This document shows positions 1 through 41,237 of a DNA stretch of 41,237 nucleotides, one piece after another. Made by a program: the position numbers and the translations under genes. The DNA comes from Tabrizicola sp. Its GTDB lineage: Bacteria; Pseudomonadota; Alphaproteobacteria; Rhodobacterales; Rhodobacteraceae. The stretch lies in assembly GCA_025458105.1 (NCBI GenBank), contig JALOTD010000009.1, positions 1-41,237 on the forward strand, in the 5' to 3' direction. The stretch's first letter is position 1. Each line of letters begins with the position of its first letter. The notes below the pieces were generated by a model. That model had not been told where the DNA came from. It saw nothing but the letters and a program-made list of their open reading frames with translations, and made no database searches.

Positions 1-74
1 GTGATGACCGGGGCCGCCTGGGCGGCAAGGGGAAGTGAAGCGGCAAGGAAAAGGGCTGTGGCAAGGCGGGTCAT
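1..74 (-). CDS. 5' end of a secreted protein, probably zinc-binding ZnuA (partial)
   Basis: Only the first 24 codons are inside the window. They follow a strong AGGAGG ribosome binding site 7 bases before the ATG at 74. They encode a classic Sec signal peptide: MTR, then an Ala/Leu-rich core, then an AQA-A cleavage site, so the product is exported. The gene diverges from a COG0523 GTPase gene, with a Zur-type operator between them. In Rhodobacteraceae the usual partner in this position is the periplasmic zinc-binding protein ZnuA of the ZnuABC importer. The export signal and start are seen directly; the ZnuA identity is inferred from context alone. Confidence 0.6.
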   Translation of the reverse strand, partial: MTRLATALFLAASLPLAAQAAPVI

Positions 75-202
75 GCAGTCCTCCTGTTGGATCACTGCCC
101 GCCGAAGTGCGCAGCACCAATGTGGCGCACAAGTCCAGTCACGAGCTTGTCAGTGTCTGTTATCCGGGCTGCAGGGCTTGCGCACCCTTTGGCCGCACGA
201 TA

Positions 203-220
203 GTTATAATATAACATAAC
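203..220. promoter_or_regulatory. Probable Zur operator between the divergent zinc genes
   Basis: Bases 203-215 read GTTATAATATAAC, a perfect inverted repeat of GTTATA around a central A. It is followed by ATAAC, so 203-220 resembles the AT-rich GTTATAANATAAC-type Zur box of alphaproteobacteria. It stands out in GC-rich DNA, lies 13 bases before the GTPase start at 234, and is about 130 bases from the divergent secreted-protein start. Zinc-loaded Zur would repress one or both genes. The repeat is seen directly; assignment to Zur rests on motif shape and the zinc-related gene beside it. Confidence 0.7.
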
Positions 221-233
221 TAGCGAGCGAGCC

Positions 234-1436
234 ATGCCCGATACCCGCCTGCCCGTCACTGTGCTTTCCGGCTTCCTTGGGGCTGGGAAAACCACGCTTC
301 TGAACCATGTGCTGAACAACCGCGACGGCCGCCGGGTGGCGGTGATCGTCAATGACATGTCCGAGGTGAACATCGACGCCGACCTGATCCGCGAGGGGAC
401 CGAGCTTTCCCGCGCCGAGGAAAAACTGGTCGAGATGACGAATGGCTGCATCTGCTGCACGCTCCGCGACGACCTTCTGACCGAGGTGCGCCGCCTGGCG
501 GCCGAGGGGCGGTTCGACTATCTCCTGATCGAGTCCACCGGGATTGCCGAGCCGATGCCCGTCGCCGCGACTTTCGACTTCCGGGATGAGAACGGCATCA
601 GCCTGTCAGACGTTGCCCGCCTCGACACGATGGTGACGGTGGTCGATGCGATCAACCTCTTGCGCGACTTCTCCAGCCATGACTTCCTCGCGGACCGCGG
701 GGAATCGCTGGGCGATCAGGACAATCGCACCCTCGTCAACCTGCTGACCGACCAGATCGAATTTGCCAATGTGGTGATCCTGAACAAGGTCCGCGATGCG
801 GGGCCGGACCGCGCCGACGCTGCGCGCAAGATCATCAAGGCGCTGAATCCCGACGCCCGGCTGATCGAGACCGACCATTCCCGCGTCGATCCGGACGCGA
901 TCTTCGACACCGACCTTTTCGACTTCGACCGCGCCTCTGAGCATCCCCTCTGGGCCAAGGAGCTGTACGGCTTTGCTCACCACACGCCCGAGACCGAGGA
1001 ATACGGCATCACCTCCTTTGTCTACCGTGCGCGGGCGCCCTTTCACCCCGGCCGCATCCACGCCGTCCTGAACGGCGATCTGCCCGGCGTGATCCGTGCC
1101 AAGGGGCATTTCTGGCTGGCAAGTCGCCCGAACTGGGTGGCCGAGTTCTCGCTGGCCGGGGCGGTGTCCTCGGTCACCCCCCTCGGGGGCTGGTGGGCAA
1201 GCGTCCCGAAAGAGCGCTGGCCCACCCATCCCGACGCGCTGAAAGAGGTCGCGAGCAAATGGGAAGAGCCCTGGGGCGACCGGCGGCAGGAAATCGTCTT
1301 CATCGGCACCGGCATGGACGAGGATGCGCTCCGCGCCCGCCTCGACGCGGCCCTGGTTCCGGCGACGAAATTCACGCCCGAGGCCTGGACCGGCTTTTCT
1401 GACCCCTTCCCTGACTGGCGGCGCAAGGCGGCATGA
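234..1436 (+). CDS. COG0523/CobW-family GTP-binding protein, probable zinc metallochaperone
   Basis: A 400-residue cytoplasmic G3E GTPase. The N-terminal domain carries the P-loop GFLGAGKT (residues 13-20), the family metal-binding motif CICC (72-75, in [11 protein letters not shown]) and the Walker B-like segment ESTGIAEP (about 100-107). The C-terminal half matches the CobW_C domain. COG0523 proteins deliver metal ions to apo-enzymes at the cost of GTP; subgroups under Zur control act in zinc starvation (ZigA/YeiR/ZagA type). A Zur-like box 13 bases upstream favours that role over cobalamin synthesis. The base-recognition motif, usually NKxD, reads NKVR followed by D at 184-188, a small departure. 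The stop overlaps the next gene's start by 4 bases (ATGA). Confidence 0.85.
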
Positions 1437-1795
1437 CAAACCTTACCTCTCCCCGCGCGCGGTGGCAGCGCGGAAACCCTATGGCCGCCTATGATCGCCT
1501 CCCCCGCGATCTGAGGGCCTGGCTGGCCGAGGCTGCGCTTCCCTGGAGCGCGGCCTCGGTTCTCCGCCTGTGGCAAAAGGCGCTGCAGGAAACTGGTTGC
1601 CCGACTGCAGCACGCGCCCGGCTTGCACGGGCCGAGGCCAAGACCCTTGCGCGCGAGGCGGTCAAGGTCTGGGGACCAAGGTACCCAGGTCGCACGGACG
1701 TCGACCCGCGAAAGGGGCCGGAGCAAACTTGCGCGGTCAGCTGCGCTTTGGGCGTCCCGACAGGTACCGCAAGCGGATCGTCTCATCCAGGCTGA
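1433..1795 (+). CDS. DUF6525 family protein
   Basis: A 120-residue cytoplasmic protein of unknown function. Residues about 10-60 ([21 protein letters not shown], then [21 protein letters not shown]) match a small conserved family found almost only in Rhodobacterales, annotated DUF6525 as far as I can recall. The start overlaps the GTPase stop (ATGA), so the two are probably co-translated. The segment up to KVWGPRYPG (about residue 85) looks like the family's normal end. The last 35 or so residues are low in conserved character and run 59 bases into the end of the convergent glycosyltransferase gene, so the tail may have been added by loss of an earlier stop. No function can be assigned. Confidence 0.6.
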
Positions 1796-2615
1796 CCAGG
1801 GCCAAGCGGAACGCGACCCAAAGCACTTTGGCGTAGTCCTTGTCCGACAGACCGGGATAGCTGAGGCAACGCCGGATTTCATTGGGCTGGAAAAACGGCT
1901 TGTGTGACCGGGTCTTCCGTCCCTGATACAGGTTCAGGACCGTCTTCTGATGATGCCCGCCAAGATGCCGTCGGCGCTTTTTTGCGAGGTCGGCAAAACT
2001 TGCCCGGGCCGGGTGACGGACCAGCATGTCCGGGGCAAAGACGATCTCACTGCCCAGACTCTTTGCACGGAGGTTCCACTCGACATCACCGCCGGAAAAC
2101 AGGTCGGCCCGAAACGGACCGGCCAGATCGAATGCGGCACGGCGCGTTGCAAGGTTGGCGGTCGCCGCCCAGCCATAGCGGACATAATCATGCTGCCGCA
2201 GCCCGTGGATACGATCGTACAGCTCTGCCGCCGTCCAGGTCGCGCCGTGCGGGAACAGCTCGATCCGCCCGCCGATCCGCCCCGTCGGCCCAAGGACAGC
2301 CAGGTGATCAAGGCCCGCTTCGATCCAGCGCCGGTCCGGCAGACAGTCGCTGTCGGTGAAGAACAGGCAATCGCCCCGCGCAACCTCCAGCGCCAGATTG
2401 CGCGCCGCATAGCTGCCCGGGGTTGGCGCATGTACCACCCAAGCATTGCCTGGAAGCCGCAGGGTTTCCGGTACATCCGGCAGGGCATTGTTGTTGGCGA
2501 CAATCACCTCGAACCGGTCGGGCGACACGCTTTGCCCAGCCAGACAGTCAAGACAGGCTTGCAGGCCCAACCAGTCAGCATAGGTCGGGACGATGACCGA
2601 CACCTGCGGTGTCAT
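1737..2615 (-). CDS. Family 2 glycosyltransferase
   Basis: A 292-residue GT-A fold glycosyltransferase. The N-terminus (VSVIVPTYADW, residues 5-15) is the typical nucleotide-sugar binding strand. FFTDSDCLPD carries the metal-binding DxD at 88-90. No membrane segments are evident, so it acts at the cytoplasmic face, probably moving a sugar from a nucleotide donor onto a polysaccharide, lipid or protein. The donor and acceptor cannot be read from the sequence. It stands alone, without other polysaccharide genes. Its 3' end overlaps the tail of the convergent DUF6525 ORF by 59 bases. The ATG at 2615 is the natural start because the conserved beta strand begins five residues later. Confidence 0.8.
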   Translation of the reverse strand: MTPQVSVIVPTYADWLGLQACLDCLAGQSVSPDRFEVIVANNNALPDVPETLRLPGNAWVVHAPTPGSYAARNLALEVARGDCLFFTDSDCLPDRRWIEAGLDHLAVLGPTGRIGGRIELFPHGATWTAAELYDRIHGLRQHDYVRYGWAATANLATRRAAFDLAGPFRADLFSGGDVEWNLRAKSLGSEIVFAPDMLVRHPARASFADLAKKRRRHLGGHHQKTVLNLYQGRKTRSHKPFFQPNEIRRCLSYPGLSDKDYAKVLWVAFRLALVSLDETIRLRYLSGRPKRS

Positions 2616-2744
2616 TCCAATCCGATCCCCCGCACGCGCACCGTATTCACGTCAGATGACGCCGGGCGGGAAACAAGGTCAAGACGAGAAGACCGCAAGC
2701 CCCGCGCCAAAGACGCGACGCAGGGCAGGTTTTGCTGCACCGAT

Positions 2745-3395
2745 TTAGACCTTGGCAAACCGCAGATAGGGCAGCCGGATGTCCAGATCGCCAAAGCGTT
2801 CCTTGGCCTGGTCGTTGTTCAGCGCAAGCGCCACGATCACATCCTGCCCCGGCACCCAGTTGGCCGGGGTTGCCAGCGGCACGCCATCAGTCTTCTGCAC
2901 CGCATCCAGCGCCCGCAGGATTTCCGCGAAGTTGCGGCCCACGCTCATAGGATAGGTCATCGTCAGCCGCACCTTCTTGTCTGGCCCGATGATGTACACC
3001 GTCCGCACCGTCGCCGAATGCGCCGGAGTACGGCCTTCCGTCGGCAGGTAATAGTCGGCGGGCAGCATGTCATAGGCCTTGGCGACCGTAAGGCTGGTGT
3101 CGTCGATGATCGGAAAATCGGCCGGGGCGCCGCCGAAGGCCTCAATGTCTCGCTTCCACTTCTCGTGGTCGGCCTTGCCGTCGACCGAGACGCCGATAAC
3201 CTTAGTCTTGCGCGCCTTCCACTCGGCGGCAAGCTGAGCGACCGCGGCGAACTCGGTCGTGCAGACCGGGGTGAAGTCACGGGGATGGCTGAAGATGATG
3301 CCATAGCTATCCCCCAGCCAGTCGTGAAACTTGATTTCGCCCGCAGTCGAGTCGGCGGTGAAATCGGGGGCAATGTCGTTGATGCGGACGGCCAT
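2745..3395 (-). CDS. 1-Cys peroxiredoxin (Prx6 family)
   Basis: A 216-residue cytoplasmic peroxidase that reduces hydrogen peroxide and organic peroxides. The active-site motif FTPVCTTE places the peroxidatic cysteine at residue 45, preceded by the conserved SHPRDFTPVC context of Prx6. The C-terminal region (DYYLPTEGRTPAHSATVR and the PANWVPGQDVIV segment) matches the long C-terminal extension of this class. I see no second, resolving cysteine elsewhere in the protein, which fits the 1-Cys type and implies an external thiol reductant. It is transcribed alone, with 147 bases upstream before the next gene on the same strand. Assignment to the family is secure; the physiological reductant is unknown. 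Confidence 0.92.
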   Translation of the reverse strand: MAVRINDIAPDFTADSTAGEIKFHDWLGDSYGIIFSHPRDFTPVCTTEFAAVAQLAAEWKARKTKVIGVSVDGKADHEKWKRDIEAFGGAPADFPIIDDTSLTVAKAYDMLPADYYLPTEGRTPAHSATVRTVYIIGPDKKVRLTMTYPMSVGRNFAEILRALDAVQKTDGVPLATPANWVPGQDVIVALALNNDQAKERFGDLDIRLPYLRFAKV

Positions 3396-3542
3396 GAGAA
3401 CCTCGCTTAGGTGGGAATCGGCTTCGACAGGAACATAGGCGATGCGGAAAAAGGTTTCATCCCCTGCCGCAAAAAGCCCATGAAATAGGAACGTGCTTCC
3501 AGGGATGTTGCCAAAGACAGCACGAATATTCCAATGCCTGGG

Positions 3543-4574
3543 TTAGTCGAAGGTTCCGGTCACCCGGCCCAGCAACATGAAGGCCCGCGCTGTCCGGGTA
3601 TCGCCCAGATCGGCCAGTTCGGTGTCGGTCGCATTTGGCTCAAACCCTGCGACCGTCTTGTCGAAGGCGCGCAGGAAATGGTGCGCTGCATCCCGGAACA
3701 CCGGGTCGGCCTTCATCCGTCCCGCCGTCAGCGCAAGCGAGGTGCGGTCCCGGATGCCGCCCAGGCCAGCGATCGAGCGGCCCCTTTCTCCGGCAGCAAA
3801 GCGTCGCCACAGGTCGGGACGCGACAGGTCGGGCTTCAGATCGTCCATGTAGATGCCGTCCTGGCTAAGCAGCGTCAGCACATCCTGTGCCGCACGGATC
3901 AGCTTGGCCACTGTCCGGTCTTCCAGGGCCAGCCGCAGCGCGCGAAAGCCATCCTTGTCCTCGGGCGATTCCGGAAAGTTCAGGGCGCGGATGAAGTCCG
4001 CCACTGAAAGCGGCGGGCGCGCCTCCTCTGGCGGTGTGCCCAGGGCCAGCGCGGCCTGCTCTGCCGCGGGTTCCGGCTGTGGTTTGGCCAGCGCCACCTT
4101 GCGATCCGCCGATGGCACCGAAAGCCCGGCGTCGCGTCGCGAGGTGAAGGTGGCCAGCACCGTTTCGGCCTGTTTCGTGGCGGCGGCGATCTCGTCGATC
4201 TTGCGTTCGACCGAAGGCTTCAGGCCCGCTGGCTGCTGGCTCTGGGTCTGCACATAGCTGGCCCGCATCGCATCGACCGAGGCTTGCAGCCGCGCCGCCT
4301 CGGCCCGCAGCGCGCGCACCGACCGCAGCGTGATGACGACCACCCAGATCAGCGCCACGGGAAGGAAGACCATCAATACGGTCATGACCAGGCCCAGTGT
4401 CCGGGTCTCGCTGCCAGGCGGCGAGATGAGGACATAGGCCAGGATAAGCACGGCCCAGACCAGACTGAGGACCACGCCGCCGATTTCCAGGCCACGTCCC
4501 GGCTCGGCGTCGAAAGGGGCCGGGGTTGGGCCCAGGCCTGTTTCCTTCCGCGGTGGTTGCAGTTCGGGTTTCAT
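3543..4574 (-). CDS. Conserved membrane/coiled-coil protein of unknown function
   Basis: A 343-residue protein not assigned to a named family. After a proline-rich cytoplasmic N-terminus it has two hydrophobic helices (about residues 30-52, GVVLSLVWAVLILAYVLI, and 61-85, LGLVMTVLMVFLPVALIWVVV). A helical, coiled-coil-like stretch follows (about 86-145, rich in Ala, Arg and Glu). After a disordered Pro/Ala linker, a compact C-terminal domain (about 185-340) begins near PPLSVADFIRALNFPES. It resembles single-copy hypothetical proteins common in Rhodobacteraceae. The stop is 18 bases upstream of the neighbouring greA stop-side region on the same strand, so greA and this gene may share a transcript. 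No enzymatic motif is visible. Confidence 0.7.
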   Translation of the reverse strand: MKPELQPPRKETGLGPTPAPFDAEPGRGLEIGGVVLSLVWAVLILAYVLISPPGSETRTLGLVMTVLMVFLPVALIWVVVITLRSVRALRAEAARLQASVDAMRASYVQTQSQQPAGLKPSVERKIDEIAAATKQAETVLATFTSRRDAGLSVPSADRKVALAKPQPEPAAEQAALALGTPPEEARPPLSVADFIRALNFPESPEDKDGFRALRLALEDRTVAKLIRAAQDVLTLLSQDGIYMDDLKPDLSRPDLWRRFAAGERGRSIAGLGGIRDRTSLALTAGRMKADPVFRDAAHHFLRAFDKTVAGFEPNATDTELADLGDTRTARAFMLLGRVTGTFD

Positions 4575-4591
4575 CAGGGCATCCCCTGAGG

Positions 4592-5062
4592 TCAGACATA
4601 ACGGACAGTCAGGATTTCGTAGGACCGGGTGCCCCCTGGGGTCTTTACTTCGATGCTGTCCCCCTCATCCTTGCCGATCAGGGCACGGGCCAGGGGTGAG
4701 CGGATGTTCAAAAGGCCATTCTCGATGTCGGCTTCGGTCTCGCCGACGATCTGATAGGTCTTCTCGTCACCGTTGTCCTCGTCGGACAGGGTGACCGTCG
4801 CGCCGAACTTGATCGGGCCGGACAGGCGGCTGGGGTCGATCACATCGGCTTTGGACAGGATGCCTTCAAGCTCCTTGATCCGGCCCTCGATAAAGCCCTG
4901 CTTTTCGCGCGCCGCATGGTACTCGGCATTCTCCGACAGGTCGCCATGTTCCCGCGCTTCCGCGATGTCGCGGATGATCGCCGGACGGTCGACCGTCTTC
5001 AGTTGCTTGAGTTCGGCGTCCAACGCGTCGAACCCGCGCCGGGTCATCGGAATCTTTTCCAT
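4592..5062 (-). CDS. greA: Transcription elongation factor GreA
   Basis: A 156-residue protein of standard GreA length. The N-terminal antiparallel coiled coil (about residues 1-75) carries the hallmark [14 protein letters not shown], with the acidic tip residues D41 and E44 that reach into the RNA polymerase secondary channel. The C-terminal FKBP-like domain (about 80-156) ends in [11 protein letters not shown]. GreA stimulates RNA polymerase to cleave backtracked transcripts and restart elongation. The start at 5062 (MEKIPMT) is the family's usual N-terminus. The gene diverges from the ETF-QO gene. Identification is secure. Confidence 0.97.
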
Positions 5063-5091
5063 CGGCCTTCCACATCAAAGAAAGAAGTCAC

Positions 5092-5108
5092 GGACCGGTT
5101 CACGGTCC
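5092..5108. repeat. Inverted repeat in the greA leader
   Basis: GGACCG (5092-5097) and CGGTCC (5103-5108) form a perfect 6-bp inverted repeat around GTTCA, 30 bases upstream of the greA ATG in the greA/ETF-QO divergent region. It could form a small hairpin in the greA leader or be a regulator half-site pair. There is no T-run, so it is not a classic terminator. No function is assigned. Confidence 0.3.
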
Positions 5109-5340
5109 ATGACTTCCAGCACCTCTCAAGTCACCAGACCCGATAGACCCCGCAAATGCAAGGGGCATGCCGCAGGCGATGGGCGGGCTGTCGCCACCGG
5201 GACAGAAAGTTTTCCGTCTCACATGCCCTTGTGGCGTGATGTTGCGTCACGGTTGACCTTGGGTCCGCCTTCCGGCAACAGGAACACCGCAAAAAGCCAG
5301 CGTTTCAGGGGTGGGCGGGGCTGCCCGGGAAGGACAAGCG

Positions 5341-6936
5341 ATGACTGCGATCCAGCGCGAGAAGATGGACTATGACGTCGTGATCGTGGGCGCGGGGCCT
5401 GCGGGCCTCTCGGCGGCGATCCGGCTGAAACAGCTGGACCCGGAACGCTCGGTCGTCGTGCTGGAAAAAGGGTCCGAAGTCGGGGCGCATATCCTGTCGG
5501 GTGCGGTGCTGGACCCATCGGGCCTGGATGCGCTGCTGCCCGACTGGCGGTCGATGGGTGCGCCGATCAAGACCGAGGTGCGCGAGGACAACTTCTACCT
5601 CCTCGGCCCCGCCGGGCAGGTCCGCATCCCAAACTGGCCGATGCCGCCCCTGATGTCGAACCACGGCAACTACATCGTCTCGATGGCCAACGTCTGCCGC
5701 TGGATGGCCGGGGTGGCGGAGGGAGATGACAAGGTCGTCGGCGTCGTCGCCGGCGAATTCGGCCGTGACCCCGAGACGCGTGAGCCCGGGCCTTCCTACG
5801 AACCCGGCATGGAGTTGCGCGGCAAGTACGTGTTCCTGTCCGAAGGCGTCCGCGGCAGCCTCGCGAAGCAGGTCATCGCCAAATACGACCTGTCGAAAGG
5901 CCACTGCCCGCAGAAGTTCGGCCTTGGCATGAAGGAAATCTGGGAGATCGACCCCGCCAAGCACCGTGAAGGCACCGTCACCCACACGATGGGCTGGCCC
6001 TTGGGCAAGAACGCCGGGGGCGGGTCGTTCATCTATCATCTGGAGAACAACCAGGTCTACGTCGGCTTCGTTGTGCACCTGAACTACGAAAACCCCCACC
6101 TCTACCCCTACATGGAGTTCCAGCGCTTCAAGCACCACCCGATGGTCGCTGAACTGCTGAAGGGCGGCAAGCGCGTGGCCTACGGCGCCCGCGCGATCAG
6201 TGAAGGCGGTTGGCAGTCGATCCCGAAGATGGTTGCCCCCGGCGTGGCCCTCCTCGGCTGCTCGGCGGGTCTCGTGAACGTCCCCCGCATCAAGGGCAAC
6301 CACAACGCGATGCTGTCCGGCAAGGCCGCCGCCGAGGCCGCCCATGCCGCCATCACCGCCGGCCGTGCCAGCGATGAACTGACCGCCTACGAGACCGAAG
6401 TCCGCACCGGCGCCATCGGCAAGGACCTCAAGAAGGTCCGCAACGTCAAGCCCTTGTGGTCCAAGTACGGCCTTGTCGCGAGCCTCATGGGCGGGGGCAT
6501 CGACATGTGGCTGAACACCGTGGGCCTGACCGCCTTCGGCACCCTGAAACACGGGAAGTCCGACGCTGCCGCCACCGGCAAGGCCCGCGACCACAAGCCG
6601 ATCGACTACCCGAAACCCGATGGCAAGCTCTCGTTCGACCGGCTGACCAACGTCGCCTTCTCCTTCACCAACCACGACGAGGCGCAGCCCGCCCACCTCG
6701 TGCTGAAGGACCCCTCCATCCCGATCCAGGTCAACCTGCCGACCTATGCCGAACCCGCCCAGCGCTATTGCCCGGCGGGCGTCTATGAGGTTCTGGGCGA
6801 GGGCCAGGACGCGACCTTCCGGATCAATTTCCAGAACTGCGTCCACTGCAAGACCTGCGACATCAAGGACCCGTCGCAGAACATCAACTGGACTACGCCA
6901 ATGGGCGGGGGCGGCCCAAACTACCCCAACATGTGA
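5341..6936 (+). CDS. Electron transfer flavoprotein-ubiquinone oxidoreductase
   Basis: A 531-residue membrane-associated flavoprotein that passes electrons from reduced ETF (acyl-CoA and amino acid oxidation) to ubiquinone. The N-terminal FAD-binding Rossmann motif is VGAGPAG (residues 16-22). The C-terminal ferredoxin-like domain has C477, C500, C503 and C506 (YCPAG, then CVHCKTC), ligands of the 4Fe-4S cluster. It ends in the family's usual GGGGPNYPNM-type tail. I chose the ATG at 5341, behind a GAAGGA ribosome binding site, over an in-frame ATG at 5311 because the shorter start gives the usual N-terminus. The genes for ETF alpha and beta are not in the window. A terminator-like hairpin follows the gene. 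Confidence 0.95.
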   Translation: MTAIQREKMDYDVVIVGAGPAGLSAAIRLKQLDPERSVVVLEKGSEVGAHILSGAVLDPSGLDALLPDWRSMGAPIKTEVREDNFYLLGPAGQVRIPNWPMPPLMSNHGNYIVSMANVCRWMAGVAEGDDKVVGVVAGEFGRDPETREPGPSYEPGMELRGKYVFLSEGVRGSLAKQVIAKYDLSKGHCPQKFGLGMKEIWEIDPAKHREGTVTHTMGWPLGKNAGGGSFIYHLENNQVYVGFVVHLNYENPHLYPYMEFQRFKHHPMVAELLKGGKRVAYGARAISEGGWQSIPKMVAPGVALLGCSAGLVNVPRIKGNHNAMLSGKAAAEAAHAAITAGRASDELTAYETEVRTGAIGKDLKKVRNVKPLWSKYGLVASLMGGGIDMWLNTVGLTAFGTLKHGKSDAAATGKARDHKPIDYPKPDGKLSFDRLTNVAFSFTNHDEAQPAHLVLKDPSIPIQVNLPTYAEPAQRYCPAGVYEVLGEGQDATFRINFQNCVHCKTCDIKDPSQNINWTTPMGGGGPNYPNM

Positions 6937-6967
6937 CGCCTCACGCAAGCGTGTTTCCATTTGCACG

Positions 6968-6995
6968 GCGGGCGGTCCGGGTCAGGACTGCCCGC
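6968..6995 (+). terminator. Terminator-like hairpin after the ETF-QO gene
   Basis: An 11-bp stem (6968-6978 with 6985-6995) has one G-U wobble and a 6-base loop (GGGTCA). It is GC-rich and sits 32 bases after the ETF-QO stop. The following tract (ATTGCCTT) is only weakly T-rich, so intrinsic termination may be partial. Confidence 0.5.
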
Positions 6996-7049
6996 ATTGC
7001 CTTAAACCCGTCCTCCCGCTAGCTTTTGCCAAAGCCTTCGGAGGACCAC

Positions 7050-8762
7050 ATGCCCCACGCCGCCCGCATCCTGTCTGCCCTTGCGCTGGCCGCAGTCCTT
7101 GGCACGCCAGCCCGGGCCGAGGATGGCGATGCCGGGGCCTATCTTGCCGCCCGCATTGCCGAAACCGAGAATGACTTTCGCGCCGCCGCAGGGTGGTACG
7201 GCAAGGCGATCCTGGCCGATTCCGACAGCCCGCGCCTTCTGGAAGGCGCGATCCTTGCCGAACTGGGGAACGCCGACTTTCCGCTCGCCATCGAAGCGGC
7301 CAAGCGCCTGAAGGGTCTGAACGACGAACCAAGCCAGCTTGCCGAATTCGCGCTGATTGCCGATGAGGCGCAGCGTGAGGACTACGCCGCCATCCTTGCT
7401 GCAGAAGCGAACGGTCGCGACCTGGGTGAATTGGTCAATTCCCTGACCGAAGCTTGGGCCAAGGTTGGCCAGGGCAGCATGTCCGATGCGATTGCCGAGT
7501 TCGATGCCCTGACCGAAACCGAAGGGCTTGAAGCCTTCGGCTACTACCACAAGGCGCTGGCTCTTGCCTCGGTCGGCGATTTCGAAGGGGCCGACGAAAT
7601 CCTGTCCGGACGCGCGGCAGGGCCTATCTTCGTGATGCGGCGGGGGATCTTCGCCCATGCGCAGATCCTCAGCCAGCTGGAACGCAATGCCGATGCGCTG
7701 GCCCTGCTTGACCGGTCCTTCGGCACCGATCCAGACCCGGTGGTCGATGCCCTGCGGCTCCGGCTGCAGGCGGGCGAGCCCATTCCCTTCGACACGGTGC
7801 GCAACGCGCGCGACGGGATTGCCGAGGTGTTCTTTACCGTCGGCACGGCTCTGAACGGCGATGCCGATCCGGTCTACACCCTCTTGCACCTGCGTGTTGC
7901 CGGCTATCTGCGGCCCGACCATACCGATGCAATCCTCCTGACCGCCGATGTGCTGGAAACCCTGGGTCAGCACCAGCTTGCGGCCGAAACCTATGCCACC
8001 TTCCCGCCCGATGACCCGAATTACGTCTCTGCCGAAATCGGTCGGGCCGGGTCCTTGCGCTCGGACGGCAAGGCGGATGCCGCGATTGAGGCGCTGCAGG
8101 TTCTGGCGCGCAGCCACGGCAACCTCGTATCGGTCCAGTTTGCCCTGGCCGACATGCTGCGGCTGGAGGAACGGTTCGACGAGGCCGAAATCGCCTATAC
8201 TGCGGCCATCGACCTTCTGCCCGAAGTGACCGAGGATGATTGGGTCCTGTTCTTCTACCGGGGCATCTGTCACGAACAGTCCAAGGACTGGGCCGCCGCC
8301 GAGGTCGATCTGCGCCGCGCCATCGAACTGAACCCGACGCAGCCGCAGGTGCTGAACTATCTGGGCTATGGCCTCGTGGATCGGGGTGAAAAGCTCGAAG
8401 AAGCGCTGGGGATGATCGAAAAGGCCGTCGCCGGGGCGCCTCAGGAAGGCTACATCATCGACAGCCTCGCCTGGGCCTATTTCCGTATGGGTCGCTACGA
8501 AGAGGCGCTGGAACCCATGGAACGCGCGGTCCAGCTGGAAAAGTTCGATCCGATCGTCACGGACCATCTGGGCGACGTCTACTGGATGGTCGGACGCAAG
8601 CTTGAGGCGCGCTTCCAGTGGCGCCGCGCCCTGTCCTTCGAGCCGACCGAGAAGGACGCCGAACGCATTCGCCGCAAGCTTGAGGTCGGTCTTGATGCCG
8701 TGATGGCGGAAGAGGCTGGCAAGGCTCCGGCGGCTGTTGAAGCGGCCGAGAACAACGATTGA
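7050..8762 (+). CDS. Secreted tetratricopeptide-repeat protein
   Basis: A 570-residue protein. The start at 7050 follows a strong GGAGGA site; an in-frame upstream ATG at 7026 lacks one and would spoil the signal peptide. Residues 1-23 are a Sec signal peptide ending TPARA before EDGDAG, so the rest is periplasmic or lipid-anchor-free outer-membrane associated. The mature part is almost entirely helical TPR-like repeats, clearest at the C-terminus (about 380-530: WAAAEVDLRRAIELNPTQPQ, then a GYIIDSLAWAYFRMGRYEEA repeat, then VTDHLGDVYWMVGR). Such proteins are scaffolds in envelope or outer-membrane assembly; the partner is unknown. It overlaps ispE by 4 bases, an arrangement that suggests co-translation. 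Confidence 0.85.
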   Translation: MPHAARILSALALAAVLGTPARAEDGDAGAYLAARIAETENDFRAAAGWYGKAILADSDSPRLLEGAILAELGNADFPLAIEAAKRLKGLNDEPSQLAEFALIADEAQREDYAAILAAEANGRDLGELVNSLTEAWAKVGQGSMSDAIAEFDALTETEGLEAFGYYHKALALASVGDFEGADEILSGRAAGPIFVMRRGIFAHAQILSQLERNADALALLDRSFGTDPDPVVDALRLRLQAGEPIPFDTVRNARDGIAEVFFTVGTALNGDADPVYTLLHLRVAGYLRPDHTDAILLTADVLETLGQHQLAAETYATFPPDDPNYVSAEIGRAGSLRSDGKADAAIEALQVLARSHGNLVSVQFALADMLRLEERFDEAEIAYTAAIDLLPEVTEDDWVLFFYRGICHEQSKDWAAAEVDLRRAIELNPTQPQVLNYLGYGLVDRGEKLEEALGMIEKAVAGAPQEGYIIDSLAWAYFRMGRYEEALEPMERAVQLEKFDPIVTDHLGDVYWMVGRKLEARFQWRRALSFEPTEKDAERIRRKLEVGLDAVMAEEAGKAPAAVEAAENND

Positions 8763-9619
8763 CCGTTTCGGACAGACCGGTTGATGAATTCGCGCCGGCA
8801 AAGATCAACCTTTGCCTTCACGTGACCGGTCGCCGGGCCGACGGCTACCATCTCTTGGACAGTTTCGTTGTCTTCGCCGGTGCCGGCGATCAGGTCACCG
8901 TGTCGCCAGGTCGCGGTCTGTCGCTGGCCCTGGACGGGCCCGAGGCCGGGTCGCTTTCGGGTGAAGCCGACAATCTGGTCATGCGTGCGGCGCGTGCCAT
9001 GGGGGTGACCGATACTGCCTTGGCGCTGTGGAAGACGTTGCCGATTGCGTCCGGGATCGGCGGGGGTTCTGCCGATGCTGCAGCCACGTTGCGGGCCCTG
9101 TCGCGGTTGACTGGTATTGGGCTACCCGATGCCGGGACCGTCCTGGCGCTGGGCGCGGATGTGCCGGTCTGCCTGGCGGGCCGACCGGTCCGGATGCAGG
9201 GGGTGGGCGAGGTCATGACCGCGCTCCCTCCGCTTCCTCTGCTCTGGATGGTCCTCGTCAACCCGCGCGTGCCCGTCTCAACCCCGCAGGTCTTTGCGGC
9301 GCTGACCTCCCGCGACAACCCTCCCGTTCCCGCGCTGCCGACTGCGGCCCTGCGCACGGCGGCGGGCCTTGCTGACTGGCTGGCCCGGGAAACCCGGAAC
9401 GATCTTGCGGCCCCCGCCCGCCAGGTAGCACCGATACTGTCCGTCGTGCAGGACGCTCTCGCGTCGACCCCAGGCTGCCTGCTGGCGCGCATGTCCGGTT
9501 CGGGCGGCACGCATTTCGGCCTCTTCGCCAGCGAGGCCGATGCCTTTGCCGCGGCTCGGGCCCTGACGACCGACCACTCCGCCTGGTGGATTGCTGCGGC
9601 CCCGGTCCTGCCGGGCTGA
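8759..9619 (+). CDS. ispE: 4-diphosphocytidyl-2-C-methyl-D-erythritol kinase (TTG start)
   Basis: A 286-residue GHMP-family kinase of the non-mevalonate isoprenoid pathway. It phosphorylates CDP-methylerythritol at the 2-hydroxyl using ATP. FAPAKINLCLHV near the N-terminus contains the conserved K15. The glycine-rich ATP loop is LPIASGIGGGSADAAAT (94-110). LGADVPVCL contains D134, the counterpart of the catalytic Asp of E. coli IspE. The C-terminal motif ARMSGSGGTHFGLF is also typical. The only start that keeps the conserved N-terminus is TTG at 8759, overlapping the TPR stop (TTGA), so initiation is probably weak and coupled. Identification is secure. Confidence 0.95.
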   Translation: MTVSDRPVDEFAPAKINLCLHVTGRRADGYHLLDSFVVFAGAGDQVTVSPGRGLSLALDGPEAGSLSGEADNLVMRAARAMGVTDTALALWKTLPIASGIGGGSADAAATLRALSRLTGIGLPDAGTVLALGADVPVCLAGRPVRMQGVGEVMTALPPLPLLWMVLVNPRVPVSTPQVFAALTSRDNPPVPALPTAALRTAAGLADWLARETRNDLAAPARQVAPILSVVQDALASTPGCLLARMSGSGGTHFGLFASEADAFAAARALTTDHSAWWIAAAPVLPG

Positions 9620-9714
9620 TGGGGGTCTTACCCCGGCTGGCAGAGCCGCAGTCGTGGTTAAGGGATCGTAACTGTCCACAGCCAAGTCATTGAAATTACT
9701 ATCTTTGGTTCACC

Positions 9715-9730
9715 TGTCCACGCGTGGACA
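9715..9730. repeat. Perfect 16-bp palindrome between convergent ispE and fliP
   Basis: TGTCCACGCGTGGACA is identical to its own reverse complement. It lies in the 112-base gap between the stops of ispE and fliP, immediately before the fliP stop. As a hairpin it would have a 6-bp stem and a CGCG loop. Neither strand has a T-run after it, so it is a poor intrinsic terminator. A protein-binding or termination-aiding role is possible. Confidence 0.5.
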
Positions 9731-9731
9731 C

Positions 9732-10454
9732 CTAGAAATAGCTCCGTACCAGAGCCCCCGTAATCAAGGCCCATCCGTCCGCCACTACGAAGAAGACCAG
9801 CTTGAACGGCAGCGAGACCACTGCGGGCGGCACCATCATCATCCCCATCGACATCAGGATCGCCGCGACCACGAGGTCGATGATCAGGAACGGCAGGAAG
9901 ATCATGAATCCGATCTCGAACGCCCGCTGAATCTCGGACAAAAGAAACGACGGCACCAAAAGCGACAGTGGCGCCTCAGCCGGGGGAACGGGTGCGGTGG
10001 GTCGCAGGTCGGCCAGCGTTGCGAACGTCTCGGGATCGACCCGCAGCGCCATGAATTCCCGGAATGGCAGGATTGCGGCCTGCAAGGCCGGGGCAACCTC
10101 CATCTGCCCGGTCGTCATCGGCTCGATCCCGGTGACCCAAGCCTCGGTAAAGACCGGGTCCATCACATACCAGGTTAGGAACAGCGCCAGACTGATGATC
10201 AGCATGTTGGGCGGGGCCTGCTGCAGACCGATGGCTTGCCGAAGGATCGACAGGACGGTGACGATAAAGGGAAAGCAGGTCACCATCACCGCAAGGCCCG
10301 GCACGATGCTGAGAACCGTGATCAGCAGCAGCAGTTGAACCGAACGCAGCGAGAGCGAGTTCCCCTCGCCCCCTAGATCAATCGACAGCTCCTGCGCCAT
10401 GGCCGGGGAGGCCATGAGCAGAAGTCCGATCACTATGGCCGGAATCCGGCTCAC
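9732..10454 (-). CDS. fliP: Flagellar type III export gate protein FliP
   Basis: A 240-residue inner-membrane protein forming the core FliPQR export channel. It has a cleavable signal peptide (residues 1-20, ending SPAMA-QEL), as in other FliP proteins. The conserved FliP segments VPGLAVMVTCFPFIVTVLSILRQAIG and LLVPSFLLSEIQRAFEIGF follow, plus four transmembrane helices. It starts at GTG (10454), overlapping the fliN stop by 4 bases (GTGA). The usual next gene, fliQ, is not beside it. Confidence 0.97.
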   Translation of the reverse strand: MSRIPAIVIGLLLMASPAMAQELSIDLGGEGNSLSLRSVQLLLLITVLSIVPGLAVMVTCFPFIVTVLSILRQAIGLQQAPPNMLIISLALFLTWYVMDPVFTEAWVTGIEPMTTGQMEVAPALQAAILPFREFMALRVDPETFATLADLRPTAPVPPAEAPLSLLVPSFLLSEIQRAFEIGFMIFLPFLIIDLVVAAILMSMGMMMVPPAVVSLPFKLVFFVVADGWALITGALVRSYF

Positions 10455-10720
10455 AAGCCACCGCGTAGGTTTGCTACCTCGGTCAGTCGGACGGCAAGTT
10501 GTCCGGCATTCTCTCCGTCCAGTTCCGTCAGCTCTCCCCGTGCAATCAACCGGTCGCCGACGTACAGCTCCACCGGATCGTCCACCCTACGGTCAAGCTG
10601 CAGAACCGCGTCCTTCGACATACGAAGCAAGTCGCGCACCAAAGGGCGGGCGCGACCGACCGAGATGGTCACCTCGATCGGGACCTGGCTGAAAGGGTTG
10701 GAGTCGGCGAGGTCTTCCAT
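10451..10720 (-). CDS. fliN: Flagellar switch protein FliN
   Basis: A short 89-residue FliN consisting of little more than the SpoA/FliN domain. The features are VPIEVTISVGRARPLVRDLL, then VELYVGDRLIARGELTEL. FliN forms most of the cytoplasmic C-ring that reverses or stops rotation and docks the export ATPase complex through FliH, whose gene lies just upstream. An AGGAAA ribosome binding site precedes the ATG. It is 11 bases from fliH and overlaps fliP. It lacks the long acidic N-terminal tail of enteric FliN. Confidence 0.93.
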   Translation of the reverse strand: MEDLADSNPFSQVPIEVTISVGRARPLVRDLLRMSKDAVLQLDRRVDDPVELYVGDRLIARGELTELDGENAGQLAVRLTEVANLRGGL

Positions 10721-10731
10721 GGCACGGTTTC

Positions 10732-11313
10732 CTACTTGGTGAGGTTGAAAAAGGCGCGGACAGCTGTGGTGATGTCCGCCGTGACCTGCGTCAGGTCGAC
10801 CTTGGTTTCCGCCGTGCCCATGCGGATATAGACCTGACCTTCGGCAAGAGTTGGCTCTTCCTCGATCCGGAGGGGCAGGCCTGTTGCCTGGGCGATAAGG
10901 GTTTCCACCCGGTCACGGGCTGCGGGGTTCAGAACCAGGGTCAAGGGGGCCTCGGACATTTCGTCTGCCAGGGGCGTCAGCGCCTGTAGAACCGTCGGAG
11001 CGAGAGCCTCGCGCGCAACCTCAGGCAAGAGCCGATTGGTCATTTCCAGGATCAGCGGACGGATTGCCTGCAGCACATGGCTACGCGCATCCTGAAAGGT
11101 GAAGGCAAGGCTCTGCAGGTTGCGGGCCAGATCGGCCTTGATCTTGGACTGGTCGTCCGCCTGGGCGGCCACAGCGTCCTCCCACCCGGCGGAGTAACCC
11201 TGCTCGAAAGACGCGACCTTGGCCTCGTCCAGGGCGCTGGCCTCGACCAGGGGTTGCGGTGTCCCGTCGCTGGACGTCACTGTGTCGAAGACTTCAAGCC
11301 GAAGTGCGGGCAT
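10732..11313 (-). CDS. fliH: Flagellar export stator protein FliH
   Basis: A 193-residue cytoplasmic protein that fits FliH, the peripheral stalk of the FliI export ATPase. Residues 33-44 (ASFEQGYSAGWE) match the FliH-type FxxGYxxG motif. A long helical section follows (about 45-120), then a C-terminal globular part (about 125-193; LTLVLNPAARDRVETL, and RMGTAETKVDLTQV) like the V-type ATPase E subunit fold. It lies between fliF and fliN, and its ATG shares one base with the fliF stop (TGATG). Sequence conservation is low, as usual for FliH, so position supports the call. Confidence 0.8.
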   Translation of the reverse strand: MPALRLEVFDTVTSSDGTPQPLVEASALDEAKVASFEQGYSAGWEDAVAAQADDQSKIKADLARNLQSLAFTFQDARSHVLQAIRPLILEMTNRLLPEVAREALAPTVLQALTPLADEMSEAPLTLVLNPAARDRVETLIAQATGLPLRIEEEPTLAEGQVYIRMGTAETKVDLTQVTADITTAVRAFFNLTK

Positions 11314-12917
11314 CAGGCGCGCTCCTCGTCTGCTTCCATCCAGCCGCGCAGAATTTCAATGGACTCTGTCTGACGTTGCTCGATCAGGCGCCGCAACCGG
11401 GTGGCCGGGTCATCTTCGACGGTCCCTTCGGCGGGCGCCGCACTGCCGTAGCCGTCGTAGACAAAGCTGCTGTCAACCTCACCTTCAAGCGCCTGACCGC
11501 GGAACTCTGGTCCGGACGGCAAGGCGAGCGTCGGTTCGGGAGCCGCCAGAGCGGGCCGGGCAGCCGAGGTCAGGATCGGACGGATGACGAACAGCCCAAG
11601 AACAAGCGCCACGATTGCCAGAACCGCTGTCTGAACCAGCGACATGATGTCGAGAGGCCCAAGTGTCGGAAAGATCCCGGCTGCAGCCACGGTCGGGTCT
11701 TCAACGGGCAGGGCCTGGAACTCCAGGCTCTTGAGCGTAAGCACATCGCCGCGCGCTTCGTCCAGACCCACGGCCGAGGCGACAAGTTCGCGAAGGGCGG
11801 CCATTTCCTCTTCCGGGCGGGGCTCCCATGTCCGGGTTCCGTCGGCGGCGATGGTGACGACGCCGTCTACCATCACGGCGACCGTCATGCGCCGGACACC
11901 ACCCGGGCCGCGCAGAACTTCCCGCTGGGTCTCGGATACTTCATAGTTTACCCGCTCACGGGTTTCAGAGTTCTGGCTTTGCCCCTGCGCTCCACCGGCC
12001 GCGTCACCCTCGGGCAGGTTTGAGGCAACGGTCACATCGCCGCCGGGTTCGGTCGATGAGCCGGTTCGCTCTTCGGTTTCCGAGGAAATGGCGACCCGAC
12101 CCTGGGGATCGAAGACACGCTCGGTGATTTGCTCGCGTTCCTGGATCAGGTCGACAGAGACCTCGACGACAGCACGGCCTGGTCCGACCCGGGCAGCAAG
12201 CAGCCGTTCGACATTCCCCTTGATAAGCGCAGCCCGGTCGGCGGCATCGGTGCCGGACAATTCGTTTTCCTGTCCGCCAATCAACCCGGCAACCGTGTCG
12301 ATGATCTGCACCGAATCGGGTGTCATGCCCGCAACGGCACTGGCCACCAGATGCCGGATGGCCCTGGCCTGAGCCTCGGACAGTGTGCCGCCCGAGGTGG
12401 TCAGCGTGACCGAGGCACTGGCCTGGGTTTCCGGCTGGAACGCGCGGGTCGGCGCGCTGGCGATGTGGACGCGTGCGGCCTTGATCTGCGGCATGGCCAG
12501 AAGGGTTCGTGCAAGCTCGCCCTCCTTGGCCCGCCAGTATGCGGCATCGAACATTTGCGACGTTGTGCCGAAGCCCGACAGCGTATCGAGAAGCTCGTAT
12601 CCACCGCCACCAGCCGTGGGCAGACCCTCAGACGCCAGCGCCATACGAAGGCTGTCGCGTTGCGTGGCGTCGACAAAGATCGAATCGCCCCTGATTTCAT
12701 GGATGACCCCCCGCTGTTCCAGCGCGGCGACGACTTCGCCGGCGGATGATGGTTCGAGGCCCGCATAAAGCAGGGCCATCTCGGTCTGCCCGGCGATACG
12801 CGAGAGAGTAAGGACAGCCGCAAACATCGCGACTGTAGCGCCGATGATGATGATCCTGCGGCGCAGGTCGAGGGCGGACCAAGTGGCAATCACGTTCTGC
12901 AAGGCGATTCTCCGCAT
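11313..12917 (-). CDS. fliF: Flagellar MS-ring protein FliF
   Basis: A 534-residue inner-membrane protein that forms the MS ring, the base on which rotor and export gate assemble. There is an N-terminal transmembrane helix (about residues 20-42, RIIIIGATVAMFAAVLTLSRIAG). Periplasmic ring domains follow (MALLYAGLEPSSAGEVVAALEQRGV; AYWRAKEGELARTLLAMPQIKAARVHI, the YscJ/FliF domain). A second helix lies at about 445-468, with a cytoplasmic tail ending in ILRGWMEADEERA, where FliG would bind. It is the first gene of the leftward operon and diverges from fliL across a CtrA-like site. It is somewhat shorter than enteric FliF (about 550). Confidence 0.97.
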   Translation of the reverse strand: MRRIALQNVIATWSALDLRRRIIIIGATVAMFAAVLTLSRIAGQTEMALLYAGLEPSSAGEVVAALEQRGVIHEIRGDSIFVDATQRDSLRMALASEGLPTAGGGGYELLDTLSGFGTTSQMFDAAYWRAKEGELARTLLAMPQIKAARVHIASAPTRAFQPETQASASVTLTTSGGTLSEAQARAIRHLVASAVAGMTPDSVQIIDTVAGLIGGQENELSGTDAADRAALIKGNVERLLAARVGPGRAVVEVSVDLIQEREQITERVFDPQGRVAISSETEERTGSSTEPGGDVTVASNLPEGDAAGGAQGQSQNSETRERVNYEVSETQREVLRGPGGVRRMTVAVMVDGVVTIAADGTRTWEPRPEEEMAALRELVASAVGLDEARGDVLTLKSLEFQALPVEDPTVAAAGIFPTLGPLDIMSLVQTAVLAIVALVLGLFVIRPILTSAARPALAAPEPTLALPSGPEFRGQALEGEVDSSFVYDGYGSAAPAEGTVEDDPATRLRRLIEQRQTESIEILRGWMEADEERA

Positions 12918-12957
12918 CCGGCGCTTCTGCCGGTGCCCAACGAATGACCGGTGTCGC

Positions 12958-12972
12958 TTAACAATCGGTTAG
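12958..12972. promoter_or_regulatory. CtrA-like binding site between fliF and fliL
   Basis: TTAA (12958-12961), a 7-base spacer and TTAG (12969-12972) match the CtrA consensus TTAA-N7-TTAA at 7 of 8 positions. The site is central in the 100-base divergent region, 41 bases from the fliF start and about 45 from the fliL start, where one regulator could serve both operons. CtrA is known to control flagellar genes in Rhodobacteraceae, including the fla2 set of Rhodobacter sphaeroides. Confidence 0.6.
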
Positions 12973-13017
12973 TGACCTTTCGCATAATGTTCCCCTGTCC
13001 CGGAAATGGAGACGGAC

Positions 13018-13500
13018 GTGACAGTTGCAGAAGCAGATCTTGAAACTGCCCCCAAGAAATCGTCGAAAAAGCCAATCCTGATTGGTCTTGTGCTGGCTCT
13101 GGTACTGGGCGGCGGCGGGTTCTACGCCACTTGGTCCGGGCTGATTCTCGGGGGCTCCGACCAACATGAGGAAGAGGGGGCAAAGCCGACGCCGCTTGCC
13201 GGGATAGCCTTCGTGCCGCTGGACACGATGGTGCTGTCGCTGGCACCGGATTCGGGCAGCGACCACTTGCGCTTTACCGCTCAGGTCGAGGTGGTCGATA
13301 GCGCAGAGGCGGATGTGACCTTGCTGAAGCCGCGCATTCTGGATGTTCTGAACAGCTATCTTCGGGCGATCGACACGGCGTCGATCGAGGATCCGAAGGC
13401 GATGGCCCGGCTTCGCGCCCAGATGCTGCGCCGGGTTCAGGTCGTCACCGGCGAGGGTCGGGTGCGCGACCTTCTGATCACCGAATTCGTACTGAACTGA
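13018..13500 (+). CDS. fliL: Flagellar basal body protein FliL
   Basis: A 160-residue single-pass inner-membrane protein. It has a short cytoplasmic N-terminus rich in Lys, then a helix at about residues 20-42 (ILIGLVLALVLGGGGFYATW). A periplasmic FliL domain follows (FVPLDTMVLSLAPDSGSDHLRFTAQVEV, ending VRDLLITEFVLN). FliL rings surround the stator units near the rod. I prefer GTG at 13018, because GGAG lies 6 bases before it. The in-frame ATG at 13006 (adding METD) has no well-placed ribosome site and itself overlaps that GGAG. First gene of the rightward motor/export operon. Confidence 0.93.
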   Translation: MTVAEADLETAPKKSSKKPILIGLVLALVLGGGGFYATWSGLILGGSDQHEEEGAKPTPLAGIAFVPLDTMVLSLAPDSGSDHLRFTAQVEVVDSAEADVTLLKPRILDVLNSYLRAIDTASIEDPKAMARLRAQMLRRVQVVTGEGRVRDLLITEFVLN

Positions 13501-13509
13501 GGGACTGAG

Positions 13510-13905
13510 ATGGATCTGATCGCTGATATCCTTTTGGTGGCCGGGTCATTCGGGGCGGCAGTCTACTGCTATGTCCTGGCGACGCGGCTCAAACGGTTCA
13601 CGACCCTGGAATCCGGAATGGGCGGTGCCATTGCAGTGCTTTCGGCGCAGGTCGACGACATGACTGTCGCACTTGAGAAAGCCCGCAGTGCGGCGAATGG
13701 CTCGGCCGAGAGCCTGGAGGCCCTGACGGCGCGGGGAGAGGCGGTGGCGCGGAAGCTGGAGCTTCTGGTCGCGTCACTGCATGACCTGCCAGAACCCAAG
13801 CCTGCCGCCGCGCGGCCCCAGCCCGTTGAACCTCAGGAGGAAGAACGTCGCATGCGGTTTGTGCGGCGCAGGTCGCCACGAGAGACGATGGAGGCCGCAG
13901 AATGA
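13510..13905 (+). CDS. Small membrane coiled-coil protein of the flagellar cluster
   Basis: A 131-residue protein with no name known to me. The N-terminal helix (residues 3-25, LIADILLVAGSFGAAVYCYVLA) anchors it in the inner membrane. A probable coiled coil follows (about 27-90, VLSAQVDDMTVALEKARSAA), then a Pro/Glu linker and a strongly basic C-terminus (RRMRFVRRRSPRE). It sits 9 bases after fliL and overlaps the motE-like gene by 4 bases, so a motor-related role is likely from position alone. It might act with FliL or the stator. No enzymatic motif is seen. Confidence 0.75.
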   Translation: MDLIADILLVAGSFGAAVYCYVLATRLKRFTTLESGMGGAIAVLSAQVDDMTVALEKARSAANGSAESLEALTARGEAVARKLELLVASLHDLPEPKPAAARPQPVEPQEEERRMRFVRRRSPRETMEAAE

Positions 13906-14456
13906 GCCGCCGCGCCGGGCGCGGGGCGCTGTTCATTGTGGCAATGCTCTTTGCCACCTCTGGGGCCTTGCGGGTTGGATCAAGTGTCGGAACGGCCCTG
14001 GCACGGACCGAAGACGAGCCGGAGATTGCCGCCGCTCAGGCAACCTGCGAACCGCCAGAGGCCCTTGCGGCGGCCCTGTCCGAACGCGAGGCGCGGCTGG
14101 CTGAACGGGAGGCCGCGCTGAACGACCGGCAGGCGGCCCTTGCGCTGGCGGATACTGCAATCACAGAACGGATGGCCGAGTTGCAGGCAATTGAGGAGGA
14201 GCTGCGCGCGACCCTTGCATTGGCGGATGGTGCTGCCGAAGCGGATATCGAAAGGCTGACAGCGGTTTACCAGGCGATGAAACCAAAGGACGCCGCAGCG
14301 CTGTTCGAGACGATGTCCCCGGAGTTTGCGGCGGGATTCCTGGGCCGGATGACGCCGGACGCGGCCGCCGCAATCCTTTCCGGGATGTCCGCGGAGGCGG
14401 CCTATGGGATCAGCGTGATCGTCGCCGGTCGGAATGCCAGCGCTCCAAAGGAATAG
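13902..14456 (+). CDS. MotE-like flagellar motor chaperone
   Basis: A 184-residue protein with an N-terminal signal anchor (about residues 7-28). Next is a long coiled coil (about 60-115, LSEREARLAEREAALNDRQA). The C-terminal helical domain is MgtE_N-like (about 120-175, YQAMKPKDAAALFETMSPEF, then AGFLGRMTPDAAAAILSGMS). This layout matches MotE, which in rhizobia folds or stabilises the periplasmic motor protein MotC. Here it lies directly before motA and one gene before a large periplasmic protein that could be its client. The match is by architecture; MotC itself is not recognisable by sequence. Confidence 0.75.
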   Translation: MSRRAGRGALFIVAMLFATSGALRVGSSVGTALARTEDEPEIAAAQATCEPPEALAAALSEREARLAEREAALNDRQAALALADTAITERMAELQAIEEELRATLALADGAAEADIERLTAVYQAMKPKDAAALFETMSPEFAAGFLGRMTPDAAAAILSGMSAEAAYGISVIVAGRNASAPKE

Positions 14457-14474
14457 GGCCGTGGTGACGGAGTC

Positions 14475-14489
14475 TTAACCCGTCGTTCG
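14475..14489. promoter_or_regulatory. Weak CtrA-like site upstream of motA
   Basis: TTAACCC with a TT seven bases after the TTAA gives TTAA-N7-TTCG, matching 6 of 8 CtrA consensus positions. It lies 33 bases upstream of the motA ATG in the only sizeable gap (65 bases) of the rightward operon, so an internal promoter is plausible. Weaker than the fliF/fliL site. Confidence 0.35.
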
Positions 14490-14521
14490 CATAGTGGGCC
14501 GGTCAGGCAACAGGGGTCACC

Positions 14522-15391
14522 ATGCTCGGCTTCGTCGGCATCGTAGTTATTCTAGTCATGGTCTTCGGCGGATATGTACTGGCCGGGGGCAAGATGGGGA
14601 TCATCCTCAAGGCACTGCCATTCGAGATGATCATGATCGGCGGCGCAGCCATTGGCGCCTTCCTGATCTCGAACGACATGGCGGCAGTAAAGCACACGCT
14701 GAAGGACATCGGAAAGGTCTTCAAGGGACCAAAGTGGAAGCCGGATGACTACCGCGATCTTCTGTGCCTTTTGTTTGAACTCATCCGGTTGGCCCGCGCG
14801 AACCCCGTCGCTCTGGAAGAACATATCGAATCGCCCGATACATCCGCGATCTTTTCCAAATATCCCCGGATCCAACACGATCATGAGGCTCTGGACCTGA
14901 TCTGTGACACACTGCGCGCGGCGTCGATGAACTATGACGACCCCCACCAGGTCGAAGAAGTTCTGGACAAACGGATGGAGGCAACCCTTCACCACGCGAT
15001 GCATTCCAGTCATGCGCTGCAGACCGTCGCTGACGCGCTTCCCGCTCTGGGTATCGTTGCTGCCGTTCTGGGCGTGATCAAGACGATGGGGTCGATCGAC
15101 CAACCGCCAGAGGTTCTGGGCAAGATGATCGGCGGCGCCCTGGTCGGAACCTTCCTTGGGGTGTTCCTTGCCTATGGGCTGATGGGGCCTTTCGCGTCGC
15201 GTGTGAAGGCGGTCGTTGAGGAAGACATACACTTTTACCAGTTGATCCGCGAGGTCTTGATCGCGAACCTGCACCGCCATCCGGCCAACATCTGCATCGA
15301 GGTCGGTCGCCAGAACACCCCCCATCACGTGCGTCCCGGGTTCAGCGAGCTTGAAGAAGCGATGCGTAATCTCAAGCAGGATGCCGCATGA
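14522..15391 (+). CDS. motA: Flagellar motor stator protein MotA
   Basis: A 289-residue inner-membrane protein with four transmembrane helices (about residues 2-22, 32-52, 168-190 and 200-225). The conserved stator segments are ADALPALGIVAAVLGVIKTMG, containing the essential channel-side proline, and GALVGTFLGVFLAYGLMGPF. The large cytoplasmic loop (about 55-165) carries the charged residues that push on FliG. MotA pairs with MotB to form a proton channel that drives rotation. No motB is found beside it, which is unusual. The stop overlaps the next gene by 4 bases (ATGA). Confidence 0.97.
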   Translation: MLGFVGIVVILVMVFGGYVLAGGKMGIILKALPFEMIMIGGAAIGAFLISNDMAAVKHTLKDIGKVFKGPKWKPDDYRDLLCLLFELIRLARANPVALEEHIESPDTSAIFSKYPRIQHDHEALDLICDTLRAASMNYDDPHQVEEVLDKRMEATLHHAMHSSHALQTVADALPALGIVAAVLGVIKTMGSIDQPPEVLGKMIGGALVGTFLGVFLAYGLMGPFASRVKAVVEEDIHFYQLIREVLIANLHRHPANICIEVGRQNTPHHVRPGFSELEEAMRNLKQDAA

Positions 15392-17532
15392 TCCGGATCG
15401 CGACTCTCTTCCTTTGGCTTGCAGGCCCGGCGGTTGCGGAAACGGCCCGGGTGATCTCGGGCGAACACGCGGACTTTACTCGTTTGGTGGTCGAGCTGCC
15501 GCAGGCGGACGGCTGGACCGTCGGTCGCACCCCCATCGGCTACGGCTTCGCCGTACAGGACACTGATCAGCCCGAGTATGACCTGTCCGCCGTCTGGCAG
15601 CGTATTCCCCGGACTCGACTTCAGGCCCTGCGCGTAGACCCCGAAACGGGCACGCTGGAGCTGTCGCTTGCCTGTCCCTGCCACGTCTTCCCGTTCGAGT
15701 ATCAGCCTGGAATGGTCGTCCTTGATATCCGGGAGGGCGAAGCGCCCGCCGGTTCGGTCTTTGAAATGGCCCTGATGATTGACCGCACAGATCAGGCCGA
15801 TCCAGGCCCGGTGCCGCCGCAGCCTCTTGGCGGGTACGACTGGCTTGACGCGGATGGCCCAGACCAGATGCCAAATGGTGCTGCGGATCTCGCCTTGGGA
15901 TATGACGTAGGCGGACCTGACCTCGGTCCGCTGCGGGACGCCCTGCTGCGACAGATCAGTCGAGGAGCAGTCGACGGGGTGGTCGATATGGACCTTCCAA
16001 ACAAGATTAGCCTGCCCGATGACGACACGGCGCAGGATCTGGATCGCGCGCGGATCAGTTTGGGCGAGCTGCCAGGACTTGTGATCCTTGATGGTCGTGC
16101 GACGCCTGAAGATCGCCCTGATGCCGACCTGACCTGCCTCCCTGATGCAGTTTTTTCTCTGGCCGAATGGGGTGAGGGCCGACCGCCGCTCGATTTGCTG
16201 GCCGAAGCGCGCGCCGGGCTTTTTGGCGAGTTCGACCTTCTTCAGGAAGAGGAAGCCTTGCGGTCGGTGCGACTTCACCTTTACCTCGGCTTCGGGGCCG
16301 AGGCACTCCAATATGCAGACCTGGTCCCGACCCCTGTGCCAGACGAACTGGCGGTCCTGAAATCTTTGGCGCGGCTGATCGACGGAGAACCTGATCCCGC
16401 GACCCCCTTTGCACGGATGACCGGCTGTGACGGCGCGGTGGCAATGTGGGCAGCATTGGCGCACGACCAGTTGCCGACAGCAGAACCTGCAAACACGGAT
16501 GCGATGGTGCGCGCTTTTCAGGCGCTGCCCCCGCATTTGCGGCTTCACCTGGGGGAGCGGCTTGCCGATCTAGTTAGGGACCGCGATCCAGATGCGGCAA
16601 GGATGATCCGCGATGCCATGGAGCGCACGCCCGATGTATCACCAGGGACCGTGGCGCTGCTTGATGCTAAGGCCGATCTGCAGGCAGACCGGCCCGAAGA
16701 GGCGCTGGCCCATGCAGAGGCGGCAATTGCCGAAGGAGACGCTGGACTGGATAGCCTGATCGCCTTGGTCGAGGCGCATTTTCAATCGTCCACCCCTCTT
16801 TCACCGGACATTGCCGAGACGCTGCTGTCTATGGCCGAGGAGGCAGAGGGCGGGCCGGAGAGGCCTGAAGTGAACCGGGCCCTTGCCCTTGCCTTGGCTC
16901 TGTCTGGTCAGTCCGGCGATGCTCTGGCCATCGCAGGGGAAGCGTCTGATGACGTCTGGCGAGTGCTGTCGAAGCGGGCGACGGATGGCGACCTCTTGCT
17001 GCATGCGGTCCTTCCGGACGAAGTCGCAGTCCCGGTCACGGACGAAGATGTATCGGCCGCGATTGCACAAAGACTGTCCGACCTTGGCTTTGCAGAGGCT
17101 GCGCTGGCCTGGCTTGGCCCGGTGGGTTTGTCTGACAGCGAGGAGCGCAGACTGCTTGCTGCTCGCGCTGAACTCGCCAGCGGAGATGCGCGCCAGGCAC
17201 TGACACTTGTGACTGGGCTAACATCGGAGGAAGCGGCGCTTTTGAGAGCCGAGGCGCAGGCGGGGCTTGGGGCCTACGACGCCGCGAAGTCGGGGCTTCA
17301 GGCGGCCGGACGAACCGATGATGCGGCCCGACTGGCGGCCTGGGAGGCCGATTGGGCCGAACTTGGCGCGATCGGGTCGGAACCTTGGGCAGCCGCTGCC
17401 GCCTACGCCTCCCCCGTTCCCGTGCCAGAGGCCGGCGCCCTTGCCCGGGGCGCGTCCGCCCTCGACAGCAGCTCGGCCACGCGTGAGGCGATCGCAGCCT
17501 TGCTTGCGACCGTTCCTGCTGCAAATCCCTGA
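15388..17532 (+). CDS. Large periplasmic AMIN-like and repeat protein of the flagellar motor operon
   Basis: A 714-residue exported protein I cannot assign to a named family. Residues 1-17 are a signal peptide (ending GPAVA-ETA). Residues about 18-120 form a beta-rich domain (RVISGEHADFTRLVVELPQ, then GTLELSLACPCHVFPFEYQ) resembling AMIN domains, which bind peptidoglycan or pilus/flagellar partners. It has a C96-x-C98 pair. From about 240 to 690 it is helical and repeat-like (TPR/Sel1-type spacing, for example GTVALLDAKADLQADRPEEALAHAEAA as two helices). It is fused translationally to motA by an ATGA overlap. With a motE-like gene nearby, it may play the part of MotC or scaffold the stator; this is inference. 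Confidence 0.75.
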   Translation: MIRIATLFLWLAGPAVAETARVISGEHADFTRLVVELPQADGWTVGRTPIGYGFAVQDTDQPEYDLSAVWQRIPRTRLQALRVDPETGTLELSLACPCHVFPFEYQPGMVVLDIREGEAPAGSVFEMALMIDRTDQADPGPVPPQPLGGYDWLDADGPDQMPNGAADLALGYDVGGPDLGPLRDALLRQISRGAVDGVVDMDLPNKISLPDDDTAQDLDRARISLGELPGLVILDGRATPEDRPDADLTCLPDAVFSLAEWGEGRPPLDLLAEARAGLFGEFDLLQEEEALRSVRLHLYLGFGAEALQYADLVPTPVPDELAVLKSLARLIDGEPDPATPFARMTGCDGAVAMWAALAHDQLPTAEPANTDAMVRAFQALPPHLRLHLGERLADLVRDRDPDAARMIRDAMERTPDVSPGTVALLDAKADLQADRPEEALAHAEAAIAEGDAGLDSLIALVEAHFQSSTPLSPDIAETLLSMAEEAEGGPERPEVNRALALALALSGQSGDALAIAGEASDDVWRVLSKRATDGDLLLHAVLPDEVAVPVTDEDVSAAIAQRLSDLGFAEAALAWLGPVGLSDSEERRLLAARAELASGDARQALTLVTGLTSEEAALLRAEAQAGLGAYDAAKSGLQAAGRTDDAARLAAWEADWAELGAIGSEPWAAAAAYASPVPVPEAGALARGASALDSSSATREAIAALLATVPAANP

Positions 17533-17606
17533 TTTGGTAACGCTTTGGCAAGGGTAGCAGACTATTCTGACCAGGTCTGGCAGAACGCCACGGTCCTGAG
17601 AGTAGC

Positions 17607-18269
17607 ATGCCACAGATCCGCCACTTGTCCCTACTGACTCTGTTCCTGAGTCTTGATGCCTCTGCTGTGACTGCGGGACTGGACCCATCGGGCCTTTGCA
17701 CGCAGGCGGCCCAGACCGCTGCGGAAGCAACGGGAGTTCCGTTTGAAGTCTTGCTGGCTGTTTCGGTTGTCGAGACCGGACGCGATCATCGGCCCTGGCC
17801 ATGGACTGTCAACCTGGGCGGGGACGGGCGCTGGTTGGATACTGCAGAGGAAGCCAGTGAACTCGTCGATGCAGCTCTGGCGGGGGGGGCAACCAACATC
17901 GACCTCGGTTGTTTTCAGCTGAACTACCGGTGGCATGCGCCCGCATTTGCCTCGGTCGAGGATATGCTCGATCCTGACCAGAATGCTCGCTACGCCGCCG
18001 AGTATCTGGCCGGCCATTTCGCGCAAACCGGTGACTGGGCGCTGGCCGCAGCCGCCTATCACTCGGCAACGCCGGAACATGCTGACCGGTATCGCGCACG
18101 TTTCGAGGACACGCTTGCCGGCTTCGACGGTCTTGACCCCACGCTGTCAGAATTGCCCGATACGGCCCGATTGAACCGCTTTCCGCTGCTGGTCGCCGGT
18201 TCAAGCGGCCGCAACGGGTCGCTCGTGCCGACCGGTTCGGGCGGTCTGCCCCTGATCGGGGGGTCCTGA
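17607..18269 (+). CDS. Flagellum-associated lytic transglycosylase (SltF-like)
   Basis: A 220-residue exported protein. After a short signal peptide (cleavage near TAG, about residue 24) comes a single SLT/lysozyme-like domain. The catalytic glutamate is E56 in AVSVVETGRD. The second motif is DLGCFQLNYRWH (about 99-110), and AAAAYHSATPEH (about 147-158) is the third. Such enzymes cut peptidoglycan strands to let the rod pass; SltF of Rhodobacter sphaeroides is the known flagellar case. A Gly/Ser-rich tail (about 190-220) may be the binding region for the rod protein FlgJ, as reported for SltF. It sits one base before flhA. Confidence 0.85.
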   Translation: MPQIRHLSLLTLFLSLDASAVTAGLDPSGLCTQAAQTAAEATGVPFEVLLAVSVVETGRDHRPWPWTVNLGGDGRWLDTAEEASELVDAALAGGATNIDLGCFQLNYRWHAPAFASVEDMLDPDQNARYAAEYLAGHFAQTGDWALAAAAYHSATPEHADRYRARFEDTLAGFDGLDPTLSELPDTARLNRFPLLVAGSSGRNGSLVPTGSGGLPLIGGS

Positions 18270-18270
18270 C

Positions 18271-20346
18271 ATGCCGGGTGGCCTGACGGTTGCAAACCTG
18301 TTCCGACCGACCGTCCTGCTTGCACTCGGCCTTATGGCCGTAATCGTCATGATGATCCTGCCAATCCCGGCCTGGTTGCTTGACCTGGGCCTGGCGGTGT
18401 CCTTTGCGTTGGCCATACTGATGCTGACGGTGACGCTGTTCATCGATCGCCCGCTCGATTTTTCGGCCTTCCCGACGATCCTCCTGGCCTCGCTCCTGCT
18501 GCGCTTGGCGCTGAACGTGTCATCAACCAAGCTCATCATCTCGCAGGGCCACACCGGAACCGATGCTGCGGGTCATGTGATTGAAGGATTTGCCGAATTC
18601 ATCATGGGGGGCGACCTGATCCTGGGGCTAGTGATCTTTGTCGTCCTGTTGATCGTAAACTTCATGGTGATCACCAAGGGTGCGGGCCGGATGGCAGAAG
18701 TCGGGGCCCGCTTTGCCCTGGATGGTCTGCCGGGCCGCCAGCTGGCCATTGATGCCGACCTGTCCGCAGGGGCGATCGATCATGCTGAGGCAAAGCGGCG
18801 GCGCGAGACCGAACTGGCTGAGACGACGTTTTTCGGCTCACTCGATGGTGCGTCAAAGTTCGTCAAGGGCGATGCGATTGCAGGACTGCTGATCACCGTA
18901 CTGAACATCGTTGTGGGTTTGTGCGTGGGCCTGTTCGTCCATGGCCTCGACGCGTCCGAGGCCTTCCGGACCTACACGATCCTGACAGTGGGCGATGGTC
19001 TGGTCAGCCAGATCCCGGCGGTCATCATCTCGGTCGCGGCGGCCTTGCTCTTGGCAAAGGGCAATCAGAAAGGGGCGGCCGACGTTTCGTTCTTTGCTCA
19101 GCTTGGAAACTACCCCGCCGCCCTGGGCACTGTGGCAGTGCTTATGGCGCTTTTTGCCATCGTACCCGGCATGCCGTTCCTGCCCTTCATACTGGCAGCC
19201 AGCGTTTTGGGGGGCCTGGCCTTGCTTCGCAGCCGCCGCACTGTGCGCGACCAAGTAATGCCTGCCGCCGAGGCAGAGCCCGCCCGGGCGCGATCCATTG
19301 GTGATGTGCTCGACTTCGATGACATCCACATCGAATTTGCGCCAAATCTGGTTGCGATGGTGCTTGATCCAGCGACAGGCCTTGACGGTCGCATCGGTAA
19401 CATGCGCAACCATATCGCGTCCAATTTCGGCTTCATCTTGCCCGAAATCCGATTGACCGATGAGGCGTCCTTGACGCCTGGACAGTATCGAATCCGCCTG
19501 CAAGGCGTGGTCCGGGTGTCCGATCGCGTTTATCCAGACCGTGTTCTGGTTTTGTTGGGGGACGGGGCGCAGGCTCCGGACGGGCTGGATGTAAAGGAAC
19601 CTGTCTATGGTGCACCGGCGCGCTGGATCCGCCCCGATCAGCAGGAAGATGCTGCCCTGTCCGGCCTGACCGTCGTCACCCCGACCGAAATGCTGGCGAC
19701 CCATCTTCTGGAAGTGCTGAAGTCAAATCTGTCGCGTCTTCTGACGCTTCGCGGCTTGCGCCGCTTGCTGGATGAATTCGTTCGCCTGTCTGACCCTGCG
19801 CGGGCCGAGGCGAACCGCCGCCTCTTGGATGAACTCGTGCCGGAGAAGGTTCCGGTGGACCTGCTGCATGCTGTTCTGCGGCTTCTTCTGGACGAAAAAG
19901 TATCGATCCGGAACCTGCCCCTGATTTTGGAAGCGGTTGCCGAGGCGCGGAATCTTGGGGCGCCTGAAGCGATTTGCGAACATGTCCGGCAGCGGCTGGG
20001 CTTCCAGATCCTTGCGGAACTGAAGCGCCCGGACGGATCGGTCCCGCTGATCCAGTTGGCTCCAGACTGGGAGAAGGCGTTCAATACGTATCAGATCGAT
20101 GGCGAGCGCGGGCTGCGCGACGTCGCCCTTCCGCCTGATCTGTTTGCACGCCTGGCAAACGGCTTGACCGAGCGGGTGAACCGCGCCGCCGAAACCGGCG
20201 TCTATCCTGCGCTTGTCACGTCAGTCACCCGGCGACGCTTCTTGCGGACGGTGGTGCAGGCGAAAGGGCTGCAGATGCCTGTCCTGTCCTATGAGGAAAT
20301 CGGTACAGACGCGCGGCCAGCATTGATCGGACAGGTCCCGGCATGA
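18271..20346 (+). CDS. flhA: Flagellar export gate protein FlhA
   Basis: A 691-residue export-gate protein. About eight transmembrane helices span residues 10-310. The FHIPEP-family signature FMVITKGAGRMAEVGARFAL and DGLPGRQLAIDADLSAG lie in the loop at about 130-170. The C-terminal cytosolic domain (about 350-690), which binds FliI and chaperone-substrate complexes, includes FVRLSDPARAEANRRLLDEL. FlhA forms a nonamer and converts proton motive force into export. Standard length. It overlaps fliR by 4 bases. Confidence 0.98.
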   Translation: MPGGLTVANLFRPTVLLALGLMAVIVMMILPIPAWLLDLGLAVSFALAILMLTVTLFIDRPLDFSAFPTILLASLLLRLALNVSSTKLIISQGHTGTDAAGHVIEGFAEFIMGGDLILGLVIFVVLLIVNFMVITKGAGRMAEVGARFALDGLPGRQLAIDADLSAGAIDHAEAKRRRETELAETTFFGSLDGASKFVKGDAIAGLLITVLNIVVGLCVGLFVHGLDASEAFRTYTILTVGDGLVSQIPAVIISVAAALLLAKGNQKGAADVSFFAQLGNYPAALGTVAVLMALFAIVPGMPFLPFILAASVLGGLALLRSRRTVRDQVMPAAEAEPARARSIGDVLDFDDIHIEFAPNLVAMVLDPATGLDGRIGNMRNHIASNFGFILPEIRLTDEASLTPGQYRIRLQGVVRVSDRVYPDRVLVLLGDGAQAPDGLDVKEPVYGAPARWIRPDQQEDAALSGLTVVTPTEMLATHLLEVLKSNLSRLLTLRGLRRLLDEFVRLSDPARAEANRRLLDELVPEKVPVDLLHAVLRLLLDEKVSIRNLPLILEAVAEARNLGAPEAICEHVRQRLGFQILAELKRPDGSVPLIQLAPDWEKAFNTYQIDGERGLRDVALPPDLFARLANGLTERVNRAAETGVYPALVTSVTRRRFLRTVVQAKGLQMPVLSYEEIGTDARPALIGQVPA

Positions 20347-21125
20347 CGGACTTGATTGCCGATCTCAGCCAGCTTCTTGCGCTGTCCGAAGGTCTGGCCT
20401 GGGCGGCGGTTCTGGTCTTTCTGCGGGTCGGAGCGGTCGTTGCACTTATGCCTGGATTTGGCGATCAGGCTGTGCCGCAACGGGTCAAGCTTGCCATTGT
20501 GGTGGCCTTCACGCTTGTTCTTGCTCCACTGCTTGCGGACCGTCTTGCCGCCGGGGGACCCGAACCGGCGCTTGCCCCTTTGGCCGGAGAGGTGGCTGCG
20601 GGCCTGATCCTGGGGGTCGGCATGCGCCTATTCCTCCTGGCGCTCCAGACCGCAGCAGTGATCGTCGCCCAGGCCACAACGCTTTCGCAGATGTTTCCGG
20701 GTGCCACGCCAGAGCCGCAACCGGCGATCGGCAACCTGTTCCTCGTCGCGGGAATAGCCTTGTTTCTTGCCTCCGGTCTGCACCTGCGCAGCGTCGAGCT
20801 GATCCTTTTGTCCTACGATCTCTTTCCGCCCGGGGGGCTGCCGGGCGCAGCCGCAGCTGCAGACTGGTCCCTTGCCCTTGTTTCGCGGACCTTCAGTCTG
20901 GCCTTCACGCTGGCTGCCCCCTTTGTCATCGCTTCGATGATCTACAACCTTGCGCTTGGGGCCATCAACCGGGCTATGCCGCAGCTTATGGTGTCGATGG
21001 TAGGCGCCCCGGCGCTGACTTTAGGTGCCCTGGCACTGCTTGCGGTAGCCACCCCGGTGCTGCTGGTTGTCTGGCTACAAGCCTTCGAGGCCTACCTTGC
21101 CGATCCATTCGGGCACCAGCAATGA
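20343..21125 (+). CDS. fliR: Flagellar export channel protein FliR
   Basis: A 260-residue inner-membrane protein with about six transmembrane helices, part of the FliPQR core. Recognisable FliR segments are VLVFLRVGAVVALMPGFGDQ, then VPQRVKLAIVVAF, GLILGVGMRLFLLALQTAA and MPQLMVSMVGAPALTLGAL. It is translationally coupled to flhA before it and flhB after it (both ATGA overlaps). fliQ, normally next to fliR or fliP, is not here. Confidence 0.97.
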   Translation: MTDLIADLSQLLALSEGLAWAAVLVFLRVGAVVALMPGFGDQAVPQRVKLAIVVAFTLVLAPLLADRLAAGGPEPALAPLAGEVAAGLILGVGMRLFLLALQTAAVIVAQATTLSQMFPGATPEPQPAIGNLFLVAGIALFLASGLHLRSVELILLSYDLFPPGGLPGAAAAADWSLALVSRTFSLAFTLAAPFVIASMIYNLALGAINRAMPQLMVSMVGAPALTLGALALLAVATPVLLVVWLQAFEAYLADPFGHQQ

Positions 21126-22204
21126 GCGAAGACACCGAAGACGCCGACGACAAGGAACACGAAGCCTCGCAGCACAAGCTGGACGAAGCCCGAAAGAAGG
21201 GCGACATCGCACGTTCGCCAGACCTGCTTGCCGCCGCCGCGACTGCGGGCTTTCTTCTTGCGGTCGTGTCCCTTGGCGGATGGGCGATTGCCCGTTCAGG
21301 AACAGCAGGGATGGTGCTTCTTGACCAGTCTGACCGGCTTTCGCAACTGATGACAACCGGATCTGGCGGTCCGCTGGCCGGTCTCTTGCTAGCGTTTGTC
21401 TTGCCACCCTTGGTCTTGCTTCTGCTGCCGCCGATCGCTGTCCTGGCAATGACGCTGGTGACACGGACATTCCTGGTTACGCCCGAACGCGTTGCTCCAA
21501 AGCTCAGCCGTATCTCGCCGATTGCCACAGCGAAGCACAAGTTCGGGCCGGAAGGGCTGATGGAATTCGCAAAAAGCAGCGTGAAGCTGGGTCTGGTCGC
21601 GGTCATTCTTTACGCGTTCCTTTCGGCCCGGCTGAACGAAGTGTTGTCAACAGTCTACATGTCGCCGGCCTTGTCAGCGGCGGTTCTGGCCCGGCTGACG
21701 ATAGACTTCCTTCTGATCATCCTGGCGGTGACCATTGCGCTGGGAGGGGTAGACTACCTTTGGCAAGTTCATCTGCATCGACAGCGCAACCGGATGTCGC
21801 GCAAGGAAATGATGGACGAATACAAGGAAAGTGAGGGGGACCCACACCTGAAGGCAGCGCGGCGTCAACGCGCGCAGGAAGTTGCGACAAACCGCATGCT
21901 GGCCGATGTCGCCAGTGCCGATGTGGTGGTCGTGAACCCGACGCACTATGCCGTTGCGCTGAAGTGGGAACGTGGGTCGCGCGGCGCGCCGATTTGCGTC
22001 GCCAAGGGTGTGGACGAGATTGCCCGCGTCATTCGCGCAAGGGCTGCTGAGCACGGCGTGCCGATCCACAGCGATCCGCCGACAGCCCGGGCCATCTTCG
22101 CCACGGTCGACCTGGGCCAAGAGATCCGGTCCGAGCATTATCGGGCCGTTGCGGCCGCCATTCGATTTGCCGATGCGATGCGCCGGAAAGCGGGCCGCAA
22201 ATGA
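21122..22204 (+). CDS. flhB: Flagellar export switch protein FlhB
   Basis: A 360-residue protein with four transmembrane helices (about residues 35-60, 85-115, 150-170, 185-212) and a cytosolic domain. The autocleavage motif NPTH is at 272-275 (VVVVNPTHYAVALKW); cleavage between N and P switches export from rod/hook to filament subunits. The N-terminus (HKLDEARKKGDIARSPDL) is typical. It overlaps fliR and the following fliJ-like gene by 4 bases each. Confidence 0.98.
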   Translation: MSEDTEDADDKEHEASQHKLDEARKKGDIARSPDLLAAAATAGFLLAVVSLGGWAIARSGTAGMVLLDQSDRLSQLMTTGSGGPLAGLLLAFVLPPLVLLLLPPIAVLAMTLVTRTFLVTPERVAPKLSRISPIATAKHKFGPEGLMEFAKSSVKLGLVAVILYAFLSARLNEVLSTVYMSPALSAAVLARLTIDFLLIILAVTIALGGVDYLWQVHLHRQRNRMSRKEMMDEYKESEGDPHLKAARRQRAQEVATNRMLADVASADVVVVNPTHYAVALKWERGSRGAPICVAKGVDEIARVIRARAAEHGVPIHSDPPTARAIFATVDLGQEIRSEHYRAVAAAIRFADAMRRKAGRK

Positions 22205-22542
22205 GCCGGGCAAAGGATATCTTGCGGTTGCAGGACCTGGCGGCCTTGGTCCGCGACCATCAGCTCGCTCAGCTGCGTGACGCGGCAGCCCGCTGCGAGC
22301 AAAGCAAGATGCAGATCAGTGCACTGGAGCGAGAGCCAGCCGATGTCGGAACTGATCTTGTGGCAGCGGGGCTAATCGAACTGCGCTACCAGGCCTGGGC
22401 CGATGTCCGGCGGTCGGAGCTGAATGCCGTTCTTGCCCGCCAGACCGCCGATTGGTTGGCAGCCCGGGAGGAGGCGAGGACAGCCTTTGGCCGGTCCGAG
22501 GCCTTGCGGGCGGTTGCTTCCCGTCAGGTGTCTAGGAAATAG
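22201..22542 (+). CDS. FliJ-like coiled-coil protein
   Basis: A 113-residue soluble protein predicted to be nearly all helix and charged. Two heptad-like segments (about residues 5-45 and 55-105) are separated by a short break at EREPADVGTD. Size, composition and its place as last gene of an export operon fit FliJ, the central stalk of the FliI ATPase and an export chaperone escort. Primary sequence of FliJ is poorly conserved, so other coiled-coil flagellar proteins cannot be excluded. It is coupled to flhB (ATGA). The next 205 bases, up to the convergent kinase gene, hold nothing I can identify. Confidence 0.6.
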   Translation: MSRAKDILRLQDLAALVRDHQLAQLRDAAARCEQSKMQISALEREPADVGTDLVAAGLIELRYQAWADVRRSELNAVLARQTADWLAAREEARTAFGRSEALRAVASRQVSRK

Positions 22543-22747
22543 CGTGCCAGACGTGCCGGTTCGCTGTGTCGCTGCAAGAGTAGCCCAAGATCTCGGTGGC
22601 AGTCGCGTCAGCCTTCTGCGGTCGCGCGAATGCGCAAAGGCTTAGGCGAGTCCGCATCCTGGACTGGCTTTGGCAAACGCCATGCGTCGGGAGACGGCAC
22701 AAGCCAGAGAGACGGGCAGAAGAGCTGTCAACGATAAACCAGATGTG

Positions 22748-24151
22748 TCAGTCCGCCGGTGCGATCGGCAGGATCACTGAAACGTCTAGGCCCAGTCCGC
22801 CCGGCCCTCGCCCAACCGAGAGACTGGCCCCCAATGCGCGGCTGATCTCGGCGACAATTGGCAGCCCAAGACCATGTCGCCCGGCCCGAAATCCCGTGGC
22901 TCCGATACCTGTATCAAGACGATCATGGAACCGGGCCAGGTCCTGATCGCTGAGAGGAAAGCCTGTATCGGTAACCGACAACCTCACCGATCCCGGACAT
23001 GCCTCTTGCAGGTGGACGGTGACCAGTGCCCCGGCTGGGCAATGGGTCAGGGCGTTGTCGACCAGATTCCGGAGAAGTTCCCCCAGAAGCACCTCTTCGC
23101 TCCAGGCGGTTTGGTTGTCCGGACCCTCATAGCCAAGATCCTTTCCCAGACGGACCGCCTGCGGCAACAGGTCTGCAGTGACGTAGCGGGCTAACAACGC
23201 GACATCGACCGACTTTCGGTCAGGGCGGGTGCCCGTTGCTTCGATCTGGGCAAGGAGGAGAACCTGTTCCAGAACGCGCTCAATCCGGATCAGCGCAGCA
23301 TCCGCCTTGTCAAGCGCCCCTCGCTGGTCGCCGCGATCGGGTCGGCCCGCCAGACCGACCTGAGCACGCGCCACGGTCAGGGGCGTGCGGATTTGATGGT
23401 TGACGGTGCTGGCAAAGTTCTGCAGCGCGGCCATAGCTGCGGACAGGCGCGACAGAAAGCCGTTCAGTGCGTCAAGAACTGGCAAAAGCTCGGCAGGCGC
23501 ATCGTCGGCAATCCGCGTAAGGTCATGCGGCGCGCGGGCGGCAATCTGGCGGGACAGGCGGTCGAGCGGGCGCAGGGCATAGGTCGTGGCGGCCCATGCA
23601 ACCAGGGCTGCGCCGACGATCAAGAGGGCGATCCGCAGCGCCGAGCGCGTGAGGATGGCCGAAGCAAGGGCATCACGGGCGCGTGTCGTTTCGGCGACGG
23701 TGACGCGAATGGGCAGAGTGCCCTCACCCGTCGTGATCTCACGCAGGATCGTCGCAGTACGGACGCGCGCCCCGCGATAATCAAGGTCGGCCAGACCGGT
23801 CGAGACGCTTGCCGAAACCGGGACCGTTGCAAGGTCCTCATAGCCCGTCAGCAAGCCTTGTGGCCCATCAACCCGGTAGAACACCTGATCCTGCGCCGTC
23901 GACGACAGCATGTCGAGGGCAGAGAAGGGAACCGAAATGGTCACCCCGCCCTGGGCATCGGCATCGACCCCTTCGGCAATGGACATGGCTGAACCAACAA
24001 GGACCCGGTCCGAAACATCGCGTGCAGTCCGCAGCGCTTCGATCCGGGTGTCCACCAGTGCGATGACCCCGATTGCGGCTGTGGCAAGGACCAGCCAGAC
24101 CAGGATCGACCGGCGCAGCGAGCCCGGTCGCGCAAGGGGCCGGTCAGCCAC
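22748..24151 (-). CDS. Sensor histidine kinase, TctE-like
   Basis: A 467-residue inner-membrane kinase. There are two transmembrane helices (about 15-34 and 171-192) with a periplasmic sensor region between (about 35-170). A HAMP-like linker follows, then the H-box TVNHQIRTPLTVA with phospho-accepting H252. The N-box LLRNLVDNALTHCP and glycine motifs DTGFPL and GRHGLGLPIV complete the kinase. I use the GTG at 24151, which overlaps the regulator stop by 8 bases. An upstream in-frame ATG at 24259 would read 36 residues inside the regulator gene. With the adjacent TctD-like regulator it probably controls the tctCBA genes. The signal is unknown, presumably a carboxylate. Confidence 0.88.
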   Translation of the reverse strand: MADRPLARPGSLRRSILVWLVLATAAIGVIALVDTRIEALRTARDVSDRVLVGSAMSIAEGVDADAQGGVTISVPFSALDMLSSTAQDQVFYRVDGPQGLLTGYEDLATVPVSASVSTGLADLDYRGARVRTATILREITTGEGTLPIRVTVAETTRARDALASAILTRSALRIALLIVGAALVAWAATTYALRPLDRLSRQIAARAPHDLTRIADDAPAELLPVLDALNGFLSRLSAAMAALQNFASTVNHQIRTPLTVARAQVGLAGRPDRGDQRGALDKADAALIRIERVLEQVLLLAQIEATGTRPDRKSVDVALLARYVTADLLPQAVRLGKDLGYEGPDNQTAWSEEVLLGELLRNLVDNALTHCPAGALVTVHLQEACPGSVRLSVTDTGFPLSDQDLARFHDRLDTGIGATGFRAGRHGLGLPIVAEISRALGASLSVGRGPGGLGLDVSVILPIAPAD

Positions 24152-24824
24152 GATCCACCGGACGTTCCAGCATATAGCCGAGGCCCCGCGCTGTACGCAG
24201 GTGGAGCCCGTGTGGTTGCAGGCGGCGGCGGAGGCGGCTGACATACTGCTCGATGGCATTGTCCGACAGGCTGTCGTCCAGCGAGGTCAGCGACTGGACG
24301 ATGCTGTCCTTGCCCACCACGCGCCCGGCCCGCAGGAACAAAAGCTCTAGCAGCGCCAGTTCGCGCGCGGGCAGGTCAATCAGCTCTCCCGAGGCGGTGG
24401 TCACCCGGCGTGCTGCCATGTCGAACCCGACCGGGCCGATCCAGACAGTCGAACTCAGCCCGCCCGCCTGACGGCGCAGAATGTTCCGGACGCGGGCCTC
24501 GAATTCGCGCACATCGAAGGGTTTGATCATGTAGTCGTCGGCGCCAAGGTCCAGGCCGGTGACACGGTCGTCAGGAGAGGATCGGGCTGTCAGGATCAGG
24601 ATCGGGACCGGATTGCGCCGGGACCGCAGCGACCGCAATACCGACAACCCGTCCTTTTCCGGCAGGTTCAGGTCTAGGATCACCAGGTCGAACCGCTCGC
24701 TTTGCGCCAAAAGCTCCGCAGAGGTTCCGTCGTGCACGCAGTCCACAGCATAGCCCGCCCCGAGAAGGAGCGATGTCAAAGCCTCGGCCAGGGGCAGGTC
24801 GTCCTCGACCAGTAGGATGCGCAT
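24144..24824 (-). CDS. OmpR-family response regulator, TctD-like
   Basis: A 226-residue two-domain regulator. The receiver domain (1-120) has acidic pocket residues E7, D8 and D9, phosphorylation site D51 (LVILDLNLPEKDGL) and the conserved Lys in MIKPFD. The C-terminal winged helix (about 130-226) ends in SDNAIEQYVSRLRRRL and RTARGLGYMLE. Partner of the overlapping kinase gene. It diverges from the periplasmic binding protein gene with at most 64 bases between starts. A direct repeat with OmpR-type spacing lies upstream of tctC, a likely target. Confidence 0.92.
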   Translation of the reverse strand: MRILLVEDDLPLAEALTSLLLGAGYAVDCVHDGTSAELLAQSERFDLVILDLNLPEKDGLSVLRSLRSRRNPVPILILTARSSPDDRVTGLDLGADDYMIKPFDVREFEARVRNILRRQAGGLSSTVWIGPVGFDMAARRVTTASGELIDLPARELALLELLFLRAGRVVGKDSIVQSLTSLDDSLSDNAIEQYVSRLRRRLQPHGLHLRTARGLGYMLERPVDRG

Positions 24825-24888
24825 GGCATTATCTTAGGGGCGAAGGCCGCAGTTGTGAACCATGGCGACATGCGGCAGGCTGCAGGCC

Positions 24889-25947
24889 ATGCGCCGGGCC
24901 CTGATCTGCCTCTTCCTGCACGCTTCGCTGACCCATGCGGCAGGGGCGGAGGGTGTGGTTTTTCCAGCGCTAGATGGGTCATCTGGCACCGAGATGGTGG
25001 TCTATTCCTCGCTGGACGAACCCCTTGCGCGGCCGCTGGTCCAGGCATTTCAAGCCCGGCATCCGGAGGTAAGCCTGCGCTATGTCGACCTTCTGACCGG
25101 AGAGATTGCCGCGCGGGTTGTGGCGGAGACCGACCGGGGTGAGCCAACCGCCGATCTGGTGTTTTCCTCGGCCATGGACCTGACAGTGAAACTGGCGAAC
25201 GACGGTTATGCCTCGGTGGTCCGGCCCGAGGGCGCGCGGGATTGGCCAGACTGGGCCATCTGGCGCGATACGGTCTTTGCGCTGACGTTCGAGCCTGCAG
25301 TGATCGTCTATCACAAGCCGACCTTCCCCGATGGTCCGCCAGATACCAGAGCAGAGCTGATGGATTGGCTGGCGACGTCAGGGCCGGGTCTGATCGGAAC
25401 CTACGATATCTCGCGATCTGCGGTGGGATATCTGTTCCTGATGCGGGACCTCGAGCATTTCGCCGACCTTTGGCCGATGATCGACGCGATGGGGCGGGCT
25501 GGGGTGCAGACCTTTCCGACCAGCAAGGACGTGATCGACCGGGTGCGGACCGGGGAAATCGCGCTGGGCTACAACATCCTTGGCTCTTACGCCTCGGATC
25601 AGGCGGGGCGCTACCCCGAGCTGGGTCTGGTCTTGCCGCGCGACTATGTGGTGGTCGTCAGCCGGGTGGCGATGGTGCCGCGGGCGGCACGCGCGCCAGA
25701 GTTGGGCGAGGCATTTCTTTCCTTCCTAGTGTCACGCGAAGGGCAAGAGGTTCTGGCCCAGCGGCTGCGCCTGCCGGCGGTCAGTCTGGAGGTGTCCGGA
25801 AAGGTTGGAGCGCTGGACATGCAGGAAGCGCTGCAGGCAACGCTTCGTCCCGTGCCTGTGTCACCGGGCCTGCTGGCCTATCTGGATCCTGCGACGCGGG
25901 CGCGTGTTCTGGCCCGCTGGACGGCGGCGCTGGAGGGCGGTGAGTAG
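24889..25947 (+). CDS. Periplasmic binding protein, AfuA/PgtC-like, probable sensor partner
   Basis: A 352-residue exported protein of the extracellular solute-binding class seen in Fe(III)-type ABC systems (COG1840-like). The start at 24889 gives a proper signal peptide (MRRALICLFLHASLTHA-AGA); an in-frame ATG at 24862 would add nine residues. Typical elements are MVVYSSLDEPLARPLVQAFQ, then ADLVFSSAMDLTVKLANDGY and IALGYNILGSYA. No permease or ATPase gene accompanies it. It lies between the TctDE-like genes and tctCBA, so it may act as a ligand sensor for the kinase, much as PgtC works with PgtB/PgtA in phosphoglycerate transport. The sensing role is inferred. Confidence 0.8.
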   Translation: MRRALICLFLHASLTHAAGAEGVVFPALDGSSGTEMVVYSSLDEPLARPLVQAFQARHPEVSLRYVDLLTGEIAARVVAETDRGEPTADLVFSSAMDLTVKLANDGYASVVRPEGARDWPDWAIWRDTVFALTFEPAVIVYHKPTFPDGPPDTRAELMDWLATSGPGLIGTYDISRSAVGYLFLMRDLEHFADLWPMIDAMGRAGVQTFPTSKDVIDRVRTGEIALGYNILGSYASDQAGRYPELGLVLPRDYVVVVSRVAMVPRAARAPELGEAFLSFLVSREGQEVLAQRLRLPAVSLEVSGKVGALDMQEALQATLRPVPVSPGLLAYLDPATRARVLARWTAALEGGE

Positions 25948-25962
25948 CCGGTTTTCGCGTGT

Positions 25963-25979
25963 CAGGTTCATGACAGGTT
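25963..25979. promoter_or_regulatory. Direct repeat, candidate TctD operator upstream of tctC
   Basis: CAGGTT occurs at 25963-25968 and again at 25974-25979, an 11-base period typical of tandem OmpR-family regulator binding. The same stretch also contains TGTCA-N6-TGACA (25960-25975), and another CTGTCAG at 25991-25997. It lies about 85 bases before the tctC start, in the 115-base gap where the tctCBA promoter must be unless the operon reads through from the binding protein gene. Confidence 0.5.
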
Positions 25980-26062
25980 GCAGTGATTGACTGTCAGAGC
26001 GCCGGGGTCGGGAGAGCCTCGGAGTGATCTTGCGGCCTTGCCGCATTCAGGGAGGAAACCAG

Positions 26063-27007
26063 ATGAAACACGCCATTCTTGGCGCGGCCCTTGCCGTCGC
26101 CTTTGCCGTTCCCGCGTTCGCGCAGGATTACACGATCATGGCTCCGGCCAATCCCGGCGGCGGCTGGGACGCTACGGCCCGTTCGATGCAGGAGGTTCTG
26201 CAGGCCGAAGGCATCGCGCCCTCGGTCGAGGTGATCAACGTTCCGGGTGCGGGCGGCACGGTGGGCCTGGCCCAGTTCGTGGCCGATAGCGCGGGCGATC
26301 CGACCAAGCTGATCGTCGGTGGCTATGTGATGGTCGGTGCGATCCTGACGAATGCTTCGTCGGTGTCGCTGAAGGACGTGACCCCGATTGCGCGACTAAC
26401 CGGGGACACTCAGGCGATCGTCGTTCCGGCGGCGTCCGACATTCAAACGCTGGCCGATCTGGTCGAGAAGCTGAAGGCCGATCCCGGCGCTGTCAGCTGG
26501 GCCGGTGGCTCTGCGGGCGGTACCGACCACATCACCGTGGGCCTTCTGGCCAAGGCTGCGGGCGTCGATCCGACCAAGATCAACTATGTCGCCTTCTCGG
26601 GCGGTGGTGAAGCTATGGCCGCAATCCTGGGTAATCAGGTGACAGCCGGGGTGTCGTCGGTGGGCGAGTTCTCGGAACAGGTGAAGGCCGGAACCATGCG
26701 TCTTCTGGCTGTGTCGTCGGCGGAACGCCTGCCGGGCATCGATGCTCCGACCATCAAGGAAGCAGGCTTTGACGTTGTGGTGCAGAACTGGCGGATGATT
26801 GCCGCCGCGCCGGGCCTGACGGCAGAGCAGGTGGCCAAGATCAGCGCCGATATCGAGAAGCTGAACGCCTCGGCTGGCTGGACCTCGATGCTGGAGACGA
26901 AGGGCTGGGCGAATACCTATCTGGCGGGCGATGCCTTTGCCGCCCAGCTGGACGCGGACATTGCCGCGACAGAGGCCATTCTGCGCGACATCGGCCTGGT
27001 GCAATGA
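26063..27007 (+). CDS. tctC: Tripartite tricarboxylate transporter substrate-binding protein TctC
   Basis: A 314-residue exported binding protein of the TTT (Bug) family. A strong GGAGGA site precedes the ATG at 26063. The signal peptide (residues 1-20) ends AFA-QDY. The family pocket motifs follow: [20 protein letters not shown], and [15 protein letters not shown]. It captures a carboxylate in the periplasm for the TctAB membrane complex. Which carboxylate (citrate, tricarballylate, terephthalate-like and others are known for the family) cannot be read. It overlaps tctB by 4 bases. Confidence 0.93.
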
Positions 27008-27489
27008 GCCAGCAACCTGTGGAACGTCGCCCCAACGGGGCGGCGTTCGTCATCGCCGCAGGGCTGGCAGTCATGGCAGGCTTGCTCTTGTGGGATGCGT
27101 CAGGGTTGAAACAGGACGGCGGCTATGCCGGGGTTGGCCCTGCGGATGTGCCGCGACTGGTGGCCTATGGTCTTCTTGTCCTAGCGGCGCTGACTGTGGT
27201 TTCGGGTTTGCGGGGCGATCTGCCGCGCGCCCCCCGGCAGGCGCCCGCTCCGATCCTGTGGATTTTGGGTGGGCTTGGTCTGCAACTGACGCTCTTGCAC
27301 GTCGTGGGCTTCGTGATGTCGGGCGCGCTTCTGTTCGGAATGACGGCGCGGGGCCTCGGTCGCAAACCGCTCTGGCTGACCGTTACGGTCGGCTTTGGCG
27401 TGTCGCTTATCATCTATGGCGTCTTCGACCGGCTTCTGCGGCTGAACCTGCCGGGCGGGCCGCTTGAGATGCTGATCTTCGGAGGCTGA
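27004..27489 (+). CDS. tctB: Tripartite tricarboxylate transporter small membrane subunit TctB
   Basis: A 161-residue protein with four predicted transmembrane helices (about residues 13-30, 48-66, 80-105, 118-138). It shows the TctB-type pattern [14 protein letters not shown] and the C-terminal [20 protein letters not shown]. It is the accessory subunit of the secondary, ion-driven transporter. It lies between tctC and tctA, 4 bases from tctA. Confidence 0.93.
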
Positions 27490-27493
27490 GGCC

Positions 27494-29008
27494 ATGGACA
27501 GCTTTGGACTTCTGATGCAGGGCCTGCAGGCGGCGCTGGACCCGATGATCCTCCTCTATGCGCTGATTGGCGTGACGCTGGGCACGGCGGTCGGGGTTCT
27601 GCCCGGCATCGGCCCGGCGCTGACGGTCGCGCTGCTTCTGCCGGTGACTTACGGGTTGGACCCGGCCGGGTCGCTGATCATGTTCGCGGGCATCTATTAT
27701 GGCGGGATGTATGGCGGGTCGACAACCTCGATCCTTCTGAACACGCCAGGGGAAAGTGCGTCCATCGTCACGGCCATCGAGGGGAACCGGATGGCGCGGT
27801 CGGGCCGCGCGGGTCCGGCGCTGGCGACTGCGGCAATCGGCAGCTTTGTCGCGGGGCTGATCGCGACGCTGCTTCTGGCCTTTCTGGCGCCTCAGGTGGT
27901 GAAGCTGGCCCTGACCCTTGGCCCGCGCGAATACTTTGCGCTGATGGTGCTGGCCTTCGTGACCGTCTCGGCCACCTTTGGCGACAGCGCGCTGCGCGGG
28001 CTGACGTCGCTGTTTATCGGGCTTGCGCTAGCTTGCGTCGGGATCGACAGCCTAACCGGGGCCGAGCGTCTGGCCTTCGACGTGCCACAGCTGAAGGATG
28101 GGATCGAGACGACAACACTGGCGGTCGCGCTGTTTGCCCTGGGCGAGGCGTTTGCCGTGGCCGGAATGCTGCGCCCGGAGGAGGGGATGCACAAGATCAC
28201 CGGGCGCGTGCGCATGACAACACAGGATTGGGCGCGGTCCTGGAAGTCCTGGCTGCGCGGCACATTCATCGGCTTTCCCATCGGGTCCATGCCAGCGGGC
28301 GGGGCGGATGTGGCCTCGTTCCTGTCCTACGCCGCCGAGAAGAAGCTGACCAAGCACCCCGAAGAATTCGGCAATGGCGCAATTGAAGGTGTTGCAGGGC
28401 CTGAGGCTGCGAACAACGCAGCGGCGGCGGGAACTCTGGTCCCACTCTTGACGCTGGGCCTGCCAACCACGGCCACGGCGGCCATAATGCTGGCGGGATT
28501 CCAGCAGTTCGGGTTGCAACCGGGGCCCCTGTTGTTCGTGACGAACGCCGAACTGGTCTGGGCGCTGATCGCCAGCCTTCTGATCGCCAACGTCATGCTT
28601 GTGGTCTTGAACCTGCCGCTGATCGGGCTGTGGATCCGGCTGCTGACGATACCCCGGCCCTGGCTTTATGCGGGGATCCTTCTGTTTGCCACGCTGGGAA
28701 CGATCGGGGTCAACCCGTCGCCGGTAGAACTGGGCATGCTGATCCTGTTCGGGCTCATGGGCTACGGCATGCGGCTTTACGGCTACCCCGTAGCGCCGGT
28801 GGTGGTGGGTCTGATCCTGGGCCCGATGGCCGAACAGCAGTTGCGCCGGGCGCTGGCGATTGCGCAGGGCGACTGGACGACACTGGTCTCGACACCCGTT
28901 TCGGCCACGCTCTTGGCGATTTCGGCCCTCTTCCTGGTCCTGCCGATCCTTATGCGGCTGCGGGGGCGCGGGGGTGTGCTCTCGCAGGTCGCGGGTGACG
29001 CGGACTGA
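27494..29008 (+). CDS. tctA: Tripartite tricarboxylate transporter large permease TctA
   Basis: A 504-residue permease with about 10-12 transmembrane helices. The two conserved TctA loops are present: [20 protein letters not shown] near residues 35-55, and [20 protein letters not shown] near 78-98. The second-half copy is [20 protein letters not shown] followed by [20 protein letters not shown]. It forms the transport pathway together with TctB. Standard length for the family. Its stop lies 9 bases from the stop of the convergent PLP-enzyme gene. Confidence 0.96.
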
Positions 29009-29017
29009 GGGTTCGGG

Positions 29018-30142
29018 TCACCCGGCGAGGATGCCCCTCAGGGACGCGGCCAGATGATCGCAGCCGTCTTCGGTTGTGACAAAACCGGGAGAGAGGCGGA
29101 GTGTCTGGCCCCGATGATCGGTCGTTACGCCAGTGTCGCGCATGCGCGCAACCACAGTCGCTGCGGGCAGTTTCTCGGGCAGGTGCAGCATGACCGAGCC
29201 ACCTCGTTCCCCCTCGGCCCGGGGGGTAGCAAGGGTCAGGCCCAGATCGTCGGCCATCGCAAACAGCAAGGCGGTGAGCTTGCGGTTGTGGGCCAGCAGC
29301 GCGGCATGGTCCTGACCGGCATGCCAATCCAGCGCGGGCAGCGAGGCCAGTGCCGACATGCAGGACGGCGTGCCGGAATCAAAGCGCCGCACATCGGGGG
29401 CATAGGAAAAGCGCGTGATGTCCCAATTGAACGGGTTGTCCTGGCTGAACCATCCACGCAGCCGGGGCTGGCATTCGGCAGTCAGTGCCGGATCGACGTA
29501 CAGCGCCCCGGCGCCCGGCGTGCCGCACATCCATTTGAGCGAAGTGGACAGCGCGAAATCAACGCGCGGTTCGGTCACGTCAAACGGCAACAAACCTGCA
29601 GCTTGGGTAACGTCGACCCCGATCAGGCTGCCCATGGCCCGCCCGTGCGCAACCAGACGGTCCAGATTCACCCGGTGCGAGCTGGTCGACGAGACCCAGG
29701 TCAAGAGCGCAAGGCCCACATCCGGCCCCCAGGCGGCGGCGAAGTCCTCGTCCTCGACCCAGCTTGCGCCCTGCCGCAAAGGCACGGTCTGCAGGGTGAA
29801 ACCATGGGTTTGCGCCAGGCCCGACAGAAGGAAATGGTTCGACGGAAAGCAATCGGCCGCGACCAGAACGGTTCGGCCTTGCAAGTAGCGCTCCGGAAGC
29901 GCCTCGATCAGCATGTGCAGGCCTTGGGTTACGCTGTCACAAGTGGTGACCGAGCCTTCGGGCGCGTTCAAGATGCCACGCCAACGGTCGATATAGCGCT
30001 GCCGCTGCGGCAGGACCCAGCCCCATTGCCCATCATCAGGCCGCCCCCAGACTTGCGCGAACCGGGACAGATGGTCGGACAGGTCGCGCTCTTTCCCGGG
30101 GTACATGCCGATGGAGTGGTACAGGAAATAGGCATCGGACAT
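29018..30142 (-). CDS. Kynureninase-like PLP enzyme (class V aminotransferase fold)
   Basis: A 374-residue cytoplasmic fold-type I PLP enzyme. The Schiff-base lysine is K203 (STSLKWMCGTPGAG). The ring-pairing aspartate is D177 (IGVDVTQAAG). The C-terminal RGWFSQDNPFNWD, then RRFDSGTPSCMSALA parallels the kynureninase RGWFGH...RRFxxGTP region. The Gly-His of that loop is Ser-Gln here, so the substrate may differ. No other tryptophan-degradation gene is near. I start at ATG 30142 (MSDAYFLYHS) rather than the in-frame 30178 codon, which adds 12 unconserved residues. The family is confident; the reaction (kynurenine cleavage versus desulfurase or lyase on another amino acid) is open. Confidence 0.75.
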   Translation of the reverse strand: MSDAYFLYHSIGMYPGKERDLSDHLSRFAQVWGRPDDGQWGWVLPQRQRYIDRWRGILNAPEGSVTTCDSVTQGLHMLIEALPERYLQGRTVLVAADCFPSNHFLLSGLAQTHGFTLQTVPLRQGASWVEDEDFAAAWGPDVGLALLTWVSSTSSHRVNLDRLVAHGRAMGSLIGVDVTQAAGLLPFDVTEPRVDFALSTSLKWMCGTPGAGALYVDPALTAECQPRLRGWFSQDNPFNWDITRFSYAPDVRRFDSGTPSCMSALASLPALDWHAGQDHAALLAHNRKLTALLFAMADDLGLTLATPRAEGERGGSVMLHLPEKLPAATVVARMRDTGVTTDHRGQTLRLSPGFVTTEDGCDHLAASLRGILAG

Positions 30143-30321
30143 GGGTGCGTTCCCGGTTGGGTTGGATAGAGTTACCAAGGGTCATAGCGGTTTCGCTCGG
30201 GTGGATGAAGCCTTGGCTGGCAGGCACGACGCTTGCGATTCTGCCGTTCTACTCTAGGCTGCAAGGATGAGCGGAGATTTGGGTGCGCAAAAGGCGCTGG
30301 GTCAGTCAGCAAGGGGCCGGG

Positions 30322-31326
30322 ATGGCGAGCAGACCTGATCCGGACCGTCTTGCCGACCGCGCGTTGGCGGCCTTGACGGGTGTGGCGCTTGGCGATGCGA
30401 TGGGCATGCCCGCGCAGACTCTGGATCGGGATGTGATTCAGGCAGCTTATGGCCGCATCACAGGGCTGATCGCGCCGATGCCGGGCCACCCTGTGTCGCA
30501 TGGCTTGAAGGCCGGTCAGGTGACCGATGATACGGAACAGACAATCCTTTTGGCTCGGCGACTTCTGTCGGATGCGCCCGACTTCGATGCTGCTGCTTGG
30601 GGCCGGGATCTGATGGATTGGGAGGCGGGAGTGGCAACTCGGGGTCTGCATGACCTCTTGGGACCGTCAACCAAAGCTGCGCTGGCAGCATTGGCGCGCG
30701 GCGTTACGCCTCAGGAGGCCGGACGCAACGGCGCGACCAACGGTGCAGCGATGCGTATCGTGCCTGTCGGGATTGCCACTTTGCCTGACCCCGGCCAGAT
30801 CGCGTCTCGGGTGTTGCAGGTCTCACAGGTCACCCACGGCCGTGGCGAGGCGCTGGCCGCCGCCTCTGCCGTGGCGATGGTGGTAAGTCAGGGGCTGGAA
30901 GGGGCGTCCTTCGAAGCGACGGTTGATCTGGCGCTGGTGGCTGCGCGCAAGGCTTCTCCCAACCGCGACCCGGCGGCGCATGCAGCGATGGCGGACCGTA
31001 TTGCACTGGCCCTCGACATCGCACCGCAGGGCGAAGAGGCGCTGGCCCGAAAGATCGGGACGTCGGTTCAAAGCCTGCAGTCCGTCGCCTGTGCCTTCGG
31101 GATTGTTCGGCTGGCCAACGGCGACCCGTGGCAGTCCACATTGATTGCTGCGAACATCGGGGATGATACCGACACGATCGGAGCGATTGCTTGCGCGATG
31201 GCGGCAGCCTGCACGGGTATGTCTGGCCTGCCCAGCGGACCCCTGGCCAAGCTGCATGCTGCGAATGCACTGGAGTTGCAGCCGCTTGCCCGAGATCTCT
31301 TGCGCTTGAGGGGTGGCATACGATGA
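30322..31326 (+). CDS. ADP-ribosylglycohydrolase-fold protein
   Basis: A 334-residue all-helical protein of the ARH/DraG fold, which normally hydrolyses N- or O-glycosidic bonds to ribose using two magnesium ions. The metal-site motifs are present: GDAMGMP (24-30), TDDTE (68-72) and GDDTDTIGAI (280-289). GATNGAAMRIVPVGI (about 136-150) is also typical. I chose ATG 30322, preceded by AAGGGG; a GTG at 30283 is in frame. It overlaps the PfkB kinase gene (ATGA) and heads an operon with an amine-type ABC importer. No ADP-ribosyltransferase or nitrogenase gene is near, so a small-molecule substrate with a ribosyl group is more likely than a protein. Confidence 0.85.
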   Translation: MASRPDPDRLADRALAALTGVALGDAMGMPAQTLDRDVIQAAYGRITGLIAPMPGHPVSHGLKAGQVTDDTEQTILLARRLLSDAPDFDAAAWGRDLMDWEAGVATRGLHDLLGPSTKAALAALARGVTPQEAGRNGATNGAAMRIVPVGIATLPDPGQIASRVLQVSQVTHGRGEALAAASAVAMVVSQGLEGASFEATVDLALVAARKASPNRDPAAHAAMADRIALALDIAPQGEEALARKIGTSVQSLQSVACAFGIVRLANGDPWQSTLIAANIGDDTDTIGAIACAMAAACTGMSGLPSGPLAKLHAANALELQPLARDLLRLRGGIR

Positions 31327-32243
31327 CCCGCCTCGTGCAGATTTCCGGTGTCATTATGGACCATGTCTACCGAATTCGCGCTATTCCGGCGCCGGGAACC
31401 GAGGCTGAGGTGCGGTCGGCATTCCTGACACCGGGTGGCGGGTTCAACGCGATGGTCGCAGCGCAGCGCATGGGGCTGGAGGTGGTCTATGGCGGCACGC
31501 TCGGCTCTGGTCCCTTTGCCGATCGGATTGCGCAAGCCTTGGCCGATTCGGGAATAGAGGCGTTGCGGCCCCGGCTGCGTGGGCTGGATCAGGGGGTGTG
31601 TACGGTCCTGATCGACTATACCGGTGAACGCAGCTTTATCGCCAGCGAGGGTGCGGACGGACTGGTGACGGATGCTGACCTTGCAGGCCTGCCGCTGCGG
31701 ACGGATGATTGGCTCCTGCTGTCCGGTTATGCGCTGTTGTACAAGGGCAGCCGCGATGCCCTGACCCGCTGGCTGACCAAGCGACCCGGTCGTCTGGTCT
31801 TTGACCCCTGCCCGCAGATCGGCGCAATCCCGGCCGAGTCGCGGGCGGCAGCGCTACAGGCTGCACATTGGATCAGTGCAAACCGGGCAGAGGCTGCTAC
31901 TCTGACCGGACAAAGCGACCCGGCGCGGGCCGCTCGGCAACTAGCGGATCGCCCTGGGGGGGCGGTTGTGCGTGATGGAGCCCAGGGCGCCTGGCTTGCA
32001 ACGCCGGGAGCGCAGGCGGTTCATCTGCCAGCTTTTCCAGTCCGAGTGGTTGATACAAACGGTGCCGGCGACACGCATGTCGGAGCCTTCATCGCGGCGC
32101 TTGCGGCAGGGCATCCACCCGTGGAATCCTGCCGTCTGGCGAACATCGCCGCGGCCTTGTCTATTACCCGTGCGGGTCCGGCGACGGCCCCGAATTTGTC
32201 CGACGTGCTGGCCCATGCCGCACCATCTCTGAAGGAGAGCTGA
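31323..32243 (+). CDS. PfkB/ribokinase-family sugar kinase
   Basis: A 306-residue cytoplasmic kinase. It has the N-terminal PfkB signature TPGGGFNAMVAAQRMGLEVV (about residues 37-56). The C-terminal signature DTNGAGDTHVGAF includes catalytic D250 and the anion hole GAGD (247-250). It would phosphorylate ribose, a nucleoside or a related sugar with ATP. Placement directly after the ARH-fold gene (ATGA overlap) and before an ABC importer suggests it phosphorylates the sugar released by the glycohydrolase, or the imported compound. The substrate is not identifiable from sequence. Confidence 0.88.
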   Translation: MTRLVQISGVIMDHVYRIRAIPAPGTEAEVRSAFLTPGGGFNAMVAAQRMGLEVVYGGTLGSGPFADRIAQALADSGIEALRPRLRGLDQGVCTVLIDYTGERSFIASEGADGLVTDADLAGLPLRTDDWLLLSGYALLYKGSRDALTRWLTKRPGRLVFDPCPQIGAIPAESRAAALQAAHWISANRAEAATLTGQSDPARAARQLADRPGGAVVRDGAQGAWLATPGAQAVHLPAFPVRVVDTNGAGDTHVGAFIAALAAGHPPVESCRLANIAAALSITRAGPATAPNLSDVLAHAAPSLKES

Positions 32244-33275
32244 ATGAAGACCATCCTGACCCCAGCCGCGCTGGCTCTGATGACGCCTATGGCCCTGGCT
32301 GATGAGATCCGCGTGCTGAACTGGCAGGGCTACGGCACCGATCTTGACTGGGCCATAGCCGCCTTTACCGAGGCGACCGGGCATACGGTCGTGCATGAAT
32401 ACTTCACCTCGGAACAAGAGATGCTGACGAAGCTCCGCACGAATCCGGGGGCTTATGATGTGGTCCTGATTAACTCGGCGTTCACGCCGCAGGCGCAGGC
32501 CGAGGGGCTGATCACTCCGATAGACCCGATGAAAGTTCCGAATCTGGCCGATGTCGATCCGGCTCTGGTGGCAAATCAGGACCTGAACCCCGGTGGAGCC
32601 CTGTATGGCGTTCCCTGGACCTGGGGCCTGACGTCTTTTGCCGTAAACACGGGTGATTTCCCGGAAGCACCAACCTCGCTGTCGGTGTTCTGGGACCCGG
32701 CCTTCAAGGGGCGTGTCTCGATCCGTGACGACGCGCTGGAGGCGGTGCAGTTCGCAGCGCTGGCCACCGGGCAGAACATCAACGACATTACTGACATGGA
32801 TGCGGTCAAGGCCAAGCTGACCGAACTGATGCCCCAAATTGCGACGTTCTGGGGAGCTGAGACCGACTGGAACCAGAACATGGCCGCCGGTCAGTTTGCA
32901 GTGGCGACCTACTGGTCTGGCTCTGCGGCGCGGTCAATTTCGGAAGGGCTGCCTGTGGCCTTTGTGGTGCCGGAAGAGGGCGCGATCGGCTGGCTGGACG
33001 GGTTGTCGATTCCAGCAAGCTCGACCAAGCAGGATGCGGCGCATGCCTTCATCGACTGGATGATCGATCCGGACTTCTACGTGAAGTGGGAGGCGGAAGG
33101 GGCCCCGGCGACGTCGAACACTGCGGCCGCTGCCGCGCTGCCCGAGGAGAGCTTCAACCGCAAGGTCCTTGGCGACCCTGCGGTCGTGGCGCGTGTCCAG
33201 TTCATGCGCCCCGTGGCCGATGAAACGCGCGAGGCCTATCTGGCGCTTTGGCAGGAGCTGAAGGCCGGCCAGTGA
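32244..33275 (+). CDS. ABC importer substrate-binding protein, polyamine type (PotD/PotF-like)
   Basis: A 343-residue periplasmic protein. The signal peptide (1-19) ends PMALA-DEI. The mature start IRVLNWQGYGTDLD, with LRTNPGAYDVVLINSAF and VPWTWGLTSFAVNT, is typical of spermidine/putrescine-binding proteins. EDEI-type acidic pocket residues of PotD could not be placed with confidence, and the family also binds other amines, opines and thiamine-like compounds. A GGAG site lies just before the ATG, which directly follows the kinase stop. The stop overlaps the first permease (GTGA). Confidence 0.88.
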   Translation: MKTILTPAALALMTPMALADEIRVLNWQGYGTDLDWAIAAFTEATGHTVVHEYFTSEQEMLTKLRTNPGAYDVVLINSAFTPQAQAEGLITPIDPMKVPNLADVDPALVANQDLNPGGALYGVPWTWGLTSFAVNTGDFPEAPTSLSVFWDPAFKGRVSIRDDALEAVQFAALATGQNINDITDMDAVKAKLTELMPQIATFWGAETDWNQNMAAGQFAVATYWSGSAARSISEGLPVAFVVPEEGAIGWLDGLSIPASSTKQDAAHAFIDWMIDPDFYVKWEAEGAPATSNTAAAAALPEESFNRKVLGDPAVVARVQFMRPVADETREAYLALWQELKAGQ

Positions 33276-34123
33276 CGCGCGCCGAACGCATCCGGGCGCT
33301 GGGTCTTCTGGCGCCCGCCTATCTGTGGCTGACGGTGGCGGTGTTTCTGCCGCTGTCGGCTATGGCCTTCTTCAGCCTCTTGACCGAAGTCCCTTTCGGT
33401 GAACGCGAATGGTCGTTCACAATTGCAAACTATACCGAGGTTTTCGGCAACCCGGTCTATGCGACCCTGTTGTGGAAGTCGCTGAAACTGGGGTTCTGGG
33501 TCACCTTCTGGTGCCTTGTTCTTGGGTTTCCCTGCGCCTGGATTCTGGCGCGGATGCTCAAGGGCCGGTCGCGCGAGGTGCTGTTCCTGCTGGTCATCCT
33601 GCCCTTCTGGTCCAATGCGCTGGTCCGCATATTCTCCTGGGCCATCGTCCTGCGCGGCAATGGGGTGCTGGACCGTGCAGTGAATGCCGTCTTGCCCTGG
33701 GACGTGAACATCAACCTGATGTTCAGCGAACCCGCGATCATAATCGGCCTTGTCCATTCCTACCTGCCTTACGTCATCCTGACGACCTACCTCTCCCTGC
33801 AAGCCATTGACGAGACGTTGATCGAGGCCGCCCGGTCTTTGGGCGCCCGCTGGCCGCGCATCCTGTGGCGGCTGGTCCTGCCGCTTGCCCTGCCGGGCCT
33901 GATCGCAGGCGCGGTGCTGGTCTTTGTCCCCGTCGTCGGGTCCTTCATGGAGCCGCGCCTCTTGGGAGGACGCTTCGGCACGACCTACGGCACGCTGATC
34001 GAGGATCAGTTCGTCGCCGTCTTCAACTGGCCCCTTGGCGCGGCCCTGTCCTTCATCCTGTTGGCCGTCGTTCTGGTCATCCTGGCCGCCGCCAGCCCCG
34101 CCCTGCGAAAGGCTGCGACATGA
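33272..34123 (+). CDS. ABC importer permease, PotB-like
   Basis: A 283-residue inner-membrane permease with about six transmembrane helices. The EAA loop is ETLIEAARSLGARWPRILWR followed by LVLPLALPGL (about residues 185-220), which contacts the ATPase. Start GTG 33272 overlaps the binding-protein stop; an in-frame ATG at 33248 would lie inside the preceding gene. It pairs with the next gene as a heterodimer. It overlaps that gene by 4 bases (ATGA). Confidence 0.92.
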   Translation: MTRAERIRALGLLAPAYLWLTVAVFLPLSAMAFFSLLTEVPFGEREWSFTIANYTEVFGNPVYATLLWKSLKLGFWVTFWCLVLGFPCAWILARMLKGRSREVLFLLVILPFWSNALVRIFSWAIVLRGNGVLDRAVNAVLPWDVNINLMFSEPAIIIGLVHSYLPYVILTTYLSLQAIDETLIEAARSLGARWPRILWRLVLPLALPGLIAGAVLVFVPVVGSFMEPRLLGGRFGTTYGTLIEDQFVAVFNWPLGAALSFILLAVVLVILAAASPALRKAAT

Positions 34124-34890
34124 TCGTGGTCGCGCGCGCCTATCTGGGGCTGATCCTTGTCTTCCTCTACGCCCCCATCATCGTCATGGGGGTGATGAGC
34201 CTGAACGCTTCCGAGTTCTACGCGCTACCCTTCGACTTCTCGACAGAGTGGTATGAACGCCTGTTCGCAAACGAAGAAGTACTCGCTGCCTCATGGCGCA
34301 GCGTCTGGATCGCGCTGGTCGTGGCTACCGTCGCCACCACGCTCGGCACGATGGCCTCGCTGGCGCTCTGGCGGCACGACTTCCCCGGCAAGCGGATTCT
34401 TCAGGCGCTCCTCTTCCCACCCATTGCGGTGCCCTGGCTGATCATCGGAACGGCGATGCTGGTTTTCTTCTTCGGCATCGGCCTGGGGCGCGGCACGCCG
34501 GCGGTGGTCCTGGGCCATGTCGCCCTGGCCCTGCCATATGTCATCATCACTGTCACCGCCAGGATGCAAAGCTTTGACCGCGCGCTGGACGAGGCCGCCC
34601 GCTCCCTCGGCGCCCGGTCGTGGACAGTGGCGCGCAAGGTGATCCTGCCCTATGCATCGCCGGGTATCATCGCCGGGTGGCTTTTCGCCTTTGCCGTGAG
34701 CTTCGATCAGTTCGTCGTCAGCTACTTCCTGGCCGAACCGGGCGACAGTACCTTGCCCGTCCTGATCTACACCGCGATCCGCAAGGGGTTCACCCCTGAG
34801 ATCAATGCGATAGCGACCATCATCATCGCGGTATCAATGACCCTGATGATCGTCGCCGCCCGCTTTGCCCGGTTCGGAGGCACCAGATGA
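34120..34890 (+). CDS. ABC importer permease, PotC-like
   Basis: A 256-residue permease with about six transmembrane helices. The N-terminus (AYLGLILVFLYAPIIVMGVM) is typical of PotC. The EAA loop is RALDEAARSLGARSWTVARK followed by VILPYASPGII (about residues 155-187). ATG 34120 overlaps the first permease stop. The longer in-frame reading from 33865 lies wholly within the upstream permease gene and is discarded. It overlaps the ATPase gene by 4 bases. Confidence 0.92.
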   Translation: MIVVARAYLGLILVFLYAPIIVMGVMSLNASEFYALPFDFSTEWYERLFANEEVLAASWRSVWIALVVATVATTLGTMASLALWRHDFPGKRILQALLFPPIAVPWLIIGTAMLVFFFGIGLGRGTPAVVLGHVALALPYVIITVTARMQSFDRALDEAARSLGARSWTVARKVILPYASPGIIAGWLFAFAVSFDQFVVSYFLAEPGDSTLPVLIYTAIRKGFTPEINAIATIIIAVSMTLMIVAARFARFGGTR

Positions 34891-35924
34891 CCGAGGTTCG
34901 CGTCGAGGGGCTGACAAAGGCCTATGGCCCGGCCAAAGCGCTGGACGAGGTGACGCTGACGTTTCCGGACGGCGGGTTCTTCGGGCTTCTGGGCCCGTCG
35001 GGGTCGGGCAAGACCACGCTTCTGCGGGCGATTGCGGGGTTCGTGACGCCGGACACGGGCCGCATTTGGCTGGGCGACCAGGCGGTGGAGCGGGTACCGG
35101 TCGAAGACCGCGAAATCGGCATGGTCTTCCAGTCCTACGCGCTGTTCCCCAACATGACGGTCGCAGAGAACGTGGCCTTCGGTCTGGAGGTCCGCCGCAT
35201 CCCGGGCCCCGACCGCACCCGTCGCGTGGTCGAGGCGCTGGATCTGGTGCAGCTGGGCGGCTACGGCGGCCGCAAGCCCTCGGAGCTTTCGGGCGGGCAG
35301 CGGCAGCGGGTCGCCATGGCGCGGGCCATCGTCACGCGGCCGCGCGTCCTCCTTCTGGATGAGCCGCTGTCGGCGCTGGACCGGGCGCTGCGGGTGGACA
35401 TGCAGATCGAACTCAAGCGCATCCAGCGCGAGGTCGGGATCACCACGATCTTCGTGACCCACGACCAGGAAGAGGCGCTGACCCTCTCTGACCGCATCGG
35501 CATATTGCGCGACGGGCGGCTGGTGCGCGAAGGCACCCCCCGCGCGGTCTATGACGACCCGCAGGACGCCTTCACCGCCCGCTTCCTGGGTGAGGCGAAC
35601 GTGCTGACCGGCCTGCCCGAAGCCGGCGGCCTGCGGCTGGCGGACGGCACGCTGCTGCCCGGGGTCACCACCCCTGCCATAGCCCTGCGGCCTGAGGCTT
35701 TGGCCTTTGCCGTCCCCCCGCCCGATACGCCCCACCGTCTGCAGGCACGGCTCGCGCAGCGCATCTTCTCGGGCGCCACGGGCACGCTGGTGCTGGACTG
35801 GCAGGGTCAGCGACTGAAGCTGACGGCATCCGAGCGCGACCTTCTGGACCTCCCGGCCGAAGGAAGCCCCCTTTGGCTGCATTGGCCCGCCGCCGCTGCG
35901 CTTGCACTTCGTGACGCGGGATAG
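34887..35924 (+). CDS. ABC importer ATPase, PotA-like
   Basis: A 345-residue cytoplasmic ATPase. Walker A is GPSGSGKT (36-43), the Q-loop is in MVFQSYALFPNM, the signature is ELSGGQRQR, Walker B with its catalytic Glu is LLLDEPLSALD, and the switch His is in FVTHDQEEAL. A C-terminal TOBE-like regulatory domain (about 240-345) follows, as in PotA. It completes the importer encoded by the three preceding genes. The next gene starts 65 bases downstream behind its own ribosome site, so this is the probable end of the tightly coupled unit. Confidence 0.94.
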   Translation: MTEVRVEGLTKAYGPAKALDEVTLTFPDGGFFGLLGPSGSGKTTLLRAIAGFVTPDTGRIWLGDQAVERVPVEDREIGMVFQSYALFPNMTVAENVAFGLEVRRIPGPDRTRRVVEALDLVQLGGYGGRKPSELSGGQRQRVAMARAIVTRPRVLLLDEPLSALDRALRVDMQIELKRIQREVGITTIFVTHDQEEALTLSDRIGILRDGRLVREGTPRAVYDDPQDAFTARFLGEANVLTGLPEAGGLRLADGTLLPGVTTPAIALRPEALAFAVPPPDTPHRLQARLAQRIFSGATGTLVLDWQGQRLKLTASERDLLDLPAEGSPLWLHWPAAAALALRDAG

Positions 35925-35989
35925 GTTTTTGCCTCTTGCCATGGGGCCGCCGATGCCGCTTTTGTCGGGCGGTATGCAAAGGAACACCA

Positions 35990-36811
35990 ATGTCGAACCA
36001 CCGCCTGCGGCTGAATGACGGCTATTCCATCCCTCAGCTTGGCCTTGGCATCTGGCAGGTGCCCGCGGCAACCACGGCTGACACCGTCTCGGCCGCCCTG
36101 CGCATGGGCTACCGTCTGGTTGACGGCGCCGCGATCTACGGAAACGAGGAAGGCCAGGGCGAGGGCATCCGGAACAGCGGCATCCCGCAGGATGATATCT
36201 TTGTCACCACCAAGATCTGGAACAACGACCAGGGCTATGAGTCTACCCTGCGGGCCGTGGATGCCAGCCTTGACAGGCTGGGAATGGCTTCGGTCGACCT
36301 TTGCCTGATCCACTGGCCTAGCCCCGCGCAGGACCGTTACCTTGACTCCTGGCGCGCGCTAATCCGGGCGCGTGAGGCAGGCAAGGTCCGGTCCATCGGT
36401 GTCTCGAACTTCATGCCCAGTCATCTGGAGCGTCTGGTCGAAGAAACCGGCGTCGTCCCAGTCCTGAACCAGATCGAGCTTAACCCGCGTCTCCAGCAAG
36501 CCGAATTGCGCGCCCTGCATGACCGGATGGGCATTGTCACGCAAAGCTGGACGCCGCTGGGACAGGGCCGCAGCTTTGACGCCGCCCCGGTGCAGGCGGC
36601 CGCAGCGCGCACTGGCAAGACCCCGGCGCAGGTGATCCTGCGCTGGCATGTCCAGCTTGGCGCCTCGGTCATCCCGCGCTCGACCCGCGCGGCGGGGCTA
36701 GCCGAGAACCTGGATATCTTCGGCTTTGCCCTGACCGCCGAGGAAATGGCCGCGATGGCCACGCTGGACGAAGGCGTCCGCTGCGGCCCCGATCCCATCA
36801 CCTTTGCCTGA
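35990..36811 (+). CDS. Aldo/keto reductase
   Basis: A 273-residue NADPH-dependent reductase with the (beta/alpha)8 barrel of the AKR5-like bacterial group. The catalytic tetrad is D45 and Y50 (YRLVDGAAIYGNE), K75 (VTTKIWN) and H108 (CLIHWP). Cofactor-binding segments SIGVSNFMPSHLERL and SVIPRSTRAA are present. It reduces aldehydes or ketones, for example methylglyoxal or 2,5-diketo-D-gluconate in relatives. ATG 35990 follows an AAAGGA site; an upstream in-frame ATG at 35936 adds an unconserved Cys/Arg-rich segment. The next gene, a VOC protein, starts 10 bases later. Confidence 0.93.
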   Translation: MSNHRLRLNDGYSIPQLGLGIWQVPAATTADTVSAALRMGYRLVDGAAIYGNEEGQGEGIRNSGIPQDDIFVTTKIWNNDQGYESTLRAVDASLDRLGMASVDLCLIHWPSPAQDRYLDSWRALIRAREAGKVRSIGVSNFMPSHLERLVEETGVVPVLNQIELNPRLQQAELRALHDRMGIVTQSWTPLGQGRSFDAAPVQAAAARTGKTPAQVILRWHVQLGASVIPRSTRAAGLAENLDIFGFALTAEEMAAMATLDEGVRCGPDPITFA

Positions 36812-36821
36812 GGAACGCCCC

Positions 36822-37451
36822 GTGCTGGTGCCCGAACTGACCGTCGTCAACCCGAGCAAGGCCAGCAAACTGCTGGAAGCCTTTGGTTTTGCCCCGGATG
36901 CGGGGCTGATGCGGCTGGGCAGCCAGGCCCTGCGGCTGGTTGCGGGGGCTCCAGCGGGGCACGGCCGGATCGACCACATCGCCCTGACCGTGCCCGACAT
37001 GGACAAGGCCGTGGACGCGCTGACCGCTCAAGGCATCGCCTTTGCCGATGTCACGCCAAGGGGCGCCGAATTCATTGCCGAGTTCTGGGACGCGGGCCTG
37101 CGCTTCGTCTATTTCTCCGGCCCCGAAGGCGCCCGGATCGAGCTGTGTCAGCGCATCGCCGGGGCCGCCCCGGACACGGGCCACGACCATATCGGTATCC
37201 CCTGCCACGACCTTGCAGCGATCCAGGCCTTCTTTGAAGCGCAGGGCGCCCGGCAGACCACAGCCGTCGACCTTGCCCGCCCCGAAGGCATGATCCCCGT
37301 CCGCTTCCTGTCCTTCCAGGGCGGCGTGATCGAGCTTTTCCAACCCCCGCGCGCTGACCGCACGGCGCCGGGCTTTTGGTCGCGCCTTCTGATCCCCGGT
37401 CTTGCGGCCCCGGTCGAGGGTCCCGAGGGGTTGACCCTCGCCCCGCTCTGA
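36822..37451 (+). CDS. VOC (glyoxalase/bleomycin-resistance fold) protein
   Basis: A 209-residue protein with two vicinal-oxygen-chelate modules. The first (about residues 1-110) includes RIDHIALTVPDMDKAVDALT and RFVYFSGPEGARIELCQ. The second (about 115-180) includes DHIGIPCHDLAAIQAFFEA and FLSFQGGVIELFQP. His and Glu residues in each (GRIDHIALT, RIELCQ, HDHIGIP, VIELFQ) could bind a metal. Substrate unknown. I use GTG 36822 with GAGGAA 6 bases before it; the TTG at 36804 would overlap the reductase stop. The stop shares one base with the zapE start (TGATG). Confidence 0.8.
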   Translation: MLVPELTVVNPSKASKLLEAFGFAPDAGLMRLGSQALRLVAGAPAGHGRIDHIALTVPDMDKAVDALTAQGIAFADVTPRGAEFIAEFWDAGLRFVYFSGPEGARIELCQRIAGAAPDTGHDHIGIPCHDLAAIQAFFEAQGARQTTAVDLARPEGMIPVRFLSFQGGVIELFQPPRADRTAPGFWSRLLIPGLAAPVEGPEGLTLAPL

Positions 37452-38536
37452 TGCGGCAGACCCTGACCGAGATCTACGAGGCCCGCGTCGCCAAGGGCGT
37501 ACTGCGCGCCGACCCCGCGCAGCACGCCGTCCTGCCAGTGCTGGAGGAGATCCGCGCCTGGCTTGAGGCGAACGCCACCCGCCGCGTGGGCCTTTTCGCG
37601 GGCCTGTTCGCCAAGCCGATCACGCCGCCCAGGGGCCTTTACCTCTGGGGTGGCGTCGGGCGCGGCAAATCGATGCTGATGGACCTTTTCATCGAGGCCA
37701 CCGACATCACCCAGAAACGCCGCGTCCATTTCCACGCCTTCATGCAGGACATACACCGCGGCCTGCACGCCGCACGGAAACGCGGGGTCGAGGATGCGCT
37801 GGCCCCCGTGGCCGAGGCGGTGATCCATGACACGCGCCTTCTCGCCTTTGACGAGATGCAGATCATCGACATCACCGATGCGATGATCGTGGGCCGCCTT
37901 TTCGAAAAGCTGTTCGCCGCCGGGGTGGTGATCGTCACCACGTCGAACCGGCCGCCCGCCGACCTCTACAAGAACGGCCTGAACCGCGCGCTGTTCCTGC
38001 CCTTCATCGCCATGCTGGAGCAGAAGCTGCAGGTTGTGGAACTGGAAAGCCCGACCGACTATCGCCAGCACCGCCTGCAGGGCGCGCGGGTCTATTTCCA
38101 CCCCGCCCGCACGGCCACGGCCGAGATCGCCGCGATCTGGTCCGACCTGACCGGCGGCGCCACCGATGCCCCGCTGACGCTGACGGTGAATGGCCGCACT
38201 CTCGACCTGCCGCGTTTTGCCAACGGCGTGGGCCGCGCCACCTTCTGGGACCTTTGCGCCAAACCGCTAGGACCGGCCGATTATCTTGCCATCGCCCAGG
38301 CAGTCCGCGTGCTGATCCTTGAGGACATTCCCCAGCTTTCCGCTTCGAACTACAACGAGGCAAAGCGGTTCGTCACTCTGATCGATGCGCTGTACGAAGC
38401 GAAGGTGCGCCTTATCGCCTCGGCCGCCGACGAACCGGAACGGCTCTATCTCGAAGGCACGGGCGCATTCGAGTTTGAACGCACCGCGAGCCGCCTGCGG
38501 GAAATGCAGGGCGCGGCCTGGGGCCAGCCCGGCTGA
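37451..38536 (+). CDS. zapE: Cell division ATPase ZapE (AFG1 family)
   Basis: A 361-residue AAA-type ATPase. Walker A is GGVGRGKS (67-74), Walker B with the catalytic acidic pair is LLAFDEMQ (130-137), and the sensor-1 region is VIVTTSNRPPADLY. The C-terminal part includes the DIPQLSASNYNEAKRFVTLI family motif. In E. coli ZapE acts at the division ring under stress; the mitochondrial relative AFG1/LACE1 helps turn over respiratory complex subunits. Standard length. ATG 37451 abuts the VOC stop; an upstream in-frame codon at 37376 lies inside that gene. In many alphaproteobacteria zapE precedes sdh or mdh; that is not so here. Confidence 0.92.
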   Translation: MRQTLTEIYEARVAKGVLRADPAQHAVLPVLEEIRAWLEANATRRVGLFAGLFAKPITPPRGLYLWGGVGRGKSMLMDLFIEATDITQKRRVHFHAFMQDIHRGLHAARKRGVEDALAPVAEAVIHDTRLLAFDEMQIIDITDAMIVGRLFEKLFAAGVVIVTTSNRPPADLYKNGLNRALFLPFIAMLEQKLQVVELESPTDYRQHRLQGARVYFHPARTATAEIAAIWSDLTGGATDAPLTLTVNGRTLDLPRFANGVGRATFWDLCAKPLGPADYLAIAQAVRVLILEDIPQLSASNYNEAKRFVTLIDALYEAKVRLIASAADEPERLYLEGTGAFEFERTASRLREMQGAAWGQPG

Positions 38537-38569
38537 CCGCTGGGCCGCCCATCGAGCCGTTGGCCGGCC

Positions 38570-39233
38570 TCACTCGTCTGCGTGGGGAACGCACTTTGCC
38601 CTGGACGACCCGGCCAGCGCATCGGCAAAGCCGTGGTTCACGCGTCCCGATGCTTCGCCTCATCGGCGCGGACGGCAATGATGACGTCGCGCAGGCGTCA
38701 CGGGGCAGGGACCAGTAGTCGATGGCGATCGGCGGGGCGGGCAGATTCTTTACCGCGCCGATGTCGACCTGTGCCAGATAGCCGGTGTAGGCAACCACCG
38801 CCTCCTCCTTCAGATAGTCCATCACCCGAAGCGCAGTCTTGGGGCAAACAGGCAAAGGAAGAAGGAGGCGTTAAGAAGATGGCCCGGCCGACCAAATGAT
38901 CCCTCGCTCTAGAAGCGACGGTTTGGCGATATGGATGAAGGTCATCAGATGCACCCGCTCGTTCGTGGCCTCGTCCACAATCTCGCGGATCCAGCCCTGG
39001 TCCTCGCGGATGTGGCGCAGGGATTTCAGGTGCTGGAGAAGGCCCCCAACTATGCCCGGCACGGCGGCGACGACGTCCAAGACGACGTCCCGGTGTCCGT
39101 AGCTTTTGGAGAAGAAGGCGTCGGCAAAGATCCGCATGAACTTGACGATGCCGAACGCGACGCGGTTGGAAAATCCTTCGGGCGTATTGTGACGGTCCAG
39201 CGAAGGAGAGCTTTGGTCAGTCAAGATGTCCAT
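38570..39233 (-). pseudogene. Alternative oxidase (AOX), broken by multiple frameshifts
   Basis: Pieces of one di-iron ubiquinol oxidase run in order along the minus strand in different frames. From ATG 39233: MDILTDQSS, then FADAFFSKSYGHRDVVLD, then VAAVPGIVGGLLQHLKSLR, then the EXXH motif NERVHLMTF. The frame changes near 38893, 38873 and 38845, reaching ALRVMDYLKEEAVVAYTGYL and PAPPIAIDYWSLPRD. It changes again near 38695, reading RDVIIAVRADEAKHRD with the second EXXH. A final shift near 38645 gives VNHGFADAL and a stop at 38570. The total, about 221 codons, fits an intact bacterial AOX. All four Glu and both His ligand contexts survive, so decay is recent. AOX would pass electrons from ubiquinol to oxygen without proton pumping. 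Confidence 0.88.
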
Positions 39234-39296
39234 CCTCTCCAAACAGAAAGAGGCGGTGAAAGCGACGGCTCAAACGGGTGCGGCGTTTCGCGCGGG

Positions 39297-40061
39297 TCAC
39301 CCCGCCCAGGCCTGCCAGAGAAGCCGAACCGCCATCGCGGTCGAGACGATGACCAGCAGGGGCTTGATCAGCCCCGCGCCGATGCGGATCGCAAGCCTTG
39401 CGCCCAGGGCAGCGCCTGCGACCTGAGCCACAGCCATCGTAAGACCAGTGGCCCACCACATTGCGCCCGAGGGGATGAAGACCAGAAGGCTGCCCATGTT
39501 CGAGGCAAAGTTCAGCATCTTTGTGTGCGCCGTGGCCTTCAGCACCCCGTAGCCCGCCAGCAGGACAAAGCCCATCATGAAGAACGATCCCGTCCCCGGC
39601 CCGAAGAACCCGTCATAGGCCGCGATCAGCGGCACCACCGTCACTGCAAAGACCGCAGGCTTCATCCTTTGCGCCCGGGCGTCATCCGATAGCCCCGGCT
39701 TCAAGGCAAAGAAAGCCGCCACGCCGATCAGCACGACCGGCATGATGATCCGCAGCACCTCGGCCGGGATCAGATGCGCGACCAACGCGCCCAGCGCACC
39801 GAAGACTGCGCTGATCGCCGCCATCCCCAGTTGATCCATGGGGCGCACATGGCCCGCGCGGGCATAGGTCAGCATCGCCGTCCCCGCCCCGAAGGTGCCC
39901 TGCAGCTTGTTCGTGGCCAGCGCCTCGACCGGCGAAGCCCCGGCGAGGAGCAGCGCCGGAACCGAGATCAGCCCGCCCCCGCCCGCGATGCTATCGACAA
40001 AGCCCGCGCAGAAGGCGGCAAGGACAAGCAGAAGGGCAAGGTGGGTGGCAATCTCGAACAT
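39297..40061 (-). CDS. TSUP (TauE/SafE) family membrane transporter
   Basis: A 254-residue inner-membrane protein with about eight transmembrane helices. The two inverted-repeat signature segments are FCAGFVDSIAGGGGLISVPA followed by LLLAGASPVEALATNKLQGT (about residues 18-57), and YDGFFGPGTGSFFMMGFVLL (about 149-168). Family members export sulfite, sulfoacetate or other organosulfur anions; the substrate here is unknown. It is downstream of and on the same strand as the GNAT gene. The upstream end of the AOX pseudogene lies 63 bases beyond its stop. Confidence 0.93.
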   Translation of the reverse strand: MFEIATHLALLLVLAAFCAGFVDSIAGGGGLISVPALLLAGASPVEALATNKLQGTFGAGTAMLTYARAGHVRPMDQLGMAAISAVFGALGALVAHLIPAEVLRIIMPVVLIGVAAFFALKPGLSDDARAQRMKPAVFAVTVVPLIAAYDGFFGPGTGSFFMMGFVLLAGYGVLKATAHTKMLNFASNMGSLLVFIPSGAMWWATGLTMAVAQVAGAALGARLAIRIGAGLIKPLLVIVSTAMAVRLLWQAWAG

Positions 40062-40103
40062 CCCCGGCTTGTCGCCCGTTCAAGCATCGGGGACAAGGGG
40101 GAC

Positions 40104-40571
40104 TCAGACTATGAAGCGGCGGTGGACACGCCCTACCTTCCGCCCGTCGGAGAGCGCGAAATCGGGATCATGGGCGAAATCCACGAAGCCGATGCGGGCG
40201 TAGTAGGCGAGCCCCGGCACGTTGTCCGCCCGGATCGCGGCCATTATCTCAACAACGTTCTTTGCGCGCAGGATTTCGCAGGTGAGGGAGAACATTTGGC
40301 GACCCGCGCCGTTGGCCTGCAGGCCGGGCTGCACGAAGGTTCCGATATGCGCCTCGCCCTGCCACCAACCTACCGACTGCCAGCCGATGATGCGGCCTGT
40401 ATCCTCGGTCAAGACCGAGGACAGCACATCTGGCCCGTTGACATAGTCTTTGCGCACTTGGGTCTCAGTCTTCGGAACTTCATGTGCTGTCGTGCCACCA
40501 AGCGCGATCACCGCGTTCAGGACGGCGGCCATGCCTGCGGCATCATGCGCCGTCGCCCGGCGGATCAGCAT
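40104..40571 (-). CDS. GNAT N-acetyltransferase
   Basis: A 155-residue single-domain acetyltransferase. N-terminus MLIRRATAHDAAGMAAVLN is the usual GNAT beginning. The acetyl-CoA loop is VQPGLQANGAGRQMFSLTCE (about 80-100), a Q/RxxGxG/A-type motif. The C-terminal AYYARIGFVDFAHDP is also typical. It looks like the phosphinothricin acetyltransferase-like subgroup, but the acceptor is unknown. The start overlaps the serB stop by 7 bases, so it is probably co-translated with serB. Confidence 0.88.
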   Translation of the reverse strand: MLIRRATAHDAAGMAAVLNAVIALGGTTAHEVPKTETQVRKDYVNGPDVLSSVLTEDTGRIIGWQSVGWWQGEAHIGTFVQPGLQANGAGRQMFSLTCEILRAKNVVEIMAAIRADNVPGLAYYARIGFVDFAHDPDFALSDGRKVGRVHRRFIV

Positions 40572-41237
40572 GCAAATTCCTCGCGCCTGTAGCCTTGCAG
40601 GTACAGAAGCGCCGACAAGTCGCCGTGATTAACCCTGACTGCACATTGCGCCTGGACCGTAGGCTTGGCGTGAAGAGCCACCCCGGTTCCCGCAGCCAGA
40701 AGCATCGGCAGGTCGTTCGCCCCGTCCCCCACCGCCAGCGCCTCGCTCGTAGTGAACCCAAGCCGCGCGGTGATCTCGTTCAACGCCTGAAGCTTGGCCT
40801 CCTTGCCAAGGATCGGCTCGGCTACCGTCCCCGCCAGAGCGCCGCCCGCGACGTGCAACGTGTTGGCCCGGTTCTCGTCAAACCCAAGCTTCTCCGCCAC
40901 CGCCGACGTAAAGGCCGTGAACCCGCCCGACACCAGCGCCGCATAGGCGCCGTTCGCCTTCATTGTGGCCAGCAGGACCGGCCCCCCCGGCATCAGCGTG
41001 ATCCGGTCGCGCAGAACCTGTCCGATCACCGCTTCGGGCAGGCCCTTCAACAGCCCCACCCGCTCGCGCAGCGCACCCTCGAAGTCGAGTTCCCCATTCA
41101 TCGCCCGCGCCGTGATGTCGGCCACCCGCGCGCCGACTCCGGCCTCGTCGGCCAGTTCGTCGATGCATTCCTGGCGGATCATCGTGGAATCCATGTCGGC
41201 GATCAGGAGGCGCTTCTTCCGGCCCTCCGCTGCCTGC
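40565..41237 (-). CDS. serB: Phosphoserine phosphatase SerB (5' end outside the window)
   Basis: A HAD-family phosphatase for the last step of serine synthesis, hydrolysing O-phosphoserine. The frame stays open through the window edge upstream of the internal ATG at 41194, reading KKRLLIADMDSTMI. DMDST is HAD motif I with the nucleophile and acid Asp, so the true start lies beyond 41237 and only part of the N-terminal region is missing. Downstream are motif II (LVSGGFTAF), a conserved Lys (ILGKEAK) and motif III (AVGDGANDLPML). At least 223 residues are seen. It overlaps the GNAT gene by 7 bases. Confidence 0.95.
   Translation of the reverse strand, partial: QAAEGRKKRLLIADMDSTMIRQECIDELADEAGVGARVADITARAMNGELDFEGALRERVGLLKGLPEAVIGQVLRDRITLMPGGPVLLATMKANGAYAALVSGGFTAFTSAVAEKLGFDENRANTLHVAGGALAGTVAEPILGKEAKLQALNEITARLGFTTSEALAVGDGANDLPMLLAAGTGVALHAKPTVQAQCAVRVNHGDLSALLYLQGYRREEFAC

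Follow-up and report, generated by a model that had tools for sequence, protein, structure and literature searches.

The stretch of DNA analysed here (41,237 nucleotides of contig JALOTD010000009.1 from Tabrizicola sp., assembly GCA_025458105.1; hereafter the window) carries six same-strand genes that form a tightly coupled operon, encoding an ARH-fold hydrolase, a PfkB kinase, and a PotD/B/C/A-like importer:

30179..30321, no strand: intergenic region upstream of the operon, presumed promoter
30322..31326, + strand: ARH-fold hydrolase, 334 aa; metal motifs TDDT and GDDTD; YegU-like (34% identity)
31323..32243, + strand: PfkB/ribokinase-superfamily kinase, 306 aa; YegV-like (29% identity); motifs GG-GFN, SGYAL, and DTNGAGD
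32244..33275, + strand: PotD-like periplasmic binding protein, 343 aa; signal peptide judged by eye
33272..34123, + strand: PotB-like permease; GTG start, overlapping PotD
34120..34890, + strand: PotC-like permease; Pfam BPD_transp_1
34887..35924, + strand: PotA-like ATPase; TOBE_2 domain

The 4-base overlaps and direct abutment described in the first-pass annotation were verified at every junction on the sequence. The PfkB ATG lies at 31323 in an ATGA overlap with the ARH gene, the PotD ATG at 32244 abuts the PfkB stop codon, PotB begins with GTG at 33272 (GTGA overlap), and PotC (ATG at 34120) and PotA (ATG at 34887) both begin in ATGA overlaps. Upstream of the operon, a PLP-enzyme ORF on the opposite strand starts at 30178, or at 30142 according to the gene caller. 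The gene composition proposed in that annotation, with a complete importer, was borne out by Pfam matches: ADP_ribosyl_GH (197.5 bits), PfkB (147.8), SBP_bac_8 (115.2), BPD_transp_1 twice, and ABC_tran with TOBE_2. All of the proteins scored below the cut-off of their best NCBIfam equivalog (score/cut-off in bits: DraG, TIGR02662, 99.8/337.05; ribokinase, 117.5/299.65; PotD, 149/582; PotB, 201/348; PotC, 238/326; PotA, 335/482), and the terms "amine-type" and "ribose kinase" are therefore family-level labels only.

The hydrolase is a member of ADP_ribosyl_GH (PF03747) by both score and metal residues. The two metal motifs reported earlier (TDDTE and GDDTD) are present, and T68, D69, D70, T71, D282, and D284 are unchanged in all 38 aligned ARHs; we take the TDD and DxD segments to provide the ligands of a dinuclear metal site. 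Structural neighbours of the predicted model (pLDDT = 95) include 1t5j (TM 0.81/0.89) and 2woc (0.73/0.84), with 18–27% identity in the structure matches. The neighbours also include ARH3 bound to alpha-NAD+ (7arw) and to ADP-ribosyl-arginine (6hh4), indicating that the fold binds N-ribosides. The window genome (165 contigs, 90% complete) gave a single ARH match. No match to DraT, the only ADP-ribosyltransferase family searched, was found in it; as the control was equally silent, this does not prove absence.

The kinase belongs to the PfkB superfamily, with its fold and GAGD catalytic motif. The nearest solved fold is ribokinase RbsK (1rkd, TM 0.81, 25% identity), and free-sugar ribokinases rank first in the structure search. 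However, the alignment and motif table showed that the ribokinase Lys and Glu, presumably ribose-site residues, are missing, whereas the Asp and Asn are retained; the score is also far below the ribokinase cut-off. The suggestion that the kinase family acts on ribose or nucleosides holds at the family level only. The loss of the Lys and Glu leaves free ribose as the kinase substrate, and hydrolysis before phosphorylation, unsupported in the form first proposed.

The closest solved proteins to the window PotD are PotD and PotF. Compared at positions that we presume to contact spermidine (E. coli PotD numbering), the window PotD retains W34, Y37, D168, E171, W229, W255, and D257, but T35, S83, Y85, Y293, and Q327 are replaced, and the full contact set is absent. 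Six core residues, forming an aromatic/acidic core, are retained in all 21 aligned PotDs linked to ARH genes, and the others are replaced: D168, W255, and D257 are kept in 21/21 and E171 in 12/21, while the S83, Y85, and Y293 columns are altered in 21/21, with an aromatic residue often following the Y85 column. The earlier assignment to an importer class for polyamine-like cations holds at the family level only. In 198 genomes of the family, all six PotDs of at least 58% identity, including that of the window, are linked to an ARH-fold gene.

The association of the two enzymes is highly conserved. In a sample of 398 genomes from the phylum, the ARH and PfkB subfamilies were paired in 26 of the 26 ARH-positive genomes, 3–1676 bp apart (with score limits of our choosing and the best five candidates per genome scored), and single-ORF ARH–PfkB fusions occur in three actinobacterial loci (L048, L059, and L061). 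This pairing and these fusions support functional coupling of the two enzymes. Neighbouring genes at 123 distinct ARH loci were counted by six-frame searches, since gene calling was poor in low-G+C loci, using profiles built from the same loci; each ORF received one best label, which at first masked PfkB in L046, L048, L059, and L061. One of three unrelated importer classes (PotDBCA, 34; NCS1, 45; NHS symporter YegT, 18) was present at 97 loci and two together at none, "no importer" meaning none of these three. Separation of the pair from the importer in relatives, named beforehand as evidence against the original reading, was found only in part: an importer is usual, but PotDBCA is one of three exchangeable classes.

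The ARH tree requires switches of importer class, for example in Halomonadaceae, where PotDBCA loci are sister to NCS1-bearing loci (fork 100/99). Representatives of two classes bear nucleoside or nucleobase names (Nuc_H_symport for YegT; Transp_cyt_pur/NCS1 for L012 and L051), and the NCS1 search against solved structures gave no match at E 0.01. One locus in the same syntenic place, L006, holds the ARH without kinase or importer. A class-level protein search (E 1e-30) among 385 genomes returned only the window's own genome, whereas a separate profile search did find class members; the samples and queries differed, and the former result is thus no measure of rarity. When 1,781 called genes were clustered, no conserved neighbour beyond the module appeared among the 45 most frequent clusters examined; non-module clusters were confined to close relatives, resembled large general families (such as SDR, ABC, MFS, and LysR, judged by eye), or were scattered over a few loci.

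Several genes accompany the module in some lineages. A GntR/UTRA regulator lies within 4.5 kb in 76 of the 97 importer-bearing loci and, being common but not universal, is treated as accessory. In the relative L007, its gene lies at the position of the 30179..30321 region; the window has no such regulator and no significant GntR remnant upstream of the operon, and the best match of the window genome to the L007 protein reached 43.9 bits and 28% identity. A GH63-like (MGH1-like) glycosidase is present in 12/34 PotDBCA loci but in 0/45 NCS1 and 0/18 YegT loci, and is therefore dispensable for the core reaction; an isochorismatase-like hydrolase occurs in 4/34 PotDBCA and 13/45 NCS1 loci. The regulator, linked in most relatives, and both accessory hydrolases had escaped the first-pass annotation. 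Among 16 distant ARH loci, eight carry IU nucleoside hydrolases (six of the eight are from Anaerolineales, and the tally was made after some had already been seen), compared with 1 of the 107 remaining loci; the ARHs in these contexts show 28–43% identity. In L066 and L076 the IU hydrolase is 5–6 kb away on the opposite strand. L077 has an adenine deaminase, and L076 carries a Bmp (PnrA-like) ABC binding protein.

The IU nucleoside hydrolases, the importer classes, the adenine deaminase, and the Bmp protein point to a nucleoside-like substrate. On balance, we consider it probable that the operon serves to scavenge a non-canonical, nucleoside-like N-riboside, which would probably bear a cationic or amine group. 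PotDBCA would take up this compound, and the PfkB kinase and the metal-dependent ARH hydrolase would convert it to a pentose phosphate, releasing the base or amine. By analogy with PsuK/PsuG, the riboside may be 5'-phosphorylated and then cleaved to ribose 5-phosphate; hydrolysis first is the alternative route. We lean slightly towards the kinase acting first, because of the lost Lys and Glu and the retained Asp and Asn. Thus, of the uptake-and-cleavage route for a ribosylated amine or nucleoside-like compound originally suggested, the coupled pair, the usual importer, and the nucleoside-like context persist, whereas free ribose as kinase substrate and the hydrolysis-first order are no more than possibilities. 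Several observations count against the N-riboside: a simple riboside would not account for the glycosidase in 12 of the 34 PotDBCA loci, free-sugar ribokinases lead the structure search, L006 has neither kinase nor importer, and the IU-hydrolase contexts involve only distant ARHs. The literature on E. coli yegTUV adds a further one, the link of its repressor to ADP-glucose and glycogen, reported in the accessible part of PMC10819704.

A broader possibility, which we put forward tentatively and with the chances against it, is a widespread unrecognised salvage of cationic non-canonical N-ribosides, in which the ARH would be a nucleosidase for the riboside phosphorylated by PfkB, and three importers would feed one route. 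Candidate ligands would include N-methylated nucleosides such as 7-methylguanosine and 1-methyladenosine, or a pyridine nucleoside. Creatine or guanidine riboside was dropped as a candidate substrate after literature searches, some of them over-broad, yielded nothing usable.

Among the other readings, the substrate may be a non-ribosyl glycoside (glucosyl or other N- or O-linked, including compounds related to ADP-glucose or glycogen) degraded stepwise by the GH63-like and isochorismatase-like enzymes, the ARH, and the kinase. The two accessory hydrolases and the missing ribokinase signature agree with this, and to our knowledge the characterised ARH-fold enzymes all act on ribosyl bonds, which speaks against it, as do the nucleoside-type importers and the absence of the glycosidase near all NCS1 and YegT loci. 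The ADP-glucose effect, a weakened binding of the repressor GgaR to DNA (PMC10819704, accessible part), also favours this reading, which we nevertheless regard as unlikely. A loose nutrient cluster, in which ordinary polyamines are imported and the two enzymes work on something else, is decidedly unlikely. The PotD/PotF relationship and the invariant D168, W255, and D257 would suit polyamines, but the altered S83, Y85, and Y293 columns, the inconstant E171, the ARH linkage of all six close PotD homologues, and the exchange of PotDBCA with NCS1 and YegT, neither a named polyamine family, around the same pair all argue otherwise.

It is very unlikely that the module acts on the riboside of nicotinate or nicotinamide, a pyridine nucleoside. 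A YegT–ARH–PfkB–GntR set adjoins an aerobic nicotinate-breakdown-like cluster in Pantoea dispersa and Pantoea sp. At-9b, and the ARH fold binds alpha-NAD+, but three other Pantoea plasmids have no nicotinate genes there; with two of the five plasmids read (of 15 Pantoea records matched), a general nicotinate link was rejected. Among solved structures, the isochorismatase-like partner is closest to a nicotinamidase, but it lacks in the alignment the D-x-H positions, which we take to be the nicotinamidase metal-binding site, and that identity was likewise discarded. A protein de-ADP-ribosylase of the DraG/ARH1 type, placed incidentally beside a sugar kinase and an importer, is highly improbable: in fold and metal residues the ARH resembles DraG and ARH3, and DraG is its best NCBIfam match, but the DraG score is far below the cut-off, and the invariable pairing with one PfkB subfamily, the three fusions, and a small-molecule importer at 97 of the 123 loci are contrary to it.

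Comparison with known systems places the operon as follows. DraG, MJ1187, and ARH1/ARH3 share the fold and metal motifs, but the window ARH differs from them in its linkage to an importer and a kinase and in its low identity. The full PotD-B-C-A set and the PotD pocket core are common to PotABCD/PotFGHI, whereas all four subunit types fall below the equivalog cut-offs and several spermidine-contact positions are replaced. The psuK–psuG pair likewise joins a PfkB kinase to a glycosidase acting on an unusual nucleoside, but PsuG presumably has a fold unrelated to ARH and cuts a C-glycosidic bond.

The closest counterpart is E. coli yegTUV with YegW/GgaR, which was absent from the first-pass annotation; beyond work on yegTUV, no description of an ARH–PfkB–importer pathway was found in the literature searched, most subscription papers and preprints lying outside its reach. 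The accessible part of PMC10819704 calls the functions of the yegTUV genes unclear. For YegT (solved structure 8zoj), the accessible parts of two papers report that ITC with uridine, adenosine, cytidine, or guanosine gave nothing significant (PMC11979927) and that gemcitabine, xanthosine, uridine, and cytidine were not transported (PMC11241209), which makes these compounds improbable as the substrate. Alternatively, YegT may be no nucleoside transporter, or the assay may have missed transport, as PsuT, named for pseudouridine, was also negative in it (PMC11241209).

In both systems a YegU-subfamily ARH stands beside a YegV-subfamily PfkB with a dedicated importer in the cluster, and the window-family profiles match YegU at 333 bits and YegV at 228 bits. 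Judged from sequence, the window operon and yegTUV are, respectively, the PotDBCA and YegT versions of one module. E. coli differs in having the NHS symporter YegT instead of PotDBCA and shares the GntR/UTRA regulator with the module, encoded downstream on the other strand. If the cationic N-riboside salvage is true, this orphan operon, with a solved transporter and a known repressor, would gain a function. The PotDBCA variant ties to the same enzyme pair a soluble binding protein, lacking in yegTUV, whose ligand could reveal at once what the PotDBCA, NCS1, and YegT versions act on and would bear on whether some annotated ADP-ribosylglycohydrolases are small-molecule nucleosidases.

The first-pass annotation had described six coupled genes on one strand, and reading of the sequence bears this out at window 30322–35924 (+ strand). 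They encode an ADP-ribosylglycohydrolase-fold hydrolase (ARH), a ribokinase-superfamily kinase (PfkB) and a PotD/B/C/A-like ABC importer (PotDBCA); four of the five junctions are ATGA or GTGA overlaps, and at PfkB/PotD the genes directly abut. Pfam placed the hydrolase in ADP_ribosyl_GH and the kinase in PfkB, and recognised the importer proteins as one extracellular solute-binding protein, a pair of BPD permeases, and a TOBE-domain ABC ATPase. None reaches its best NCBIfam equivalog cut-off, and thus the names spermidine/putrescine importer, ribokinase, and DraG are not earned. The AlphaFold models of ARH and PfkB (mean pLDDT 95.0 and 95.6, respectively) have MJ1187, DraG, and ARH3, and ribokinase, respectively, as their nearest Foldseek neighbours. 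A PLP enzyme of the aminotransferase class V/kynureninase-like type (29018–30178, − strand), scoring far under equivalog cut-offs, is divergent from the operon and recurs as a neighbour in another ARH locus, L007. On the upstream side, 26024–29008 encodes a TctC-TctB-TctA type tripartite tricarboxylate transporter (TctA by Pfam, TctC and TctB by eye). The module has transporters of this kind nearby in Paracoccus albus (L087) and, judged by clustering, in Halomonas (L039) too; as they are common, this may be chance.

In a phylum survey of 398 genomes with profiles of both proteins, 26 genomes (14 genera, the window's genome among them) had an ARH match of E 1e-50 or better, and 30 had a PfkB match of E 1e-55 or better. 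All 26 ARH genomes possess PfkB, with 3 to 1676 bp between the two matches; the six gaps above 1.5 kb are each occupied by an NCS1 importer gene, and the four PfkB genomes without ARH are the lowest scorers (<197 bits). A second count, drawn from a pattern-seeded search (80 kept of 84), plasmid and E. coli records, and genome stretches, came to 123 distinct ARH loci with the window. Own-locus copies, a duplicate, short copies of another three loci, and L134 and L156, which have no qualifying ARH, had been dropped. PfkB of at least 200 bits lies within 4.5 kb of ARH in 104 of the 123, and four further loci (L046, L048, L059, and L061) carry PfkB in a shared ORF. Three of these are uninterrupted ARH-PfkB frames, natural fusions in Actinobacteria:

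L048:8944-11106, ARH-PfkB single ORF, Actinomyces sp. B33
L059:8992-11025, ARH-PfkB single ORF, Schaalia vaccimaxillae
L061:8887-10962, ARH-PfkB single ORF, Actinomycetes MAG

Given the fusions and the constant adjacency, it is hard to avoid concluding that ARH and PfkB serve a shared pathway. In the MAG locus L046 (9921–12116), PotD and PfkB share one frame with no intervening stop; a real fusion would be odd, since PotD seems to bear an export signal. Rhodobacter sp. YIM 73028 (L006:8983-10381) has ARH at the same syntenic place without PfkB and PotDBCA, and no significant remnant was found in the 0.4 kb up to the next gene. In Streptomyces violaceusniger NBRC 13459 (L072:9001-9947), ARH is split over two frames by a frameshift or sequencing error.

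The importer beside ARH is NCS1 in 45 of the 123 loci, PotDBCA in 34, the NHS symporter YegT in 18, and none of the three in 26, in a sample leaning to near relatives (many Streptomyces, one alphaproteobacterial family), so that these counts are not population rates. Two kinds never occur together among the 123. The gene for a GntR-family regulator is no more than 4.5 kb away in 27 of 34 PotDBCA, 31 of 45 NCS1, and 18 of 18 YegT loci. When 104 ARHs are placed on a tree, YegT loci group as a single clade on a long branch, but for PotDBCA three changes are required, of which well-supported branches force at least two. NCS1-bearing loci, including Paraburkholderia and Caballeronia plasmids, are sister to the PotDBCA-bearing Halomonadaceae (clade support 100/99). 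The swapping of unrelated importers around the same two enzymes suggests a common substrate class. The general idea of the originally proposed route, uptake with putative cleavage and phosphorylation steps, has stronger support than could be known from the window.

Within the window's family, PotD was detected at E 1e-40 or better in 7 of 198 genomes. All six PotDs of at least 58% identity, the window's included, have a linked ARH-fold gene, although the contig end truncates the ARH gene of G162 (L133). In G014 (L134:11104-12672), the ADP-ribosylglycohydrolase domain is fused to a phosphatase domain of the DSP/PTP type, and the fusion gene diverges from a cluster of PotDBCA, isochorismatase and glycosidase genes. 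Over the 19.5 kb read there, PfkB of the module type was not found. Around the seventh PotD (31% identity, L156), ARH is absent from the 19 kb read.

Importer families, nucleoside hydrolase context, fold ligands, PotD pocket residues, and YegT negatives point to a nucleoside-like N-riboside as the module substrate. Two of the three importer classes, judged on representatives, are nucleoside or nucleobase families. Inosine-uridine nucleoside hydrolases accompany 8 of 16 distant ARH loci (28–43% identity, without any of the three importers) versus 1 of the 107 others, although some loci were seen before counting and Anaerolineales supply 6 of the 8. The hydrolase gene of L066 and that of L076 lie 5–6 kb from ARH on the opposite strand. 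In Anaerolineales, ARH lies amid a row of up to four such hydrolases, joined by SIS-domain and PfkB genes in L080 and accompanied by adenine deaminase in L077; in Yoonia (L076), ARH comes after the genes of an ABC importer and its Bmp/PnrA-like binding protein. The fold accepts N-ribosides, as structural neighbours of the ARH model include PDB 7arw (alpha-NAD+) and 6hh4 (ADP-ribosyl-arginine).

For the PotD pocket, 21 linked PotDs, gathered before the full set of 34 PotDBCA loci, were aligned, with residue numbering and roles as in E. coli PotD. Trp34, Tyr37, Asp168, Trp229, Trp255, and Asp257 are invariant. The Ser83 column is Asn in all 21, the Tyr85 column is aromatic in none (the following residue often is), Tyr293 becomes Ala or Pro, Gln327 becomes Met in 16, and Glu171 is retained in 12. 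We read this pattern as a pocket lined by aromatic residues that would take a single charged group, not a diamine.

Ordinary nucleosides are unlikely substrates, since YegT tests were negative in two studies: uridine, adenosine, cytidine, and guanosine gave no significant ITC result (PMC11979927), and gemcitabine, uridine, cytidine, and xanthosine were not transported (PMC11241209). The weight of the transport negatives is limited because PsuT was likewise negative in that assay.

Accessory genes, with family names taken from representatives, differ among the classes. Close to ARH, NCS1 loci have an isochorismatase-family hydrolase in 13 of 45 cases, PotDBCA loci in 4 of 34, and YegT loci in 0 of 18. 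The corresponding counts for an MGH1-like glycosidase are 0 of 45, 12 of 34, and 0 of 18. Neither adjoins the window operon, and a search of the window's genome with the isochorismatase-like protein of L134 yielded a single weak, partial match. A plain riboside does not account for the glycosidase, which is the chief difficulty for that reading.

A distant spirochaete locus (L078:3150-13228) has, in one row, a CUT2-type importer, a corrinoid-protein-like ORF (by eye), an MttB-family methyltransferase, ARH, a URO-D-type protein, PfkB, and BtpA. A quaternary amine is possibly demethylated there, and the methyltransferase and URO-D neighbours of this single case are compatible with a methylated quaternary nitrogen. 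On plasmids of Pantoea dispersa (L092) and Pantoea sp. At-9b (L095), YegT-ARH-PfkB-GntR directly follows an aerobic nicotinate breakdown-like cluster (2,5-dihydroxypyridine dioxygenase, FAD monooxygenase, alpha/beta hydrolase, Asp/Glu racemase, isochorismatase-type amidase, and MFS), which is not at that place in L096, L097, and L098.

The kinase bears on the reaction order. The ribokinase GGKGAN site is GG-GFN in the window kinase, one residue shorter; the length is kept in YegV and some relatives, and the lysine in none listed. The QLE site is SGYA, and its Glu position is variable among relatives, with Glu in no module-type member. Asp13 and Asn42 are nearly invariant. We take Lys and Glu to grip the free sugar, and Asp and Asn to grip hydroxyls common to nucleosides; if so, their loss and retention, respectively, make a riboside the likelier kinase substrate. 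PfkB would phosphorylate the riboside first, and ARH would then cleave the 5'-phosphorylated riboside, as in ADP-ribose. This kinase-first order is a lean only, because free-sugar ribokinases still rank first structurally.

The searched literature, partly covered by title or passage, yielded no description of ARH-PfkB with PotDBCA or NCS1. Among known systems, E. coli yegTUV (YegT importer, YegU as ARH, YegV as PfkB) with its repressor GgaR comes closest. The GgaR study describes every yegTUV gene as lacking a clear function and proposes a link to ADP-glucose (PMC10819704). The window operon has the ARH-PfkB-importer core and resembles yegTUV with the transporter exchanged, but lacks the linked regulator. 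It is a variant of a known, unexplained operon type, and its binding protein gives a clear route to the substrate of that type.
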